Shown here one piece after another: positions 1 through 64,000 of a stretch of 64,000 bases of DNA (position 1 is its first letter; the number at the start of each line of letters is the position of its first letter). The notes beneath the pieces are model-generated. The model had not been told where the DNA came from. It was given only the letters and a program-made list of their open reading frames with translations, and searched no databases. The stretch lies in NCBI RefSeq assembly GCF_000374025.1, contig NZ_KB893178.1:1-64000 (forward strand), written 5' to 3'. The DNA comes from Spirosoma panaciterrae DSM 21099. GTDB taxonomy: Bacteria > Bacteroidota > Bacteroidia > Cytophagales > Spirosomataceae. The translations under genes and the position numbers were made by a program.

Positions 1-222
1 TTCAAAGTAGTCGGCCTTTTTCCACTGGTCAAAATAATAGTATACGGCTTGCCAGTGCGGAAAGCTAGGCGGCAGGTTTCGCCATTGACAGCCGGTGCGT
101 AACATCCAGAAGATGGCATCCATGACGGCACGTAATTGGTGTTTACGCTTGCGTTGAAGGTTAAAAAAAGGCGAAATTGCTGCCCACTGGTAGTCGGTCA
201 GTGGTTGCCACTGCTTAGTCAT
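1..222 (-). CDS. IS5-family transposase, N-terminal part (cut by window edge)
   Basis: The frame from the ATG at 222 stays open to the window edge and gives 74 residues starting MTKQWQPLTDYQWAAI. It contains the typical IS5 N-terminal domain (DUF4096-like): a WxxLxxxQW-type start, a central R-x-hydrophobic stretch (MDAIFWMLRTGCQWRNLP) and PPSFPHWQAVYYYFDQW. The DDE catalytic residues would lie further into the gene and are not visible. In this family the protein cuts and joins the ends of its own element. It was too short at the window edge to stand out as an open frame, but the motif order is unmistakable. Whether the rest of the gene is intact cannot be told from here. Confidence 0.85.
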   Translation of the reverse strand, partial: MTKQWQPLTDYQWAAISPFFNLQRKRKHQLRAVMDAIFWMLRTGCQWRNLPPSFPHWQAVYYYFDQWKKADYFE

Positions 223-288
223 TACTTTGTTTCTTGGTCGATACAAAGTTGACTCGACTACCAGTCCTTATCAATTCCCCAACAAGCT
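1..288 (-). mobile_element. IS5-type insertion sequence, one end only
   Basis: This is the end of an insertion sequence that continues past the left edge of the window. It carries the N-terminal 74 codons of an IS5-type transposase reading toward position 1. The inner boundary is inferred at about 286-289, because the AraC-type reading frame to its right is homologous to its family only up to residues SESK and then runs into unrelated sequence. On the minus strand the element would begin GAGCTTGTTGGGGAATTG, which would be the terminal inverted repeat. The other end lies outside the window, so the inverted repeat and the target-site duplication cannot be confirmed. The 60-70 nt between this end and the transposase start codon is a normal spacing for the family. 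Confidence 0.75.
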
Positions 289-1047
289 CTTACTTTCGCT
301 CATGCTCGCCATCGAGGCCAGTTGAGGGATGCCTGGGGCTTGACGTAAATCCTTGATCAACTCATCCCGTACCATAAATAGCCGATTCCCTTCATCCTCC
401 CGAAGCGGATAAACCAGTTTGGTCTCCCGCTGTAGCAGCTCACGTATGAACTGATAGACCAACTCCTGACCTTTTATAGTTACATAAAAAGCCAATAATG
501 GGTCCGTCTCAGGGCGGGTCAGCAGATCACGGGCAATTTGTTGAACAGCGAATGATCCCATTTCTTCATACAGGTAAGACTGACGACCACCCAGCAGCGT
601 CTGCACCAAAGGTTGCTCGACCTGCGGCCCCAGAAGTTGGCCCAGCAGCTCAGCGTTGATACCGACGATGATGGTGTGAATAGGCGTACCGGCGGGGAAA
701 AAGAGGGCTAAATCCAGATCGCTCGAGCTTACCTGCACCGCTGGCAGCAGTCGACTTGCCAATAGGTGAGCAGGTTGAGCGGATAGAGGCACCAAATTGC
801 GAAAACTAAACGTAATCATCGGCTGATTGCCTGCTTCAGGCTGACGTCGTAGCTCCACATCCCGGCTGAGCGTGTAGCGGTGTACCATCACAAACAGCAA
901 CGGACTCAGCGTGAATCGTCGGATGGTCCCCATCCCCAAAGCGGAAGGAAACGCCATCTCCATCGAGTCGGTGTTAGTAGCTTGTCCATCGCCTGATAGC
1001 ACCTCAATCCGACCGACTGATCCCGAGGTATCAATCTTTAATTGCAT
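271..1047 (-). pseudogene. AraC-family transcriptional regulator truncated by the IS
   Basis: This is a frame of 258 residues starting at ATG 1047. Residues 1-230 look like the N-terminal effector-binding part of a Bacteroidota AraC-type regulator, followed by a linker and the first helix of the DNA-binding domain (LASMASMSESK). After that the frame reads SLLGN and stops, whereas family members continue with K-x-LFK and two full helix-turn-helix motifs of about 100 residues. The break coincides with the end of the neighbouring insertion sequence, so the regulator has lost its DNA-binding domain and should not bind DNA. It is divergent from the DUF1772-like gene at 1167 with 119 bp between them, so that gene was probably its target. 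The rest of the regulator may survive on the other side of the element, outside this window. Confidence 0.8.
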
Positions 1048-1166
1048 TTGACTGATTACGACTATTTATTGGCTAAACGTAGGTATTTTCTCTAATGAAT
1101 GAGCAAGACCTTTGTCAAATTGAGACGAAACAACTAATAAACTGCGGTTCTTAACCAATAATTGCC

Positions 1167-1625
1167 ATGATCCTTAAGTGCGTTGAACTCCTCAATGTAG
1201 TCCTGTCGGCTTTAGTAGGCGGTATGTACTGGGGACCTTATCTGGCGCTGAGCCGCTCGTTAAACACCTTTGAGCCGGACGTGTTTCTGAGCATCGCCCA
1301 CCGGCTCAACCAGAACATGGCAGGCCTGATGACTTACTTGACCCCGCTGGGTCTACTCTCTACCCTGCCCACCCTATACCTGTCGTTCGGTAGCCAGGTG
1401 CTTACTTTCTGGCTCACGCTAGCAGGTTTGGTCTGCTTCCTGACGGCGCTGCTGGTCACGGTACAAATTGAGGTACCTATCGTGAGGCAGATTGTCAGTT
1501 GGGCCCCGTCAGCTCTACCCACAAATTGGAAACATCTGCGCGACCGGTGGATGCGCTTTCACTGGATTCGAGTACTAGGGGGACTGGTTGGGTTAACCTG
1601 CTTGGCTGCCGGTGCCATTTTCTAG
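1167..1625 (+). CDS. DUF1772 / anthrone oxygenase-like membrane protein
   Basis: The 152-residue product has four hydrophobic segments, at roughly residues 7-27, 50-75, 78-100 and 134-152. The first loop has the pattern GMYWGPYLALSRSL, and a charged stretch (NWKHLRDRWMRFHWIRVLGG) precedes the last helix. This layout matches the DUF1772 family of small inner-membrane proteins, related to fungal anthrone oxygenases. No catalytic role is established for the bacterial members. The gene faces the disrupted AraC-type regulator across a 119-bp divergent promoter region, so its expression may now be uncontrolled. The ATG at 1167 follows an A/T-rich leader without a clear ribosome-binding site, as is common in this phylum. 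Confidence 0.65.
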   Translation: MILKCVELLNVVLSALVGGMYWGPYLALSRSLNTFEPDVFLSIAHRLNQNMAGLMTYLTPLGLLSTLPTLYLSFGSQVLTFWLTLAGLVCFLTALLVTVQIEVPIVRQIVSWAPSALPTNWKHLRDRWMRFHWIRVLGGLVGLTCLAAGAIF

Positions 1626-1720
1626 TCAACCAATCCCACATTTCCCCACTTCTGGTATGCTGCGGAGTAGTTGACAATTATTACCCCCCGACTATTGAGG
1701 CATTACAACAAGACTCTTTC

Positions 1721-1750
1721 GTCTCAGTTGGGAGGGTTTACCGAGATTAA
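1721..1750. repeat. Interspersed 30-nt repeat, copy A
   Basis: This is one of four similar sequences in the first 8.5 kb. It reads GTCTCA, then GTTGGGAGGGTTTA, then CCGAGATTAA. The flanking CTC and GAG parts can pair to form a weak stem with a loop of about 18 nt. It lies between the convergent ends of the DUF1772-like gene and the metallophosphoesterase gene. Other copies are at 2702, 5565 and 8424. Its function is unknown. Confidence 0.55.
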
Positions 1751-1759
1751 GTTAAACCT

Positions 1760-2518
1760 TTATAACCGAGCGGCAATTGAAGGTGCCTCGCTGGATCTCT
1801 TTAACAGGAAATCAGCATAGAAATTTGGGATATCGCTTTGATAAATGGCCAAGGCAACGGCTTCGATAGGATAACTCACTTTGATGATTTCAGCCGAAAT
1901 GGCGGCCCCAGTTAGGGTCAACAAGCAGTAACTCGCTTTCCGATCGGCTTCCTTACTGCGTCCCACCGAGCCGCAGTTAATGAGGAGCATACTGGACTTT
2001 TTGATGTAGGATACATGGGTATGGCCCATCAACAATACATCGACCTTGCGCCCAGCAAGCCTACTCAACAGATCGGCCTCCGGGTGGGATTCGTAAATAT
2101 ATTCATCGTTGCGATTTGGGCTGGCATGTACCAACAGCAGGCGATGAATACGCCCTTCTACTTGAAGGATTAATTCCAGTTGGTAGGGCAATTGAGACAG
2201 CCAACGCTTATTTTCAACCGTGATTGTCCTTTTCGAGTAAGTAATGGCTTGGATTCGATTCCTGGTTTCTGCCGCGTCGTGATGAGCTAACGGATAAATA
2301 GCCTGATCGAAGGCAATACGTTCGTCATGATTTCCCAGTAAGCAGGGGATACGGGTATTGCGAAAGAATTGGATAACCTCATTTGGCCAGGGTGCGAAAT
2401 CAACCAGGTCACCCAGACAATAGATCTGCTCAATCTGCCGGGCCTCAATGTCCTTAATTACTTCTTGAAGGGCAGGCAGATTAGCGTGGATGTCGCTAAT
2501 AATGGCGATTTGTACCAT
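1760..2518 (-). CDS. Calcineurin-like metallophosphoesterase (YfcE-like)
   Basis: The 252-residue product carries the full metallophosphoesterase signature: DIHAN near residue 9, GDLVD near 38, GNHD near 63, a histidine in LLLVHASP near 133, and GHTH near 165. Together these residues bind two metal ions. The ATG at 2518 was chosen because it puts the first beta strand (VQIAIISDIH) at the N terminus; the 18 residues encoded upstream in the same frame do not fit the family. There is no signal peptide, so the protein is cytoplasmic. It belongs to the YfcE/MJ0936-like branch, whose members hydrolyse phosphodiesters or phosphomonoesters. The natural substrate cannot be read from sequence. Confidence 0.85.
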   Translation of the reverse strand: MVQIAIISDIHANLPALQEVIKDIEARQIEQIYCLGDLVDFAPWPNEVIQFFRNTRIPCLLGNHDERIAFDQAIYPLAHHDAAETRNRIQAITYSKRTITVENKRWLSQLPYQLELILQVEGRIHRLLLVHASPNRNDEYIYESHPEADLLSRLAGRKVDVLLMGHTHVSYIKKSSMLLINCGSVGRSKEADRKASYCLLTLTGAAISAEIIKVSYPIEAVALAIYQSDIPNFYADFLLKRSSEAPSIAARL

Positions 2519-2954
2519 GTGTTCGAGGGCTAAAATGGATGCAGATAGGCAGAAAGCTCTGCCTATCTGCAATAATCCAGCAAAACTAGTTCCTACCAGC
2601 TAGTATAGGATGGCACAAATCAAGCCTACTATGGCGTACATCAACGTTGCTGCCTAGCATCGCCAGAATGGCCCGAATAATGTATACACAAATCTCTTTT
2701 CGTCTCGCTTGGGAGAGTATTTTGAGACTATAAACTTGGTGATCTATAATCAGGGGCAATCAGCCTGGCTTGTAGAGCAGTACACGCCCATTGACTTGTT
2801 GTTAATTGGCTGCCACCTTATCACCCCACCAACTTCAGCCCTAGTCAAGCCGGTAGCCCACATCGCCCACCAAAGGGACACATCCGTGCGACAGGCTGTA
2901 TACCATGTTGATTTATGGAGCCAACCTAACAATTAGATGGGTTCATGGTAAGCT
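2519..2954. other. Intergenic stretch without a convincing gene
   Basis: This 436-bp stretch lies between the metallophosphoesterase start and the HxlR regulator stop. Short frames exist on both strands but none resembles a protein family or has family-like composition. It contains repeat copy B at 2702-2731. It could hold the promoter of the metallophosphoesterase gene, but no clear TAnnTTTG box was found close to 2518. Confidence 0.5.
2702..2731. repeat. Interspersed 30-nt repeat, copy B
   Basis: This copy reads GTCTCG, then CTTGGGAGAGTATTT, then TGAGACTAT, and is preceded by a CTCTTTT stretch also seen before copy A. It has the best inverted ends of the four copies (GTCTC / GAGAC). It is the only copy not sitting between two convergent gene ends. 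Confidence 0.55.
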
Positions 2955-3338
2955 CTAGTCATGGCAAACTTCCCCTTTGAAAGTTGCTTTTACTTTTATC
3001 CGGTGATGTTGCCCCCAATCAGCCATGGCCCACAGGATAGGCCGCAAGCTCTGACCATAAGCGGTAAGCGCGTATTCCACCGTGACCGGTTTGGTTGGTT
3101 GCACCGTGCGACTAATTAAGCCGTTGATCTCCAGCTCTTGTAACTCCTTGGACAGCATTTTAGAGCCAATCCCGTTTACTTCCCGCATTAAGTCCATGAA
3201 CCGTTTTTCGCCGAAGCTCAAGCACCCAATGATGGTGATTTTCCATTTGCCGCTTAAAATATCCATCGTATCATGGATGGCCTTGAGCTGGCTGGGACAC
3301 TGCAGCGGCTTTTGATCAATAAATACTTTCTTGTTCAT
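2955..3338 (-). CDS. HxlR-family (MarR-like, DUF24) transcriptional regulator
   Basis: This 127-residue winged-helix protein has the HxlR hallmarks. There is a cysteine near the N terminus (PLQCPS), followed by the DILSGKWKITIIGCLSFGEKRF block. The recognition region is GIGSKMLSKELQELEINGLISR, the wing is TVEYALTAYGQSLRPIL, and the end is MADWGQHH. Many members sense electrophiles or oxidants through the N-terminal cysteine and repress a neighbouring oxidoreductase. Here the divergent neighbour is an SDR fragment beginning at 3442, and an inverted repeat in the gap (3354-3375) is a plausible operator. The regulator looks intact although its likely target gene is broken. Confidence 0.9.
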   Translation of the reverse strand: MNKKVFIDQKPLQCPSQLKAIHDTMDILSGKWKITIIGCLSFGEKRFMDLMREVNGIGSKMLSKELQELEINGLISRTVQPTKPVTVEYALTAYGQSLRPILWAMADWGQHHRIKVKATFKGEVCHD

Positions 3339-3353
3339 CCGTTTTGGCGCAAC

Positions 3354-3375
3354 GTAGTTTCTCGAAGGAAACTAC
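3354..3375. promoter_or_regulatory. Inverted repeat, possible HxlR operator
   Basis: GTAGTTTC and GAAACTAC form perfect 8-bp arms separated by six bases (TCGAAG), 22 bp in all. The site lies 16 bp upstream of the HxlR start codon, between it and the divergent SDR fragment. Its size matches the 22-bp palindrome in front of the second HxlR gene at 7954, but the sequences differ. An operator role is inferred from position and symmetry only. Confidence 0.5.
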
Positions 3376-3417
3376 TTTCTAAAGGGAAACCCATATCCAG
3401 GGTAAAGTTCGTTCATC

Positions 3418-3425
3418 TAGCTTTG
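3418..3425 (+). promoter_or_regulatory. Candidate -7 box TAGCTTTG
   Basis: TAGCTTTG fits the Bacteroidota -7 consensus TAnnTTTG and ends 16 bp before the ATG of the SDR fragment. No TTG is found at the usual -33 spacing, so the assignment rests on the -7 box alone. Confidence 0.4.
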
Positions 3426-3441
3426 TCAAAAAAGAGAACTC

Positions 3442-3645
3442 ATGAAAATAGATTTGACCAAGAAGGTGGCCATCGTTACCGGCAGCTCAAAGGGGATTGG
3501 CGCTGCCATAGCCGAGCAACTTGCCGCCTGTGGCGCGATTGTCATTGTTACCTTTCATTCGGCGCCAAGCGATGCAGAAGCCGTGGTTAATGCCATCCGG
3601 CAGACCGGCCATTGCCCTTCAGGCCGATATGGCCCGCCATTGTAA
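3442..3645 (+). pseudogene. Fragment of a short-chain dehydrogenase/reductase (frameshifted, truncated)
   Basis: The frame begins as a good SDR N terminus: [20 protein letters not shown] contains the TGxxxGIG cofactor motif, followed by [23 protein letters not shown]. After RQTG the family-like sequence moves to another frame (AIALQADMA), which indicates a single-base indel near 3609. Homology then ends near 3640, so the catalytic Ser-Tyr-Lys region is missing altogether. The gene is therefore both frameshifted and cut short. It faces the HxlR regulator at 2955-3338, the usual arrangement for an oxidoreductase controlled by that family. The complete SDR/HxlR pair at 7.1-8.4 kb shows what this locus once looked like. 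Confidence 0.8.
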
Positions 3646-3828
3646 GACACAGCTACATGGACCTCTCTTGGTCTCAAGGGGAGCATTTTATGAGAACAAG
3701 TATCTCACAATAATAGGCTATCTCAAAGCTGAACAGCGCTCAAACAACTGCTATTGTGGGGACACCAAATATAATTCCATTTAACATACTTTAACCCCTC
3801 TTGCCTAGCGTTAACAAGTCACTGTTCA

Positions 3829-3836
3829 TAAGTTTG
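3829..3836 (+). promoter_or_regulatory. Candidate -7 box TAAGTTTG
   Basis: TAAGTTTG matches TAnnTTTG and ends 24 bp before the ATG of the S41 peptidase gene. A TTG at 3801 is five bases further upstream than the usual spacing, so the upstream element is uncertain. Confidence 0.4.
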
Positions 3837-3859
3837 AGCCCATAGACAAACCCCAGCCT

Positions 3860-5494
3860 ATGCGGTATCTTCTCGCCCTGCTTCTCCTCTCATCAACCGC
3901 ACTTTCTCAATCTGTAACGCAGACCCAGACCTTGGTGACCATCGGGAAAGTATGGGGATTTCTCAAATACTACCACCCTCAGCTAGCGACCGGAAAAGTC
4001 GATTGGGATGGCCAGCTCATTCAACTCATCGATGAATCCCCTGCCATACACTCTAAAGCTGACTTGTCCGCCCGAATCCTGAACTGGATTGACAAACTAG
4101 GCCCGGTCGAACCTTGTTCGCGCTGTTCACTGCCCGACTCCACTTGCTTTAGCCAAAACTTAGACTTAAGCTGGCTGGCCGATTCGGCCCTGTTTAGCCC
4201 AGCACTGCGCCAGCGACTAACCTTTATTGCCGCCAATCCAAACCAGCACCCCAATCACTATGTCCGCTGGGACCCCTTCCGCAACCGATTAGCCTTCTCT
4301 GAAGCGAAGTACGCCACCATGGCCTTGCCTAGCGTATCATACCGGTTGTTGGGGCTGTTTCGCTACTGGAACATCATTGAATATTTCCATCCCACCAAGT
4401 ACGCCATGGCTCAACCCTGGCATCAGGTGTTGACCCAGTTTGTCCCCCGTTTCCAACAGGCTACCGATACACTAAGCTATCAACACGTCTTGCAACAGCT
4501 AATTAGCGCGATCCATGACGGCCATGCCGAGCTGGTCATCCCCCCAGCGTATCGGCTTCCCTGGACCAAACCCTTTCTGTTTCCTCCCTTTGATTACCGG
4601 CTGCTGAATGACTCGCTGCTGGTGACGGGCTATCTCAATGACTCGCTAAGCCGACTTGATGATATTCGCCGGGGGGACCGCCTGATCCGCATTGGGGATA
4701 GCTTAGTGACTGAACTCATCGATCAGCGAGCGCCGAATTATTCAGGCTCGAATCGGTCGGCGCTGATTCGGCAGATCTTGCCGGTTCTGCTCACTGGCTC
4801 ACAGCCCGTAGTCCAGATTGATCTGATCCGTGATGGGCAGCGATTACGAAAAACGGTGCATCGCTACCGGTTCGAGCGGTTTGGCTACCGCCCCCCGTTG
4901 TCTGTCCATGCTAAAACTATCCCCTCGACCATTGGCTATATTGACTTAGGTACGCTCCAGGTGAGTGAGGTCAAGCAGGTCATGGAGCAATACCGAAATC
5001 GACAAGGGATCATTTTTGATGTGCGGTCCTATCCCAAAGGGACTTTTCAGCGAATTTGTGACTATCTAAATCCAGTACCCAAGGGGTTTGCACTATATAC
5101 CAAACCCGATCTATCTTCTCCAGGACTGTTTAGGTGGAGCGAAGTACAATACGTTGGGCGGAACAACGCGGATTACTATCGGGGTAAAGTTGCCATTCTG
5201 TGTGACAGTCGTACACAAAGTGCAGCGGAATCGACGTGCATGGCTTTACGAACGGCTCCACAGGCCAAGATTATCGGTACTCAATCGGCGGGTGCTAACG
5301 GGGATGTGAGCCATGTGGTTTTCCCAGGTGGTTATCAAACCCGCTTTAGTGGCCGGGGTGTTTACACGCTGAATGGGCAGTTAATTCTGGGTCCCGGTGT
5401 CCCCATAGATATAGACGCAACCCCCAGTGCTGCTGACTATTTATTGGGCGCGGATCGAACCTTACAAGCGGCTATCGATTGGATCGGTCAGTAA
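3860..5494 (+). CDS. Secreted S41-family peptidase
   Basis: The 544-residue product starts with a signal peptide (MRYLLALLLLSSTALSQ). A helical N-terminal domain with KVWGFLKYYHP and FRYWNIIEYFHPTKY follows; these blocks are typical of Bacteroidota S41 proteins. Next comes the histidine-bearing ISAIHDGHAEL block near residue 220, a PDZ-like segment (DIRRGDRLIRIGDSLV), and the catalytic domain. The likely nucleophile is Ser454 in RTQSAAEST, followed by GTQSAGANGDV and a GPGVPIDI end block. The layout is closer to tricorn-type (S41B) than to CtpA-type enzymes, because the lysine of the CtpA GK motif is not evident. It probably degrades peptides in the periplasm or at the cell surface. It stands alone, with a convergent neighbour downstream. 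Confidence 0.85.
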   Translation: MRYLLALLLLSSTALSQSVTQTQTLVTIGKVWGFLKYYHPQLATGKVDWDGQLIQLIDESPAIHSKADLSARILNWIDKLGPVEPCSRCSLPDSTCFSQNLDLSWLADSALFSPALRQRLTFIAANPNQHPNHYVRWDPFRNRLAFSEAKYATMALPSVSYRLLGLFRYWNIIEYFHPTKYAMAQPWHQVLTQFVPRFQQATDTLSYQHVLQQLISAIHDGHAELVIPPAYRLPWTKPFLFPPFDYRLLNDSLLVTGYLNDSLSRLDDIRRGDRLIRIGDSLVTELIDQRAPNYSGSNRSALIRQILPVLLTGSQPVVQIDLIRDGQRLRKTVHRYRFERFGYRPPLSVHAKTIPSTIGYIDLGTLQVSEVKQVMEQYRNRQGIIFDVRSYPKGTFQRICDYLNPVPKGFALYTKPDLSSPGLFRWSEVQYVGRNNADYYRGKVAILCDSRTQSAAESTCMALRTAPQAKIIGTQSAGANGDVSHVVFPGGYQTRFSGRGVYTLNGQLILGPGVPIDIDATPSAADYLLGADRTLQAAIDWIGQ

Positions 5495-5564
5495 GGGGTC
5501 CTTGTCAAGCCGGCCTTGATGCGGTTAGGGTTAGTTTCTAGGCAGCAATTTGTCATCTCTCAGC

Positions 5565-5596
5565 CTTCTCATACGGGAGGGTTTAATTGAGACTAT
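5565..5596. repeat. Interspersed 30-nt repeat, copy C
   Basis: This copy reads CTTCTCA, then TACGGGAGGGTTTAAT, then TGAGACTAT. TCTCA and TGAGA can pair. It sits between the convergent S41 peptidase gene and the HExxH-protein gene, the same kind of position as copies A and D. Confidence 0.55.
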
Positions 5597-5670
5597 ACAC
5601 CCTCAACTTGACGGCCCAGAACTAGGACCACTCGGATGCATACCCATCGCTAACCACCACGCATTGATCC

Positions 5671-6600
5671 TTAATTTGCGTAGAAAACCGAGAGCTGCTT
5701 CAATCGCTGGTTAACAAGCGCATTCTTCATAGGCTCGAACCTGGCCAGTTCGACTTGGTCTTTGGTGACGACCACATAAAAGGGCTGGTTTAACTGAGTT
5801 GTGAGGTGGTAGATCGTGGCCAGCTCCGCGATATCCTCCGACCAGGCCGCCATCGCATACAAAGAAGGGTAGGGGGTCTGGCTAAGCTTTCTATACACGG
5901 CCGGAGCCACGCTGATCGACAGCAGCTTGCCGCTCCGAAAGCGGGTCTTTTCCAGCAGTGAATCCAAATAGGTATCGTCGGGCACATTCATCTTGCGCCA
6001 GACACCTCTGGTGAAGCGTGTCGGTTTAACCACGGACTGTGCTTCGACAACATGCGGGGTGATGTTCAGCACAGCATCGACGATGTGCGTTGCCTCGTGC
6101 ATGAGCACGTACAGGATGGCATCCAGATTGCCCCCTTCGACGCGTACGCTATACCTGACATTCCCTACCGGCTCGAAGCAGGTATTTTCTTTCCAGGTTG
6201 CCCATTCCGAGATCGTCTCATCCAGCAAGCCCGCCCGAAAGGTGATATTGAACATGTTAGGCCCGTTACCTGAGTCGAGTAACGAGGTTAAGGCCGTATT
6301 GGGCATATTGTCCATAAAGCTGATGCTTTGCAAATGCGCTGTCAATAGGCGCTGATGTAACGGCGGTAACCTTTCAAACGCATGCCGTACCTTTTCTTTT
6401 TGACCTGGTGTCAACACTCGATTGACAGGCTGCATGCCGGCATCGCGGAACATGCTGAATACACTCTCGGGTGCGATTTGAATGCGTTGATACAACTGCC
6501 TTGTATCAATGGAGTCCTGCTTCTGCGCCCATCCAGCCGATGAGAAAAATAGGATTAGCCAAACGGAAATGGATAAGGAAAATCGGCGGCTTACATTCAT
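5671..6600 (-). CDS. Secreted HExxH-containing putative metallopeptidase
   Basis: The 309-residue product has a signal peptide (MNVSRRFSLSISVWLILFFSSAGWAQ). At residues 168-172 it has HEATH within ILYVLMHEATHIVD, a classic zinc-binding HExxH helix. About 80 residues later AAWSEDIAELATIYH offers candidate third ligands (Glu or His), as in gluzincin-like folds. A conserved-looking serine/asparagine region (NGPNMFNITFRAG) precedes the zinc site. I do not recognise a named family, so the substrate is unknown. The gene is flanked upstream by a strong 18-bp inverted repeat at 6636-6685. Confidence 0.6.
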   Translation of the reverse strand: MNVSRRFSLSISVWLILFFSSAGWAQKQDSIDTRQLYQRIQIAPESVFSMFRDAGMQPVNRVLTPGQKEKVRHAFERLPPLHQRLLTAHLQSISFMDNMPNTALTSLLDSGNGPNMFNITFRAGLLDETISEWATWKENTCFEPVGNVRYSVRVEGGNLDAILYVLMHEATHIVDAVLNITPHVVEAQSVVKPTRFTRGVWRKMNVPDDTYLDSLLEKTRFRSGKLLSISVAPAVYRKLSQTPYPSLYAMAAWSEDIAELATIYHLTTQLNQPFYVVVTKDQVELARFEPMKNALVNQRLKQLSVFYAN

Positions 6601-6635
6601 GTCGACTCGTTTAGGGTTGAGGGTTAATGAATTGC

Positions 6636-6685
6636 AGGAATAAACTCAGGAATACCCATAAACCTACATTCCTGAGTTTATTCCT
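6636..6685 (-). terminator. Perfect 18-bp inverted repeat, probable terminator
   Basis: AGGAATAAACTCAGGAAT at 6636-6653 pairs perfectly with 6668-6685 across a 14-nt loop. It lies 22 bp past the stop of the SnoaL-like gene and 35 bp before the start of the HExxH gene. It lacks a T run, so it may act as a factor-assisted terminator, an RNA stabiliser or an operator. Confidence 0.5.
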
Positions 6686-6707
6686 ACGAATCTAATGCGT
6701 TGGATGT

Positions 6708-7031
6708 TTAGCTAGTGAAGCGTAATGAGCTGATCAATGAATCGTCCAGCTCAAGGTGGTAGTGCATCACCGCCGGGCTTCCCGGAAATGTTCCAGTTAC
6801 CTCCACGGTCAGTATGGCCGATGTACCCGTTTGCTGATAATCAATCGGTTTGGTCTGCATTTGATACACTTCAGCCGCCTGCTGTATCCATTGCCCGATT
6901 TCGGCTCTGCCCGAATAGGTATGTCCTTCATCGGAAACGGTGGCGCTGGCCGTAAAATAGTGCGTAAATGCCGTGCTGTCCTGTTGGTTTTGTGCCTGCA
7001 CAAGCCCTTCGATAATGGCTGGTAGTTTCAT
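6708..7031 (-). CDS. SnoaL-like / NTF2-fold protein
   Basis: The 107-residue protein starts with the typical helix of SnoaL-like domains (LPAIIEGLVQAQNQQDSTAFTHYFTASATVSDEG). TYSGRAEIGQWIQQA and a beta-rich C terminus (SAILTVEVTGTFPGSPAVMHYHLELDDSLISSLRF) follow. It has no signal peptide. Family members are small cone-shaped proteins that bind or isomerise hydrophobic ligands, and many have no known reaction. It lies 61 bp downstream of the SDR gene on the same strand and could be co-transcribed with it. The assignment to the fold is good; the role is unknown. Confidence 0.75.
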   Translation of the reverse strand: MKLPAIIEGLVQAQNQQDSTAFTHYFTASATVSDEGHTYSGRAEIGQWIQQAAEVYQMQTKPIDYQQTGTSAILTVEVTGTFPGSPAVMHYHLELDDSLISSLRFTS

Positions 7032-7092
7032 CGTTGTGTTTTTTCGATCTGATTTACTGTGGTTGTTTCCATGAACGGGTCGTTAGTCATTT

Positions 7093-7881
7093 CTAAATCG
7101 TAGGAATTGTCCCTCCGTCAATGACATATTCTGTCCCTGTGAGGTAACTTGCTCTTGGCGAAACCAAAAAGCCGACCAATTCTGCAACTTCTTCGGGTTC
7201 TGCCGGTCTTCCGAATGGTATTCCACCCAAGGCATCCATAACACGTTGTTGCGCTTCTTTTACCGTACTATTCGCGTTTCTTGCCAGTTCGCCCAGCCAG
7301 GCTTCCGATGCTGTCGTATTGATCCAGCCTGGCGAAACAGTCAGCACCCGAACCCCCTTAGGGGCAACTTCATTGGATAAACTTTTACTGTAGTTTCTCA
7401 ATCCTGCTTTTGCCGCTGCGTAAGGCAACGTTGAATCGTACAAAGGGAGCTTACCCTGTATGGAGGCTATGTGAATGATAACACCACTTTTTCGATCGAC
7501 CATTTTTGGTAAAAACCCTCTGTCTAATCGAACAGGAGCAAGCAAATTAGCTTGTAGGGTTGATTCCCAATCTTCATCAGATAACACGTTAAAACCACCA
7601 GCGGGTGTTACTGAAGAACCAAGATTGTTCACGAGAATATCCAGTCTCCCATAGGTTGATAGCACCTCGCTTATCACCTTTTGTGCTCCTTCTGCCTTAC
7701 TTAAATCGGAGGAAATGAAATGCAACTTGTCGTTTTCTTTTTCCGGCTTATTTCTGGCGGTAATGATCACGGTTGCTCCTGCTTTCAACAGGCGATCGGC
7801 GATTGCTTTGCCTGTACCTTTCGTGCCTCCCGTTACCAGCGCGATCTTACCAGCCAGTTCGTTTTCAAAATTAAAGTCCAT
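7093..7881 (-). CDS. SDR-family oxidoreductase
   Basis: This is a 262-residue classical SDR. The cofactor motif is TGGTKGTGKAIA near residue 16, and NNLGSS is the structural NAG-like motif. The catalytic serine lies in IIHIASIQG, and YAAAKAGLRNYSKSL supplies the Tyr-x3-Lys pair. SPGWINTTAS and the C-terminal SYLTGTEYVIDGGT complete the family pattern. The ATG at 7881 was preferred because the 17 residues encoded upstream do not belong to the domain. The gene is divergent from the HxlR regulator at 8010 and shares the palindrome at 7954-7975 with it. An NAD(P)H-dependent detoxifying reductase controlled by HxlR is a reasonable inference; the substrate is unknown. Confidence 0.9.
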   Translation of the reverse strand: MDFNFENELAGKIALVTGGTKGTGKAIADRLLKAGATVIITARNKPEKENDKLHFISSDLSKAEGAQKVISEVLSTYGRLDILVNNLGSSVTPAGGFNVLSDEDWESTLQANLLAPVRLDRGFLPKMVDRKSGVIIHIASIQGKLPLYDSTLPYAAAKAGLRNYSKSLSNEVAPKGVRVLTVSPGWINTTASEAWLGELARNANSTVKEAQQRVMDALGGIPFGRPAEPEEVAELVGFLVSPRASYLTGTEYVIDGGTIPTI

Positions 7882-7953
7882 ACTGTAGCTCGTTTGTTTA
7901 GGACAAAATTCGGCAGTACGGTAGGGGCTCACAAGTAGGGACTTACGATTCAG

Positions 7954-7975
7954 ATAGGGATAAATTTATCCCTAT
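7954..7975. promoter_or_regulatory. Perfect 22-bp palindrome, probable HxlR operator
   Basis: ATAGGGATAAA is followed directly by its reverse complement, giving 22 bp of perfect dyad symmetry. It sits between the divergent SDR and HxlR genes and its last base overlaps the TTG of the HxlR promoter's -33 element. That position suits autorepression by a dimeric winged-helix regulator. The operator role is inferred. Confidence 0.7.
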
Positions 7976-8005
7976 TGAAGCGGGCGATGCCTGTGATTAT
8001 CTTTG
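7975..8005 (+). promoter_or_regulatory. Consensus promoter of the second HxlR gene
   Basis: TTG at 7975-7977, a 20-bp spacer and TATCTTTG at 7998-8005 fit the Bacteroidota -33/-7 promoter very well. Transcription would start at about 8009-8012, at or next to the ATG at 8010. The mRNA would therefore be leaderless or nearly so. Confidence 0.65.
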
Positions 8006-8009
8006 CCGT

Positions 8010-8399
8010 ATGTACGAACGAAAGACAATGCCTGAGCTAAACTGCGGGCTCGACCTGATCGGTGAGGTGCTATACGGGAAATGGAAGATACGCCTTATAT
8101 GGTTTATCCACCAGGGGTTCCAGCGTCCCAGCGAGTTGCAACGGAAAATTCCGGGTGCTTCCCGCCGGGTACTAAATGTGCAGTTGAAGGAACTGGAAAA
8201 TCACGAGTTGGTGGGTAAGGTTATTTATCCGGTACTTCCACCGAAAGTTGACTACTATCTTACCGACTTTGGCAAATCACTCATTCCCATTATTGGTGCG
8301 ATTGGCCAGTGGGGTGACCAGCATGAGGAGCGGCTGCGGACGCTTATTGTAAAGAACATGCACTCTCCGCTAACCTCAGCACACGAAATGGCCGAATAA
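8010..8399 (+). CDS. HxlR-family transcriptional regulator (second copy)
   Basis: This is a 129-residue winged-helix regulator with the HxlR pattern: NCGLDLIGEVLYGKWKIRLIWFI with an N-terminal cysteine, then FQRPSELQRKIPGASRRVLNVQLKELENHELV, the wing KVDYYLTDFGKSLIPII and the end block IGQWGDQH. The MYERK start is usual in related proteins, so the ATG at 8010 was kept. The promoter's -7 box ends only four bases upstream, however, and a start at 8028 (MPELN) remains possible. It lies opposite the intact SDR gene and probably represses both through the 22-bp palindrome. It is clearly divergent in sequence from the HxlR protein at 2955-3338 and is not a recent duplicate. Confidence 0.9.
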   Translation: MYERKTMPELNCGLDLIGEVLYGKWKIRLIWFIHQGFQRPSELQRKIPGASRRVLNVQLKELENHELVGKVIYPVLPPKVDYYLTDFGKSLIPIIGAIGQWGDQHEERLRTLIVKNMHSPLTSAHEMAE

Positions 8400-8423
8400 T
8401 GAGGCCCCCTATGCATCTTGCTT

Positions 8424-8454
8424 CGTCTCATTTAGGAGCGTTTAGCGAGATAAG
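8424..8454. repeat. Interspersed 30-nt repeat, copy D
   Basis: This copy reads CGTCTCA, then TTTAGGAGCGTTTA, then GCGAGATAAG. It lies in the 62-bp gap between the convergent HxlR gene and the alpha/beta-hydrolase remnant. Like copies A and C it is at the 3' ends of two genes. Confidence 0.5.
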
Positions 8455-8461
8455 CAATAGC

Positions 8462-9533
8462 CTACTTTTTACCAGAAGTGCTTACGGTGTCTGACTTAGC
8501 TCCCAATAATTTCTCTCTCAGTAAGGCATGAAACTTTTGGGGTTCCTCAAAGCAGAGGTAATGAGCCGACTCTTCGAACCAAATCACTTCTTTCACTGGC
8601 GCTTGCAACGATGCGCCATAGTCGGCTATCACGATTGAAGGCAGGTGATTGTCATAACGACCTAAACAAAAATAAACCGGCACGTTGACTACGGGGATTT
8701 GGTGTTTCAAATCAATCGTGGGACAGATAGCATGATCCATCGGCGAATTTAAACGAGCGATCTTCTTAGTTTTTAGGTAATCAAATAAAGTATATTCCTT
8801 GGACCGCCACAGGATTCGATAAAATGTTCCGCCAAGGTCCTGGTGATAGTCACCCCCATATTTTTGCACCAAGTTTCGTTCCTATATGGTAGCTTCAAAT
8901 CCCCTTTGTAGACTCCATGAACCGGTGGTCCGATTCGCTTTAAGGTGGTTAAAGCAGCGGTATCCCCTCGTTGTTGAGCCTGATTAAGGGTGAACTCATA
9001 GGATACCTGTTCGCTACGCGGGCCGTCGGTGATGGGGAAACCGCTACAAAGGCCGCGTAATCGGTAGGATACCTGTTAATGACGTGTAAGCCCAGAAAAC
9101 CGCCCCATGAATGCCCCACCAGAAATAGTTTATCTTGCTTAAAGTGCTTCTTTAGCCAAGAAGTCAATTCATGAGTATCGCTGATAAATTGATCCAGTGT
9201 CATACTGGCTGGTGCTATACGCGAAGAATACGACTTTCCCGATCCCCGTTGATCCCAGTAGACGACTACAAACTGCTCTTCTAAGGCGGCACTATGATGC
9301 ATATACAGGAGCATAGCTACGTTACCGGGTCCTCCATGCAACCACAACAAGATGGGCTTCGCTCGATCTACTCCCCGTATGGTGAGAAACTGTTTACTGC
9401 CATTAATTTTTAGTCGCCGGATTTCGGCAATGCTATTGGGTAGCTTTTTGCCATCGCTGGTTTTAAAGGATCGGGTAGTGCTACAAGCAGCACAGAGAAT
9501 GATCAACAAAAAGTAAAAAGTTTTCCTCATCAT
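8462..9533 (-). pseudogene. Alpha/beta hydrolase broken by two frameshifts
   Basis: Two frames together cover one secreted alpha/beta hydrolase. The upstream part (9533-8949) has a lipoprotein-like signal (LIILCAACS), the oxyanion block LHGGPGN, WDQRGSGKS, and the nucleophile serine in LVGHSWGG. The downstream part (from about 8872 to 8462) has the acid region FCLGRYDNHLPS and the catalytic histidine in ESAHYLCFEEP. Between them the expected sequence (YEFTLNQAQQRGDTAALTTLKRIGPPV and so on) can be read in a third frame. That places one indel near 9005 and another near 8885. All catalytic parts survive, so decay is recent or a sequencing error is possible. The family includes proline-iminopeptidase-like hydrolases. 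Confidence 0.8.
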
Positions 9534-9942
9534 AGCTGTAACCTGGTGAACTAGTAAAGCGAAGATGCGAAAAACAATACTTTGGTTGCGTACTAGTTGA
9601 CTTAGTGAAAGACAAGCGTTCTAGCCTAAAGAACCACCTTTTGGTTAGGAAACATAGCACAAGTCGAGTCCATCTTACTAAACGCCCTATTAATAAGATG
9701 AGGACAGTTATAGTCTAGACAAATTCTTTTTTATGTAGTGAAGTCTCATAAAGCCATCTTGTGAATCAAACCGCATCGGCGGACCGTCCAAAATCTCACA
9801 TTTTAGCTGAGTTTATGACCGAGCCGCCGTAGCGGACTGATTTTTCTTCCAGATGACGAATCTGCCGTTTTTTAGATTTGCCCAAAAGTAGGTTTATAAA
9901 ACCTCCCGGAAATTTGGACTTTTCGGGAGGTAAAAACACGCG
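9534..9942. other. Intergenic stretch, no gene recognised
   Basis: This stretch of about 400 bp separates the hydrolase remnant from the thiolase gene. No frame is family-like. It contains short complementary segments (for example AACCACCTTTTGGTT near 9630) and ends with the terminator-like hairpin of the thiolase gene. Translations of the middle part on the minus strand are broken by stops. It may be a worn remnant of an older gene or mobile element. Confidence 0.4.
9897..9930 (-). terminator. Intrinsic terminator after the thiolase gene
   Basis: CCTCCCG at 9902-9908 pairs with CGGGAGG at 9924-9930. Read on the minus strand, the stem is followed by TTTTATAAA. It lies 12 bp beyond the thiolase stop codon. 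Confidence 0.7.
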
Positions 9943-11121
9943 TTAATTTAGGCGTTCGAAGATACCAGCTACACCCTGGCCACCCCCTACGCAGGCAGAC
10001 ACCATCCCGTATTTCTGCTCACGACGACGCATTTCATTGAGCAGTTGTACCGATAGCCGGGCACCTGTTGAACCAAGAGCATGGCCGAGGGCAATGGCAC
10101 CACCATTTGGATTGATTTTACTGCGGTCGAGGCCCAGTTCCTGAACCACAGCCAATGCCTGAGCCGCAAAAGCTTCATTCAGTTCGATCTGCTCAATATC
10201 GTCTTGTTTCAACCCCGCTTTTTTTAGGGCGATAGGAATCGCGGCTACCGGACCAATGCCCATAATTTTGGGTTCGACACCGGCTGTGGCATAGGATACC
10301 ATTCGGGCAATCGGCTTCAGATTGAGCTCATTCACCAGTTTTTCCGACATGACGATAACGAAAGCGGCACCATCGGATGTTTGCGACGAGTTACCAGCTG
10401 TTACCGAGCCACCGGCGGCAAATACAGGTTTTAGTTTAGCCAATCCTTCGGCGCTGGTGTCTTTACGCGGACCTTCGTCCTGCGCAACGGTCCATTCACG
10501 GGTTTTCTTTTTCCCACTTTCAGCATCGAAGTAGGTTTCAGCAACGTTAATTGGAACAATTTCGTCGGCAAATTTCCCGTCTTTCTGGGCTGCCAGCGCT
10601 TTCATATGTGACTCAAGGGCAAATTCGTCCTGAGCATCACGGCTTATTTTAAACTGCTGGGCTACCTGTTCAGCCGTGAGGCCCATGCCGATGTAATAAT
10701 CCGGATGCGCTTTGGCAATTTCATAGTTCAATGCTGTTTTCCAGCCCATCACAGGTACCAATGACATGGATTCGGTACCACCCGCAATGATACAGTCTGC
10801 AAGACCGGCATGGATTTTCGCTGAGGCAATTGCAATCGCTTCCAAACCTGATCCGCAATAACGATTTATGGTCATTCCAGGAACGCTCTGGGGCAGCGAT
10901 AGTAAAGCAATATATCGGGCAATCTGCATTCCCTGTTCCGCTTCGGGAACAGCATTACCCACAATCAGATCTTCTACCCGAGCAGGGTCAAGATTGGGGA
11001 CCTGGCTAATTAAATGCTTGATCACTTCAGCCGCCATATCGTCGGGGCGGGTAAAGCGGAGACCTCCGCGTGGGGCTTTACCGACAGCGGTACGGTACCC
11101 GGCTACAATGTATGCATCCAT
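9943..11121 (-). CDS. Acetyl-CoA C-acyltransferase (thiolase)
   Basis: This is a full-length 392-residue thiolase. The nucleophile is Cys89 in [14 protein letters not shown]. The GG-x-ESMS block (GGTESMS) follows, then [11 protein letters not shown], the histidine in [19 protein letters not shown], and the second catalytic cysteine in SACVGGGQG near residue 378. It catalyses thiolytic cleavage or condensation of 3-ketoacyl-CoA, so it serves beta-oxidation or acetoacetyl-CoA formation in the cytoplasm. The sequence style ([18 protein letters not shown]) is closer to FadA/acyltransferases than to biosynthetic PhaA enzymes. It appears monocistronic, with a terminator at 9902 and an inverted repeat upstream at 11157. 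Confidence 0.93.
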
Positions 11122-11156
11122 ATTCGTTCTATTGATTACTGGCTTAGCAGAAACAT

Positions 11157-11195
11157 CACTGTAATAACCAATTTTACGTTGTAATCATTACAGTG
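11157..11195. promoter_or_regulatory. Inverted repeat upstream of the thiolase gene
   Basis: CACTGTAAT at 11157-11165 and ATTACAGTG at 11187-11195 are perfect 9-bp inverted arms, 36 bp upstream of the thiolase ATG. The separation of 21 bp is compatible with a regulator operator or an RNA hairpin in the leader. The rest of the 223-bp gap shows no gene. Confidence 0.4.
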
Positions 11196-11344
11196 GCTGG
11201 TAAATTATTATGCAAGCATACTATTTTTCTGGCAAATTCCAAAAACAGTAGATCAGAGAAGCATGTAGATCGACCGCCAGGGGTTGATGGGCTAACCAAA
11301 GCAAATCTATGAGTAGGTAGAAAATTGGCACGGTTTATTGCCTA

Positions 11345-12214
11345 TCAGGGGGTTATCTGCCGTTTGAAAAAGGCGAGGGCTTCCAGATACACATTGATGT
11401 CGTTGGGGTAATCGTGTTTACCGCCAATTACTTTTAACAAGGTCACTTCGGGCTTCCCCTTTGCTTTATAGGTGTATCGTTCAATCGTTTTGTGGTCGTT
11501 CGGGTCTGTGTCTGGCAGGAGTTCTTTTTTCGGTGAGCCCGTATAACCAGCCAGATCGGCCCAGTAGTGAAACGTCCGTTCGGTAGAGCGAACCAGCCCC
11601 AGACTTATGCCGCCTGTGATCACTTCACCCCCTTCATAAGGGTTCACCGTGTCGATAGTACCGTTGACGATCATGACAGGGATGGCCATCCGCTTCTCGG
11701 TGCAGTCGATATTGTTGGTATCGGGCAAGTTGGCGATCAAAGCCGTAATAGCTCGTAAACGTTCGGGCATAGTTAAGGCGAGTTTATAAGCCATGTGCCC
11801 GCCCCCCGACGTACCTACCGCAAAAACCTGTTTTGTATTGATCTGATAATTTTTATCGAAATACTGGATCATAGCTTCAAAAAAGGCATTTTCATTGATG
11901 TCTTCTTTATTGGCCAGCGTTTGAGCCGTTTTTCGGCACTCGTTCCAGTAGCGCTTATACCCATCGGGGTAAACGATCAATAAATTTTCAGCATCTTGCT
12001 GCTCTTCCAGTTTGACGGCTCCTTTTCGGTTTCCAAGACCATCACCACCCGAACCATGCAGGACAAAAATGAGCATAGCACCAGGTTTGGGAGCCTTTAA
12101 GAAATGGAAGGTTCGGTAATGCCCTTCGATCAATACTGAATCGGTCTGTACCTGTTTTTGAGCGAATGAAACCTGTATACTCATTATGAGTAAGAAAAAT
12201 CCTATCCGTACCAT
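11345..12214 (-). CDS. Secreted PHB-depolymerase/feruloyl-esterase-like hydrolase
   Basis: The 289-residue product has a signal peptide (MVRIGFFLLIMSIQVSFAQ). FVLHGSGGDG is the oxyanion-hole region, and the serine elbow is AVGTSGGGHMAYKLAL. VNGTIDTVNPYEGG resembles the acid-bearing loop, and GGKHDYP carries the likely catalytic histidine. The pattern is that of the LpqC / poly(3-hydroxybutyrate) depolymerase group of esterases. In many bacteria these hydrolyse feruloyl or acetyl esters of plant polysaccharides rather than PHB. The ATG at 12214 was chosen over a TTG 30 bp upstream because it gives a clean signal peptide and has GAAGG just before it. It is downstream of the nuo terminator and probably independent. 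Confidence 0.8.
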   Translation of the reverse strand: MVRIGFFLLIMSIQVSFAQKQVQTDSVLIEGHYRTFHFLKAPKPGAMLIFVLHGSGGDGLGNRKGAVKLEEQQDAENLLIVYPDGYKRYWNECRKTAQTLANKEDINENAFFEAMIQYFDKNYQINTKQVFAVGTSGGGHMAYKLALTMPERLRAITALIANLPDTNNIDCTEKRMAIPVMIVNGTIDTVNPYEGGEVITGGISLGLVRSTERTFHYWADLAGYTGSPKKELLPDTDPNDHKTIERYTYKAKGKPEVTLLKVIGGKHDYPNDINVYLEALAFFKRQITP

Positions 12215-12284
12215 GCCTTCTGTGTTTAGCCTATAAAGCAGCAACCCTACCGTTTCTTCTTATCGAACGATCTTGCATAAAAAA

Positions 12285-12305
12285 AGCCGCTCAAAAAGAG
12301 CGGCT
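12285..12305 (-). terminator. Intrinsic terminator of the nuo operon
   Basis: AGCCGCTC at 12285-12292 pairs with GAGCGGCT at 12298-12305. On the minus strand the stem is followed by a run of seven T. It lies 54 bp beyond the nuoJ stop and closes the operon. Confidence 0.85.
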
Positions 12306-12358
12306 AAAATCAGATCAATCAGGCAAATCGTATAAATCCTGCAGGGCCGCCTGGGCGG

Positions 12359-12913
12359 TCAGAAATGGCGGTCGCCCGCTTCGCGTTTGCCGAGCATCAC
12401 AGCACCAACCATAGCTACCAGAAACAGGACAGAGGCTAGTTCGAAAGGTAGAATATAGTCGTTGTAGAGTAATCGTCCCAGATTTTCCACCAATCCTGTT
12501 TTAGAATCGAACGACATCTGGTTAACGGTTGGTATTTGTGCGCTCTTAGCCCGGAAAATAGTAATCAGCATAACCATCAGTAAACCACCAACGATCACCG
12601 AAGCCATTTTTGTCAGATTAGTTTTCGATTCTTCATCCTCTTTTCGAAGGTTCAGGAACATGATTGTAAACAGGAACAGGACCATGATAGCTCCTGCGTA
12701 AACAATGATGTTGACAGCCGCCAGGAACTGGGCGTTTAACAACACATAGTGGCCCGACAAACAGAAGAACGTAGCAATCAGCGCCAACACACTGTAGATT
12801 GGATTTCGGGCCGTTACAACGCCAATAGCGCAAAAAAGTGTAATGGCTGTTAAGGCCAGAAACAGGTAGCCGGTGGGCGTTAAGGTTTTAAAGAAGTCTA
12901 AAGTTTCAGTCAT
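12359..12913 (-). CDS. nuoJ: NADH-quinone oxidoreductase subunit J
   Basis: The 184-residue protein has five hydrophobic helices. The early VVTARNPIYSVLALIATFFCLSGHYVLLNAQFLAAVNIIVYAGAIMVLFLFTIMFLNL region is highly typical of NuoJ/ND6, including the AGAIMVLFLF helix. It ends with the FELASVLFLVAMVGAVMLGKRE helix, also standard. NuoJ is a membrane subunit of complex I next to the quinone channel and takes part in proton pumping. The ATG at 12913 was preferred over an upstream non-ATG start that would lie inside the intergenic hairpin. It is the last gene of this operon: a terminator follows and nuoK, L, M and N are not here. Confidence 0.95.
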   Translation of the reverse strand: MTETLDFFKTLTPTGYLFLALTAITLFCAIGVVTARNPIYSVLALIATFFCLSGHYVLLNAQFLAAVNIIVYAGAIMVLFLFTIMFLNLRKEDEESKTNLTKMASVIVGGLLMVMLITIFRAKSAQIPTVNQMSFDSKTGLVENLGRLLYNDYILPFELASVLFLVAMVGAVMLGKREAGDRHF

Positions 12914-12931
12914 AGTTCTTAGGCAAGTAAT

Positions 12932-12984
12932 GTCAAGTGTGGTCAAATGTTGTCAAGATTTGTCGACGTTTGACCACACTTGAC
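12932..12984. repeat. Perfect 16-bp hairpin between nuoI and nuoJ
   Basis: GTCAAGTGTGGTCAAA at 12932-12947 pairs perfectly with 12969-12984 across a 21-nt loop. It occupies most of the 97-bp gap between the nuoI stop and the nuoJ start and has no T run. The sequence is made of variations on TGTCAA. It may tune mRNA stability or translation inside the operon. Confidence 0.6.
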
Positions 12985-13010
12985 TATTTCTGACTTAGTG
13001 CGATAGGTCA

Positions 13011-13577
13011 CTACGTGGCTGCACGGGTCAAACTTGGCTCGGTTGGCGTAGCTTTTACTTCCGAATTGTTTACCCGAATGTAGCGATCATCCATTTTTTC
13101 AACCAGCCGATCTTTGCCGTAAATGACCTCATCACGCTCCTGGAAAACAGGTACCATACGGTCGTGACGGAGATAAACGGCTTGTTTGGGGCACGCTTCT
13201 TCGCATAAGCCGCAGAAGATGCAACGCAGCATATTTATTTCATAAACAGCAGCGTATTTTTCTTCACGGTAAAGGTTTTCTTCCCCTTTCTTACGTTCGG
13301 CAGCGACCATCGAGATGGCTTCGGCCGGACAGGCTACGGCGCAAAGGCCACAGGCTGTACACCGCTCACGGCCTTGTTCGTCGCGCTTCAGTACGTGATG
13401 GCCACGGTAGATAGGTCCCAGATAGCGTTTTACTTCTGGATACTGGATCGTGACCTTTTTGCGAAAAAAGTGGCGAAGCGTAATCGCCAATCCACCCACA
13501 ACGGCAGGTAGATACATTTTCTCCGCCAGGGTCATCTCTTTATTACTGACCTGTTTAGAGCGATTTGTTAACTGCAT
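13011..13577 (-). CDS. nuoI: NADH-quinone oxidoreductase subunit I
   Basis: This 188-residue ferredoxin-like subunit has two complete 4Fe-4S motifs, CTACGLCAVACPAEAI and CIFCGLCEEACPKQAV. The N-terminal segment LPAVVGGLAITLRHFFRKKVTIQYPE is the usual amphipathic membrane-anchoring region. NuoI carries clusters N6a and N6b and passes electrons from NuoG toward NuoB. It lies in the standard place between nuoH and nuoJ. The C terminus has a short family-variable tail rich in Thr and Ala. Confidence 0.96.
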   Translation of the reverse strand: MQLTNRSKQVSNKEMTLAEKMYLPAVVGGLAITLRHFFRKKVTIQYPEVKRYLGPIYRGHHVLKRDEQGRERCTACGLCAVACPAEAISMVAAERKKGEENLYREEKYAAVYEINMLRCIFCGLCEEACPKQAVYLRHDRMVPVFQERDEVIYGKDRLVEKMDDRYIRVNNSEVKATPTEPSLTRAAT

Positions 13578-13647
13578 GCTTTTCAGTTTTTCGGTTTTTA
13601 GTGTACAGTTGATTAAAGCAGCAAGCCGTACACGAAAACAGGTTAAC

Positions 13648-14817
13648 TTAAACGGTTCCCTGTGCTATGGTTTCGCGCTTTGGTGCCCGACTGGTGGACG
13701 TGACTGCCAGCACAACCATGACAATGGCGATTAACCAGGTTGCGTACTTAAAATCGTATAGTAATCCTGCCCCGGTGATAACCACGTTGAGGATTGATAG
13801 TGGAATAAAGGTTTTCCAGCCTAGGTTCATCAACTGATCGTAGCGGAAACGGGGCAATGTCCACCGAACCCACATGAAAAAGAAAATGAAGAAGAAAATC
13901 TTGGCGAAGAAAACAACAAAACAAATAAGCGTTGCAATGTTATGGCCCGTTATAGCCCCCAGTGAATTTTCCAGGGCTTCATTGACCAGACTCATAAACG
14001 GATAATGGAAGCCGCCAAAGTAAAGCGCCGAGATAAATGCTGACGAGACAAACATGTTGATATACTCCGCAAACAGGTAGAACCCCAATTTCATGGAGCT
14101 ATATTCGGTATGGTAACCACCTACAAGTTCAGTTTCGCACTCGGGCAAATCGAATGGGGTGCGGTTGCATTCAGCAAAAGCGCAGGTCAGGAAGATGACA
14201 AAACCGAGTGGCTGCGTAAAAATATTCCATTCGAAAAATGTAGCCTGTTCGTCGATGATGGCCCGAAGCGATAAGGAGCCTGTCATCATAAGAATAGTGA
14301 TCAACGATAAGCCTAGCGCGATTTCGTAACTAATGTTCTGCGAAGCGGCCCGAATAGCACCCAGTAACGAAAACTTGTTGTTCGATGCCCAGCCACCGAC
14401 CATAATGCCATACACGCCCAGCGATACTACCCCAAAAATGTACAGCACACCGATGTTGATTTCGATACCCTGAACGGGAACATCGTAATTGACCTTATCC
14501 CAGGCAAACCGAATGCTGTCGCTAAATGGAATGACAGCACTCGACATAAGCGCTGTCAGCATAGCCAGGCAGGGGCCCAGAATAAACAACCATTTACTAG
14601 CCTGCGAAGGAATAAAATCTTCTTTGAAGAACATTTTTCCTGCATCGGCGATGGGTTGCAACAGGCCCCATGGACCCGCACGGTTTGGACCTATACGATC
14701 TTGCAGGAAAGCGGCCACTTTCCGCTCGGCATAGGTAGAGTAGGTCGCAATGAGGAGCGTTATCCCAAAAATGACGAGAATAATCAGTCCTTTTACGGTT
14801 AATATGGTTAAGTCCAT
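13648..14817 (-). CDS. nuoH: NADH-quinone oxidoreductase subunit H
   Basis: The 389-residue integral membrane protein has eight or nine helices and the family blocks AERKVAAFLQDRIGPNRAGPWGLLQPIAD near residues 30-58 and FAECNRTPFDLPECETELVGGYHTEYSSMKLGFYLFAEYINMF near residues 215-257. It also has the C-terminal WVRWTLPRFRYDQLMNLGWKTFIPL block. NuoH/ND1 forms the entry of the quinone-binding channel at the junction with the peripheral arm. The C terminus has a short extra tail (SRAPKRETIAQ). A perfect 18-bp hairpin lies in the gap before it. Confidence 0.96.
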   Translation of the reverse strand: MDLTILTVKGLIILVIFGITLLIATYSTYAERKVAAFLQDRIGPNRAGPWGLLQPIADAGKMFFKEDFIPSQASKWLFILGPCLAMLTALMSSAVIPFSDSIRFAWDKVNYDVPVQGIEINIGVLYIFGVVSLGVYGIMVGGWASNNKFSLLGAIRAASQNISYEIALGLSLITILMMTGSLSLRAIIDEQATFFEWNIFTQPLGFVIFLTCAFAECNRTPFDLPECETELVGGYHTEYSSMKLGFYLFAEYINMFVSSAFISALYFGGFHYPFMSLVNEALENSLGAITGHNIATLICFVVFFAKIFFFIFFFMWVRWTLPRFRYDQLMNLGWKTFIPLSILNVVITGAGLLYDFKYATWLIAIVMVVLAVTSTSRAPKRETIAQGTV

Positions 14818-14834
14818 TTTTACTGGTTTCTGTT

Positions 14835-14882
14835 TTCGCTTCTATCGGTTGCTATTGGCTGTCGGCAACCGATAGAAGCGAA
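14835..14882. repeat. Perfect 18-bp hairpin between nuoG and nuoH
   Basis: TTCGCTTCTATCGGTTGC at 14835-14852 pairs perfectly with 14865-14882 across a 12-nt loop. It fills more than half of the 79-bp gap between the nuoG stop and the nuoH start. It has no T run and is unrelated in sequence to the other nuo hairpins. Confidence 0.6.
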
Positions 14883-14896
14883 TGAATTGATACTGA

Positions 14897-15988
14897 TTAA
14901 GGTTCTGGTTCCAGAGCTGATGGGAGCACCTTCGCAAAGCGCTCTGGCGCCAGCTGTTGAATACCCAACTGTGAGGTGTCACGCTCGTCATCAATCGCTT
15001 TGTATTCGGCGGCAGCCAATCGCTGACCAAAGGATGGCTTGATTTCGTCGCGTCGGTACTTATTGGCTGAGATGACCGAGCTGCGCGAAATTTTCGTTGG
15101 CCCTTCAATGGTCCAGTCGCTGGTTTTCTTTTTGTCGAAGCGGCAGGTGTTGCAGATAAATTCCGTTACCTCATTCCACTCATTTTTCCGGGCCGTAACC
15201 CGAATCACGTCATCGCCCCGGTACCAGAGCGTTACTTTCCCTGAGCAGGTTGGACAGTCACGATGCGCATCGACGGGCTTGGTAAACCAAACCCGATTTT
15301 TGAACCGATACGTTTTATCGGTTAAGGCACCCACCGGGCAAACATCGATTACGTTTCCTGAGAAGTCGTTATCAATCGCTTTTTCGATGTAGGTACTGAT
15401 TTCGGCAGCATCGCCCCGGCCCATAACTCCATGAACCCGCTTATTGGTAATTTGATCGGCCGTAAACACACAACGGTAGCAAAGAATGCAACGTGTCATG
15501 TGCAATTGGATGTAAGGACCAATATCGCGCTTTTCGAAAGTCCGCCGATCTTCTTCATACCGGGTCGTCTCGCGACCGTGATCGAAGGCGAAGTTTTGTA
15601 GATCGCACTCACCGGCCTGATCACACACAGGGCAATCGAGTGGGTGATTGAGCAACAAAAACTCAACAACACCTTTACGGGCTTCAACCACCTGTGGGCT
15701 GGTTTCGTTTTCAACGACCATGCCATCCTGCACGGTTGTCAGGCAGGAAGCAACTAATTTGGGCATGGGTCGGGGGTCTTTGGCCGACCCGGCTGCTACC
15801 CGAACCAGGCAAGCCCGGCATTTTCCACCACTTCCTTTTAGAGGCTGATAGTAGCACATAGCTGGGGGTGCTACCGCCGGGCCAATTTTACGGGCAGCCT
15901 GCAAGATAGTTGTGCCTGGCTCCACTTCGACCTCAATACCGTCTATTGTGACTTTCAGTAATTGCGGCTTTATTTCCTGTTCAGCCAT
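14897..15988 (-). CDS. nuoG: NADH-quinone oxidoreductase subunit G, short form
   Basis: The 363-residue protein has the N-terminal 2Fe-2S domain (CYYQPLKGSGGKCRACLVRV and a later SC), the LDCPVCDQAGECDLQ block, the HMTRCILCYRCV and VCPVGALTDK 4Fe-4S region, and a C-rich third region (DCPTCSG, CNTCRFDKKK). It stops there and lacks the molybdopterin-oxidoreductase-like C-terminal half of E. coli NuoG, which has about 900 residues. This short form occurs in other Bacteroidota, so it is not treated as a truncation. It channels electrons from NuoF to NuoI. A glycosyltransferase-like gene lies immediately upstream, 42 bp away. Confidence 0.93.
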   Translation of the reverse strand: MAEQEIKPQLLKVTIDGIEVEVEPGTTILQAARKIGPAVAPPAMCYYQPLKGSGGKCRACLVRVAAGSAKDPRPMPKLVASCLTTVQDGMVVENETSPQVVEARKGVVEFLLLNHPLDCPVCDQAGECDLQNFAFDHGRETTRYEEDRRTFEKRDIGPYIQLHMTRCILCYRCVFTADQITNKRVHGVMGRGDAAEISTYIEKAIDNDFSGNVIDVCPVGALTDKTYRFKNRVWFTKPVDAHRDCPTCSGKVTLWYRGDDVIRVTARKNEWNEVTEFICNTCRFDKKKTSDWTIEGPTKISRSSVISANKYRRDEIKPSFGQRLAAAEYKAIDDERDTSQLGIQQLAPERFAKVLPSALEPEP

Positions 15989-16030
15989 AATCGTTCGCTA
16001 AGTTGACAAATTACCACATTTGATGCGGTA

Positions 16031-17554
16031 TTAAATATGCTTAAAAATCTGGTAGCCACTTATTTCTTTCTGGAGCACATAATCTTTTGGATCAAATGTA
16101 TACTCAAAAGCAAAATAATAAAGTGGTTGCTTTTTAGGCGCAATAATAAATTTAATAGAACCTTGTTTTACCAGATTTCCAAACTGGCTAAAATCGTGTT
16201 TTTTGCCAATATACAGAAACCGGATAATGTCGTCGGTATAGGCCAACTGATGCCGAAACAGCATTTGCTGAAGCAGCCAGCCCCGGTAATTATCACCCAT
16301 GAGCGCTACAACATAATCCTGTTTGCCCAGTTGAGGCTCTACAAACGATTTTACGAGCGTCTCATCCCGATACTGCCGGGCATAATACCCATAATCCGTA
16401 TTCAGATGATTGTCTAACTGTTGGCTGGCAAAGTAGAGCATGGTCATGCTTACCATTGCCGGAAACAGGTAGCGCCCTAAGCTGCCAGTTGGCATAAGCT
16501 GTATCTGATCACAAAAATACCAAAATATTATGAGTAAGCCTGTATACGCGAACTCATGATAATAGCCTACTGCGGCACCATGTTTGAACGCTGTGGCGGT
16601 AGCAAAGCCAAAAAAGAGCATAGCCGCCAGAGCAAGAAATTGCTGGCGACTATCCAGACTTGTAAACAGCCATTTTAAACTGATGAGCCATGCTACAGCA
16701 ATCAATAAACTGGCGGCTGGAATTAGGTAGCGAAACGTGTATCCATAAAACCAGCCCGGTGAAAGCGGTAAAGTGACACTGATGAACAAGTTCTGAAAGA
16801 AAATGTCCATATGCCCTTCATCGCACAGCAACGTCAGGACCAGGAATAGCGCTGCCATGATTCCAATTGTACGAATCAGGATGAGCCATTGAGCCGTAAT
16901 GAACAGAAATGCCAGAATTACAGCAATATGTATCATTCCGCTCTGCTTCACAAAAAAAGCAACAACGGCAATCAACGCAGCACTTATCCAATACCCATTC
17001 CAGATTGCTGGCTTTTTAAGTCCTTCCAACGCACAGTAAATCAGAGTTGTTGTGCAAAGGAAAAGTAAGCTGTCGACGCGGGAATTCGTTAAATGCCAAT
17101 GTTGAAGAACACCAAAGACGAGGCAACAAAGGATTAGATTCTGTACTAGCCGGAGTTTCAACTGGCGCAGACCGGTTAGGAAAACCACCAGCATCGATAC
17201 CATTACCAGGGCAAATGACACCATACGGCTCAGCAATTGGATACGAAACACCTGTGTGGGGTCCCAGCCAATGATCCGGTAAATAGTGCCAACGAGACGG
17301 TAATAGAGTGGTGCGTATTGCGTAACCCAGAAGGGCGGTACTTCCGGGTTATAATACAAGGGTCGGCCATCGGCCACTAACTGAATGCCGTAGGTTGTAC
17401 TCCGCTCTGAACCCGAAATATCAGGCAGATAGCTTGTAGCAAATTTTACCTTCACGAAAAAAATAACAACCGTACAGGCCAGACAGAAAATCAGCGTAAG
17501 TAACCAGGTCTGGGCTTTCAGAAGGTTATATACGCTGACTAGAAAAAGCGGCAT
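16031..17554 (-). CDS. GT39-like polytopic membrane protein inside the nuo operon
   Basis: The 507-residue protein has about eleven hydrophobic helices. The first extracytoplasmic loop carries DISGSERSTTYGIQLVADGRPLYYNPEVPPFWVTQYAPLYYRLVGTIYRI, a pattern like the acidic-residue loop of GT39/ArnT/DUF2029-type lipid-linked-sugar glycosyltransferases. Later there is QHWHLTNSRVDSLLFLCTTTLIY. The C-terminal soluble part (VEPQLGKQDYVVALMGDNYRGWLLQQ) resembles those of dolichyl-phosphate-mannose-type enzymes. It would transfer a sugar from a polyprenyl phosphate on the periplasmic side. It sits between nuoF (24 bp upstream) and nuoG (42 bp downstream) in the same direction, so it should be co-transcribed. 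No link between such an enzyme and complex I is known to me. Confidence 0.6.
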   Translation of the reverse strand: MPLFLVSVYNLLKAQTWLLTLIFCLACTVVIFFVKVKFATSYLPDISGSERSTTYGIQLVADGRPLYYNPEVPPFWVTQYAPLYYRLVGTIYRIIGWDPTQVFRIQLLSRMVSFALVMVSMLVVFLTGLRQLKLRLVQNLILCCLVFGVLQHWHLTNSRVDSLLFLCTTTLIYCALEGLKKPAIWNGYWISAALIAVVAFFVKQSGMIHIAVILAFLFITAQWLILIRTIGIMAALFLVLTLLCDEGHMDIFFQNLFISVTLPLSPGWFYGYTFRYLIPAASLLIAVAWLISLKWLFTSLDSRQQFLALAAMLFFGFATATAFKHGAAVGYYHEFAYTGLLIIFWYFCDQIQLMPTGSLGRYLFPAMVSMTMLYFASQQLDNHLNTDYGYYARQYRDETLVKSFVEPQLGKQDYVVALMGDNYRGWLLQQMLFRHQLAYTDDIIRFLYIGKKHDFSQFGNLVKQGSIKFIIAPKKQPLYYFAFEYTFDPKDYVLQKEISGYQIFKHI

Positions 17555-17578
17555 AATGACAGAGTAATGTGGATTGCA

Positions 17579-18919
17579 CTAAATCAGAGCCATCTCCCCC
17601 CGATACACAGCACCTGGCTGAGTGGCTTCGGATGGGTGATCGATATGCCACTGAAATTCGTCCCGGAAATGGCGGATCGCACTGGCTACTGGCCAGGCAG
17701 CGGCATCTCCGAGCGGACAAATGGTATTTCCTTCAATTTTTTTAGCCACATCAACCAGCAGATCAATATCCTGCTGATGACCGTGACCGTATTCAATGCG
17801 ATGCAATACTTTCTCCATCCAGCCGGTTCCTTCCCGACAGGGACTGCACTGACCACAGGACTCGTGATGGTAGAAACGAGAGAAATTCCACGTATTTCGG
17901 ACAATACAGGCGGTTTCGTCGAACACAATAAAGCCTCCTGAACCAAGCATGGTGCCCGTAGCAAATCCTCCGTCCGATAGAGATTCGTAGGACATCAAGC
18001 GTTTCTCGCCGTTCGCTAGTGTTAAGGCCAGATTGGCTGGAAGAATGGGAACTGAAGAGCCTCCGGCAACCAGCGCTTTAAATTTATGGCCCGGTCGGAT
18101 ACCACCACACCATTCATCGGCAAAGATGAAATCTTCGACGGGTACGCCCAAGTCGATTTCATAAACCCCCGGTTTGTTAATATGACCCGATGCCGAAATC
18201 AACTTTGTACCCGTACTACGCCCAATCCCGATAGCCGCATACGCATCTCCACCATGGTTAACAATCCAGGAAGTTGTGGCAATGGATTCTACGTTATTCA
18301 CAACGGTCGGGCACTGATAAAGGCCCTTTACAGCTGGAAATGGGGGTTTGTTACGCGGATTACCTCGTTTGCCTTCCAGCGATTCGAGCAAAGCCGTTTC
18401 TTCACCACAAATGTAGGCTCCACCACCGGGCTGAACGACCAACTCAAGATCGTAGCCACTCCCCAGAATATTTTTGCCCAGGAAACCTTCGGCTTTGGCT
18501 TCGGCAATGGCTTTTTCGAGAATGTGGATCACATACATCAATTCGCCCCGTACGTAGATAAACGACTTGTTGGCTCCCAAAGCATACGACGAAATAATCA
18601 TTCCCTCAATCAATAAGTGAGGGATATTCTTCATCAGGTAGTGGTCCTTGAACGTACCCGGCTCCGATTCATCGGCATTGCAGACCAGATAGCGGGGAAC
18701 GCCTTCGGGCTTAGCCAGAAAGCTCCATTTCATACCCATTGGGAAGCCTGCGCCACCACGGCCACGAACACCTGCTTTCTTTACCTCTTCTACAATGGCA
18801 TCGGGTGTCATGGTTTTGAGGGCCTTTTCAACAGCCGTATACCCGCCCTGTTTCCGATAGACATCGAACGTCTCGATGCCAGGGACGTTAATATGCTCGG
18901 TTAATATTTTAGTTGCCAT
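17579..18919 (-). CDS. nuoF: NADH-quinone oxidoreductase subunit F
   Basis: The 446-residue subunit contains the NADH/FMN-binding blocks GVRGRGGAGFPMGMKW near residue 50, CNADESEPGTFKDH, GAYICGEETALLESLEG and ESCGQCSPCREGTGWM. In the last of these, with the later NTICPLGDAAAWP, cysteines bind cluster N3. NuoF oxidises NADH and passes electrons through FMN to NuoG. The ATG at 18919 starts seven bases after the nuoE stop, tight operon spacing. An alternative upstream start would overlap nuoE and is less likely. Confidence 0.97.
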   Translation of the reverse strand: MATKILTEHINVPGIETFDVYRKQGGYTAVEKALKTMTPDAIVEEVKKAGVRGRGGAGFPMGMKWSFLAKPEGVPRYLVCNADESEPGTFKDHYLMKNIPHLLIEGMIISSYALGANKSFIYVRGELMYVIHILEKAIAEAKAEGFLGKNILGSGYDLELVVQPGGGAYICGEETALLESLEGKRGNPRNKPPFPAVKGLYQCPTVVNNVESIATTSWIVNHGGDAYAAIGIGRSTGTKLISASGHINKPGVYEIDLGVPVEDFIFADEWCGGIRPGHKFKALVAGGSSVPILPANLALTLANGEKRLMSYESLSDGGFATGTMLGSGGFIVFDETACIVRNTWNFSRFYHHESCGQCSPCREGTGWMEKVLHRIEYGHGHQQDIDLLVDVAKKIEGNTICPLGDAAAWPVASAIRHFRDEFQWHIDHPSEATQPGAVYRGEMALI

Positions 18920-18926
18920 GAGTGGA

Positions 18927-19430
18927 TTATTTCGACAGTTCGTCAATAATTTCGTCTACACGCTCGTTAGTCAGGTTCATGTAGTATTTTTCCCGAATCT
19001 GGAAAACGGGTCCCATACCACAAGCCGCCAAACACTCTACTTCTTTCAGCGTAAACCGCCCATCAACTGTGGTTTGCCCTGCATCAATGCCTAGCCGTGT
19101 TTTCAGATGGGCATACACCTCTTCTCCACCCATCAGGCAGCAAGGCCCTGTCCGGCAATATTCAATCACATGTTTACCGACAGGATTGAGGTGAAACATG
19201 GTATAGAACGTAGCTACTTCATACACTTCGATGGGTTGAATGTCGAGCATACGGGCTACATAATCCATGCCTTCCACGCTTGTCCAGCCTTCCTGCTCCT
19301 GTAGTAAGTGCAATAAAGGAAGTAAAGCGGATTTCTGTTTGCCTTCAGGATAACGGGCAATAATTTCCTTCGCCCGTTCCAACCGCTCGGGCGTAAATTG
19401 TATAGCAGAATGGTTTGTTTCTGTTGTCAT
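18927..19430 (-). CDS. nuoE: NADH-quinone oxidoreductase subunit E
   Basis: The 167-residue thioredoxin-fold subunit binds a 2Fe-2S cluster. The four ligands are visible in EYCRTGPC (CxxxxC) and ECLAAC (CxxxC). The N-terminal helix block YPEGKQKSALLPLLHLLQEQEGW and VYEVATFYTMFHLNPVGKH are family signatures. It works with NuoF in the NADH-dehydrogenase module. It starts four bases after the DUF29 gene stop, so the two are almost certainly on one transcript and may be translationally coupled. Confidence 0.96.
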   Translation of the reverse strand: MTTETNHSAIQFTPERLERAKEIIARYPEGKQKSALLPLLHLLQEQEGWTSVEGMDYVARMLDIQPIEVYEVATFYTMFHLNPVGKHVIEYCRTGPCCLMGGEEVYAHLKTRLGIDAGQTTVDGRFTLKEVECLAACGMGPVFQIREKYYMNLTNERVDEIIDELSK

Positions 19431-19434
19431 TTAT

Positions 19435-19875
19435 TTACAGCAGGTATTCATCCTCAAAGACTTCATCCCAGGTTAACTCAGCAGGCTCAAATTTGTCCTT
19501 TCGTGATAGGTTCATTTCAGCCTTAGCTCCTTCAATAGCGGCATTGATATTATGCTGCCAAACACTTTCAATGTACTGCTGATTGAGCGAAGGCATGTAG
19601 TCCTGCAACTCTCTAATCTCCAGTCGCGCATTGACGATGCTTCGAACCCAACTTGTGCTTCGTTTATCAGGTTGATACTTCCATTTAAGAATATGGACCA
19701 TCAATCGGCGTAATTGGCTATTAAGTGCATGCCGTTCGGCCCTCCCCATAGCTTCGTATAATTCATTGAGACCTTCTTTAGCCTCTTCGTACTCATGCTC
19801 GTCGATCAGTTGGCGAATCAAGCCCACTGTATCGAGATGCGATGTGGTTACTAATTCCTCCCAATCGACTTTCAT
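19435..19875 (-). CDS. DUF29-family protein inside the nuo operon
   Basis: The 146-residue protein fits the DUF29 pattern. An N-terminal helical part (DEHEYEEAKEGLNELYEAMGRAERHALNSQLRRLMVHILKWKYQPDKRSTSW) is followed by a helix ending in DYMPSLNQQY and a C-terminal tail ELTWDEVFEDEYLL, which resembles the final block of DUF29 proteins. It has no signal peptide or membrane segment. The function of DUF29 is unknown, and families of this kind are often found as scattered accessory genes. It sits between nuoD (19 bp after it on the minus strand) and nuoE (4 bp), so it is part of the complex I operon. It may be a passenger gene or a local accessory or assembly factor; sequence alone cannot say. 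Confidence 0.75.
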   Translation of the reverse strand: MKVDWEELVTTSHLDTVGLIRQLIDEHEYEEAKEGLNELYEAMGRAERHALNSQLRRLMVHILKWKYQPDKRSTSWVRSIVNARLEIRELQDYMPSLNQQYIESVWQHNINAAIEGAKAEMNLSRKDKFEPAELTWDEVFEDEYLL

Positions 19876-19894
19876 AACCAGTCGTATTTAAAAA

Positions 19895-21127
19895 CTATGC
19901 GTCTAACTCACCGGCAATCACGTTCATGCTACTCATGATTACGATGGCATCGGAGAGGGTAAGCCCTTTACACATTTCCGGATAAGCCTGGTAATAAATG
20001 AAACAGGGCCGACGGAAGTGCAGACGATAGGGCGCACGACCGCCATCGCTGATCAGATAAAAGCCTAACTCACCGTTGCCCCCTTCTACTGCATGGTATA
20101 CTTCACCGGCCGGAGCGTCGATCTCACCCATCACAATTTTGAAGTGATAGATCAGGGCTTCCATGTTCTTATAGACTTCCTGTTTGGGCGGCAGGTAGTA
20201 CTGGGGAGCATCGGCATAATACGATCCTTCGGGCAGGTTGTTGATGGCCTGCTCAATAATTCGTAAGCTCTGCCACATTTCGGCATTCCGGACCATAAAG
20301 CGATCGTAGGTATCGCCACTTTGCCCGATGGGAATGTCGAATTCAAAATCTTCGTAGGAGGAGTAGGGGTTCATTACCCGTACATCGTAATCGACACCGG
20401 CAGCCCGCAGGTTAGGTCCCGTAAAGCCGTAACTTAACGCCCGTTCTGCTGAAATACCTCCTACACCAATCACCCGATCCATGAAAATCCGGTTGCGGTT
20501 GAATAGGTTTTCAAACTCCGTGAGAACCTTACGGAAGCGGGGAATCAGTTCTTTGATTTTACGAATGGCCGTAGGCGACAGATCGCGTTCCATACCGCCA
20601 ATGCGACCCATGTTTGTCGTCAACCGCGCACCACAAACCTCTTCGTAAATTTCGTAGATATTCTCCCGTTCCTGGTAGATGTACAGGAAGCCCGTAAAAG
20701 CCCCTGTATCAACGCCCAGAATTCCGTTGCAGATGAGGTGGTCGGCCAGTCGCGCCAACTCCATCATAATGACCCGGATATATTGAGCCCGCTTAGGGAT
20801 TTCAATGCCTAACAACTTCTCGACCGTCATGTGCCAACCCATGTTATTGATGGGAGACGAACAGTAGTTCATCCGGTCGGTAAGCGTTGTGATCTGATAA
20901 AAGGGCCGCCGTTCGGCAATTTTTTCGAACGCCCTGTGGATATAGCCGATGGTTTGCTCGCCCGATACAATTTTCTCTCCGTCCATCTGTAGAACGTTCT
21001 GGAAAATACCGTGCGTAGCGGGGTGCGTGGGACCGAGATTCAACGTCGTCAATTCATTGACATACTGAATCGGACCTTGTTCGGCAGGCAGGTTTTTATT
21101 GGCTATGTCGAGTTCTTCAGAAACCAT
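19895..21127 (-). CDS. nuoD: NADH-quinone oxidoreductase subunit D
   Basis: The 410-residue subunit begins with [11 protein letters not shown] and contains [60 protein letters not shown], and then RIGGMERD. It closes with [34 protein letters not shown]. These are the hallmarks of the 49-kDa/NuoD subunit, which with NuoB forms the quinone-reduction site. It is separate from NuoC, not fused as in E. coli. A perfect 19-bp hairpin lies in the 81-bp gap between nuoC and this gene. Confidence 0.97.
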
Positions 21128-21146
21128 ATTTCAATGATTGAGTTGC

Positions 21147-21204
21147 TGAATGATTGACTTGTTGAGTGATTGAATAGCCTTTCATTCAACAAGTCAATCA
21201 TTCA
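21147..21204. repeat. Perfect 19-bp hairpin between nuoC and nuoD
   Basis: TGAATGATTGACTTGTTGA at 21147-21165 pairs perfectly with 21186-21204 across a 20-nt loop. The segment is built from repeated GATTGA/TTGAGT-type units and occupies most of the 81-bp gap. It has no T run. Confidence 0.6.
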
Positions 21205-21208
21205 ATCT

Positions 21209-21709
21209 TTATCGTCCAAACAATGCATCTATTTTATCGTGCCGGGTGCTGTCTTCGAGTGGGTACTCTTTTCGCATTGGGAAATAGTCCATCTCTTCCA
21301 TGTTCAGTATCCGGCGTAAATCAGGATGACCGTCGAAAATGATACCGAACAGGTCAAACGTTTCCCGTTCCATCCAGTTCGCACTAGCAAAAAGGCCAGT
21401 CATCGTTGGAATATGTACATCGTCGGCAGTGAGGTATACCTTAATACGTAATCGGAAGTTATTGATCAGACTATGCATGTGATAGACGACGCAAAATTCC
21501 TTTCCGACTGAATCAGGATAATGAACAGCCGTTATATCGGTTAGAAACCCGAACTGGTAGGTGGAGTGCGACTTTAAAAAAGAAATGAGCGGAACAATCT
21601 GCTCACGGCTTGTCGAAAACGTCAGCAGATTATACGGGTCATCGAAGTCGGTAACGGCTTCGCCGAATTGGTTGATGATGGTCTGCGCAACTTCCTCGTT
21701 GGTCAGCAT
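21209..21709 (-). CDS. nuoC: NADH-quinone oxidoreductase subunit C
   Basis: The 166-residue subunit has the 30-kDa signature: FLTDITAVHYPDS, then LRIKVYLTADDVHIPTMTGLFASANWMERETFDLFGIIFDGHPDLRRILNMEEMDYFPMRKEYPL. NuoC is part of the connecting module of complex I. The ATG at 21709 was preferred over an upstream TTG. It lies between nuoB and nuoD in the usual order. Confidence 0.96.
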   Translation of the reverse strand: MLTNEEVAQTIINQFGEAVTDFDDPYNLLTFSTSREQIVPLISFLKSHSTYQFGFLTDITAVHYPDSVGKEFCVVYHMHSLINNFRLRIKVYLTADDVHIPTMTGLFASANWMERETFDLFGIIFDGHPDLRRILNMEEMDYFPMRKEYPLEDSTRHDKIDALFGR

Positions 21710-21735
21710 TGGCAAAAGTGAATGAGTGAAAGCAA

Positions 21736-21792
21736 ATGAGTGAATAGGGGAGACGTTTTCTTAGAAGATAACCTGCTCATCTATTCACTCAT
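21736..21792. repeat. Hairpin between nuoB and nuoC
   Basis: ATGAGTGAATAG at 21736-21747 pairs perfectly with CTATTCACTCAT at 21781-21792 across a 33-nt loop. AATGAGTGAA also occurs as a direct repeat a few bases to the left. It spans most of the 90-bp gap between nuoB and nuoC. Confidence 0.5.
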
Positions 21793-21799
21793 CCTGTAC

Positions 21800-22345
21800 T
21801 TATTGAATGCTATACGAATTCAGTAATTTCTGATATTCTTCGGTATTTCGTCGGCGGAGCGATTCGTTCTTAGCAAGCTCCTGAACCTGTAGTACACCTT
21901 CCAGAATTTGCTCGGGCCGGGGTGGACAGCCAGGTACATACACATCAACCGGGATAATACGGTCGATACCTTGCAGGACGCTATACGTATCAAAAATACC
22001 TCCGCTCGATGCACAGGCACCAATAGCGATAACCCAGCGGGGTTCGGCCATTTGCAGGTAAACCTGTTTAACAACGGGAGCCATCTTTTTGGCGATGGTG
22101 CCCGCTACCAGCAGCATATCCGCCTGGCGGGGCGAAAAGCTGGGCCGTTCGGCCCCAAAACGGCCTAAGTCGTAGTGGGAAGCCATGGTCGACATGAATT
22201 CAATACCACAGCAGGAAGTGGCAAATGGTAAGGGCCAAAGCGAATTTGCGCGGGCCAGACCTATGATTTTATCAAATGAAGTAGCTGAAAAACCTGGTCC
22301 ATCATAACTTGCAGGGGCTTCAGCCAGCTTAATGTCAGTTGCCAT
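21800..22345 (-). CDS. nuoB: NADH-quinone oxidoreductase subunit B
   Basis: The 181-residue subunit carries the vicinal cysteine pair Cys45-Cys46 in [65 protein letters not shown] and [14 protein letters not shown] complete the four ligands of cluster N2. N2 is the last iron-sulfur cluster before quinone. The C terminus has a modest family-variable extension ([18 protein letters not shown]). It follows nuoA with an 81-bp gap that contains an imperfect 10-bp hairpin (22391-22420). Confidence 0.97.
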
Positions 22346-22426
22346 GAAAAATACGGTTCTCCGTTGCGGTTGTAATTAGTTTCTAGAACAACAAATAAAT
22401 ATGCTCTAAGATTCATTTGTTAGGCC

Positions 22427-22798
22427 TTATTCCCACTTCAGAACCCCCTTGCGGATGATGTAGTAGAAACCAGCCAGGAGCAGCCCCATGAACAAGACCA
22501 TCTCAATAAATCCGGCCATTCCTAAACCCTTGAAGTTTACAGCCCATGGATATAGAAAAATGACTTCTACATCGAACAGGACGAAGAGAATGGCAATCAG
22601 GAAATACTTGATGGAAATAGGGGTACGTGCATCGCCCTGAACAGGAATCCCGCACTCAAATGGATCGTCTTTCTTTTGACTGTGGCGTTTGGGACCGATA
22701 GCATGAGTAACGAGCATTGTCGTTACGATAAATCCCAGTGCTAAACCGAGTTGAATCAGCACCGGCAGATAATCGGCCGGAACATAGGTTGCATTCAT
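22427..22798 (-). CDS. nuoA: NADH-quinone oxidoreductase subunit A
   Basis: The 123-residue membrane subunit has three helices. Between helices 1 and 2 it carries the conserved KKDDPFECGIPVQGDARTPISIKYFLIAILFVLFDVEVIFLYPWAV block, with the FECG and DVE motifs of NuoA/ND3. The ATG at 22798 was chosen because it starts right before helix 1; the longer frame upstream reads through the leader. It is the first gene of the nuo operon, downstream of the promoter at 22889-22919. Confidence 0.97.
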   Translation of the reverse strand: MNATYVPADYLPVLIQLGLALGFIVTTMLVTHAIGPKRHSQKKDDPFECGIPVQGDARTPISIKYFLIAILFVLFDVEVIFLYPWAVNFKGLGMAGFIEMVLFMGLLLAGFYYIIRKGVLKWE

Positions 22799-22888
22799 AG
22801 ACTTAGGTTGCGAAGATCGGGCAAAGGTAGCGATAAATCGAATTGACTCGCGTGAATCCGCTATCGTTGCTTTGGGCCAAATATACAT

Positions 22889-22919
22889 CAAATATACGAT
22901 ACGCGATTGATCTAATCAA
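22889..22919 (-). promoter_or_regulatory. Consensus promoter of the nuo operon
   Basis: On the minus strand TTG (22917-22919), a 20-bp spacer and TATATTTG (22889-22896) fit the Bacteroidota promoter exactly. A second TATATTTG follows 3 bp further on (22878-22885), and TACCTTTG at 22822-22829 is a third possible -7 box nearer the gene. The leader from the first would be about 85 nt. Confidence 0.65.
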
Positions 22920-22945
22920 TTACGGACCTGCCGGATCAATTGAGT

Positions 22946-22990
22946 AAAACCAAAAAAGCCTTTTCATCAAGAAAAGGCTTTTTTGGTTTT
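22946..22990 (-). terminator. Strong intrinsic terminator
   Basis: A perfect 19-bp stem (22946-22964 with 22972-22990) surrounds the 7-nt loop CATCAAG and is bordered by A and T runs. It can end transcription on either strand. It lies 16 bp beyond the stop of the esterase gene at 23006 and insulates it from the nuo promoter. Confidence 0.85.
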
Positions 22991-23005
22991 AGCTGCTAAT
23001 TCGGG

Positions 23006-25204
23006 CTATCGGTTGATGATGACTCGTTTGGATAGGTCAAACCCATTCGAATGAACACGAATCAGATAAACCCCCTGCGCTAATCCTGACAGGTCTAGCA
23101 CCTTCCGTTGGTCCAGTAAAGGTATCTGGCTGGAATATAGCTTCTGGCCAGTTAACGTAAACACGTCTATATCCGCATTTTTTAAATCTTCCAGAGTTTC
23201 AATGGCTACTGTTCCATCAACCGACGGATTGGGGTAGATGACCAAGCCACCGTTCGACCGATCAAAAGTGAACGGTTTGGGCGTACTGAACGTCGAATAA
23301 CAGGTCAGACTATTGCCATTGGCCAGCGCAAACGTAGTTTTTGTCCGGGCCGAATAATTGGCTGATACAACTACTTTGATAACGGCATCATTTTTAGGAA
23401 GCACTTCCGTGTTGTTACGTCGCCAGTCGAACAAGTCAGGTTGCCCACCGGTAGGTGTAGGCAGTACTGCCTGTAAGCTGTAAGGGCCTACCTGCTCAAT
23501 ACTTGGTACGGGCACTTTAGGGCGAACGGTTAGATTGATACTCGCCGTTTGGCTGGATTTACAGCCGTATACGCTCTGTGCCTGTAAGGTGTAAGTTCCG
23601 GCTTTACTCAGTGTAATGGTTTTACCAGTAGATGTTGTGTTACTGAAACTCCATATGCCTGTACTGTTCGCATTCGTGTTGGCCACGAATACTGCCGATG
23701 AATCGGCACAAATTTGTTGCTGGCTATCGACCGCTTTACCAGGCTGACTAGCTAGAGAAATAGTTGGCGTAGAGGGCTGAAGTGGGCTCTGAACTTCAAG
23801 AATAGGCGATAGATAGGTGCGTCCACCACCATCTTTCAGGGTAGCCTGATAGGTGCCCGGCTGGCTAACGGTAATACTTTGGGTGGTTTGACCCGTATTC
23901 CAGCTATATGATTTGTACGCATTCGGTAATGTAAGCGTCAAAGCATTTCCCGAAGACCCGCAGGTAACATTAATCGCTGGCTGGAGTAGGGGAGGAAGGG
24001 GCAATGAACTGGCGAAAAAGGCGGTGTTCAAACTTTCATACCAGGCCTGGCCCAGATCAATCAAGCCTTTGTCGCCCGGATTATTTGTCGTACGATTCCC
24101 AAAGTGAACGTCGTCGAAGCGGGGAATTTGGATGTTATCCGTAAAAGGTCCGGCAAAAACGTTATTGGCATAGGTGTTAATCACATCGTTTTGGGCCTGA
24201 ATAACATCCTGACTTACTGAATTATTACTATACGACGATCGGGCCAGCACCCAGGCCGGATAGTTCTGAATGTCGGCACGGGTTTTATTGACCAGATACT
24301 GCATAGATGTGGCATACTCTTTACGGGGAGTGTGCAGCGGGAAATTGTCGAATTCACCTTGCTGCCACAGTACCGCCCGCAGACCAAGTAGGGAGCTGTA
24401 ATAGCGTAGGGATACCAACAGGTTGCCATAGGGCATACCTACTGGAAAATTCTCATCAGGGGTGCCGAGTGCAAATATCTGTTTGGTGATCTTGCCATCG
24501 GCACTTTCGGTCCAGTTTTGAATCGTTGTTGCCTCCCAGGCTGTATTGATAAATAGCACAGGTACATTATACTGCTTTACCAACAGATCGCCCAAGTAGC
24601 CCCAGCACCAGGCACTCTGACCACGAGGGCCGATAATTGCCGTTGCCGTTAATTGCTGGAAGGCAGGAGCAGGGGGATCTGCCAATGAATTCTTCGCAAT
24701 GTTGTCATAAGCCAGACAGTTGACCCGGTCATCGCTGGCGGCTGTTGCCCCATAATTTAACCCAGCTCTTGTGATGAACCCTTGCGCGTTGGATTGTCCC
24801 GTTATGATAAATACTTCGCCAACCCCTACTTTCCGAACTACATCGCTGCCTATCACATTGCCACCCGCAAAGGCCTGAACCTCCAGACGATACCAACCAC
24901 CTTTTGCTTTTAGAGAGCCCTGAAAAATACCACCCTGTGGATTCTTTTGTATCGTTATCCAGTTGGTGCCTAAGCCTTGTCCGGTTACTTCTTCCTGAAC
25001 GCGGGCCTGCACACTATCAACGGGCTGATAAATACTTCCTGAAAGGTAAAACGTACAGGTATTGTCATTCGCACGCTGAAAAATAGCTCGGGTAACTGGG
25101 TAAGTAATTTTAATGACCGAATTGGTACTTTGAGCAGATACCCAAGTACTCATCCAGGTTAGGCAACACACTAAAACATGTACAAATAAATAACGATTCC
25201 TCAT
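23006..25204 (-). CDS. T9SS-exported SGNH esterase (sialate O-acetylesterase-like), short paralogue
   Basis: The 732-residue product has a signal peptide ending near VSAQ. An N-terminal beta domain (residues 25-130) precedes an SGNH hydrolase domain. The nucleophile block is FIITGQSNAQG near residue 140, followed by GPRGQSAWCWGYLGDLLVKQYNVPVLFINTAWEATTIQNW. WQQGEFDN comes later, and the acid/histidine pair is FDDVHFGNR near residue 370. Two Ig-like modules follow, one with a CADSSAVFVA start. The T9SS type A sorting domain is at the end (IYPNPSVDGTVAIE to GVYLIRVHSNGFDLSKRVIINR). It is predicted to be released or attached at the cell surface and to deacetylate glycans. The ATG at 25204 was preferred to a TTG upstream. 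Confidence 0.8.
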   Translation of the reverse strand: MRNRYLFVHVLVCCLTWMSTWVSAQSTNSVIKITYPVTRAIFQRANDNTCTFYLSGSIYQPVDSVQARVQEEVTGQGLGTNWITIQKNPQGGIFQGSLKAKGGWYRLEVQAFAGGNVIGSDVVRKVGVGEVFIITGQSNAQGFITRAGLNYGATAASDDRVNCLAYDNIAKNSLADPPAPAFQQLTATAIIGPRGQSAWCWGYLGDLLVKQYNVPVLFINTAWEATTIQNWTESADGKITKQIFALGTPDENFPVGMPYGNLLVSLRYYSSLLGLRAVLWQQGEFDNFPLHTPRKEYATSMQYLVNKTRADIQNYPAWVLARSSYSNNSVSQDVIQAQNDVINTYANNVFAGPFTDNIQIPRFDDVHFGNRTTNNPGDKGLIDLGQAWYESLNTAFFASSLPLPPLLQPAINVTCGSSGNALTLTLPNAYKSYSWNTGQTTQSITVSQPGTYQATLKDGGGRTYLSPILEVQSPLQPSTPTISLASQPGKAVDSQQQICADSSAVFVANTNANSTGIWSFSNTTSTGKTITLSKAGTYTLQAQSVYGCKSSQTASINLTVRPKVPVPSIEQVGPYSLQAVLPTPTGGQPDLFDWRRNNTEVLPKNDAVIKVVVSANYSARTKTTFALANGNSLTCYSTFSTPKPFTFDRSNGGLVIYPNPSVDGTVAIETLEDLKNADIDVFTLTGQKLYSSQIPLLDQRKVLDLSGLAQGVYLIRVHSNGFDLSKRVIINR

Positions 25205-25381
25205 TTTGGCTTTCAATAACTTGTAAACTGTTACTGTACAAAAAATTCAGTAACAAAAATATATGCAAAAATCAGACCGCTCTTGACGCCGGTTTTTAAT
25301 GTACCGGATCAGCGCGATTTCCCAATAAAATGCAAAATTAAGGTTAGCAACTATGATTAAACGGTTAAAACCAAATTAATA

Positions 25382-28363
25382 TTACAATCCAAGGATTATT
25401 CGCTTCGAAACATCGAAACCAGGTGATTGAACGCGGAGAATGTAAGACCCCGAAGGCATAGCTGTCAAGGTAAGTTGTTTGCGGTCATCGAAAGCCGGTA
25501 CAGTTGTCTTTAATACCACTTGCCCAGTTAGAGTATAGATGGTAAGCGTGGCATTTGTTAGGTTCTCTTTTGTTTCGATCGTTAAAATTTTGTCAGGATT
25601 TGGGTTGGGGTATATACTTAACCCTTTATCATTTGGGTCGATCGTAAAGGTCAGGGGAGCCGATGGTTGAGAAAAGCAGGTTAGTGTTCCTGAATAAACA
25701 ATCGACGAGCGGGCGGTGTAAGCTCCCGATTCACTTGCTTTTATAATCGATGTCTGAACGGCCAGCGAATCATTGTTACGACGCCAGCGAAAGACAGTAC
25801 CATTGGTTGAACTGATGGCCTGTAAGGTATATGTACCAACTACGTTGATTGTCGGGGCTGGTGGAATCGGTCTTAATTCAACCTTTGTTGAACCAGCCTG
25901 AGCGGATATACACCCATTCACATCCCGCACTTTAGCCGAATAGGTCCCTTCTGTGGTTCGAGTAATACTTTGTGTCGAATCGCCTGTACTCCAGAATACA
26001 GTGTATTGCCCATCTACTCGTAAGGTAACCTTATCTCCCTCGCATATGGTCGCAGATGGATTGGCTACGATCGTGGGCGTAGCGGGTAGCGGGTTTACTT
26101 TTACTGGAATAACCGAAGAGTACGGAGACAGGCAGTTGTTGTCGTCCCGAGCCTGAACGGCGTAATTTCCTGACGTAGTTACGACAATCGATTTATCGGT
26201 TTGACCACTCGACCAGACGACCCCTACAGCACTGGTTGCGTTTAGTGTGACTCGATTCCCTTCACAAAAAGTGGTTATACCCGCAGCCGATACAGTCGGC
26301 GTTTGTGGCAGCGGATTTACTTTAATAATTACTTCGTCAGACTGCTCGGAGGTACAGCCAAATTCGTTGCGGGTGCGAACCGCAAAATTTCCTGACTGGT
26401 TTAGCGTAATACTCTGCGTGGTCTGACCGCTGGTCCATTGGTAAGCTACGTTCTGCGGTGCTGTTAGGGTGACATTCCGGTCAGCGCAGAAAATAGTAGG
26501 GCCATTTGCGGCAATAACGGGTTTCGCCGGAACGGGATTGGCCGTTACAACAATCGTATTTGATTGGGCTGATGTACAGCCATTTTGATCGGTAACCGTC
26601 AGGAAATAAGAACCGGATTTACCGATAGTAGCTACTTTATTATTTTGGCCATCACTCCAGTTATACTGCACATTATCACTACTGGCTCGTAAGGCTGTAT
26701 TATCGCCCTGGCAGAAGGTGGTCGGCTTATCGTTGGTAATGGTTGGGGTGGCGGGTAATGGATTGACGGTTACGTTAAGGGTATTTGAATTGAAATCGCA
26801 TCCACTTATATCGCGATAGCGTACAAAATAGATGCCTGCTGTGGTCGTTGAAAAGCCCCGGGATGTGCTTACGGTTGTATTGTTTTGTTGGTTGATCCAG
26901 GTAACATTATCATAATTGCTTGTGAGGGAAAGACTGCTGCCTATACAAACTGAAGGCGGCCGATTGCCAACAACCGAAGCAACAGGCGCATCCGAAACTC
27001 TGATTTGGCCGGTAAAGAAGGTATTACCTTTCGCATCTTTGACTTTGGCCCGGTAGGTTCCACCGCCTTTTGTGATGGAACTCCCTGATTCGCCCGATTC
27101 CCATTGAATGGTTGGGTAGTTTCCGGCGACAGTCAATTTCAGGTTATTGTTACCAGCACACTCAACGTTAACCGTCGGCGCTAAAGCAGGGCTTATAGGC
27201 GTTGCTGTCTGAAAAAAAGCATCGGTTAAACTACCATTCCAGGCGCCGGCCACTTCAACAAGGCCGTCGTAATCGAAGTGAACGCCATCAGGATCATTCA
27301 AGGGTGGACGGGTACGCGGTACCTGAATACCATCGGTATTGGGCCCAGCATACACATTTGACACGGTGCTGATGACCTGGTTCTGACCTGCAATGATTTG
27401 TTGATCGGTACCACCTATAAAATCGCCGTAGCTAGCTCTGGCAACCATCCAGGGTACATTCTGACCATAATCCTGACGAGCCTGATTGATGACAAACTGT
27501 AAATCGTTGGCGTAAGAAGCAGTGCTGGTATTGATCAGGTTATCGGCTTCTCCCTGATGCCACAGTACAGCGCGTACGCCGAGCATATTCGCATAGTACT
27601 GAAGAGCCAGCTTTAAATTGATATAAGGTTGACGTGGGCTGTAAGGGGCTCCACTATATACACTATAAGCGACTCCACCTTCGGGGGCACTTTCCCGCCA
27701 GTTCCGAACGGCTGTACCCGTAAACGCGCCGTTGAAGAACATAACAGGTACATTGAGTCGTTTTACCAATAAATCGCCTAATAAGCCCCAGCACCAGCTT
27801 CCTATCCCTCGTGGAGCAATCGAAAATCCATTCGTGTTGTCCAACATAGAGAATACGGGCGTCGGTGGGTCATTGGGAAAGCCATCGCCAGGATATTGAT
27901 AATTTACGCAGTTTACCCGGTCGTTTTGTGGGTTTGGTGCGCTTTGATGCACCCCTTGCGCGTTGGATTGCCCGGCAACAACAAATACTTCGCCAATACC
28001 GACTCGTTCGATGGTGGTTACATTGCCAACTTGCTGGTCATTGTTCATCCCACGAACTTCAAGATTATACCATCCGCCCTTCCCTTTCAAATCGCCCGAA
28101 AATACACCACCCGTAGGGGTATTCTGTATCGTTGCCCAATCGGTCGACGTGCCCTGACCGTCGCGGGCCTGTATGCGAGCTTCTATACGTGTGACGGTAG
28201 CGGTATAGTATCCGTTGATTCGAAACGTTGCTTCGTTTGACTGATTACGTTGAAAAACAGCCCGACTCACGGGGAAAGATACCTGAATCTGTGCTGTTGC
28301 CAGAAAAGAAAAGAGTATACAGAGTGTTGTACCGATCGTCCTGAAGAAATGGTTCATAATCAT
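25382..28363 (-). CDS. T9SS-exported SGNH esterase (sialate O-acetylesterase-like), long paralogue with Ig-like repeats
   Basis: The 993-residue product shares the whole architecture of the 732-residue neighbour: signal peptide (LCILFSFLATAQ), N-terminal beta domain, SGNH domain with VFVVAGQSNAQG, WHQGEADN and DPDGVHFDYDG, and the T9SS sorting domain with IYPNPNPDKILTIE. It differs by a tandem of about five 75-80-residue Ig/PKD-like repeats between residues 467 and 834. Each opens with a T-x-FCxGD-type strand and contains W-S-S/D-GQ and GCxS motifs. Two cysteines per repeat suggest a disulfide. The pair clearly arose by duplication, followed by repeat gain or loss. It lies downstream of obg and adk on the same strand. 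Confidence 0.8.
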   Translation of the reverse strand: MIMNHFFRTIGTTLCILFSFLATAQIQVSFPVSRAVFQRNQSNEATFRINGYYTATVTRIEARIQARDGQGTSTDWATIQNTPTGGVFSGDLKGKGGWYNLEVRGMNNDQQVGNVTTIERVGIGEVFVVAGQSNAQGVHQSAPNPQNDRVNCVNYQYPGDGFPNDPPTPVFSMLDNTNGFSIAPRGIGSWCWGLLGDLLVKRLNVPVMFFNGAFTGTAVRNWRESAPEGGVAYSVYSGAPYSPRQPYINLKLALQYYANMLGVRAVLWHQGEADNLINTSTASYANDLQFVINQARQDYGQNVPWMVARASYGDFIGGTDQQIIAGQNQVISTVSNVYAGPNTDGIQVPRTRPPLNDPDGVHFDYDGLVEVAGAWNGSLTDAFFQTATPISPALAPTVNVECAGNNNLKLTVAGNYPTIQWESGESGSSITKGGGTYRAKVKDAKGNTFFTGQIRVSDAPVASVVGNRPPSVCIGSSLSLTSNYDNVTWINQQNNTTVSTSRGFSTTTAGIYFVRYRDISGCDFNSNTLNVTVNPLPATPTITNDKPTTFCQGDNTALRASSDNVQYNWSDGQNNKVATIGKSGSYFLTVTDQNGCTSAQSNTIVVTANPVPAKPVIAANGPTIFCADRNVTLTAPQNVAYQWTSGQTTQSITLNQSGNFAVRTRNEFGCTSEQSDEVIIKVNPLPQTPTVSAAGITTFCEGNRVTLNATSAVGVVWSSGQTDKSIVVTTSGNYAVQARDDNNCLSPYSSVIPVKVNPLPATPTIVANPSATICEGDKVTLRVDGQYTVFWSTGDSTQSITRTTEGTYSAKVRDVNGCISAQAGSTKVELRPIPPAPTINVVGTYTLQAISSTNGTVFRWRRNNDSLAVQTSIIKASESGAYTARSSIVYSGTLTCFSQPSAPLTFTIDPNDKGLSIYPNPNPDKILTIETKENLTNATLTIYTLTGQVVLKTTVPAFDDRKQLTLTAMPSGSYILRVQSPGFDVSKRIILGL

Positions 28364-28408
28364 TGAAAATACGGCCAGTCAAAGCGTATGCACCGACTTG
28401 TACCCGTT

Positions 28409-29416
28409 CTACGTGTTTGGGTCAACAGCCGTCAGATTTTGCCAGATAATATCTTTTAACTCGTCAAGCCCACGTTGGCTTACTGATGAAATAAATGCGA
28501 CGGGTACTTTCTTAGGTAAATACTCCTTTAGCCCCGCTAACGTGTCAGCATCGACTAAATCAATTTTAGTAATGGCTAGCAGACGTGTTTTATCCATCAA
28601 TTCTGGATTGAATTCACGCAATTCGTGTAGCAGTGTATTATACTCTTTCCTGATATCGTCGGAGGTAGCCGGGATAAGAAACAGTAATACCGAGTTCCGC
28701 TCAATATGGCGTAAGAATCGTAAGCCAAGACCTTTACCTTGAGACGCTCCTTCAATGATGCCCGGAATATCGGCCATAACAAATGACTTGAAGTCTCGAT
28801 AGGCTACGACCCCCAGATTAGGGACCAGGGTTGTAAAGGGGTAGTCAGCTATTTCGGGGCGGGCCGCTGACAGTACGGACAATAATGTTGATTTTCCGGC
28901 ATTTGGAAAGCCAACCAGCCCAACATCGGCAAGTAGTTTAAGCTCCAGAATGACCCACTCCTCCAGGCCTGGTTCACCTGGTTGAGCATAGTAGGGGGCC
29001 TGTTGCGTCGATGTTTTGTAATGATCATTTCCCAAACCGCCACGGCCACCCGGGAAAAGGATGATTTCCTGTGCATCTTCAGTGATTTCGGCCAGTTGTT
29101 CACCTGAGTCAGGATTTCGGGCAATAGTGCCGAGTGGGACTTCCAGGATAACATCTTCGCCCTGGGCTCCGCTTCGTCGGCCACCTTCACCAGCTACTCC
29201 ATTGCCCGCTTTAACGTGCTTTCGGTATTTCAGGTGCAATAAAGTCCAGAGTTGAGCATTTCCACGTAAAATAATATGCCCCCCTCTGCCGCCATCACCA
29301 CCGTCAGGCCCACCTTTTGGGGTATGTTTTTCCCGGCGGAAATGGACTGATCCAGCCCCGCCCGCTCCTGACCGACAATTTATTTTAACGTAATCAATAA
29401 AGTTTGACGAAGCCAT
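28409..29416 (-). CDS. obgE: GTPase Obg/CgtA
   Basis: The 335-residue protein has the glycine-rich Obg fold (residues 1-158), with [15 protein letters not shown] and [17 protein letters not shown]. The G domain has [11 protein letters not shown] (G1, near residue 170), [10 protein letters not shown] (G3) and TKIDLVD (G4). It lacks the variable C-terminal OCT domain, as expected outside Firmicutes. Obg GTPases bind the large ribosomal subunit and link its assembly to stress. The gene starts eight bases after the adk stop, so the two form an operon. Confidence 0.97.
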
Positions 29417-29424
29417 ACATCTTT

Positions 29425-30006
29425 CTACCGCACTACCGACTCTTCAATTTTTTGGCAGATAGTCTGGAAGATATCTTCAATACTACCAATGCCGTCGATG
29501 GCAACGTATTTTTCCTGTTGATTATAGTAATCAGCTACGGGAGCTGTTTTATCATTATATTCCTGAACGCGCCGACGAATCAATTCTTCATTCTGATCGT
29601 CGGGCCTGCCCGAAGTTTGTCCACGGAGCAATAGCCGCCGAGTCAACTCTTCACTGTCGACAACCAGAGCTACCATCACCGTTATTCGGGTCTGATGTTG
29701 CTCAAGCAGTTGGTCAAGGGCAACAGCCTGATTAACAGTACGTGGAAATCCATCGAAAATAAACCCAGGTGCCAATTGATTTTCCTGTAATTTATTTTCA
29801 ATCATGCCAATGACGACTTCATCGGGAACCAATAAGCCGTTGTCCATTAATTGTTTGGCTCGTAGGCCAAGTTCGGTACCCGCAGCAATCTGCGATCGTA
29901 GCAAATCGCCTGTCGACAAGTGAACCAGATTGTATTTTTGAATTAACTTCTCACTTTGGGTACCTTTCCCGGCTCCCGGCGGGCCAAACAGTACAAGATT
30001 AAGCAT
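29425..30006 (-). CDS. adk: Adenylate kinase
   Basis: The 193-residue enzyme begins with the P-loop [14 protein letters not shown] and has STGDLLR, then [14 protein letters not shown]. The lid is the short type ([33 protein letters not shown]), without the zinc-binding insertion. It interconverts ATP plus AMP and two ADP in the cytoplasm. It is first in a two-gene unit with obg. A TAACTTTG -7 box lies 46 bp upstream. Confidence 0.97.
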
Positions 30007-30052
30007 ACGGGTTCTTAAAGGGTGTCGTTTTTAGACAAAAAAATTGCGCCCG

Positions 30053-30060
30053 CAAAGTTA
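30053..30060 (-). promoter_or_regulatory. Candidate -7 box TAACTTTG of adk-obg
   Basis: On the minus strand TAACTTTG fits TAnnTTTG, 46 bp upstream of the adk start codon. No TTG is seen at the proper -33 distance. A small hairpin (TTGATAGT / ACTATCAA, 30093-30119) lies upstream of it. Confidence 0.45.
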
Positions 30061-30121
30061 CAACAGCCCCGGAAAAATAATAGCGATATTCCTTGATAGT
30101 CACGCTTTTCTACTATCAAAA

Positions 30122-30155
30122 TAAAAAAGCGCAGGTTTCAAACCTACGCTTTTTC
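30122..30155 (-). terminator. Terminator after the TPR gene
   Basis: AAAAAGCGCAGGTT and AACCTACGCTTTTT form a stem with one G-T pair. The stem is flanked by A and T runs, so it may work in both directions. It lies 22 bp beyond the stop of the TPR-protein gene. Confidence 0.8.
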
Positions 30156-30176
30156 AATTTATTGCCTTTAATCCGC

Positions 30177-31955
30177 TTATTTACCGGCTACTTTCTTTTT
30201 CACAGGAGCCGCCTTAGGAGCGGGTTTTGCTGGTGTTGCGGGCGCTGCTGCTGGCTTCGGCTCTTCCAGTGCTTTTTTCACACTTTCGTCGTTCGGGTCA
30301 AGCTCCAGCACTTTATTAAAATATTCCTTTGCTTTCTGATCATCCTTTTTCAACAAGCTAAAACCAGCCAGTGACTTATACGAAGTGATCAGATACCGCT
30401 TATAATCGGTTTTATCAGTTGCATCAGGATTCGTTGCCTGCTCAATGAATTTCTCATAAAGCGGAGTAGCTAATTCAGCGCCTTTTAGTTTATCATTTGC
30501 ATAGGCGTAGTAGTTCGCGCCGGCACGATAGTAGTAAGCTAATGGATATTTTTTGCTATCAGCTTCAATCTTTTGTGCCATAATCGAGAAGGCTGAGTCA
30601 GCTTTCAGGTAATACATTTGTTTTACCTGACGAATCTGGGAAGTATCCATAGGAGCAGCGGTGCTATCACGACCTACCCGAGGAGCATACTGATAGCTAG
30701 CCAAACCTAACCACAGGTAATCGTTGTTTTGTGGCTTTTTATCCGTCTGGATCGTTTTGGTATAGTAGGCAGCTGCTTTGTCATATTTCTTGTTATCGTA
30801 ATATGTCTTTGCAATTTCACGATACAAGTTTTCTGTCGTATCCATTGGGGCAGCTTTCTCCAGGTTTACAATCGCCAGCGAATCGCCTTCGGGGGTTTTC
30901 GTTTGGTTATAAGCGCGACCCAGGAATTTGTAATCATCTGCCATCACTTTTTGTGGGGCAGCATTGATGAAACGATTCAGGGATTCGATAGCTTCCTGGT
31001 TTTTGCCCAGTGCCGTATACGCCCAACCGTACATACGATCAATGATTGGGTTGTTGATTTTGCCCTTCAATTGATCGAGGTAAGCAATGGCTCCCTGGTA
31101 ATCTTCGGCCAGGAATTTGTACCGGGCAATATCCAGCAACTGTTCGGGATCAGTAGTACCGCTTTTCTGAACATATAATTCGTAGTTCTGAGCAGCACTC
31201 TTATACGCCCGTGAATTCGCCAGAGCATCTGCATAAGCCAGATACGTTGGTGCAAATTCTGGATCGTTCTGGATCGCCAGTTTAAAATATTCCTGCGCTT
31301 TGGTATAGTTTTTACCACGCAGGTATAACCGACCAATTTTGTAGTTTGCCTCAGCCAGATTTGGCGTAATGGTCATTGCGTTTTCATACTTCGTAATGGC
31401 ATTACCACCGTCGTTTTTCAGGAAATACGCATCGCCAAGGAGCATTTCAATCTCCGAGTTCTCATTTTTCTTATCCTTTTCGTCAGCAATCGTTAGTAAA
31501 CGAATGGCTTCAGCAGGATTGTTCTTCTTGGGATCTTCATACAGCGTGTACATTTCGCCACTACGAATCAGTACATTCTGGTCTTTGCTTTTTGTAGCTG
31601 CAACAGCATTATCGATCAATGTTTTAGCAGCCGGACCATCGCCTTTTGCCAGTGCTACACCAGCCAGCCCCACATTGTTCAACTGATTTTTGGCATCAGC
31701 GGCAGCGCCTTTTTCAAAAGCAGCCTTCGCTTTGTCGGGTTGCCCGCTTCTCAGATAATAGTAGCCAAGGTAAAACTGATTTTCAGCGTTTGGCGAACTG
31801 CTGGCCAATTGAGTTAGCGTTTGCTCGGCTTTTGTATATCGATCAGCCTCTATGTCTTTCAACGCTGATTGGAGATCCTGCGCCACTAAAGGAGTCGTTA
31901 CGGTAGCCCCAACGAACAGGATGGTCAATAGCGACTGCTTTCGGTTGTTCATCAT
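30177..31955 (-). CDS. Periplasmic TPR-repeat protein of the exb/ton locus
   Basis: The 592-residue protein has a signal peptide (MMNNRKQSLLTILFVGATVTTPLVAQ) and then at least nine TPR-like helical pairs. Examples are AENQFYLGYYYLRSGQPDKAKAAFEKG, LAEANYKIGRLYLRGKNYTKAQEYFKLAIQNDPEFAPTYLAYADALA and KAKEYFNKVLELDPNDESVKKAL. It ends in a low-complexity Ala/Pro/Lys tail, a style shared with other envelope proteins of this phylum. TPR proteins are scaffolds for protein complexes. It follows the exbB-exbD-exbD-tonB-PstS-like cluster, an arrangement seen in other Bacteroidota, but it has its own promoter candidate, so its expression may be partly separate. The ATG at 31955 was preferred to a TTG nine bases upstream. 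Confidence 0.8.
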   Translation of the reverse strand: MMNNRKQSLLTILFVGATVTTPLVAQDLQSALKDIEADRYTKAEQTLTQLASSSPNAENQFYLGYYYLRSGQPDKAKAAFEKGAAADAKNQLNNVGLAGVALAKGDGPAAKTLIDNAVAATKSKDQNVLIRSGEMYTLYEDPKKNNPAEAIRLLTIADEKDKKNENSEIEMLLGDAYFLKNDGGNAITKYENAMTITPNLAEANYKIGRLYLRGKNYTKAQEYFKLAIQNDPEFAPTYLAYADALANSRAYKSAAQNYELYVQKSGTTDPEQLLDIARYKFLAEDYQGAIAYLDQLKGKINNPIIDRMYGWAYTALGKNQEAIESLNRFINAAPQKVMADDYKFLGRAYNQTKTPEGDSLAIVNLEKAAPMDTTENLYREIAKTYYDNKKYDKAAAYYTKTIQTDKKPQNNDYLWLGLASYQYAPRVGRDSTAAPMDTSQIRQVKQMYYLKADSAFSIMAQKIEADSKKYPLAYYYRAGANYYAYANDKLKGAELATPLYEKFIEQATNPDATDKTDYKRYLITSYKSLAGFSLLKKDDQKAKEYFNKVLELDPNDESVKKALEEPKPAAAPATPAKPAPKAAPVKKKVAGK

Positions 31956-32003
31956 GGATTTCAAATTGGAAATGAAAAAGGTTTGCGCTTATAAAACAAA
32001 TAG

Positions 32004-32031
32004 CAAAACTAAAAAATTGCGGTTAAACCAA
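32004..32031 (-). promoter_or_regulatory. Candidate promoter of the TPR gene
   Basis: On the minus strand TTG (32029-32031) and TAGTTTTG (32004-32011) are separated by 17 bp. This is slightly shorter than the usual 19-21 bp, but both boxes match. It lies between the PstS-like gene and the TPR gene. Confidence 0.45.
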
Positions 32032-32041
32032 AAAAACTAAA

Positions 32042-32971
32042 TCACTTTGTTAAGTTAATGATTCGATCGTATGGCATTTTAGGCCAAAGCCCCAATTTAC
32101 GAATGATCAGTGATCCTGCATCCCGAGTAATGTAATTTATTAGCCCACCACCCAGGCCAGGATGCGTTTCCCGACTTAAGATATAGACAGGACGCCGTAG
32201 TGGGTAGCGTTGCATGCCTAAATCTTCCTGAAATGGTTGAAAATAATCATCCCGTTTGGTTGGGTTAGCTTTAGACGAAACCCCCATCACCCGTAAATCA
32301 CGAGCTAATTCAAGAGAAAGTGGTTCATCGCTATCACTAATCCAATTCACACCGATAAATCCTAAAGCCGATGGGTTTTTGCGAACGAAATCAATCACCT
32401 CACGATTGGAATGCGTAGTGAAAATTCGTAGGTTCTTAACCTCTTTGACATTAAAAGTGTTTAATACAAACTCCAAATTGCTGGAATTATTGTTGTCAAA
32501 GACCAAGGTTATAGGAGCCGACTGATTTCCGTCCTTCAATTGAGACCATTGTTTGATTTGTCCGTTGAAAACGCCCTGTAATTCACGCATAGTAATAAGG
32601 CTGTCTGTATTGGCCTTATTAATAATCAGCGCTACGCCATCGGTGGCAATCTTTTCGTTTGCTCCTTTTATTTTTCGCTGCTTCAAGACTGCCTGCTCAT
32701 TTGGTTTTAAAAGACGTGTGGCAAAAACCAGCCGGGCACTGTCTTTAAGCATCATATTGATGGCTTCCTGTTCAGGCTTGTACACTACCTTAAAATGAGC
32801 GTCAGGATAAATTCCTGAATAGGCCGAAGTCAACTGCATAACCAATGGTTGAAAGGACTCATCAGCCGCAATTACAATATCTCCACGCGATGGATTGTCT
32901 AACTGTTGATTATCACTACATCCCATCAGGCTCAGTAAAAGCCCGGCAAGTACCCAGAATCGATTAGTCAT
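32042..32971 (-). CDS. PstS-like substrate-binding lipoprotein
   Basis: The 309-residue protein starts with a lipoprotein signal (VLAGLLLSLMGCS; Cys18 is the likely lipidation site). DIVIAADESFQPLVMQLTSAYSGIYPDAHFKVVYKPEQEAINMML and a phosphate-binding-protein-like core with NSSNLEFVLNTF and GFIGVNWI follow. This is the PBP-like domain found in PstS proteins. There is no pstC, pstA or pstB next to it, so transport through the usual ABC permease is not supported. It overlaps the small membrane-protein gene upstream by eight bases, which suggests translational coupling. Its place after tonB is shared with other Bacteroidota and points to an envelope role linked to Ton energy supply; the ligand is unknown. 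Confidence 0.8.
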   Translation of the reverse strand: MTNRFWVLAGLLLSLMGCSDNQQLDNPSRGDIVIAADESFQPLVMQLTSAYSGIYPDAHFKVVYKPEQEAINMMLKDSARLVFATRLLKPNEQAVLKQRKIKGANEKIATDGVALIINKANTDSLITMRELQGVFNGQIKQWSQLKDGNQSAPITLVFDNNNSSNLEFVLNTFNVKEVKNLRIFTTHSNREVIDFVRKNPSALGFIGVNWISDSDEPLSLELARDLRVMGVSSKANPTKRDDYFQPFQEDLGMQRYPLRRPVYILSRETHPGLGGGLINYITRDAGSLIIRKLGLWPKMPYDRIINLTK

Positions 32972-33185
32972 TTTCTTGAAAACGTTGGTAGGCGCGATAA
33001 CCCCGGAAGGCTCCATAAATAATGAGTAAAGCCCCCATACTATACCGAAGGAATCCTGGTTCAGGTAACATGCCAAAAGACTGAGAGGAGGCTATCAGTG
33101 CGATGCCTCCTCCCAAATATGCCAGCGAAGCCAGCGCTGCTATGTACAGCGTCAACTGGGCTGCACCTCTATGTTGTCTACGCAT
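32964..33185 (-). CDS. Small membrane protein between tonB and the PstS-like gene
   Basis: The 73-residue protein has two hydrophobic helices (LTLYIAALASLAYLGGGIALIAS and YSMGALLIIYGAFRGYRAY) and charged ends (MRRQHRG, YQRFQEND). I do not recognise a family. It starts six bases after the tonB stop and overlaps the PstS-like gene, so it is firmly inside the operon. It may be an accessory membrane anchor for the complex. Confidence 0.65.
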   Translation of the reverse strand: MRRQHRGAAQLTLYIAALASLAYLGGGIALIASSQSFGMLPEPGFLRYSMGALLIIYGAFRGYRAYQRFQEND

Positions 33186-33191
33186 ACAGAA

Positions 33192-34016
33192 TTACTCCAG
33201 CGTGAAGTTGATCGGCAGGTTGTATTTTACCCGCACCGGACGACCCGACTGTTTACCAGGACGCCACTTTGGCATACTTTTTACTACACGCTGAGCCTCT
33301 TCGTCCGTACCAAATCCAAGTCCTTTCAGAACCTGTACGTCCTGGATACTACCGTCTGTGTTAACGACGAAGCTAACGAACACCCGACCTGAAATGTTGG
33401 CACGCTGTGCCGCAGCAGGGTATCGGAGGGTTTTACCCAGATACTGGCCCAGGGCAGCCATACCGCCCGGAAACTCGGGCTGCTGTTCTACCACCGTGAA
33501 GATTTCCTCTTCTTTCGGGGCGGCTTCTACAGCAACCTCTACTTTGGTTGGAGCCGCTGTAGCTTCAGGCGCTGCAATTACCTCTTCGGCATTGGGGTCA
33601 CCTTCCTGCGTTTTTTCAGCAGCTACAGCTTCCTTCAGCTCTTCAACGGCTGGTGGAGGAGTTTCCTCAGGAACTTCTTCATCCGGCTTTACTTCCGGCG
33701 GAAGGAACTTCACCGTATTCACCTTCGGTAGTTCAACCGGTGGTGGCGGTGGTGGTGGTGGCTCATTGGGGTCAATTGGTGGCGGTGGGAGCTTCATAAG
33801 GTCCACCTCAACCATTGCTTCTTCCTTTTTCTCCGGAGTCAGGGCACTGATAATCGTTGGAGAAAGTACACCCAGCGTAAACAGAACACCACCAATAATG
33901 AGGGCGCGGGTTACGGTTTTAGGGTACGTTTTCCGAAGATCATAAGCACCATATGCTTTGTTCCGGTGGGCAAACACGATATCATCGAGCGTTGCCTTTT
34001 GGTCTACCTCTGCCAT
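33192..34016 (-). CDS. tonB: Energy transducer TonB
   Basis: The 274-residue protein has a short cytoplasmic N terminus (DDIVFAHRNKAYGAYDLRKTYPKTV, typical of Bacteroidota TonB), one membrane helix (ALIIGGVLFTLGVLSPTII) and a proline-rich periplasmic spacer (PPPPIDPNEPPPPPPPPVELP). An acidic/alanine linker leads to the TonB C-terminal domain (FPGGMAALGQYLGKTLRYPAAAQRANISGRVFVSFVVNTDGSIQDVQVLKG to PVRVKYNLPINFTLE). It carries energy from the ExbB/ExbD motor to outer-membrane receptors. It starts four bases after the second exbD gene. Confidence 0.95.
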   Translation of the reverse strand: MAEVDQKATLDDIVFAHRNKAYGAYDLRKTYPKTVTRALIIGGVLFTLGVLSPTIISALTPEKKEEAMVEVDLMKLPPPPIDPNEPPPPPPPPVELPKVNTVKFLPPEVKPDEEVPEETPPPAVEELKEAVAAEKTQEGDPNAEEVIAAPEATAAPTKVEVAVEAAPKEEEIFTVVEQQPEFPGGMAALGQYLGKTLRYPAAAQRANISGRVFVSFVVNTDGSIQDVQVLKGLGFGTDEEAQRVVKSMPKWRPGKQSGRPVRVKYNLPINFTLE

Positions 34017-34020
34017 GGTG

Positions 34021-34557
34021 TTATGCGTCTATTTTTGCCTTTTCCTTGAGGAGTTTTTTCTCGTCAGGAGTTAACTGATCCACAAGTGCATAGCGTTTAG
34101 TTTTAGTAATGGCCATTTCGTCCAGTACATCAACCATATTCTTGTAGGTCGACTCTTTGGTTGGCTTTACTACCACAACAAACTTATCGGCTGGAACTTT
34201 GCGGGCATTTTCCTGAACTGCCTGCCGAAATTCGTAACCGTACCCAACGGTCTTCACTTCTGGGTCTTCATTAGCGGCTTTACCAAAAATGTAATACGCT
34301 TTATTGTCTTTGCCCAGGAAGATCGTCATAACGTTGGAGGCCTTAATAGGCTCCGTTTCTTCTGTTTTTGTTTTATCTGGCACGTTGAGCGTCATCGAAG
34401 ATGGTTTGCTCAGGGTGGTGGCCAAAATGAAGAAGGTAATGAGCAGGAAGCCCAGGTCAACCATCGGGGTCATATCCACCCGGGTTGACGCTTTCTTGGA
34501 GCGTACCTTACCACCATCATGTTTACCACCACCACCGCCAGTGTTAATTTCTGCCAT
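34021..34557 (-). CDS. exbD: ExbD/TolR-family biopolymer transporter (second copy)
   Basis: The 178-residue protein has a glycine/lysine-rich cytoplasmic start, a single helix with the critical aspartate (STRVDMTPMVDLGFLLITFFILATTL), and a periplasmic domain. This is the ExbD pattern. It differs clearly from the preceding ExbD-like protein, so the locus encodes two unlike subunits. Together with ExbB they form the proton-driven motor for TonB. The operon order and spacing are tight. Confidence 0.93.
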   Translation of the reverse strand: MAEINTGGGGGKHDGGKVRSKKASTRVDMTPMVDLGFLLITFFILATTLSKPSSMTLNVPDKTKTEETEPIKASNVMTIFLGKDNKAYYIFGKAANEDPEVKTVGYGYEFRQAVQENARKVPADKFVVVVKPTKESTYKNMVDVLDEMAITKTKRYALVDQLTPDEKKLLKEKAKIDA

Positions 34558-34612
34558 GTTTTCTTAACAGATTCGCGTGATGAAAAATCAATTCGGTTGC
34601 AATCACTGCACG

Positions 34613-35242
34613 TTAGTCATCCGCTTTCCAACCTGCCGGTGGCGCTTCCGTACCGGTGATCAGGTTGAATTTGTTGATGTTTTGTGCTTGCAGCGTAGCT
34701 AACACGTTCTTGAATTCGGGGAACTTGGCAAGGTTGTCGCCTTTCAACGCAATTCGGAGATCGTTATTAGCCTTACGGGCATTAAATACCCAGTCTTTCA
34801 GTTCGTTCGTAGCACCAGCTCCTGTCGAATCGGTAGGAATACCAGGCTGTTTGATTTTTCCCTGCTGCTCGTGCGACAGGTTAAGGAACTGTTTTAACTG
34901 GGCGATTGGCATACCGAAGTTCGACATGAGGGCGAACTCTTTCTGCTCTTTGGGCGAAAAGGTAATGCCTTTGGCCTGGGCAATGTTATCCAGCATAGCC
35001 AATCGGTGCTGCTGGTTATCAATACCAAAGTAGACTTTACCATCTCTGCCAAGACCAATGGTCATAATGTCCTTATCAGGGACTTTAATGCCAGAGATAG
35101 ACGATGGCGTTTCGATTGCTGCGGCATCCTGCGCCCGGAATTGGGCCGTCAGAATAAAGAACGTCAACAACAGGAACGCCACGTCGCACATCGCGGTCAT
35201 ATCTACCGTCGAACTGGCACGTTTAATTTTTACTGCTGGCAT
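34613..35242 (-). CDS. exbD: ExbD/TolR-family biopolymer transporter (first copy)
   Basis: The 209-residue protein starts MPAVKIKRASSTVDMTAMCDVAFLLLTFFILTAQF, with the membrane-embedded aspartate in the CDVAFLLL helix. A longer periplasmic part follows (DKDIMTIGLGRDGKVYFGIDNQQHRLAMLDN and so on) with an insertion not found in classic ExbD. The ATG at 35242 was chosen because it gives the standard short cytoplasmic segment. It lies between exbB and the second exbD. Confidence 0.93.
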   Translation of the reverse strand: MPAVKIKRASSTVDMTAMCDVAFLLLTFFILTAQFRAQDAAAIETPSSISGIKVPDKDIMTIGLGRDGKVYFGIDNQQHRLAMLDNIAQAKGITFSPKEQKEFALMSNFGMPIAQLKQFLNLSHEQQGKIKQPGIPTDSTGAGATNELKDWVFNARKANNDLRIALKGDNLAKFPEFKNVLATLQAQNINKFNLITGTEAPPAGWKADD

Positions 35243-35314
35243 GAGTTGTTCTGTTTCGGCCTGCCTGATCAAACCAGACAGGTTGGTTAATTACATCAAC
35301 TGCACTGATACGGC

Positions 35315-36151
35315 CTAGTAGTGAGCCGCAAAGTTTTGCTGGATGCTCAGACCGATTTCGTCGATGTTGTAGGTCAACACGTCGATGCGGCTCGTGAAGT
35401 AGCTATACATGATCGTAGCAATAGCAGCCGTACCGATACCCAGAGCCGTGTTTACCAGAGCTTCAGAAATACCCGTTGAAAGAGCAGCCGTGTCAGGTTG
35501 GCCCGTTGCACCCATGGCAGCGAAGGCCCGAATCATACCAAGTACCGTTCCAAGCAGGGCGATCAGCGTCGAAACCGAAGCCAGGGTAGCAATGATGGTC
35601 AGGTTTTTTTCCAGCATTGGCAGCTCCAGCGTGGTAGCTTCTTCCACTTCTTTCTGCAGGGCAACTAACTTTTGCTCTTTGTTCAATTCGGTATCAGTCG
35701 ATAATTGCTGATATTTCAGCAGAGCCGTTTTCACAACATTACCGATAGAACCTTTCTGACGATCGCACTCCTGGATGGCTGCAGCTACTTCATTGCGGTC
35801 GAGCTGGCCTTTGATTTTCCGAACGAAATCATCAATCGAACCCGAACCGTTCGCACGACCAATCGTGAAGAAGCGCTCAATCGAGAACACCAATACGGTC
35901 AGGAAACAGGTGAACAGAATAGGTACGATAAATCCTCCCTTATACACGGTACCGAAGTAGTCGCCAGGAAGAGGTTCTTTGGTATTGTCGCCTTCCTGAA
36001 AGTGGCTGCCATCACCGAAGACGAACATATACGTCAGGATACCGATGATCAGCAGAACCGGAAGGACGAACGCGGGGTTCAGACCGCCCGATGACTTCTT
36101 TTTTGGGGCTGGTGCTTTAGCGGGTGCTGGAGAGGGAGTTTGTGTTTTCAT
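35315..36151 (-). CDS. exbB: MotA/TolQ/ExbB-family proton channel
   Basis: The 278-residue protein has a basic, alanine/proline-rich start (TQTPSPAPAKAPAPKKKSSGG) and three membrane regions. The conserved ExbB block at residues 185-255 includes LEKNLTIIATLASVSTLIALLGTVLGMIRAF, GISEALVNTALGIGTAAIATIMYSYF. It forms the proton channel with the two ExbD proteins. It is the first gene of the seven-gene exb/ton operon. Confidence 0.95.
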   Translation of the reverse strand: MKTQTPSPAPAKAPAPKKKSSGGLNPAFVLPVLLIIGILTYMFVFGDGSHFQEGDNTKEPLPGDYFGTVYKGGFIVPILFTCFLTVLVFSIERFFTIGRANGSGSIDDFVRKIKGQLDRNEVAAAIQECDRQKGSIGNVVKTALLKYQQLSTDTELNKEQKLVALQKEVEEATTLELPMLEKNLTIIATLASVSTLIALLGTVLGMIRAFAAMGATGQPDTAALSTGISEALVNTALGIGTAAIATIMYSYFTSRIDVLTYNIDEIGLSIQQNFAAHY

Positions 36152-36677
36152 TTGAACTGGACTGTAGGGTTAAAATTTAAAAGTTGGTTTACCCGGTAAA
36201 AAAAGTGAAAAATTTAGACTCTTTCGGTTTGATCCACTAAAAATTTAGCAGAAATACCGTCGAACCTCCACAAAAATAGGTGATTTCTGTTAAAAACCAC
36301 ACAAGGCTTTCGGGCAATTGTTTCACTTTTATTGTAATCCACCAATAAATACTTGGATATATTTGACTTGATGTCCCTGTCTGTCAGGGATTAATACAGC
36401 GGATAAATCCTGGATGCGAGTTAATGTATCTGAAACCCTCTCTTTATGAGCCCTAACTAAGGCGGATCGTGGATTATAAAAAAATTGTTAAACTTATCCA
36501 TATTGCCTGAAAATCTACATCTGACTCTTTTTAAGGGATAGATGCATTGACAGGAATTATTCCATAAAGTGGACTAAATTTTTTTTTAAAGTTATAGAAA
36601 TCGAACCTGAATGGCTATCGGCCAATGCCCCGACTGGCGGCAGTAGACGTATAGCTACTCGCATAAAAAGAGCTTTC
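36152..36677. other. Intergenic region upstream of exbB
   Basis: This 526-bp A/T-rich stretch shows no family-like frame. Its exbB-proximal part carries a promoter candidate at 36271-36304 and a long leader of about 120 nt. The distal part follows the stop codon of the 149-residue secreted protein and has no clear terminator hairpin. Confidence 0.5.
36271..36304 (-). promoter_or_regulatory. Candidate promoter of the exb/ton operon
   Basis: On the minus strand TATTTTTG (36271-36278) matches the -7 consensus and TTG (36302-36304) lies 23 bp upstream of it. That is slightly longer than ideal. The leader to the exbB ATG would be about 115 nt. Confidence 0.4.
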
Positions 36678-37127
36678 CTAAGGTACGAGGTAAACAATAC
36701 TGGAAGCACCAACTGTTTTGGCTAACTTCTTAACGACCCCATCCATATTCAGGAAACCACCTTTCTCTACACCACCAGTGGCCCCTTTATATAACAAAGG
36801 CGTATTGCGGTACTGGTAGCCAAGAATTTCGGCATTTCCCTGGCCGTTGAAAACAGCTTTGTTGCCTTCTACCCGGACAAAAATCCGTATGGAGATCTCA
36901 CTACCCATGTTTTTGTATTCGGTCATGGCGAAGCCTTTGTTTTTATCTAACTGCTCGATAAAAAAACCGGCTGACTCAAGGCGAAAAGCAATCATATCCA
37001 CCAGCGCTGAATCAGACAAGGTGCTTGTGATTTCAATGCGATTGGCCCCTTTGGGGATATCGACTTTTTGGGAATAAGCACGGCTGGCTAAAAGGAAAAA
37101 GATAAAGGTGTAGAGGTAACGTTTCAT
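36678..37127 (-). CDS. Small secreted protein of unknown function
   Basis: The 149-residue product has a signal peptide (MKRYLYTFIFFLLASRAYSQ). A mixed alpha/beta domain follows, with NRIEITSTLSDSALVDMIAFRLESAGFFIEQLDKNKGFAMTEYKNM and EISIRIFVRVEGNKAVFNGQG, and a C terminus with a valine/alanine-rich helix. I do not recognise a family with certainty; the style resembles small periplasmic proteins common in Cytophagales. The ATG at 37127 was chosen because the signal peptide begins there. It appears monocistronic. Confidence 0.65.
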   Translation of the reverse strand: MKRYLYTFIFFLLASRAYSQKVDIPKGANRIEITSTLSDSALVDMIAFRLESAGFFIEQLDKNKGFAMTEYKNMGSEISIRIFVRVEGNKAVFNGQGNAEILGYQYRNTPLLYKGATGGVEKGGFLNMDGVVKKLAKTVGASSIVYLVP

Positions 37128-37264
37128 GACCAACTGGATTTCTGGCAAATATAACTTTCAGGTGCGCTATCGTTGGCTCTGAATAGCTGAGTCTGTATAT
37201 TTTTAATCTGTTAAAATGGCTTTCTGCCGATTAAAAGCAAAGAGTATGGCAGAACGCATGGCTA

Positions 37265-38107
37265 CTAGTCTGCGAGTCGGGGGAGCCACATACCCATTGT
37301 TGCCCCTACTATACCAAGGGCAAGTAGGACTGTCACCAAAATAATCAGGGTAAAAACGAAGAGACTTAAAGACACATTTTGTTTTTGCCGGGCATAAAAA
37401 TAGAGTTCCAAAAGAAGGAGTGAAACAGGTATGGCATAAGTAAACAGGGCAAGGCTCGTCAGGAAAGGGCCGGTAAACGTTTTGGGGTTAAAACCGGCAG
37501 GGCCTCCATTGATCAGCAGCCAGAACATCAGCTCTACTCTGAAAAACCATACACCATTGGTCACCATATACAAGCGTAAAGACCAAACCTTGTGTTTATT
37601 AAATTGACGGGCTTTGGCATACCGAAAAGACATCAGGGCGAAGATTATGCAATAAACAGCCTGAATGCTGATGCAAATGTGTTGGAATGTATCACCTACT
37701 GCGCCACGAGTCCAGACCATAATTAATCCAGCTGTACTGACAACAATAGCCGTGACGATGTAAAGCCTACCCAGCCAGCGATGAAATCGAGGTGCGTACT
37801 GGCGCACGAATGGAATGAATTGTAAAGGTCCGCCAATGACCAGAATGGCAGCTAGTAACACGTGTATGCCCACCACCAGATTCCCCTGCCAGTCGCCAAT
37901 CACATAGCCATGTGGCAGTACGTTGTTCCATCGGTCAAAATCTCCTGTTAGTGTGGCCTTGCCGTAAAAAAACAGGATGTAGCTACCAAAGAGCCATAGC
38001 CCGATTGTGGTTATCCCAAACCAGATCGTAGAAGCTAGGGTGAGGAGTTTTGTTGTGTAGTGGACTCTTGTTTTACCAGATACACGGAGCGTTGTATTGG
38101 GCGTCAT
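37265..38107 (-). CDS. DUF2306-family membrane protein
   Basis: The 280-residue protein has seven or so membrane helices. It has the DUF2306 features: ILVIGGPLQFIPFVRQYAPRFHRWLGRLYIVTAIVVSTAG, in which the H-RWLGR motif is characteristic, then a loop with KARQFNKHKVWSLRLYMV and the NPKTF segment. The function is unknown. The ATG at 38107 was taken as the start because the longer frame runs into the intergenic region. The Crp/Fnr-type regulator gene lies just upstream on the same strand (112 bp) and could be related to it. Confidence 0.75.
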   Translation of the reverse strand: MTPNTTLRVSGKTRVHYTTKLLTLASTIWFGITTIGLWLFGSYILFFYGKATLTGDFDRWNNVLPHGYVIGDWQGNLVVGIHVLLAAILVIGGPLQFIPFVRQYAPRFHRWLGRLYIVTAIVVSTAGLIMVWTRGAVGDTFQHICISIQAVYCIIFALMSFRYAKARQFNKHKVWSLRLYMVTNGVWFFRVELMFWLLINGGPAGFNPKTFTGPFLTSLALFTYAIPVSLLLLELYFYARQKQNVSLSLFVFTLIILVTVLLALGIVGATMGMWLPRLAD

Positions 38108-38219
38108 ACTGGAGAGGATGCTAAGGTTTAAGGTAAACTTAAGTAGCGTTCCTCCGGGCGTGATTAGACAAATGTCCAATACGGATAGGCGGTTATATTT
38201 CGGTTTGAGTGTAAAGGCC

Positions 38220-38795
38220 CTATTGGCTCCTTAACCTGCTCAAATGTCGTTGTGTGATGCCTAGATAGGAAGCAATATAACGCAGGGGTACATGCTGAAC
38301 AAGGGTGGGTTTTTGCCGCAGAAATTTCGTATAGCGCTCTTCGGCTGTCAGGTGGGCTAGGTCGTAAAGCCGCCTTTTTTCTTCTTCCAGGTGTCTCTGT
38401 AGTATCTGAATTGTGTAATCTTTTTGAGTCTGGCTATATTCGGCTCGTATCGATACCTCATCTCTATTAATTCTAAGAAGCTCACAATCTGTTATACAGT
38501 GTAGACTTTCGTTGGAAACCGTACGATTCATGAAATGGGAATACGACGTAAAAAAACGTGGCCCTTCGTTTAGATCTGTTGTTATTTCGATACCGTCTTT
38601 GTCGAGGTGGAAGTTCCTCATATAACCCGACACGATAAAATTATGATAGTGAGGTATTTGTCCCGCTGGCTCAATGATCGTGTCTTTGGGGACGAAAATG
38701 GGTTTAAAGGATTCACGAATAGATGCTTTGTCTGTCTCGGGCAATACGATGATCTGCTCGATATAATTAAAAAGGCCTGTATAGTAATGTTCCAT
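38220..38795 (-). CDS. Crp/Fnr-family transcriptional regulator
   Basis: The 191-residue protein has a cyclic-nucleotide-binding-type beta barrel (DTIIEPAGQIPHYHNFIVSGYMRNFHLDKDGIEITTDLNEGPRFFTSYSHFMN), a long dimer helix (SQTQKDYTIQILQRHLEEEKRRLYDLAHLTAEERYTKFLRQ) and a winged-helix end with VPLRYIASYLGITQRHLSRLR. This is the common Bacteroidota type. The effector is unknown, and most members of this subgroup do not bind cAMP. It may control the DUF2306 gene downstream. Confidence 0.88.
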   Translation of the reverse strand: MEHYYTGLFNYIEQIIVLPETDKASIRESFKPIFVPKDTIIEPAGQIPHYHNFIVSGYMRNFHLDKDGIEITTDLNEGPRFFTSYSHFMNRTVSNESLHCITDCELLRINRDEVSIRAEYSQTQKDYTIQILQRHLEEEKRRLYDLAHLTAEERYTKFLRQKPTLVQHVPLRYIASYLGITQRHLSRLRSQ

Positions 38796-39277
38796 ACGAA
38801 GCTGTTTGTAGAGTTCTTGCCTTAACTTTTACTACGACTCACTATCGGAGAATGCCGTGATTTTATGGGTACTATAACTACTTTATCAGTAGAGATTGAC
38901 CCATCGCCGAATTACCCACGGATTCGGCCCAGACAGACATACCTCCAGTCATGTTTTTGACATTGGTAAAGCTACTCAAAAACATCAAAAGGGTAAGATT
39001 CAAGGGTGTTTCATTGTGTTAAAGCCAATTGTTGGTAGGTTCAGAAGTTATAACCGACTATAACTTTTCATTATCAAACTAATCTAATCAAGGGGCTCCT
39101 GCCGATGTTTAAGGGCTTTTCAGTAAACTCTTCACGGCTAGCTTTACTTGTTAACGAATACAGATTACTTTTAAGGTCCCTATGTAATCGATTTGCTTCA
39201 TAAGTCAAGCAATTGTCTAACTTAATATACAATTGCTGCCGATTTGCAATTGCATTTAACTTAAATCACCGAATGTT
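38796..39277. other. Intergenic stretch without a gene
   Basis: This 482-bp A/T-rich stretch lies between divergent genes. I found no family-like frame, RNA or clear TAnnTTTG box next to the start at 39278. It probably holds the promoters for both sides. Its low GC matches that of the esterase gene that follows. Confidence 0.45.
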
Positions 39278-40468
39278 ATGGCCAAAGCTATTGGAATCAC
39301 AGCATTCATAATAAGCTTAATCGTTTCTCATATAGCCTGGACCCAGAATTCGGTTAATCGTACAGGACAATTAATTTCAGGTGGACGAACACGTACTTTT
39401 TCCTATCATTTGCCAACGAATCAGCCTGAAGAAGGCTTACCTCTTCTTATTGGCTACCATGGCAATTACGCAGTGGGATCAGGGGCTTCATTTCAAATGT
39501 ATTCAGGTCTGGATGCCGTTGCAGATAGCCAAAACTTCATTGCTGTCTATCCAGACGCAGTTATAATAGACCAAGTAGCTCATTTTAATTATTACGCTGA
39601 TGATGTTCCTGGTTTCGGATCACCAGATGACCTGGATGGGCCTAATCCAGTTGCTCCTGATGCCCCAGATGATATACTATTTACCGCTGATTTAATCGAC
39701 TATTTTATAAAGACATACCATATAAATCATAATCGAGTATATGCAACTGGCCACTCAAGTGGTGGTGTTATGTGCTACTACGCTAGTGTAGCCCTAGCTC
39801 ATAAAATTGCAGCTTTTGTTCCGGTTGCATCCGGTTTATGGGGAAATAAAAAGTACTTAAATGACTATTTTACGGGTAGCAAGTATATCAAGACGCCTAT
39901 TCTACATGTTCATAGCGCTGGGGATTTAGCTGCTCCATTACCCATTCCATCTTATCCAAAGCCGGCGACCGACGTTTGGCCTTTGTCAACATTTGGGAGG
40001 CTAAATGGTAACAGCACAGGTACTTACACCACTACTGTCCTTAGTGAGTTTGTGGATTCTTTAACCTTTTGCGGTACGGGAAAAAAAGTTATTTTACTTG
40101 TAACTAAAGATGCTACTCATGCCTGGAGTTCTCAATTCAACACAGCGCAGGTCTTGTGGGATTTCGTAAAAAATTTTCAGTTGAACTCAACTGTTGAAAA
40201 CCCTCCTAAAGGATTGAATCAGATGGTTATTGCTCCTAACCCTACAAAAGGAGTAACTCAGATCCACTTCAAATTGGCTAAACAGGAAGAAGCAACTTTA
40301 TCCGTAAGTAGCCTGTCAGGGATTCAAATATACCAGCAACGCGTGATCGGTACGGGAGAAGATCAAATAGAAAGCATTGACTTTAGTAAAGTTGCCATAG
40401 GCTCATACTTTGTTAAGCTACAAAATGCACAAGGGGTTCAAGTCGGGAAGGTTTTATATGAAGACTAA
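39278..40468 (+). CDS. T9SS-exported PHB-depolymerase/feruloyl-esterase-like enzyme
   Basis: The 396-residue product has a signal peptide (AIGITAFIISLIVSHIAWTQ). The oxyanion region LLIGYHGNYA leads to FIAVYPDAV, the serine elbow ATGHSSGGVMCYYAS near residue 165, and a histidine in DATHAWSSQ near residue 290. At the end it has a T9SS type A sorting domain (APNPTKGVTQIHFKL to IGSYFVKLQNAQGVQVGKVLYED). It would act outside the cell on ester-linked polymers or polysaccharide esters. The coding sequence is visibly richer in A and T than its neighbours, which suggests acquisition or relaxed codon use. It is next to tRNA-Pro, a common insertion neighbourhood, although no att site was identified. 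Confidence 0.8.
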   Translation: MAKAIGITAFIISLIVSHIAWTQNSVNRTGQLISGGRTRTFSYHLPTNQPEEGLPLLIGYHGNYAVGSGASFQMYSGLDAVADSQNFIAVYPDAVIIDQVAHFNYYADDVPGFGSPDDLDGPNPVAPDAPDDILFTADLIDYFIKTYHINHNRVYATGHSSGGVMCYYASVALAHKIAAFVPVASGLWGNKKYLNDYFTGSKYIKTPILHVHSAGDLAAPLPIPSYPKPATDVWPLSTFGRLNGNSTGTYTTTVLSEFVDSLTFCGTGKKVILLVTKDATHAWSSQFNTAQVLWDFVKNFQLNSTVENPPKGLNQMVIAPNPTKGVTQIHFKLAKQEEATLSVSSLSGIQIYQQRVIGTGEDQIESIDFSKVAIGSYFVKLQNAQGVQVGKVLYED

Positions 40469-40742
40469 ATAAAACTATAGTATGCTAAAATCACCAGTCT
40501 GGACTCTCTCTAGCATACCGGGCGATAATATCCTTCTGGTTATTTCCGGCAATGGGTTTTCCACCTACTACCAACCTGAATAGTCTTTCAACCTCTTTGG
40601 GATAGAGATGCGCTTTTATTGGGCTAAATCAATTTTGAGATAATGATGAGGGTAGCTTGTGAGTAAAACAAGGGGTAAGAACTAAATCTATTTTTGCGAT
40701 AAGCAGATAATTGTTATATCAAACGTTGTACCTAGAAATAAA

Positions 40743-40773
40743 AAAGCCACTCACAATATTTGTAAGTGGCTTT
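40743..40773 (-). terminator. Intrinsic terminator of tRNA-Pro
   Basis: AAAGCCACT pairs with AGTGGCTTT. On the minus strand the stem is followed by TTTTTTATTT. It lies 10 bp beyond the 3' end of the tRNA. Confidence 0.85.
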
Positions 40774-40782
40774 GTTTCAACG

Positions 40783-40856
40783 TCGGGAAGGCGGGATTCG
40801 AACCCACGACCTCTTGCACCCCATGCAAGCACGCTACCGGACTGCGCTACATCCCG
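40783..40856 (-). tRNA. tRNA-Pro (anticodon GGG)
   Basis: On the minus strand the sequence folds as a complete cloverleaf of 74 nt. It has acceptor CGGGATG / CTTCCCG with one mismatch, D stem GCGC / GCGT, anticodon stem CTTGC / GCAAG with loop ATGGGGT (anticodon GGG), and T arm GTGGG-TTCGAAT-CCCGC. The discriminator base is A. CCA is not encoded. It reads CCC and CCU codons. Confidence 0.95.
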
Positions 40857-40880
40857 ATTGGAGCGCAAAAATAGTGAATT

Positions 40881-40946
40881 GAGTTGGATGAACAAGGAGG
40901 TACAGGAGATTTTTATATTTTCTATACTTCTTTGTTCATCCAACTC
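40881..40946 (-). terminator. 15-bp hairpin after the M1 peptidase gene
   Basis: GAGTTGGATGAACAA at 40881-40895 pairs perfectly with 40932-40946 across a 36-nt loop. It lies eight bases beyond the stop codon of the M1 peptidase gene and upstream of the tRNA. It has no T run, so it may act as an RNA 3' end rather than a classic terminator. Confidence 0.5.
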
Positions 40947-40953
40947 GATTTAT

Positions 40954-43356
40954 TTAGTTCCTGCCAGTGCCTTGTCGGGCTGGGGGCGGAGTGGTCTGCT
41001 TCTGTTGTTGCATAGGGTTAGGGCCCTGTGGACCAAAGCCGCGTTGCTTGAACAACTGAAAACGCGTGGGCTGCGATACCCTTGGGAACGAGTTGTTCTC
41101 AGTGTCAATATCCGCAATTTCCTGGAATGGATCGAGTGTCCATTGCTTCACCTTTTTATTGGTCGCAATGACTTTTTTGACCGACACATCGTTAAAACGC
41201 CAGATTTCGGCCGGGAATCGGGCTACTGAATCGGTGCCATCCTCAAACTCCATCCGAATGATAACGGGCATTGGCAAACCACCTTTGTTCTTCAGCGATA
41301 AGGTATAGTAGTTTGTACCCGCGCTTTTTTCGAGTGTAGCCCGTTCCGATTCACTAAGCGTAGCCAGGTAATCCTGATACTTCTTCTTGTCGTTTTCCGT
41401 TACGGCATACGGATCGTAGCTATTGTAAAAATCTTTCATCGTCGAATCCTTCGCCACCACGGTTTCAGCTTTCGTAGCGGCATCCCGCTGTTTGCTGATG
41501 GTGCCCGCCCGACGCATGGCCTCTTCTTTAGCGGCTGCTTTGGTCGCTACCGGATCGCCCGAATCAACCTGAAACCAATCGACTTCAACCAGGTCCTGGT
41601 CAACGGGTTCAACGCCATAGAACCAGCCTTTCCAGAACCAGTCCAGATCGACGCCCGACGCATCTTCCAGCGTCCGGAAAAAGTCGGCAGGCTCGGGTGT
41701 TTTGAACGCCCAACGACGTGCGTACTCTTTGAAGGCGTAGTCGAACAGTTCGCGGCCCATCACTGTTTCGCGCAGGATGTTGAGGGCGGTGGCAGGTTTG
41801 GCATACGCATTGGGTCCCAGGCTGATTACGTTATCCGACGAGGTCATGATGGGCGACAGTACCGACTTATCTGATTTCATATAATCGGTAATATATTGCG
41901 GCTCACCCCGACGGCTTGGGAAATCATAATCCCATTCTTTTTCAGCCAGATACTGGCAGAAGGTGTTTAAGCCTTCGTCCATCCAAGTCCACTGCCGTTC
42001 GTCGGAGTTGACGATCATTGGAAAGAAATTGTGCCCCACTTCATGGATAATTACCCCGATCATGCCCGCTTTGGTTTGTGCCGAGTAAGTACCATCGGGT
42101 TCGGGACGGCCGCCATTGAACGAAATCATTGGGTACTCCATACCGCCACCGGCTGTAGCATGACACGAGATAGCTACCGGATACGGATATTTGATGGTTC
42201 GGTTACCATATGATTTGAGGGTGTGCTCAACAACTCGGGTTGAATACTGGCCCCAGAGCGGATTGCCCTCTTTCGAGTAAAATGACATACTCCAGATTTT
42301 GTGACCGTCGCCATAAACATCCGTTTGCATGGCATCCCAGATAAATTTACGACTGCTGGCAAAGGCAAAGTCACGCACATTCTGCGCGGCAAACACCCAG
42401 GTCTTTTTCGCTTTTGTATCGCCCGGCTTGGCTTTTTCAGCCGCTTCGGCTTCGGCCTGGGTTACGATAACAACTGGTGTTTTTGACGTGGCCGCCTGCG
42501 CCAGGCGTTTTTGCTGGGTTGCACTCAGGACCTGCTTGTAGTTCTGGCACTCCCCCGTAGCCCCAATCACATGGTCGCTGGGAGCGGTGATGGCTACCTT
42601 ATAGTTTCCAAAGATGAGTGTAAACTCGCCCTGACCCAGAAACTGCTTGTTTTGCCAACCCGTCACATCGCTGTAGGAGCAAAGGCGGGGGAACCAGTGG
42701 GCGATGAAATAGTTATAGTTGCCATCTTTCGGAAAAAACTCCATGCCGCTCCGACCGTAATATTCGGTAACGAAGTAGTTCCAGTCGACGTTGAACGAAT
42801 AGGTGCCTCCGGGTTTCAGAGCCGTAGGCAGATCGATCCGCATCATCGTTTGGTTGATGGTGTATTTCAGATTAGTACCTGTCTTCGCATCTTTAACCGC
42901 CGTGATTTTATAGCCGTACTTGTCGCTAGCCTGCTGCTGACTGCGCTCACGAACCGAAGTAAGGTTCTGCAACTGGGTAAAACTCATACCACTTTCGCTG
43001 ACGCCACCTGTACGGGTTATGCTGCCCGTTGATCCTTTGGCAAATAAGTTTTGATCGAGTTGCAACCAGATGAAAGGTAGTTCGTCGGTCGAATTGTTGT
43101 GATAAGTAACCGTTTCTGAACCAATAATTTTCTGGTTAGCATCGTCAAGTTCGACCTTGATGTCGTAATCGGCGCGGTTCTGAAAATAGTCCTTGCCGGG
43201 GGCACCTGCGGCCGTACGGAACGTGTTGGGCGTAGGCAACATGGGCCCAAGTTGCTCAAAACGATTGTTGGCGTTTTGTGTTGATGGAGCCGGAGCCTGG
43301 GCAAACAGTGTGGCCGACCAAAGGGTGAACCCGACTGCTACCATTACTTTTTTCAT
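40954..43356 (-). CDS. M1-family metallopeptidase (downstream paralogue)
   Basis: The 800-residue product has a signal peptide (MKKVMVAVGFTLWSATLFAQ) and an N-terminal beta domain with YHNNSTDELPFIWLQLDQN. The exopeptidase-type block is AGGGMEYPMISFNGG. The zinc site HEVGHNFFPMIVNSDERQWTWMDEGLN, near residue 438, is HExxH with the third ligand Glu 19 residues later. The catalytic domain ends with LDWFWKGWFYGVEP, and a proline/glutamine-rich tail closes the protein. It should remove N-terminal residues from peptides in the periplasm or outside. It follows the second paralogue by 25 bp and is probably co-transcribed with it. Confidence 0.88.
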   Translation of the reverse strand: MKKVMVAVGFTLWSATLFAQAPAPSTQNANNRFEQLGPMLPTPNTFRTAAGAPGKDYFQNRADYDIKVELDDANQKIIGSETVTYHNNSTDELPFIWLQLDQNLFAKGSTGSITRTGGVSESGMSFTQLQNLTSVRERSQQQASDKYGYKITAVKDAKTGTNLKYTINQTMMRIDLPTALKPGGTYSFNVDWNYFVTEYYGRSGMEFFPKDGNYNYFIAHWFPRLCSYSDVTGWQNKQFLGQGEFTLIFGNYKVAITAPSDHVIGATGECQNYKQVLSATQQKRLAQAATSKTPVVIVTQAEAEAAEKAKPGDTKAKKTWVFAAQNVRDFAFASSRKFIWDAMQTDVYGDGHKIWSMSFYSKEGNPLWGQYSTRVVEHTLKSYGNRTIKYPYPVAISCHATAGGGMEYPMISFNGGRPEPDGTYSAQTKAGMIGVIIHEVGHNFFPMIVNSDERQWTWMDEGLNTFCQYLAEKEWDYDFPSRRGEPQYITDYMKSDKSVLSPIMTSSDNVISLGPNAYAKPATALNILRETVMGRELFDYAFKEYARRWAFKTPEPADFFRTLEDASGVDLDWFWKGWFYGVEPVDQDLVEVDWFQVDSGDPVATKAAAKEEAMRRAGTISKQRDAATKAETVVAKDSTMKDFYNSYDPYAVTENDKKKYQDYLATLSESERATLEKSAGTNYYTLSLKNKGGLPMPVIIRMEFEDGTDSVARFPAEIWRFNDVSVKKVIATNKKVKQWTLDPFQEIADIDTENNSFPRVSQPTRFQLFKQRGFGPQGPNPMQQQKQTTPPPARQGTGRN

Positions 43357-43381
43357 AGGATGCTTAGGTTAATAGAGATGA

Positions 43382-45772
43382 TTAATTTCGGCCACTGCCT
43401 TGCCGGGCAGGAGATGACTGACGCTGTTGTTGCATTGGATTCTGTCCGGCGGCTGCTCCTGGCCCTTGCCGTTGCTTGAAGAGCTGGAAGCGGGTGGGCC
43501 GGGCTACCCGGGGGAATGAATTGTCTTCTGTGTTAATATCCGCAATTTCGTAGAATGGATCGAGTGTCCATTGCTTTACCTTTTTACTGGTCGCAATGAC
43601 TTTTTTGACCGACACATCGTTGAAGCGCCAGATTTCGGCTGGAAAGCGAGCTACCGAATCGGTGCCGTCTTCAAACTCCATTCGTACAATCACGGGCATC
43701 GGTAGCCCTCCTTTGTTCTGTAGCGACAGGGTGTAGAAGTTTGTACCTGCTTCGGCCAATAAACGTTCTTCGGCCGTCAGCGTAGCCAGATAGTCCTGGT
43801 ACTTTTTCCGGTCCTGATCGGTTACAGCGTAGGGGTCGTATCGGTTGTAGAAGTCACGCATGGTGCTGTCCTGTGATACAACTGTCTGGTCTTTGCTGAG
43901 TGCGTCCCGTTGTTTGCTGATCGTATTGAGTTTGCGCTGGGCTTCCTTGCGCGCTTCGGTTTTAGAAATTTCCGGATTTTGAGAGTCGGCCTGGAACCAG
44001 TCGACTTTTACTAACGATTGATCGACTGGTTGTACTCCATAGAACCAGCCTTTCCAGAACCAGTCCAGATCAACGCCCGATGCATCTTCCAGCGTCCGGA
44101 AAAAGTCGGCCGGTTCAGGGCTTTTGAACGCCCAACGACGTGCGTACTCCTTGAAGGCGTAATCGAACAGTTCACGACCCATTACCGTTTCACGCAGGAT
44201 ATTCAGACCCGTAGCGGGCTTCGTATAGGCATTTGGCCCGAACGTATTCCGGGAAATGTTGTCCGAGCTACTCATAATGGGCACCTGCTGGGTCGAATCG
44301 AGCTGCATGTAGGGTACAATGTACTGTGGATCAATGCCATGCGCCGGGAAGTTGGCGTCCCATTCGAGGCAGGCCAGCCCTTCCAGAAAGCTGTTCAATC
44401 CTTCGTCCATCCACGACCATTGCCGTTCGTCGGAGTTCACGATCATCGGGAAAAAGTTATGGCCTACTTCGTGAATAACCACCGAGATCAGGAAGTTTTT
44501 GGTGCCTTCCGAATACGTACCATCCTCGAGCGGCCGGGCTCCGTTGAAGCTAATCATCGGATATTCCATACCGCCAACCGGACCGTGAACCGAGTACGCT
44601 ACCGGATACGGATAGGCAATTGTCCGGCTCGAATACGAACGCAACGTATGAGCCACAAGCCGGGTCGAATACTGTCCCCAGAGCGGGTTAGCTTCTTTCG
44701 GATAAAGCGACATGGCCCACACCCGTTTGCCTTCTACGTTGGGTTGCAAAGCGTCCCAGATGAACTTGCGGCTGCTGGCAAACGAAAAGTCACGCACATT
44801 ATCGGCTTTGTAAATCCAGGTTTTATTACCCGTTGGTTTGCCTTTTTCAGCAGCCTGAGCTTCGGCCTGCGTAACAATGAGTACCGGGTTCTCTCCTGGT
44901 TTATCGCCTTTGCCCTTGGCTTCGTTCCAGCGCTTTTGCTGCGTAGCGGTCAATACCTGCGTCGGATTCTGGAGTTCGCCGGTAGCGCCAACAATATGGT
45001 CGTTTGGTACGGTCAGGGCCACTTTATAATTGCCGAAGATCAGCGTGAATTCCCCTGTTCCCAGAAACTGCTTGTTCTGCCAGCCAGTTACGTCGCTGTA
45101 GGCGCAAAGGCGAGGGAACCACTGAGCAATTTCGTAAATGTAGTTGCCATCGGCTGGGAAAAACTCATAGCCCGAACGGGCACCGACAGCCTTGACGTCC
45201 ACAATTTTAAAATTCCAGTCGATGGAAAAGCTTACCGATTTGCCGGGAGCAACCGGCTGGGACAGGTCAATCCGCATCATCGTCTGGTTGATGGTATACC
45301 GAAGCGGTTTGCCTGCCGCATCACGCACCGAGGTGATCTTATGGCCGTAGTCTTTCGTAGCTAAATCGCCCCCCTGGTTAAGCTGCTGGAACGACATACC
45401 CCGGTCCGAATTAATGCTGTTTGTCCGCGAGGAATTGCCAATGGCGTCGGGCCGAAACAGGTTCTGATCGAGCTGTAGCCACAGGTAGGGCAGAACATCG
45501 CTCGAATTGTTGTGGTAAGTAATGGTTTCGGAGCCGGTTATCTTCTGAGCAGCGTCGTCAAGGGTCGCTTTGATGTCGTAATCAGCGCGGTTCTGGAAAT
45601 AGTCTTTTCCAGGAGCACCAGAGGCTGTGCGAAATGTATTTGGAGTGGGCAGTAATGGGCCGAGTTGCTCAAAGCGGTTGTTAGCATGCTGGGTGCTTGG
45701 GGCCGTCGGTTGGGCCCAGGCAAATCCGGCCGAAATCGCTAAAGCCGAAATCAGCAAAATTATCTTTTGCAT
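43382..45772 (-). CDS. M1-family metallopeptidase (upstream paralogue)
   Basis: The 796-residue protein is very similar to its neighbour from signal peptide to tail. It has MQKIILLISALAISAGFAWAQ, GPVGGMEYPMISFNGA, HEVGHNFFPMIVNSDERQWSWMDEGLN and LDWFWKGWFYGVQP. Near the N terminus the segment KDYFQNRADYDIKATLDDAAQKITGSETITYHNNSSD is nearly the same in both. It is a tandem duplication in which both zinc sites are preserved. The differences lie mostly in surface loops, such as a shorter linker before the zinc domain. It is the first of the two genes in transcription order. Confidence 0.88.
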   Translation of the reverse strand: MQKIILLISALAISAGFAWAQPTAPSTQHANNRFEQLGPLLPTPNTFRTASGAPGKDYFQNRADYDIKATLDDAAQKITGSETITYHNNSSDVLPYLWLQLDQNLFRPDAIGNSSRTNSINSDRGMSFQQLNQGGDLATKDYGHKITSVRDAAGKPLRYTINQTMMRIDLSQPVAPGKSVSFSIDWNFKIVDVKAVGARSGYEFFPADGNYIYEIAQWFPRLCAYSDVTGWQNKQFLGTGEFTLIFGNYKVALTVPNDHIVGATGELQNPTQVLTATQQKRWNEAKGKGDKPGENPVLIVTQAEAQAAEKGKPTGNKTWIYKADNVRDFSFASSRKFIWDALQPNVEGKRVWAMSLYPKEANPLWGQYSTRLVAHTLRSYSSRTIAYPYPVAYSVHGPVGGMEYPMISFNGARPLEDGTYSEGTKNFLISVVIHEVGHNFFPMIVNSDERQWSWMDEGLNSFLEGLACLEWDANFPAHGIDPQYIVPYMQLDSTQQVPIMSSSDNISRNTFGPNAYTKPATGLNILRETVMGRELFDYAFKEYARRWAFKSPEPADFFRTLEDASGVDLDWFWKGWFYGVQPVDQSLVKVDWFQADSQNPEISKTEARKEAQRKLNTISKQRDALSKDQTVVSQDSTMRDFYNRYDPYAVTDQDRKKYQDYLATLTAEERLLAEAGTNFYTLSLQNKGGLPMPVIVRMEFEDGTDSVARFPAEIWRFNDVSVKKVIATSKKVKQWTLDPFYEIADINTEDNSFPRVARPTRFQLFKQRQGPGAAAGQNPMQQQRQSSPARQGSGRN

Positions 45773-45992
45773 CCGTTTATTTTTAGTTGTTGATAGCAGT
45801 GGTAAAATTAAGAAAAAACTAACACTTGGCTATCAAGGAGCCAATGTAGCACAGGAACTTCTCCTATTTTAATGGCAGTTGAGAGGCATAAAACATCGTA
45901 TTAATACTTAGCAAGATTCGTCAAAGGGTTGTTTCTTAACCTTGATATATGTTAAATTGCAGGTAACCTCTTTGACTGTACCTGCTTAAAAG

Positions 45993-47402
45993 ATGCTTTT
46001 TACCAGCTTTGATTTTTTTGTTCTGGTAGTTATCACCTTTGTTCTCTATTATTTACCGCTACTGAATCGGTGGCAGGTACTGATTCTTATACTGGCCAGT
46101 TTGGTATTTTATTCGGTCAATCAGGCGAATCTACTCTGGCTGCTGCTGCTTTCGGTAAGTATCAACATCGTATCGAGCTATTGCGTCATATATGGACGGG
46201 CTGATTTACGCCGATTTCATGCCATTTGGGGTGTAGTAGCCAACCTGAGTATTCTCTGCTTTTTCAAATACGGACCATTACTAAGTCGCACGTTTTTACC
46301 TGCCGATACATCATTGGCTCAAACGCTGGTAGCCTTACCATTACCCGTAGGTATTTCGTTTTTTACCTTTCAGGGTATAAGCCTCGTAGTTGATACGTAC
46401 CGATACCGGGATGTACCTACGTTTCGGTCATTGATTGTTCGGAATTGGGTAAAGCATGCACAAAACGTCTTTTTTTTCAAGGCGTTTTTTCCTCAGCTTG
46501 TTTCCGGGCCGATTGTAAAGGCACACTTTTTTCTTCCTCAAATCAGCCGTAAATATCTTTCCGACATTAAATGGGATGCGTGCTTTCGAGCCTTGGTTGT
46601 CGGATACTTTTTAAAAACGGTAGTTGCCGATAACCTGAAAGATTATACCGCCCTCATCGTCTATCCGTATTTCGAGGGCTATTCATCGCTCACACTGGTT
46701 GGCTTACTCTTCGGATATTCAATGCAAATCTTTGCTGATTTTGCTGGTTATTCACTGATTGCCATTGGGCTGGCCGGATTGTTTGGGTATGATTTCCCAA
46801 TCAACTTCAATTTCCCTTATATAGCCACTTCGTTTTCCGACTTTTGGCGACGCTGGCACATTTCCCTGTCGAGTTTTCTGCGTGAATATCTGTATATACC
46901 CTTAGGGGGAAATCGGCATGGGGCTTTTCGAACCTATCTGAATCTGATGCTGACCATGGTATTGGGCGGACTTTGGCATGGGGCGGCCTGGAGTTATGCG
47001 GTCTGGGGATTTGCACATGGGCTGGCGCTGGCAGTTGAGCGGTTTGTTGATCATCGATTGGCCTCCAGGCCGGGATCTATGGCACAGATCGGTCGTGGAA
47101 TAGTGGTATTTGGCTATGTGACCCTATTGTGGCTACTCTTTAAACTGCCAGATTTTAACCACGTAATCGCTTATTGCCAGGCACTGGTGAATAATGTTCA
47201 CAAGCCCCACGATATGCGGGCGTTGAGTTTGATCGCTCTGTATTCTCTGCCCGTCATTGTATACCATATGCATTATGTGTTGCGGGAGCAAGCGGCTCTC
47301 TATAGGCCTGTTGCCTGGGAGTTCGTGGGGTATGGGCTTATGCTTTTCCTGGTGATTACGAATGCGGGGTCGGAAGGTGTGTTTATTTATTTTCAATTCT
47401 AA
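45993..47402 (+). CDS. MBOAT-family O-acyltransferase (AlgI-like)
   Basis: The 469-residue polytopic protein starts MLFTSFDFFVLVVITFVLYYLPL, typical of AlgI-like members. It has FFKAFFPQLVSGPIVKAHFFLPQ, FADFAGYSLIAIGLAGLFGYDFPINFNFPYIATSFSDFWRRWHISLSSFLREYLYIPLGGNR and the histidine block GGLWHGAAWSYAVWGFAHG. This is the core MBOAT active site. These enzymes move an acyl group across the inner membrane to acetylate exported polysaccharides. The stop codon overlaps the next gene's start (TAATG), so the two proteins are made together. Confidence 0.92.
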   Translation: MLFTSFDFFVLVVITFVLYYLPLLNRWQVLILILASLVFYSVNQANLLWLLLLSVSINIVSSYCVIYGRADLRRFHAIWGVVANLSILCFFKYGPLLSRTFLPADTSLAQTLVALPLPVGISFFTFQGISLVVDTYRYRDVPTFRSLIVRNWVKHAQNVFFFKAFFPQLVSGPIVKAHFFLPQISRKYLSDIKWDACFRALVVGYFLKTVVADNLKDYTALIVYPYFEGYSSLTLVGLLFGYSMQIFADFAGYSLIAIGLAGLFGYDFPINFNFPYIATSFSDFWRRWHISLSSFLREYLYIPLGGNRHGAFRTYLNLMLTMVLGGLWHGAAWSYAVWGFAHGLALAVERFVDHRLASRPGSMAQIGRGIVVFGYVTLLWLLFKLPDFNHVIAYCQALVNNVHKPHDMRALSLIALYSLPVIVYHMHYVLREQAALYRPVAWEFVGYGLMLFLVITNAGSEGVFIYFQF

Positions 47403-48274
47403 TGGTTCGGAAGGCCGTTCTCACAACATTACTTCTTCTACTGCTTTACAGTCTGTTTATTTATGCCTTTCAGGGACAGATCCATCGCACGGGCCTGACC
47501 GTCCAGCAGAATAATATCGTCAAGGCCGAGGAGTTCCTTTACGAAAATGGCCAGAAGGCCGATACCATTGTGGTGGGGTCGTCGATGAGTAACCGACTGC
47601 TGTTCGATAGTCTGCCCGGTCATTACTACAATCTGGCGCTTGAAGGGCTGTCGTCGGCCGATGGCCTTGGCCTGATCGTTCGGGCAAAGCATCGGCCACG
47701 ATTGGTCCTGATTGAAACCAATAGTATGGACCGTTTGCCCGATACGGCTTTTTCGGAGGCTTTAACCAAACCTGCCCTGAGTGTTATTCGGAAATACATG
47801 CCGCTGACCCGGTTGAAGTATCAGCCGGTAGGGGTTGTAAAAGCGTTGATTCGTGACTGGAGTGCTGAAAAGCGATCGACGGTCGAAACAGAAACAATCG
47901 ATACCTCATTCGTATCCAAATTGATCCAGGCCCGGCTGATTGACATGAACCGGATTCCGCCGGAGAACGAAATGCAGGCGAAGATCGATGTGTCGGCTGC
48001 CTATATCAAAAGCTTGCAGGCGTCTGGAACACAGGTGATTTTCTTCGAAATGCCGACCGATCCAAGAGTGCGGAATACCATTCTGTCGGGACGGGTTCGG
48101 AAACTGGTAGGATCAACGTTTCCGGAGTCTGCATACCCGTATGTCCAGTTCCCGGCTGATTTTTACCAAACAACCGATGGGGTTCACCTACCTTGGAGCG
48201 AATGTGCCCGGTACACGCGATACTTGTATACGCAGTTGAGCCAATCGTCGGTTCGGTTGACAGAAGTTCGCTAA
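47402..48274 (+). CDS. SGNH-type acetyltransferase partner of the MBOAT protein
   Basis: The 290-residue product has one N-terminal membrane helix (TLLLLLLYSLFIYAF). A periplasmic SGNH-like domain follows, with TIVVGSSMSNRLLFDSLPG near residue 58 (Ser in GSSMS), and a C-terminal TTDGVHLPWSECARY with the Asp-x-x-His pair. The pattern resembles the AlgJ/AlgX/PatB-type partner that receives the acetyl group from an MBOAT protein and passes it to the polysaccharide. Its start codon overlaps the MBOAT stop (TAATG), strong evidence for a two-component system. The polysaccharide is unknown. Confidence 0.7.
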   Translation: MVRKAVLTTLLLLLLYSLFIYAFQGQIHRTGLTVQQNNIVKAEEFLYENGQKADTIVVGSSMSNRLLFDSLPGHYYNLALEGLSSADGLGLIVRAKHRPRLVLIETNSMDRLPDTAFSEALTKPALSVIRKYMPLTRLKYQPVGVVKALIRDWSAEKRSTVETETIDTSFVSKLIQARLIDMNRIPPENEMQAKIDVSAAYIKSLQASGTQVIFFEMPTDPRVRNTILSGRVRKLVGSTFPESAYPYVQFPADFYQTTDGVHLPWSECARYTRYLYTQLSQSSVRLTEVR

Positions 48275-48279
48275 CAGGT

Positions 48280-48903
48280 TTATTTCCCCTGCATAAACTC
48301 ATGCAGATACTCGTTGTTGATGATGAGTGACAGGGCCATACCGGCCACTATACCCGACACAATGAGCACCCACCGCAATCGACGGCTTTTGACAATGTCG
48401 AGCAGGAAGTACGCTACCGCCAGTACAAGACTGACGATAACCAGTTGCCCAAGTTCAAGGCCGATATTGAAGGCCAGCAAGGGTTGGACGATGTTGGCCT
48501 CCCGACCCAGTAAGCTGCGTAAGTAGTTGGAAAAGCCCATTCCATGAATGAGTCCGAAGGATAAGGCCAGTACGTAACGCCCAATCTGACCGGACGATTG
48601 ACTAATGACCGGACCGCGCGGCTTGGATTCCCGAAAGAAGAAATTCGTAATGGCGGTGATCAGAATGGTAATCGGGATCAGCAATTCAATCAGCTCAGTT
48701 TTGTACTTAATGAGCTGTAGGGTAGCCAGAGCGAGCGTAATAGAGTGACCAATGGTAAAAGCCGTAACCAGGATCAGCACCTGGCGCCACTGCTGAATCG
48801 TATAAACGGCACACAGGGCAATAACGAAAAGAATGTGGTCGTACCCACTTGGGTCGGTAATGTGATCGAATCCTAGGCGGAGGTAGATCAGAAAGTCTTC
48901 CAT
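48280..48903 (-). CDS. HupE/UreJ-family membrane protein
   Basis: The 207-residue protein has six or so helices. The family block LRLGFDHITDPSGYDHILFVIALCAVYTIQQW is at the start, and TAFTIGHSITLALATL, LSFGLIHGMGFSNYL and NIGLELGQLVIV follow. HupE and UreJ proteins carry nickel or cobalt across membranes or occur as secondary transporters. Here it is not next to urease or hydrogenase genes, so the metal is only a guess. Three bases separate its start codon from the stop of the carbonic anhydrase gene on the same strand. Confidence 0.82.
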   Translation of the reverse strand: MEDFLIYLRLGFDHITDPSGYDHILFVIALCAVYTIQQWRQVLILVTAFTIGHSITLALATLQLIKYKTELIELLIPITILITAITNFFFRESKPRGPVISQSSGQIGRYVLALSFGLIHGMGFSNYLRSLLGREANIVQPLLAFNIGLELGQLVIVSLVLAVAYFLLDIVKSRRLRWVLIVSGIVAGMALSLIINNEYLHEFMQGK

Positions 48904-48905
48904 AA

Positions 48906-49418
48906 CTACTCGTTAAACCATTGGGCGTACATGACGTAATTGTTGGCTGTCCGCTTGAAAATTTCGGCTTGCTCGGGCGAAACGGCTTTCAGAAAACGAG
49001 CCGGATTGCCTGCATAAATCGAGCCGGGCGGGATGATTGTATTTTGCGTAACGATAGCACCTGCCGCCACAATACTGCCCTCACCAACAACTGCACCGTC
49101 CATTACAATAGCGCCCATACCGATCAATACGTTATCTTCCAGCGTACAGCCGTGTACAATGGCATTATGGGCAATGGATACATAATTGCCAATCGTCGTT
49201 TTGAAACGTTGGTAGGTACAATGGATAACAGCCCCATCCTGAATATTGGTCCGGTCGCCAATCGTAATTGAATTGACATCGCCCCGCACTACCGCGTTGA
49301 ACCAGACCGTACAGTCGCGACCCATAACCACCTCGCCCACGATGGTCGCATTGTCGGCAAACCAGCAGTTTTCGCCAAACTGGGGCGTATTTCCCCGAAC
49401 AGATTTAATCAGTGCCAT
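48906..49418 (-). CDS. Gamma-class carbonic anhydrase-like protein
   Basis: This 170-residue left-handed beta-helix protein is built from hexapeptide repeats, for example VVGEVVMGRDCTVWFNAVVRGDVNSITIGDRTNIQDGAVIH. The three zinc histidines are visible in VIHCTYQ, SIAHNAIVHG. It also has the C-terminal YAGNPARFLKAVSPEQAEIF helix. Family members include true carbonic anhydrases and many proteins of uncertain activity. It precedes the HupE-like gene with a three-base gap, so the pair is an operon. A metal link is therefore possible. Confidence 0.88.
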   Translation of the reverse strand: MALIKSVRGNTPQFGENCWFADNATIVGEVVMGRDCTVWFNAVVRGDVNSITIGDRTNIQDGAVIHCTYQRFKTTIGNYVSIAHNAIVHGCTLEDNVLIGMGAIVMDGAVVGEGSIVAAGAIVTQNTIIPPGSIYAGNPARFLKAVSPEQAEIFKRTANNYVMYAQWFNE

Positions 49419-49464
49419 ATCGCAAAGATAATGGCTATCAGTTTTGTTCGACGAATGCGATCAT

Positions 49465-50079
49465 TTATACCGCATTAGCAGGCCAGTCAATGACAAAAGC
49501 CCCATAGTAGCCATGATGGCTCAGGCTAACCGGAATAACCGTTGGCTGGCCTGATGGTTGGGCAATGATCAATTCAGGAACGCCATCGTCCTGTTGGCTT
49601 AGGTAAATAGTGGCGTTGGGAGTGGATAATTTTCTGGAACAATACTGAAGTAGCTTTTGCCGGACCTGAGCCGATTGATACGAATGGTCTGTGCATTCGA
49701 GCGGGATAATGTGCTGGTAAAAATTAGAAGGATTGGCTACGGCAAAAGCGAAACTCGTTATATAGTTTGAAGTGAGTAGGGTTTTTGTCTGGTAAGTAAT
49801 TCCATAAAAAACGCTGCCTGTGGCTTCGGTTTCGGTTATAGATGTCAGTTGACAGCTAATTTTCTGGGGAGCGAAACAGCGTAGTCTGGTTTGACGGAAA
49901 GTAGCTTTGTAGGCACTTTCTTTCATGCTCCAGAGCATCCAGACTATCTGTTCGGGATTAGTTGCCGTATCGATAAGGTGTTGCTCCTGGAGGGTAAAAA
50001 TCTTTTGTATATAGCCTTTCCGCTGCCAGTTGCTTTCTGTTCGGGCGCGGGTTAGATCGACAATATCGTTGCCAATCAT
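49465..50079 (-). CDS. 4'-phosphopantetheinyl transferase of the polyketide operon
   Basis: The 204-residue protein has the Sfp/AcpS superfamily motifs IGNDIVDLTRAR at the start and WMLWSMKESAYKATFRQTRLRCFAPQ near residue 48. These bind magnesium and CoA. It transfers the phosphopantetheine arm from CoA to an acyl carrier protein. It overlaps the ACP gene by four bases (50076-50079), so the enzyme is likely to activate that ACP. It is the last gene of the eight-gene operon. Confidence 0.88.
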   Translation of the reverse strand: MIGNDIVDLTRARTESNWQRKGYIQKIFTLQEQHLIDTATNPEQIVWMLWSMKESAYKATFRQTRLRCFAPQKISCQLTSITETEATGSVFYGITYQTKTLLTSNYITSFAFAVANPSNFYQHIIPLECTDHSYQSAQVRQKLLQYCSRKLSTPNATIYLSQQDDGVPELIIAQPSGQPTVIPVSLSHHGYYGAFVIDWPANAV

Positions 50080-50333
50080 TTGGCTTCCAGTTTCTGCCTG
50101 ATAATGTCAATGGCCGAGCCAACCGTCAGCATTCGCTCCATCGACTCATTATCGATCTCAATATCATAGGCTTCTTCCACATCCAGCGCAATATCGACCA
50201 GATTGGCTGAGTTGATTTTCAGGTCTTTAATAAAATCGGTGTCTTCAGTCAGGTTCTGAAAAGCCTGTTCATCCTGAACGTAGGGCTTGACGATTGTCTT
50301 GAGGGTTGTAATGAGTTCGTCTTTGGTTTCCAT
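50076..50333 (-). CDS. Dedicated acyl carrier protein
   Basis: The 85-residue protein has four predicted helices and the phosphopantetheine serine at Ser42 in INSANLVDIALDVEEAYDIEI. The usual DSL motif is replaced by NSA, an uncommon variant that may tune recognition by its partner enzymes. It lies between the ketosynthase and the phosphopantetheinyl transferase genes, so it probably carries intermediates made by this operon rather than serving general fatty-acid synthesis. Confidence 0.88.
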   Translation of the reverse strand: METKDELITTLKTIVKPYVQDEQAFQNLTEDTDFIKDLKINSANLVDIALDVEEAYDIEIDNESMERMLTVGSAIDIIRQKLEAK

Positions 50334-50346
50334 AACAATCTGCGTT

Positions 50347-51621
50347 CTATCCGTGATTGAATTTTTTTAAAATGACACAGGCATTCACATCGCCAAAGCC
50401 AAAGTTAGCTTTTGCAATTACCTGAATGTCCTTGTGAATGGCCTGCTTCAGTATTTTGTCTGAACTGATGAGCGACGTAATTTCAGGATGAGGGTTTTCG
50501 GTGTTAATGGACGGGTAAATAAATCCATGATTTAGCTCTAACACCGCTGCTACGCACTCCACACTACCAGCTGCACTCAGGCAATGCCCCACCATCGATT
50601 TCAGCGAGTTGATATATGGAAAATCATCTCCCCTTCGGCCCAGCGCGTCGCACCAGGCGCTTACTTCGGCAGGGTCTTTACTCGTTGCCGTTAAATGCCC
50701 GTCGATGACATCAACCGCTGAGGGGAGAATCTGAGCCTGTTCCAGCGCCATCTGAATACAGCGACTTACAGCAACTGGATTCGGAGCCGTCATGGTTCCT
50801 CCTCCCCGCTGACCACCCGAATTGACATGGCCGCCCAGCACCTCGGCGTAAATGGTTGCGTTTCGGGCCAGTGCGCTTTCCAATGATTCAAGTACCAGAG
50901 CCCCTGCTCCGCTGGCCGGAACAAACCCACTGGCGGTGGCACTCATCGGGCGCGACCCCTGTTCGGGGGTTTGATTAAATTGATAAGGGAGTACACGCAT
51001 GGCATCGAATCCTCCCCAGATGTAAGGTCCGTGGTCGTTACAACTCCCCGCCAGCATCCGTTTCGCCTGACCCGACGCAATACGGTCGTAGGCCATCATG
51101 AGTGCTTCGGTACCCGTGGCACAGGCCGAGGAGTTGGCACTGATCTGATTGCCGCAGCCCAGCATTCCAGCCAGGTACGCACTGACGCCACTGGTCATGG
51201 TTTGCACAACGGCTGTGCTACCCAGTCGCCTGACCTGTCCCTGATCGACTTTGTAAATGGCCTCCCGAATCTTATCGATCCCTAGAATACCCGTACCAAA
51301 CACGATTCCGCTTTCCCAGTCGGGTTCGGCGCCTGCCACCGGAAGGCCAGCGTTCTGCCAGGCTTCCATACCCGCAATAACCCCGTAAATAATGCCGCTG
51401 CTGTTGAGCTGGTGGAGTTGTAACTCGCTAAAATATTGATGCTTGTGTGCTTCGGTGATCGGTGGAATGCCCCCGATCTGACAGGAGAATTTCAGATCGG
51501 CTAATTCCTGATGAAACGCAATACCGCTTCGCCCTGCCCGTATAGCTTCCAGAAATTCGGGAACGCCAACCCCATTGGGAGCCACAACGCCCAAACCAGT
51601 AATAACGACTCGGTTACGCAT
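50347..51621 (-). CDS. Beta-ketoacyl-ACP synthase (FabF-like) of the polyketide operon
   Basis: The 424-residue ketosynthase has the complete catalytic set: Cys167 in ANSSACATGTEAL, His309 in IDGHLTATSKDP and His346 in SLKSMVGHCLSAAGS, with Lys341 just before the last. The start RVVITGLGVVAPNGVG and the end KANFGFGDVNACVILKKF are standard. It condenses acyl-ACP with malonyl-ACP. It overlaps the dehydratase gene by eight bases and lies directly upstream of the ACP gene. The HLTAT sequence replaces the common HGTST motif; this variation suggests a specialised substrate. Confidence 0.9.
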   Translation of the reverse strand: MRNRVVITGLGVVAPNGVGVPEFLEAIRAGRSGIAFHQELADLKFSCQIGGIPPITEAHKHQYFSELQLHQLNSSGIIYGVIAGMEAWQNAGLPVAGAEPDWESGIVFGTGILGIDKIREAIYKVDQGQVRRLGSTAVVQTMTSGVSAYLAGMLGCGNQISANSSACATGTEALMMAYDRIASGQAKRMLAGSCNDHGPYIWGGFDAMRVLPYQFNQTPEQGSRPMSATASGFVPASGAGALVLESLESALARNATIYAEVLGGHVNSGGQRGGGTMTAPNPVAVSRCIQMALEQAQILPSAVDVIDGHLTATSKDPAEVSAWCDALGRRGDDFPYINSLKSMVGHCLSAAGSVECVAAVLELNHGFIYPSINTENPHPEITSLISSDKILKQAIHKDIQVIAKANFGFGDVNACVILKKFNHG

Positions 51622-52060
51622 GATTTTTTGATTTCATCATTCCGGCAATAGTGCCCCGACAAACCAGTTCGCCGTTGCTGTTCAGCATTTCGACCTTACA
51701 CTTTAACTTATGAAAGCGGAAATAGTCTTTTGTGGATCGAACAAGAACGGTTTCGCTTGGGAAAACAGGTCGGAAAAAATCGACTTGTGTGGAGGTAAGA
51801 GCTATTTCCAGGTCGTTGTCCAGTGCATCGGTCGCTAAAAAGATGCCCAGACAAACAACACCGATCTGCGCCATCACTTCGGTCAGAATGACTCCCGGCG
51901 TTACGGGCCTATTGGCAAAATGACCCTTGTAAAACGCTGAATCTTCAGGAAAGGTGTAGCTGCCTTCCACTCCGTTTTCATCAACGGCATGCAGTTTGTC
52001 AACAAACAGAAACGGTTTGCTGTAGGGTAATCGGGCGATGATTTGATCGAACTGCTGCAA
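51614..52060 (-). CDS. 3-hydroxyacyl-ACP dehydratase, FabZ-like
   Basis: The 148-residue hot-dog protein has the FabZ active-site block FYKGHFANRPVTPGVILTEVMAQIGVV, with His47 and Glu61. The start LPYSKPFLFVDKL is typical of FabZ. It removes water from 3-hydroxyacyl-ACP. No ATG fits the N terminus, and the best start is TTG at 52060, seven bases after the reductase stop codon. The gene lies between the reductase and ketosynthase genes. Confidence 0.85.
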   Translation of the reverse strand: MQQFDQIIARLPYSKPFLFVDKLHAVDENGVEGSYTFPEDSAFYKGHFANRPVTPGVILTEVMAQIGVVCLGIFLATDALDNDLEIALTSTQVDFFRPVFPSETVLVRSTKDYFRFHKLKCKVEMLNSNGELVCRGTIAGMMKSKNHA

Positions 52061-52067
52061 GGGCTAG

Positions 52068-52865
52068 TTATTGAAGGTGTTCGCCACCCGTCACTGGAAC
52101 GACGGTTCCATTGATCCAGGCGGCTTCATCTTTACACAATAGATACGCAACATTGGCGATGTCGGTTGCCTGGGTCGTCCGCGCAAACGGATTTCGCTGC
52201 TGGCTATGAGCAAGTAAGGCGTCGGAGCCGGGAATCATACGCAGAGAAGCCGTATCCGTAACACCTGCCAGGATGCAATTGGACCGAATACCTTTGGGGG
52301 CTAGTTCCAGCGCAATGCTCCGGGAAATGGCTTCCAGCGCGGCTTTGGCAGCCGAAACAGCCGCATAATTTTTCCAGGCTCTGCTGCTGCCTTCGCTCGT
52401 AAAACTAATCACACGGGCATCAGATGCAAACAAATTGGCTGATAGCAGTGCTTTTGTCCAATCATACAGGCTTATGGCCATCGCGTCAATCGTCAACTGA
52501 AAATCGTCATGCTGCAATACCGGCTGATGTTCGGCTACCATCGGCTTTAGATTGCCTTTGGCAAGACTATGGATCAAAGTGCGTACGGTGCCCCGATCAC
52601 CCAATAGCTCTTTTAAGTCGGCCATAACAAAACTGCGTTTTTCGGCATTCGTTGCATCCAGATTGTAGTGTTTGACTAGAACACTACTGGTCTGCATTTG
52701 AGTGAACTCGGCTTCAACGGCGGGCTGATCGGCTTTCCGGGTACGATGTACGATGCAGAGGTTCATGCCGTGCTGCGCCAGTTTGTGCGCCGTAGCCAGC
52801 CCCAGTCCTGAACTGCCACCCAGCACAACGGCCCAATAGTTCAGCCCAGCAAATTCCTTTACCAT
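52068..52865 (-). CDS. SDR reductase, enoyl-ACP reductase (FabL/FabI)-like
   Basis: The 265-residue SDR has the cofactor motif VVLGGSSGLGLATA and a SLAKGNLKPM loop like that of enoyl-ACP reductases. The catalytic residues are Tyr167 and Lys174, spaced Y-x6-K as in FabI and FabL and not Y-x3-K as in ketoreductases. The end is WINGTVVPVTGGEHL. It would reduce the enoyl-ACP made by the dehydratase. A beta-ketoacyl reductase is not seen in the operon, so general FabG may serve, or this enzyme may do both steps. It overlaps the PKS gene by seven bases. Confidence 0.75.
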   Translation of the reverse strand: MVKEFAGLNYWAVVLGGSSGLGLATAHKLAQHGMNLCIVHRTRKADQPAVEAEFTQMQTSSVLVKHYNLDATNAEKRSFVMADLKELLGDRGTVRTLIHSLAKGNLKPMVAEHQPVLQHDDFQLTIDAMAISLYDWTKALLSANLFASDARVISFTSEGSSRAWKNYAAVSAAKAALEAISRSIALELAPKGIRSNCILAGVTDTASLRMIPGSDALLAHSQQRNPFARTTQATDIANVAYLLCKDEAAWINGTVVPVTGGEHLQ

Positions 52866-53911
52866 TGCAGTAGAACCCGTTGCGCTGAAAAACCCGGACC
52901 AAAACTGAGCATCAATCCATACGAATCTTTTTCGGGCTGGCGTTCCATAAATCGCTCCAGCACGTAAAGTACAGTGGCGCTCGACATGTTGCCGTACAGG
53001 CGCAGGACTTCTCGGGTATCATCAATATTCTTGCCCAATTTCCCAAAAAGCTCCTGTACAACTTCCACAATTTTGCGGCCTCCCGGATGAAAAATCAGGT
53101 GCGAGATTTGTTCGATAGCCAGTTTGTTTTTTTCTAGAAATGGGAAAATAATATCTGAAAAGTGGGCCGCAATGGTTTCAGTAACCGACTTGTCGAGAAC
53201 CATTTGTAGGCCTGTATTGGTCAGATCGAATCCCATCAGGTGAGTCGCGTCGTAGAAATGGTACATTTCCTCCGCCAGAATTTCAGGACCTGAGTCGTTG
53301 TCGTTGGCCGAAAGGAGCACACAAGCCGCACCATCGCCAAAAATAGCCGCACTAACGATGTTGGCCATCGAATAATCGTCCAGTTGGAAGGTGGCTGTTG
53401 GTGATTCAACGGCCAGTAAGGCCGCCCGCTTTCCTGGATTGGCTTTCAGAAAATTCTTCGCATAGATAATCCCCGAAATACCAGCCACACAGCCCATTTC
53501 GGTGACGGGGAGCCGCACAATATCCTGCCGCATCTGCATACTGTTGATCAGGTAGGCATCGAGCGAAGGAATCATAATCCCTGTGCAGCTTACCGTGATC
53601 AGAAAGTCGATGTCGGTAATGGCCCAATCGGTTTTGGCTAATGCACTGGTGAGGGCAGTTTCGGCCAGTTTGATGGATTCGCGGGCGTAGAGGGCATTTT
53701 TTTCTTCAAAAGAGGTTTTGGTAAATACCTCCGTAGGCCCCATAATGGAATACCGTCGGTCGACAGCCGCGTTTTCAAAGATCTTTTTGACTTTCCGCTG
53801 AAACCGCGTATCCTGACCTTCCAGCCACTGATTCAGAAAGGGTAAAATATCGGAGGTATCCCGCCAATTGGCGGGTAAGGCTTTCGCTACTGACGTAATT
53901 TTTACTGACAT
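52859..53911 (-). CDS. Type III polyketide synthase (chalcone/stilbene synthase family)
   Basis: The 350-residue enzyme has the catalytic triad of the family: Cys141 in EMGCVAGISGI, His275 in IFHPGGRKI and Asn308 in RLYGNMSSATVLYVLE. VSCTGIMIPSLD, FGDGAACVLL and the final LSFGPGFSAQRVLL are also diagnostic. These enzymes extend an acyl starter with malonyl-CoA and cyclise the chain to resorcinols, pyrones or similar rings. The operon supplies a reducing acyl-ACP pathway that could make the starter. It overlaps the methyltransferase gene by 10 bases. Confidence 0.93.
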   Translation of the reverse strand: MSVKITSVAKALPANWRDTSDILPFLNQWLEGQDTRFQRKVKKIFENAAVDRRYSIMGPTEVFTKTSFEEKNALYARESIKLAETALTSALAKTDWAITDIDFLITVSCTGIMIPSLDAYLINSMQMRQDIVRLPVTEMGCVAGISGIIYAKNFLKANPGKRAALLAVESPTATFQLDDYSMANIVSAAIFGDGAACVLLSANDNDSGPEILAEEMYHFYDATHLMGFDLTNTGLQMVLDKSVTETIAAHFSDIIFPFLEKNKLAIEQISHLIFHPGGRKIVEVVQELFGKLGKNIDDTREVLRLYGNMSSATVLYVLERFMERQPEKDSYGLMLSFGPGFSAQRVLLQW

Positions 53912-54621
53912 AGGTTTTTAATAATCCATTGATAGCGGAAAGCCCATTTCCAGCGAATACGGTAATTAGCTAGCTGGAGTTGCCGGGAATATCGTTCTAA
54001 CTCACTTTTTTTGAAACCTCGCAAAATGGAAATGAGTCCATCTTCTCTTGATAGATCGTTGAGCTGGAAAACGAAGCAAATCAGTTGGAACAGTCGATAG
54101 GCCAGCGCACTCCGGTGCAGATCATTAATAACGACGCCTAACCGGGCTTTGTTTGCCAATAAGGCCATTAATGAGAGAATATCGGTATCCGAAAAATGAT
54201 GTAACGTCAGGGTACATACGGCAATGTCGTACTGGAGCGAGGCAAAGCTCGCATCGAACACATTCTGAACGGAATACGAAATGGTCGGATAGTTTCTAGA
54301 GCAGAGCTGCGCGTGGGCAATGGTGTCGGGATTGGCGTCGATGCCTAGTATCTTGACGGGCAAGGTTTTGTGTCTGGCGAAGTCGGCAATGGCGCGGCAC
54401 ATATCCCCGTTTCCACAGCCAATATCAATGATGGTTATTGGTGTATTTGGGGTAGTGTTTTCAAGCAGGACCTGTAGGCCATCAAGGGTGATTTTATTGC
54501 CACCTAGCCACCGATTAATGGTCGCAATTTTATCCAGTGCGTCACGTAAATCAGCGCCAGCCAGCTCGAAATCGTCCAGTGCTTCTTCCTGAGTTGTACG
54601 GTGCGAGGTATCTAAGGGCAT
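53902..54621 (-). CDS. Class I SAM-dependent methyltransferase
   Basis: The 239-residue protein has motif I ITIIDIGCGNGDMCRAIADFA near residue 62, then ILGIDANPDTIAHAQ, and VCTLTLHHFSDTDIL in the position of motif IV. NDLHRSALAYRLFQLICFVFQLN near residue 150 is a hydrophobic substrate-side segment. It probably methylates the product of the polyketide synthase on oxygen or carbon. It overlaps both neighbouring genes by 10 bases, so all three are translated together. Confidence 0.85.
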   Translation of the reverse strand: MPLDTSHRTTQEEALDDFELAGADLRDALDKIATINRWLGGNKITLDGLQVLLENTTPNTPITIIDIGCGNGDMCRAIADFARHKTLPVKILGIDANPDTIAHAQLCSRNYPTISYSVQNVFDASFASLQYDIAVCTLTLHHFSDTDILSLMALLANKARLGVVINDLHRSALAYRLFQLICFVFQLNDLSREDGLISILRGFKKSELERYSRQLQLANYRIRWKWAFRYQWIIKNLCQ

Positions 54622-55757
54622 TGTTCAATAGCCAATGGCTTCCCATGGGTTTGTTTAATAATCAAAGGTAAAAGACCAGGCGTCAGTTGCAGACTTTTTA
54701 GCATAACCGACGTAGCCAGTGGATGTTGCAAAACGGATTGGAGAAGCCGTCCGGCAGTTAGTCGTTTCGTAAACTCGCTGCGCCAGGCAAGTGTGTAGCT
54801 TTTCTCCAGAGCCGCTCTGTCGTTTAGTCGTCCGTTGAAATAGGCAATAAGCCGCTCCGATACCAGTTTTGCACTATGAATAGCCATTGCCATGCCGTTG
54901 CCGCATAAGGGGTGAATCAGCCCGGCCGTATCGCCACACATGAGTATATGGCTATCAACGGGTTGCTTGGGGGCGAATGAAATCTGGCTGATTACTAATG
55001 GCTTTTCAAATACTAGCTCAGCGTTTGAAAAGAAATGGGCCAGGTGCGGATTTTGGGAAAGAACCTGCTGTTGGAAGGCATCGATGTTTTTGTAGGTTTT
55101 AAAGCTGTCGTAGGTAGCCAGATAGCAAGCGTTGACCAGACCATTTTCGACCTGACACAGGCCACAATACCCGCCATGAAAGTTATGCAACGATACCAGT
55201 CCGGCTGGGAATTCGGCTTTGTAGTGGGCTTTCACCCCCAGCCAGGGCGATTCTGTTCGGATAAAGGGTCGATCCAACTGTTTATCCAGCAAAGATCGTT
55301 TACCATAAGCACCCAGTGTAATGGTTGAGTGATAGGTTTTACCGGAGGCTGTTTCGATGGTAAATGCATTAGCAGTTTCTTCGAAAAAAACACGCTTTAC
55401 CTCATCCTGAATAATCGTTACCCCAGCCTTGATGGCCGTTTGCGCCAGATGATTATCCAGCGTATATCGGCTTACAGCAAATCCTCCCAGCGGTAAATCA
55501 CTTTCAATGGTATCACCCGACGCAGTACTGAGCGAAAAATGTTGGATTCGGGCCGGATTTAATCCATCGACCGAAACGCCCAATTGCCGAAGATAGGGTA
55601 GCACTTCGTTGGAGATGTACTCCCCACAGACCTTATGATGTGGATACGCCTGTTTCTCAAATAAGGTCACTCGCAGATTATGCCGGGCAAGATGAATTCC
55701 GGCTGTCAATCCGGCCAGACCACCACCAATAATCACTATGTCGGCATCGGGTAGCAT
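54612..55757 (-). CDS. FAD-dependent oxidoreductase (geranylgeranyl-reductase/hydroxylase type)
   Basis: The 381-residue flavoprotein has the N-terminal Rossmann motif DIVIIGGGLAGLTAGIHLARHNLRV, the KVCGEYISNEV block and the FAD ribityl-binding motif CGDTAGLIHPLCGNGMAMAIHSA near residue 285. This combination is typical of the geranylgeranyl-reductase and aromatic-hydroxylase branch of the family. It may hydroxylate the polyketide ring or reduce double bonds. It is the first gene of the polyketide operon. Confidence 0.88.
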   Translation of the reverse strand: MLPDADIVIIGGGLAGLTAGIHLARHNLRVTLFEKQAYPHHKVCGEYISNEVLPYLRQLGVSVDGLNPARIQHFSLSTASGDTIESDLPLGGFAVSRYTLDNHLAQTAIKAGVTIIQDEVKRVFFEETANAFTIETASGKTYHSTITLGAYGKRSLLDKQLDRPFIRTESPWLGVKAHYKAEFPAGLVSLHNFHGGYCGLCQVENGLVNACYLATYDSFKTYKNIDAFQQQVLSQNPHLAHFFSNAELVFEKPLVISQISFAPKQPVDSHILMCGDTAGLIHPLCGNGMAMAIHSAKLVSERLIAYFNGRLNDRAALEKSYTLAWRSEFTKRLTAGRLLQSVLQHPLATSVMLKSLQLTPGLLPLIIKQTHGKPLAIEQCP

Positions 55758-55856
55758 GGATTGCGGTGGTTAGTTGGGTAATTCGTTAACTAGTGGTTGA
55801 CGATAGATGTTTGGTAGGTTTTTACCTCTGCTCGGGCTGAGGGTGAGGTCTTGTTT

Positions 55857-55932
55857 TTTGTCATGCTGAGGAACGAAGCATCTTCGGTAATTAAAATACT
55901 GGCGAAGATGCTTCGTTCCTCAGCATGACAAA
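55857..55932. repeat. Perfect 30-bp-arm palindromic repeat
   Basis: Thirty bases at 55857-55886, containing GCTGAGGAACGAAGCATCT, are repeated as a perfect reverse complement at 55903-55932, with a 16-nt loop. It lies between the alpha-2-macroglobulin stop and the polyketide operon start. Sequences with GCTGAGGAACGAAGCATC are known to me as widespread repeats in several bacterial groups. The perfect arms suggest recent spread or strong selection on the RNA hairpin. Confidence 0.85.
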
Positions 55933-56013
55933 CATCTCAAAAGATTAGGCAGCTTCTAAGAGAACATAGCCATCCTCTACAAAAACCGATCTTTCAAAGT
56001 TGAGATAAATAAA

Positions 56014-59000
56014 TCATTTAACAGTCAGCGTTCCCGCGCCGTTATAGCTTCGGTATTCGCTGTTGTACATGGCGTCGGCCGAAACGGGACCGACGACGAA
56101 ACGACCTTTCGATACGGCACGGGCGAGGTAATAGAACGTTTGCTCAGTACCTGTGGCCGAGGTGTAGAAATTGATACGGTCGTCGCGAAGGTCGAAATAG
56201 TCGGGAACGGAAGGCTTCTGAATCCAGTCCATGTCGCGGGGTTCGGTTAAGCGTGGATTTTCGACTTCCAGACCGGCCGGTAGTAAATCAGTGACCACCA
56301 CGTTATCGACTGATAAGCCGTTGGTGCTGGTAAGCGTGATTTTGATGACGACCAGATCATTCTGCCGGATTTCGCCCATAGGCTGTCCATCGCGGCTGAG
56401 GTATTCCCGTCGAACGCGTAAGCCATTGTCCTCTTCCGGGATTTTTCCACTGGAGGGGATGCCTTCGCTCTGAGCAAAGTAATACACATTGCCCGATCCA
56501 CTGGCGTTGATTTGTAAGGGCGCGGTAGTGGGTACACGTTTGAGGTTCAGCAGTGCGTCGTTCATCGTTCCCAGCGGTTTGCCAGCGGCCGTTACTGTCG
56601 CCGTAGCGGTACTATTGGCGGTTTGGCGAGCCAGTTTGCCGAGCGACAAAAAGGCAAAAGCAGCTTCCTGCGTGTTCAGATAGGACGTTTGCTTTATCGC
56701 GCCTGCCAGTTGCCGGGCCAGGATCGGAATCTGTAGGTTGTCCCGGTCGGTTTCAACCAGTGCGTCCAGCGTCAGGGCCAGGTTTCGGATCGGGGAGGCA
56801 TAGCTATCGCCCGTTTGGCGGCCTATGGTATTGTCCGTGAAGCGTTTGGGCAATAGCGCCGAAAAACTACGGGTGTCTCCAACAAGGAAGAAGGTTGAAG
56901 CCAGCAGATAGCGGCTATCGGTCGTCAGTAAGCCTGCGTTCTGTTTGTAATAGTTCATGGCCGACCGATTCGGTTTGCCCGCTACGGCTAACGAATAGAG
57001 CGCATAAATGCTGGTTCGGCTGGCTACTTTACGGGTTGTTCGCCCGCCCGATTCATCGTACACAACGACATCTTCAGTAGCAGGGGCGTTGGTCAAGGTG
57101 GTCAGGTAATCCATCGCTGAACTTAGCACCGATGACCGAACTTCGTAACCCGCTTCTTGGGCTTCGGCCAGAAAATGAACGGCAAAAGCAGAAGCCCAGC
57201 TATCGACGGTTGTGCGGCCCTGCAATGAAGGCATTCCAGGCCACATCGTAAACCCTCCTCCAGGCACCTGCTGACTCTCAACTTTCTGAATTGCCTGCCG
57301 AACATTATTGGCCGGATTCAGATCGCTCTCACCTGCTCGCACGAAATACACGTTTGCCGAAAGCTGTTTGGCGAGGTCGGCGAAGTACAGTTGCGGAAAG
57401 GCTTTCGAAATGGTCTGTTCGATGCAGCCATGCGGGTACCCTAGCAAATATGACAACTCCCGTCCATACTGCGCCACTGGCGACCGGCTCAGCGTAACAC
57501 TCGCTTTGGCCGTACCGGGCAGGAAATTACTGGCTAATTGTAACGACTGCGACTTGCCACCAGCTACTGCGCCCGAGAGTGTGGTTTTCTGCAAGGAGGC
57601 CGCTGGCCGAACGGTGATGTCGGTTTTTTCGGTAAAGGTTTCGCCCAGGCCGTTGGCCGTAATCGTAATACTGCCCGTACCGATGACCTGTTTGGCCGAA
57701 ATTCGGAAAGTAGTACGCCCTTCCCGTCCGGCTGGGATCGTTACTTTCTGCGTACTGATGCTGTCGGCCGTTAGGGGGCCAGTTAGGCTTAGCCGGGCTG
57801 TAAGGGTGGCAGGCTTATGGGTCGTATTGCTGAGGTTAACGGGCAGTTCGAGGTTGTCGCCGGGCGTCAGGAAGCGGGGAACACCCGTACTAATCACAAT
57901 TGGGTCGGCCACTTTCATGTTGGTATTGGCCGAACCGAATGCGTTGTCTTTGTAGGCAACGGCCATAACCCGCAGATCGCCCGAAAACTGCGGGATATCG
58001 ATCGAGAACTCCGCTTCGCCATCGAAACCCGTTTCCAGAATGCCACTCCACAACGCTACCAGCCGAACCCGGCCATTACTCAATGGATTCACCCGTTTTT
58101 CCAGATCATACCCATCACCCCCAACGCTGGATGAGGATTTTAGCGAAAGCTCTGGGTATAATAACGCATATAAATCGTGGCTACTGACTTCCAGGGCGCG
58201 TTTCTGGTAGAAAAACCCGTGTGGATCGGGTGTTTTGAAATTCTTTAGTTGCAGAATGCCTTCATCCACAACAGCAACGGTTATCTGAGCATTTCGAGCG
58301 GTTTTAATCTTTATGGTTTGCTTCGTTTTTGAACGCGACTGTGTAGCTGCCGTAATCGTAACGGGAAGTTGGGTATCCTTATCCTGGACCGTTACCGGGG
58401 CAAAGCCGTGAGCAACCGTCAGCGGCAGGTTTGTATTATCTATACCCCGAATCAGCGTGGCCGTTATATACACATTGGGCAAATGCTGGCTGCCTACCGA
58501 AAAACTCCATTCTGCCGACTTGTTGGTTGTTGTGAGCCATTGCTGCTCCAGCACGTTGTTTCGTTCAACGGTTACCAGAAGTTTGCCATCGAACGGTGCT
58601 TTGAAAATGACTTTTGCTTTGTCGCCGGTTTGGTAGGTAGGTTTGTCGAGCGTCATGAGCACCTGTCCTTCCTGACTGACTTCAAACGACGAGGCCGATG
58701 TGCTGCCGTAGCCATAGGCATAAAACCCTGTTGCCGCATAATTGGCCCCACCGGGCCGACGTACCCGGATTTCGTACTCGCCCGAAACGGTTGGTACATA
58801 CCGGAAACCCGCTTTGCCGCCTTTGAACAGAAGCGTGTTGGTATAGACTGACTTCTCTCGCCGTTTGGTGTTGTATTTAATTTGGGCCTGATCGCCCTCG
58901 CCTTCTTTTTCAATCACCGTCTGGTAGTCGTAGCGAACTACTTCCACGTTGGCGGATGCCGACGGTCGTAAACTGCCTGCCGGGTCAAGCGCGACGAGTT

Positions 59001-61512
59001 CAGCCGCTACGGGCGAGTTAGTAGCCACGTAGGTATCGGGTAATCGAACCCCATAAAACGTATCCTGCGTCAGAACATCCAGTCGGCGGAGCCGATTCAC
59101 AGGTCGCCCGTTCTCGTCAAAAACGGTTATGAACAATTTAGCTTCGAGTAGGCCAATATCCTGGTAAGCCGCCGAAATGGGAAATTTCTCGGTTGCCTGT
59201 CCATTGGCATTGGTGCGTCCCTGACGAAGTTCTTTCGGAAACGGATCGGCTTTGCCAGTGCCGTTGGCTCCAGCCGGTTTTTCACCCGATGGAATACTGA
59301 AGTCGTAATCGCCATACCCTTTAGGCGCAAAGGCTTTGCGTTTGAGTTGTAATTCCATTTCATACGCCCGGTCGGAAGCAGGTGGGCCGAACAGGTTCAT
59401 AGCTGTTGCCGAAAGCGTAATCGTTTGCCCCGATTTGTAGCTGGTTTTGTCGGTCAGTACATCCACCTTGATCCGGTCAGGAATAAACTCTTCCACACTC
59501 ACCGGCTGCGAGGTAAGCAACACATTGTTGGCGTTGAGCACTTCGATGGTATACGTGCCTGTCACAGCGGCCGGATTAAGCGGCACGTCTGTCGTGACAG
59601 CTCCCTGGGCATTCGTGGTTTTGCGGAACGCGCTCATTTCGCGACCGTTGGGAGCCAATACCCGAATCAAAACAGGAATTTCGCCCACACTCTGCCAGGT
59701 CTGCGACCGGATAACGGTGTTGAAATGAATCGTTTCGCCGGGTCGGTAAATATCACGGTCGCCATATACGAACGCATCGAAACCCGATTCGTTGTCATAT
59801 TTCCCTTCGACTTCAAAACGTGAGGTTTCAACTTCGGTATCGGGTAAAAACAGGAAGTTAAAGTCGTCGTCCGTTCGGGCCGTGATGAGCGCAATTTTAA
59901 AACCCGGTGCTTTTTCGGTGATCTTATCGAATTTGACAAAGCCGCTACCATCAGTTTTTAGGGTATAAACTGACTGGTTGTTGCTGCTCACCAGCGTGAC
60001 CTCAACGCCCTGAATCGGTTCGGCTGTACGGATGGAATTGGCCCAGATCAGAATCTCGTTTTTAGTTTGATGGGCCACCAGGCCAATATCGGAAACAGAA
60101 ACCAACTGGCTGGCCTGTAAGTACGCTTCGTCTTTTGAATTGACCGATACCAGATACACGCCCCGGAACGAATTGTTCTGTAGGGGTAGAGACAGATTTA
60201 AGGCCGAAACACCCCGGACTTTTGGTAGATCGGTGGTTTCGACGGTTTTGTTGATGAGCACATCGCTTAAGTCGCCCTGTTCGTCGTCGCTATAGTTGAA
60301 GGCGCCCGATGGCCCCCATTCGCCGTTGGGTTTCTCCTTGTACTCTTCGTAGCGGTTGTTTCGGAAATAACTTAGCAGGTTATTTTCGTAGACTTTTGAA
60401 ATCTTGACCTGTACTTTCGGTACGTTCACGATGTTCAAGCCCACGTTCCGCGCTCCTTTCGATGACAGATACAGTGCTTTTTTATTGGCAAACTGAATGC
60501 TGGCGGGCATTTTCCCGAAGAACAAATCTTTCGTAACAGGTTCAGCCAACTTAGTACCCAGAACCCCCCGAATCTGGTCGGTGAGCGTGAGCACGTAGGT
60601 ATCGGTTTCGTTGAAATCGCCCCGGATGATGAATCCATTCTCGGTCAGTTCGGCGGTAGTTTCCACCTGCGGCTGAATCGTATAGTACTGGCTCAGATTA
60701 CCTGGTTGGAGTTCCTGCGTGGTAATGATCCGCACCACGCCCCGGCTATTCTCAAAGCTGGTCTGAACATCGGCCACATCAACTTTGAAACGCGAGGGTA
60801 TGTTAGTGATTTCTTCAATCGGTTCCTTACTCACATAAGCCGTATTGGGGACCTTCAGGCCCTTGTCGATTTTGATCGTCAGGGGTTGCTCATTTTTCTC
60901 GGCGGGCGCATTGGTAAGGTTTAGGGCAACCGAGTTTTGGCCTTCGCCGGGTGTCGCCTGTAGGGTAAGGGGTTTATCCTCGGCTGTGGCTGATACTTTG
61001 CTCGTGACTTCGGCTGATGAAACGGGGTAGTTGAAATTTAGCCGGGTTTTGGCAAGCGGTTGCCCCGTTTCGCGCGATTTGGTCCACCAGTTTTCCACAT
61101 TGGTCAGTTGTAGATAAGGCGTATGGAAATCAATGTCTTCGCCCGATACCTTCAGGTCTTTTGCGTCAGAACGCTTGAGCAGATCGTCAGTTAGTTCGGC
61201 CCGGTAGTCGGTGGCGGGATCGAAGGCGACGGCTGGCGAAAAAACGAGTTCATTAGGGGCTACCCACTTGAATTTTCCCCGAACGGCCGGAATGAACCGA
61301 ACGTATTGGGTCGAATCCCACTCATCAAACTGACTGGTTGGACCAACGTTTTTATTGAAAGTAAACGTCAGGTTCTGCGTCTGTTGAATTTCATCGTCGA
61401 AGTTGCGGCCAACAACACTTACTTCGTTGAACGACAGCCGGGAACATTGAAAAAGAAACAGCGATAAACCGATAGCAACAAGTAGCGGACGGAGAAAGAG
61501 TCGAATGGTCAT
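56014..61512 (-). CDS. Bacterial alpha-2-macroglobulin-family protein
   Basis: The 1832-residue envelope protein has a lipoprotein-like signal (LLVAIGLSLFLFQCS). A chain of macroglobulin-type beta domains follows, with the MG-like blocks VYGDRDIYRPGETIHFNTVIR near residue 590 and MLTLDKPTYQTGDKAKVIFKAPFDGKLLV. The thioester site GCIEQ has Cys near residue 1363 and lies in the alpha-helical thioester domain. The C-terminal region has LLPAGLEVENPRL. Such proteins trap attacking proteases by covalent attachment in the periplasm. It is coupled with the PBP1C gene in the same direction, as in many bacteria. The ATG at 61512 fits the signal peptide better than one 42 bases upstream. Confidence 0.93.
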   Translation of the reverse strand: MTIRLFLRPLLVAIGLSLFLFQCSRLSFNEVSVVGRNFDDEIQQTQNLTFTFNKNVGPTSQFDEWDSTQYVRFIPAVRGKFKWVAPNELVFSPAVAFDPATDYRAELTDDLLKRSDAKDLKVSGEDIDFHTPYLQLTNVENWWTKSRETGQPLAKTRLNFNYPVSSAEVTSKVSATAEDKPLTLQATPGEGQNSVALNLTNAPAEKNEQPLTIKIDKGLKVPNTAYVSKEPIEEITNIPSRFKVDVADVQTSFENSRGVVRIITTQELQPGNLSQYYTIQPQVETTAELTENGFIIRGDFNETDTYVLTLTDQIRGVLGTKLAEPVTKDLFFGKMPASIQFANKKALYLSSKGARNVGLNIVNVPKVQVKISKVYENNLLSYFRNNRYEEYKEKPNGEWGPSGAFNYSDDEQGDLSDVLINKTVETTDLPKVRGVSALNLSLPLQNNSFRGVYLVSVNSKDEAYLQASQLVSVSDIGLVAHQTKNEILIWANSIRTAEPIQGVEVTLVSSNNQSVYTLKTDGSGFVKFDKITEKAPGFKIALITARTDDDFNFLFLPDTEVETSRFEVEGKYDNESGFDAFVYGDRDIYRPGETIHFNTVIRSQTWQSVGEIPVLIRVLAPNGREMSAFRKTTNAQGAVTTDVPLNPAAVTGTYTIEVLNANNVLLTSQPVSVEEFIPDRIKVDVLTDKTSYKSGQTITLSATAMNLFGPPASDRAYEMELQLKRKAFAPKGYGDYDFSIPSGEKPAGANGTGKADPFPKELRQGRTNANGQATEKFPISAAYQDIGLLEAKLFITVFDENGRPVNRLRRLDVLTQDTFYGVRLPDTYVATNSPVAAELVALDPAGSLRPSASANVEVVRYDYQTVIEKEGEGDQAQIKYNTKRREKSVYTNTLLFKGGKAGFRYVPTVSGEYEIRVRRPGGANYAATGFYAYGYGSTSASSFEVSQEGQVLMTLDKPTYQTGDKAKVIFKAPFDGKLLVTVERNNVLEQQWLTTTNKSAEWSFSVGSQHLPNVYITATLIRGIDNTNLPLTVAHGFAPVTVQDKDTQLPVTITAATQSRSKTKQTIKIKTARNAQITVAVVDEGILQLKNFKTPDPHGFFYQKRALEVSSHDLYALLYPELSLKSSSSVGGDGYDLEKRVNPLSNGRVRLVALWSGILETGFDGEAEFSIDIPQFSGDLRVMAVAYKDNAFGSANTNMKVADPIVISTGVPRFLTPGDNLELPVNLSNTTHKPATLTARLSLTGPLTADSISTQKVTIPAGREGRTTFRISAKQVIGTGSITITANGLGETFTEKTDITVRPAASLQKTTLSGAVAGGKSQSLQLASNFLPGTAKASVTLSRSPVAQYGRELSYLLGYPHGCIEQTISKAFPQLYFADLAKQLSANVYFVRAGESDLNPANNVRQAIQKVESQQVPGGGFTMWPGMPSLQGRTTVDSWASAFAVHFLAEAQEAGYEVRSSVLSSAMDYLTTLTNAPATEDVVVYDESGGRTTRKVASRTSIYALYSLAVAGKPNRSAMNYYKQNAGLLTTDSRYLLASTFFLVGDTRSFSALLPKRFTDNTIGRQTGDSYASPIRNLALTLDALVETDRDNLQIPILARQLAGAIKQTSYLNTQEAAFAFLSLGKLARQTANSTATATVTAAGKPLGTMNDALLNLKRVPTTAPLQINASGSGNVYYFAQSEGIPSSGKIPEEDNGLRVRREYLSRDGQPMGEIRQNDLVVIKITLTSTNGLSVDNVVVTDLLPAGLEVENPRLTEPRDMDWIQKPSVPDYFDLRDDRINFYTSATGTEQTFYYLARAVSKGRFVVGPVSADAMYNSEYRSYNGAGTLTVK

Positions 61513-61605
61513 GAGGCTAGGAATGAATGGCCGAATATAGACGAAAAAACCCACTCGGAAATTGCGGAGTGGGTTGATTTTCAGCCGACGAATTAGTGAG
61601 CGGTA

Positions 61606-62043
61606 TCAGCGGGTCGGGGTAAACTGAATGTGGGATATTTTCCAGCCGCTGCCCTGTTTTACGCACATCACAGAAAAGATCACGGTCGCATCGAAGCCAT
61701 TTCCCTGAACAGCCCCTTTGGTTTTCCAGCTTCCGGTAACCACAGCCGCATCGTTGTTGTACTGGCGCGTTGCGGCATTCGAAACGGCGCCCGTTTCGAC
61801 AACCACATAGCCACCCCCCACGGCCTGTATTAGCTGACTGCCATCCACGCTGCTGCCATCGAATGAGATCAGCACGCAATCATTGGTGAGCAATTTCCCA
61901 AGTGTATTGCCATCTTCATCGAGCATAGCTTTGAAAAAAGCAGTACTAGCCGTAGCTGGGTCCTGCGTAGGATCAGTAGTCTGTTGGGCAAAGGAAGTTG
62001 TGAACAGGCAGAAACTGGCGAATACGGTAAGGATAAATTTCAT
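61606..62043 (-). CDS. Secreted NTF2/SnoaL-like (DUF4440-type) protein
   Basis: The 145-residue product has a signal peptide (MKFILTVFASFCLFTTSFAQ). The NTF2-like fold has ATASTAFFKAMLDEDGNTLGKLLTNDCVLISFDG, VDGSQLIQAVGGGY and the C-terminal beta hairpin GSWKTKG, VMCVKQGSGWKISHIQF. The family has many roles and none is fixed. It sits between the PBP1C gene and the alpha-2-macroglobulin gene with gaps of 68 and 93 bp, so it may be part of the same envelope-defence unit. Confidence 0.78.
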   Translation of the reverse strand: MKFILTVFASFCLFTTSFAQQTTDPTQDPATASTAFFKAMLDEDGNTLGKLLTNDCVLISFDGSSVDGSQLIQAVGGGYVVVETGAVSNAATRQYNNDAAVVTGSWKTKGAVQGNGFDATVIFSVMCVKQGSGWKISHIQFTPTR

Positions 62044-62111
62044 AGGTCAACGAGTTTGATATAAGGGTTGGAGATTAGTTGCCAGGTTATAAAAGCAAGT
62101 GACCTGAATGA

Positions 62112-64000
62112 CTACTCATTTTTTATGAGTACACGGATATCACTGCTTCGGCCTTTGTCATCAGCACAGGAAATTTTTAGGGTTCCGGGTTGGGGCTTGA
62201 AAAAGATAGCTTCGGTTGGTTTGGCCCGGCGATACAGCTTATCGTTCAAATACCAGAAAACCGTTTGTACGTCATTGGCAGCCTGACAGCTTAATTCCAT
62301 TTCAGCAGGTTGCTTAGGATTGATAAAATATTCGCTGCCCGGATTCAGGCTGGTAATTTGTGGAGCAGTCTGGTCTGTGTTGCCAAATACGCGTTCGCAG
62401 GCAGGGTTATGCGGAGGAGCCATTTCGAACGGAATATGACGGCTTTGGTAGAAGGCTACGACCTCCGGCGTCAGATTCGGGTAGGATTTCCGAACAAAAC
62501 CAGAGTCGGGCAGGCAGTGCGCACAGTAAGCGATTGTACCCGCAGCGTTCGTAAAAACAGCTTTCCGATGCTGGCAACGTCGATACCGCGAAACGCCCAT
62601 AATGCAGTAGTCGGTTACGGGGTTCTGACAAAACTCGCCTGGAACATTGCCCGTTTCGGGGCAGATGAGCCGCGTCGATAAGCGGGTTTGTCCTTTAGGG
62701 GCCTGAAACCAGCCCGTTGGGGAGTTATAGTCCAGTACGTTAAAAAGCTGAAATAATAAAGGGGTTGCCGTATTAGCCCCGCTCAGTTCGGCCACGCCCA
62801 CGCCCGAAAAGTTACCCACCCATACGCCAATCGTATACCGTTGATTATACCCAATGCTCCAGGCATCGCGTCGGCCATATGATGTTCCCGTTTTCCAGGC
62901 AATGCGGGGTAAGTGATAACTATTGTCGAAATTATTGGGCAAGTCGGGGCGGGTAATCTGCGTGAGCGTATGCGTGACGAGGTAGGTGGCTTCGGGCGAA
63001 AGAAGGTTTACCTCACCCCCAGCCCCTCTCCTGATTTTAGGAGAGGGGGGAGAGGGATCGCATACTTTCCTCCCCTCTCCTAAAATCAGGAGAGGGGTTG
63101 GGGGTGAGGTAAACCGCAGCGGCTCCCATTTTCCACCATTGGCCAGGCCGGTATACAGCCGGGTCATTTCTTCCAGCGTAACCCCACAGCCACCCAGAAT
63201 CATGGAAAGCCCCAGTTCATTTTTCTGCTTTTTGATGGCCGAGAAACCGGCTTTCTGGAGTGTGGATACAAGGGCTGGTGTGCCCATTTCTTTCAGAAGT
63301 GCCACCGCCGGAATATTCAGTGAGTTGGCCAGGGCAAATTCGGCCGTGACGGGGCCGTTGAATCGACGGTCGAAGTTGTCGGGTTGATAACCACCGAAGT
63401 TGGTAGGGACGTCGGCCAGTTTGCTCTTGGGTGTAATGATGCCTTCGTCGAACGCCAATCCATATAGCAACGGTTTCAACGCACTTCCCGGCGACCGTAC
63501 AGCCCGTACACCATCAACCTGCCCACCATCGAAGGTATTTGAAAAATCGGCTGATCCCACATAGGCGACCACCTCTCGGGTGTGGTTATCCACAACCAGT
63601 ACTGCCGAATTGTGTATATTATAGCTTCGAATGCGGTTGGCATACTGCCGCACTATTCGCTCAACCGTTGTTTGGGCCGTTGGGTTAAGGGTTGACCGGA
63701 TAATGGGCGTATTCGGATTTTCGATTCGAAGCCGTCGCGAGAGATGCGGAGCCTGCTGGGGTGCATCATGACGATAAACCTGCAAGGGTTCGCTCTGGGC
63801 ATCCCGGATAGTCGATTCGTCGAAAAGGCCAGCGTTTCGGAAGCGGGTGAGCCACCGATCCCGCTCCTGCCTGACGAGCGCATTGCGAACGCCCAGACGA
63901 AGGCTGGATGGTCGATTTGGAATGATGGTTAAGGTGGTAATTTCGGCCAGACTTAGCAGAGCGGGCGGTTTGCCGAAATAAAGCAGGGATGCCGATTTTA
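62112..64000 (-). CDS. pbpC: Penicillin-binding protein 1C (N terminus outside the window)
   Basis: The frame is open from the right edge to the stop at 62112, at least 629 codons. The visible N-terminal part (LLYFGKPPALLSLAEITTLTIIPNRPSSLRLG) is the end of the transglycosylase domain. The transpeptidase domain has SALK (SxxK) in VRSPGSALKPLLYGLAFDEG, a SLN motif in ANSLNIPAVALLKEMG, and KTG in AWKTGTSYGRRDAWSIGYN. The C terminus has a cysteine-rich module and an Ig-like end typical of PBP1C. It makes and cross-links peptidoglycan and pairs with alpha-2-macroglobulin. A 37-codon palindromic element is inserted in frame at 63005-63115. Confidence 0.93.
   Translation of the reverse strand, partial: KSASLLYFGKPPALLSLAEITTLTIIPNRPSSLRLGVRNALVRQERDRWLTRFRNAGLFDESTIRDAQSEPLQVYRHDAPQQAPHLSRRLRIENPNTPIIRSTLNPTAQTTVERIVRQYANRIRSYNIHNSAVLVVDNHTREVVAYVGSADFSNTFDGGQVDGVRAVRSPGSALKPLLYGLAFDEGIITPKSKLADVPTNFGGYQPDNFDRRFNGPVTAEFALANSLNIPAVALLKEMGTPALVSTLQKAGFSAIKKQKNELGLSMILGGCGVTLEEMTRLYTGLANGGKWEPLRFTSPPTPLLILGEGRKVCDPSPPSPKIRRGAGGEVNLLSPEATYLVTHTLTQITRPDLPNNFDNSYHLPRIAWKTGTSYGRRDAWSIGYNQRYTIGVWVGNFSGVGVAELSGANTATPLLFQLFNVLDYNSPTGWFQAPKGQTRLSTRLICPETGNVPGEFCQNPVTDYCIMGVSRYRRCQHRKAVFTNAAGTIAYCAHCLPDSGFVRKSYPNLTPEVVAFYQSRHIPFEMAPPHNPACERVFGNTDQTAPQITSLNPGSEYFINPKQPAEMELSCQAANDVQTVFWYLNDKLYRRAKPTEAIFFKPQPGTLKISCADDKGRSSDIRVLIKNE
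63005..63115. repeat. 111-bp palindromic element inserted in frame in pbpC
   Basis: Arms of 44 bp at 63005-63048 and 63072-63115, with one mismatch, surround a loop of 23 nt. The arm contains CTCACCCCCAGCCCCTCTCC and CTGATTTTAGGAGAGG. Its length is 37 codons exactly, and translation gives FTSPPTPLLILGEG, then RKVCDPSPPSP, then KIRRGAGGEVN. This Pro/Gly-rich segment lies in the variable loop just before LLSPEATYLV. Related CTCACCCCCAGCCCCTCTCC-type repeats are known to me from many genomes. Confidence 0.9.

Follow-up and report, generated by a model that had tools for sequence, protein, structure and literature searches.

Positions 1–64,000 of contig NZ_KB893178.1 from Spirosoma panaciterrae DSM 21099 form the 64,000-nucleotide stretch analysed here (the window). 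Eight co-directional genes occupy its minus strand at 55757–49465 and encode, 5' to 3', a flavoprotein (FAD), a methyltransferase (MT), a type III polyketide synthase (T3PKS), a FabL-like SDR, a FabZ-like dehydratase, a FabF-like ketosynthase (KS), an acyl carrier protein (ACP) and a phosphopantetheinyl transferase (PPT). An initial annotation had described an eight-gene operon with overlaps or gaps of at most 13 bp; its ORFs, strand and coordinates were confirmed, with all frames open and seven junctions made up of overlaps of 10, 10, 7, 8, and 4 bp and gaps of 7 and 13 bp. Its assignment of the eight genes to families agrees with Pfam and NCBIfam searches, which likewise place no ketoreductase among the eight ORFs. 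Promoter and terminator scans of the operon found fewer sites than in shuffled sequences and were uninformative. Matches were found in 187 of 72,556 plasmid records, all below 60% identity and the best among the matches listed at ~35%.

The first three genes encode the ring-forming core. The FAD-dependent oxidoreductase (54612..55757, minus strand) belongs to the geranylgeranyl-reductase/aromatic hydroxylase superfamily, scoring 52.7 bits against FAD_binding_3 (cut-off 22) and 107.3 bits against GG-red-SF, under the cut-off of 158.8; a ring hydroxylation or quinone-forming step is its probable role. The UbiG/UbiE-like SAM-dependent MT (53902..54621, minus) exceeds the Methyltransf_25 cut-off, has a SAM motif (D66, G68, C69, G70, G72) conserved in 80/80 aligned rows, and probably carries out O- or C-methylation of a phenolic ring. 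Within the genome, the T3PKS (52859..53911, minus) alone exceeds the PF00195 cut-off. Its chalcone-synthase fold, Chal_sti_synt_N and _C matches over cut-off, and intact catalytic triad (Cys141-His275-Asn308), invariant in the aligned operon rows, identify it as a type III PKS. The closest folds to its AlphaFold model (pLDDT 88.2) are CylI and Pks11 (TM 0.91–0.92), the top match being a CylI structure with bound β-ketoacyl-SNAC. The best NCBIfam model is that of the 3,5-dihydroxyphenylacetyl-CoA synthase DpgA (NF042429), an enzyme that uses malonyl starters. Identity with DpgA was rejected: the score of 185.7 bits is far under the cut-off of 425, and the model does not discriminate, since all 19 T3PKSs scanned from a mixed set match it.

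The remaining five genes form a cassette for acyl-chain synthesis. FabL is the best NCBIfam hit of the SDR (52068..52865, minus), which at 146.8 bits against NF005975 (cut-off 328) falls outside FabL enoyl-ACP reductases as that model defines them. The nearest solved structure is FabL 3oic, with the same catalytic spacing (Y167-x6-K174), and both residues are invariant in 35/35 rows. A Y-x6-K spacing is typical of enoyl-reductase-type SDRs, to which the protein belongs, and Y-x3-K of FabG. The hot-dog dehydratase (51614..52060, minus, TTG start) exceeds the PF07977 (FabA-like/FabZ) cut-off, and its His47 and Glu61 are kept in 79/79 aligned rows. The KS (50347..51621, minus) matches the N and C ketoacyl-synt families over cut-off and lies below the FabF equivalog TIGR03150 (274.6 bits, cut-off 493.75). 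Its catalytic Cys167-His309-His346 are intact and conserved in 77/77 aligned rows, and it carries a lineage signature, GHLTAT. The ACP (50076..50333, minus) misses Pfam PP-binding by 0.5 bit (20.3 vs 20.8), matches ACP chains in the PDB and 12 NCBIfam ACP models at E ≤0.001, each under its own cut-off, and has its phosphopantetheine Ser42 within an INSA motif (Ser42 in 67/67 aligned rows). The PPT (49465..50079, minus; PF01648 (ACPS), 53.1 bits vs cut-off 25) is probably dedicated to this private ACP. Acyl-making enzymes (KS, FabZ, SDR, PPT) and an ACP of their own are thus encoded beside the T3PKS, as in ars-type systems, with every part a separate ORF and not a domain of a type I FAS.

The initial annotation had read the missing ketoreductase and variant KS and ACP motifs as signs of an unusual starter. 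This part of its interpretation did not stand: a FabG over its cut-off is encoded elsewhere in the genome, catalytic residues are invariant in the aligned operons and the motifs are common to the lineage. The alignments show the divergent motifs to be signatures of that lineage, with no catalytic residue lost. Decay was rejected as their meaning, given the invariant catalytic residues of the aligned operon rows and the presence of GHLT[ASG]T in the KS of 10/10 cassettes that occur without this T3PKS.

Distribution of the operon in Bacteroidota

The operon is widespread in the phylum and is not private to this Spirosoma genome. Relatives were compared using the best-scoring 80 named loci of at least 569, so that the uniformity seen is biased towards close relatives. 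These 80 include Spirosoma, Siphonobacter, Flavobacteriaceae, Pedobacter, Chitinophaga, and named Aequorivita species; a paper on Aequorivita reports a "T3pks-arylpolyene" cluster called by antiSMASH. FAD, MT, T3PKS, and FabZ occur in the same order and strand in all 80, and the T3PKS is adjoined by MT and FAD oxidoreductase, as in srs/hierridin-type operons, in each of them as well as in the window. KS and ACP are present in 78 (in the other two the contig ends first) and a PPT was found in 66. The outer neighbors differ between genera among these best 80, and the inner order is constant. The SDR is an optional part, present in 35 and absent from 45. With 45 operons lacking it, operon-encoded enoyl reduction is not a general feature, and this is the better pointer to varying chain saturation. 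In six genomes with SDR-less operons, searches returned no SDR relative at E 1e-20 or better, against the notion that such genomes carry the SDR at another site.

The T3PKS and KS are strictly paired. This KS lies within 1.6 kb in 33/33 genomes with this T3PKS in a phylum sample (395 Bacteroidota genomes), and in 16/16 in a class sample (295 genomes); the samples overlap and together provide 39 genomes, with T3PKS–KS gaps of 447–1529 bp. This pairing (33/33) and the recurrence of order and strand in all 80 best relatives exclude chance grouping. In the class sample, the operon type accounts for 16 of the 76 genomes with a T3PKS match.

The likeness to srs-type operons proposed initially also held: the FAD-MT-T3PKS core resembles srs and hierridin operons and occurs commonly in the class on its own. 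Among distant T3PKS loci (40 of 60 fetched), MT was found in 30, FAD in 28, KS and ACP in 3 each, and FabZ and PPT in none; a few loci are near contig ends, where absent neighbors may reflect truncation, and some FAD matches are weak (33, 43 bits). As these loci mostly carry MT and FAD only, the acyl set appears to be an addition to an MT-FAD-T3PKS core.

In a FastTree phylogeny of T3PKSs, 90 operon rows form one side of a fully supported branch, with 40 others opposite, and the SDR label needs five changes. Five KASIII-like rows had been dropped by a motif filter, two of which (L068 and L077) were confirmed as KASIII by a later scan. The KS tree, built from 45 of 68 representatives with L154 excluded by a row filter, places the operon KS apart from the two primary FabF rows included; at 7.95, the branch separating cassette KSs from outgroup rows is very long and unreliable for depth. 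The T3PKS-operon label needs two changes in this tree because a 50%-identity group (L193, L194) is unresolved from the rest.

Related cassettes beside other acyl-using enzymes

Ten loci carry related KS/ACP cassettes without this T3PKS, and eight of these are near DarB/DarH, FeeM, GT2/GNAT, or GT2/PhyH genes. In L187 and L216, a related SDR-FabZ-KS-ACP-PPT cassette divergently adjoins DarB and DarH. In L189, a FeeM-family N-acyl amino acid synthase gene lies beside SDR-KS-KASIII-FabZ-ACP-PPT. A first regular-expression motif pass missed the SDR of L216, the ACPs of L189, L217, and L219, the FabZs of L191, L195, L217, L218, and L219, and several KSs; in a second pass, the SDR motif and the KS His motif were recovered from rows missed at first. 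The active-site Cys motif of the L190 and L191 KSs was unmatched in both passes.

The occurrence of related sets beside other acyl users is the behavior expected of a starter-supply cassette. With the 33/33 pairing, it bears out the initial proposal of a private acyl-ACP set tied to the T3PKS, which together with the srs-like core is the part of that interpretation that stands. It is tempting to speculate, tentatively, that a portable acyl-ACP cassette exists in Bacteroidota, made up of FabZ-KS-ACP, in most cases a PPT and often an SDR, and that it has become linked to no fewer than four different acyl users: T3PKS with MT and FAD, DarB/DarH, a FeeM-type synthase, and GT2 with GNAT or PhyH. 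Paired with the T3PKS, such a cassette would act as a dissociated type II fatty-acid set whose ACP supplies a type III PKS directly, and might lie behind some of the many T3PKS clusters of the phylum that have no assigned product.

Proposed pathway and alternatives

The best reading of the operon is a hierridin/srs-like phenolic-lipid core with a portable, dissociated acyl-ACP cassette feeding it. As a pathway, and with a probability of roughly 0.6, its product would be a phenolic lipid or alkylated quinone whose chain is built on the private ACP and passed to the T3PKS. Gene content, conserved order, catalytic residues, strict T3PKS–KS co-occurrence, and reuse of KS/ACP cassettes elsewhere are direct observations, from which we infer that the ACP hands its chain to the T3PKS and that FabG takes part, along with the ring type, tailoring order, and product. 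The PPT would charge the ACP, on which the FabF-type KS would elongate the chain. The cell's own FabG may reduce the β-keto group and the operon FabZ dehydrate the product, with reduction at the enoyl stage where an SDR is present. The acyl-ACP, or β-ketoacyl-ACP from the last KS round, would be handed to the active-site cysteine of the T3PKS, which would add malonyl units and close the ring, most likely as a resorcinol or pyrone (the two ring types addressed by the ArsB Trp281/ArsC Gly284 rule). The MT and flavoprotein would then methylate and oxidise the ring.

Several observations count against this pathway. The operon contains no KASIII for initiation, CoA ligase or malonyl transferase, so chain loading must come from elsewhere. 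The sequences show no sign of ACP binding by the T3PKS, and its best family model is that of DpgA. A 51%-identity relative (L193) has FAD, MT, T3PKS, SDR, FabZ, and KS with no ACP or PPT recognised alongside, and an internal stop interrupts the KS reading frame in one SDR-less operon (G247).

An unlikely alternative is that the KS stops at the β-keto stage, making β-ketoacyl-ACP from a primary acyl-ACP, and that ring formation is completed by the T3PKS in the manner of CylI, with FabZ and SDR acting in an earlier round or shaping the chain. The β-ketoacyl-SNAC bound in the top fold match, the missing ketoreductase, and the 45 SDR-less operons among the best 80 of at least 569 relatives are all consistent with such a route. 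However, FabZ is universal among the same 80 and retains its catalytic His and Glu, and hydroxyacyl substrates therefore probably arise. Also improbable are two parallel branches, with malonyl-CoA turned by the T3PKS into a small aromatic to which an acyl chain made separately by the cassette is then attached, as happens in flexirubin. While cassettes adjoin DarB and DarH in L187 and L216, and flexirubin is described as a polyene acid esterified with a dialkylresorcinol (PMC3992019), no acyltransferase or ligase to join the parts was recognised in the operon, and the top score for DpgA carries the reservations given above. It is very unlikely that the cassette merely supplements primary fatty-acid synthesis while the T3PKS takes bulk acyl-CoA and the genes co-travel for other reasons: type III PKSs are classic users of CoA substrates, a few having been shown to use ACP (PMC8086630), and the sequences bear no ACP-binding signature, but this KS is strictly paired with this T3PKS, the private ACP has its own PPT, and related cassettes are reused near other acyl-using enzymes.

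In two surveys of Flavobacteriaceae (PMC7440613, PMC10734526), 9–11% of the predicted clusters are T3PKS clusters. A literature search found no product for the operon. With 16 of 76 genomes in the class sample, the operon type may underlie a fair share of such clusters. If correct, the preferred pathway provides a testable substrate (the private acyl-ACP) and a likely product class, and one acyl cassette would serve several natural-product families. Setting chain length in engineered phenolic lipids is a possible use.

Comparison with known systems

In Streptomyces, srs combines a methyltransferase, an FAD oxidoreductase, and a T3PKS in one operon, a grouping shared with the Spirosoma operon and with hierridin hidABC and planctomycetal operons. 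The latter are described as three-gene MT-FAD-T3PKS operons whose expressed T3PKSs give alkylresorcinols (PMC10896814); in contrast to the Spirosoma operon, these systems, srs included, are described without a KS/FabZ/ACP/PPT set.

FeeM systems are similar in the private acyl-ACP set found beside the FeeM-family gene of L189, and differ in lacking an aromatic polyketide, the acceptor of a FeeM-type synthase being an amino acid. The dialkylresorcinol/flexirubin pathway is linked by the related cassettes beside DarB and DarH; however, its ring is made by a KASIII-type enzyme and not by a T3PKS, and no DarB over cut-off is present in this genome, which thus lacks a recognisable dar pathway.

T3PKSs with a private acyl supply are already known, and the Spirosoma operon is a variant of this kind. 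In Azotobacter vinelandii ars, the acyl chain is handed directly from the ACP domain of the FAS ArsA to the T3PKS (PMC6274091), and CylI as well as ArsB/ArsC are reported to accept both ACP-bound and CoA-bound starters (PMC8086630, PMC6274091). In cyanobacterial cylindrocyclophane biosynthesis, CylI, the top fold match of the operon T3PKS, is fed an ACP-bound chain (CylB ACP, CylD/CylH type I PKS) (PMC8086630); that cluster has type I PKSs, a halogenase, and a dimerising enzyme, whereas none of these was recognised in the Spirosoma operon. Like ars (ArsA with the T3PKSs ArsB/ArsC), the Spirosoma operon encodes a private FAS with its T3PKS. However, in contrast to the type I FAS of ars, the Spirosoma set is dissociated (KS, FabZ, SDR, ACP, PPT), is without a ketoreductase, and is accompanied by an MT and FAD oxidoreductase.

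Layout and gene identities

The eight-gene operon runs on the minus strand from 55757 to 49465, as initially annotated; neighboring genes overlap by 4–10 bp or are separated by 7 or 13 bp. The gene names first proposed match Pfam and NCBIfam assignments: flavoprotein (FAD), methyltransferase (MT), type III polyketide synthase (T3PKS), FabL-like reductase (SDR), FabZ, ketosynthase (KS), acyl carrier protein (ACP), and phosphopantetheinyl transferase (PPT). FabL is the top model for the SDR, which scores under the FabL cut-off and has enoyl-reductase spacing; the KS is FabF-like, scoring under the FabF equivalog cut-off, and the ACP falls 0.5 bit below its Pfam cut-off. The source genome (8.13 Mb in 72 contigs) holds two further full-length FabF-like KSs, 31–32% identical to the operon KS, and a KS match within a 2238-residue frame; neither a further T3PKS nor a DarB over cut-off was found in it.

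The operon is flanked by a hexapeptide-repeat protein gene downstream and, beyond a 256-bp gap, a 1846-aa ORF upstream. Within this gap lies a perfect 30-bp inverted repeat (55857–55932, arms 16 nt apart). The genome contains eight copies of a 26-base segment of its arm (one with one mismatch), arranged as four facing pairs, which makes the repeat a low-copy dispersed hairpin. Near the operon, the plus-strand stretch 45993–48274 comprises a gene for a DltB-like membrane acyltransferase (133 bits, not reaching the DltB cut-off of 375) and, after it, a 290-aa ORF with no NCBIfam match. Two tandem ORFs of 800 and 796 aa (40954–45772) are clearly alike when their translations are compared by eye, and probably represent a duplication.

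Conservation of the operon and origin of the acyl set

A T3PKS match at E 1e-20 is present in 76 of the 295 class-sample genomes, 16 of which carry a T3PKS at least 50% identical to that of the window. FAD, MT, T3PKS, FabZ, and KS are adjacent in all 16 loci, and the SDR is found in 10 (1.5 kb flanks). The best 80 of 569 named relatives, all Bacteroidota by record title, include Spirosoma, Siphonobacter, Flavobacterium, Aequorivita, Winogradskyella, Polaribacter, Pedobacter, Chitinophaga, and others; the nearest to the window T3PKS are from Spirosoma (85% identity to S. telluris). FAD, MT, T3PKS, and FabZ occur in the same order in 80/80 of these best relatives, KS and ACP in 78 (in L062 and L105 the sequence ends before them), a recognized PPT in 66, and the SDR in 35. 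The operon is the conserved unit, since its outer neighbors vary from genus to genus. Among the same 80, five loci (L068, L077, L085, L100, and L102) have a T3PKS-like gene (22–25%) upstream of the operon; in the two scanned, L068 and L077, it is a KASIII over the FabH cut-off. The KS is split into two or three ORFs in L033 and L112, and FAD and MT into two each in L112, probably by frameshifts or sequencing errors.

T3PKS and KS are tied to each other. The KS is detected at E 1e-90 in 21 of the 295 class-sample genomes, 16 with the T3PKS and five others. In the phylum sample (395 genomes), the T3PKS occurs in 33 genomes (E 1e-80) and the KS in 38 (E 1e-90), including 33/33 of those with the T3PKS. 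The two genes lie 447 to 1529 bp apart over 39 distinct genomes, pooling the two overlapping samples; the KS of one genome, G247, has an internal stop in its reading frame.

Forty of the 60 class-sample T3PKS loci below 50% identity were fetched. MT was found in 30 and FAD in 28 (some matches weak), an SDR-like gene in seven, KS and ACP in three each, and FabZ and PPT in none of the 40. By these counts the usual arrangement is an MT-FAD-T3PKS triad, to which the acyl set was added within one T3PKS clade. In a FastTree phylogeny, a branch with full support separates the 90 operon T3PKS rows from the others. Three loci (L120, L121, and L124) combine a T3PKS-MT-FAD triad with KS and ACP several kb away, an arrangement unlike the operon; the KSs of L120 and L124 lie outside the cassette KS lineage.

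The putative acyl-ACP cassette with other partners

Both samples yielded extra KS matches at 10 loci from nine genomes, all fetched. These cassettes without the T3PKS contain ACP (10/10), FabZ (9/10; L190 begins at the KS), PPT (7/10), and SDR (6/10), in varying order: ACP is first in L186 and L188, and KASIII lies inside L189. DarB and DarH adjoin the cassette in L187 (634.8 and 453.7 bits) and L216 (614.7 and 443.1 bits; cut-offs 550 and 300). In L189 (G005:C84:1-5930), SDR, KS, KASIII, FabZ, ACP, and PPT adjoin a gene for an N-acyl amino acid synthase of the FeeM family (104.8 bits against a cut-off of 27); by gene content these six would form an almost full private fatty-acid set serving a different acyl product. 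L217, L218, and L219, which belong to a different family of the phylum, have FabZ-KS-ACP beside GT2 and GNAT-like genes (GNAT matches weak, 24.6 to 30.5 bits against a cut-off of 20.7), possibly an acylated glycolipid cluster. GT2, PhyH, and asparagine-synthase-like genes lie near the cassette in L190 and L191; no partner is evident in L186, where four neighbors were scanned, or in L188, which shares its layout. Several of the partner enzymes are expected to use acyl chains, and the BtrH- and FeeM-like ones would take theirs from an ACP-bound donor. This reuse is the strongest evidence for the cassette as a putative acyl-ACP supplier, and the core proposal of a T3PKS with its own acyl-chain set is well supported by comparison.

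The initial annotation also suggested an unusual starter from a missing ketoreductase and variant KS and ACP motifs. The operon does lack a ketoreductase gene, but a FabG over cut-off is encoded elsewhere in the genome (C24:388496, 345.4 bits; against the same model the operon SDR reaches 88 bits), and catalytic residues are invariant among aligned operon rows: KS C167, H309, and H346 (77/77), FabZ H47 and E61 (79/79), ACP S42 (67/67), SDR Y167 and K174 (35/35), and T3PKS C141, H275, and N308 (86/86, five KASIII-like rows included). The KS motif GHLTAT is a lineage marker, because it is common to 77/77 operon rows and, as GHLT[ASG]T, to 10/10 cassettes without the T3PKS. The ACP motif INSA is found in most cassettes, with an LDSF form in L218 and L219. 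An unusual starter is not supported on these grounds. The variable SDR, with no close copy elsewhere in six SDR-less genomes examined, is the better hint of species differences in chain saturation.

Comparison with known systems

The open-access literature searched yielded no product for the operon, nor did PMC10608841, PMC10752948, PMC12843772, PMC10233909, and PMC8307928; this absence, and with it the operon's uncharacterized status within open-access reach, is provisional. In other papers, T3PKSs account for 9% (PMC7440613) and 10.74% (PMC10734526) of clusters in two Flavobacteriaceae surveys, flexirubin is treated (PMC3992019, PMC9606717), an Aequorivita 'T3pks-arylpolyene' cluster has a T3PKS 69% identical to Zobellia, data not shown there (PMC6139392), and a table assigns Spirosoma and Flavobacterium T3PKS clusters in general to 'hypocrellin and kanamycin synthesis', with no data alongside (PMC9100364).

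Planctomycetota have MT-FAD-T3PKS operons whose expressed T3PKSs gave alkylresorcinols, with the role of the FAD enzyme left open (PMC10896814). An AlphaFold2 model of the window T3PKS (16 rows, pLDDT 88.2) matched CylI first (TM 0.91) and Pks11 second (0.92) in Foldseek. CylI and ArsB/ArsC are described as taking ACP-bound as well as CoA-bound starters (PMC8086630, PMC6274091); by analogy with these enzymes, the window T3PKS may also use an ACP-bound starter. The operon represents a known type of system, of which it is a widespread variant, rather than a new type.
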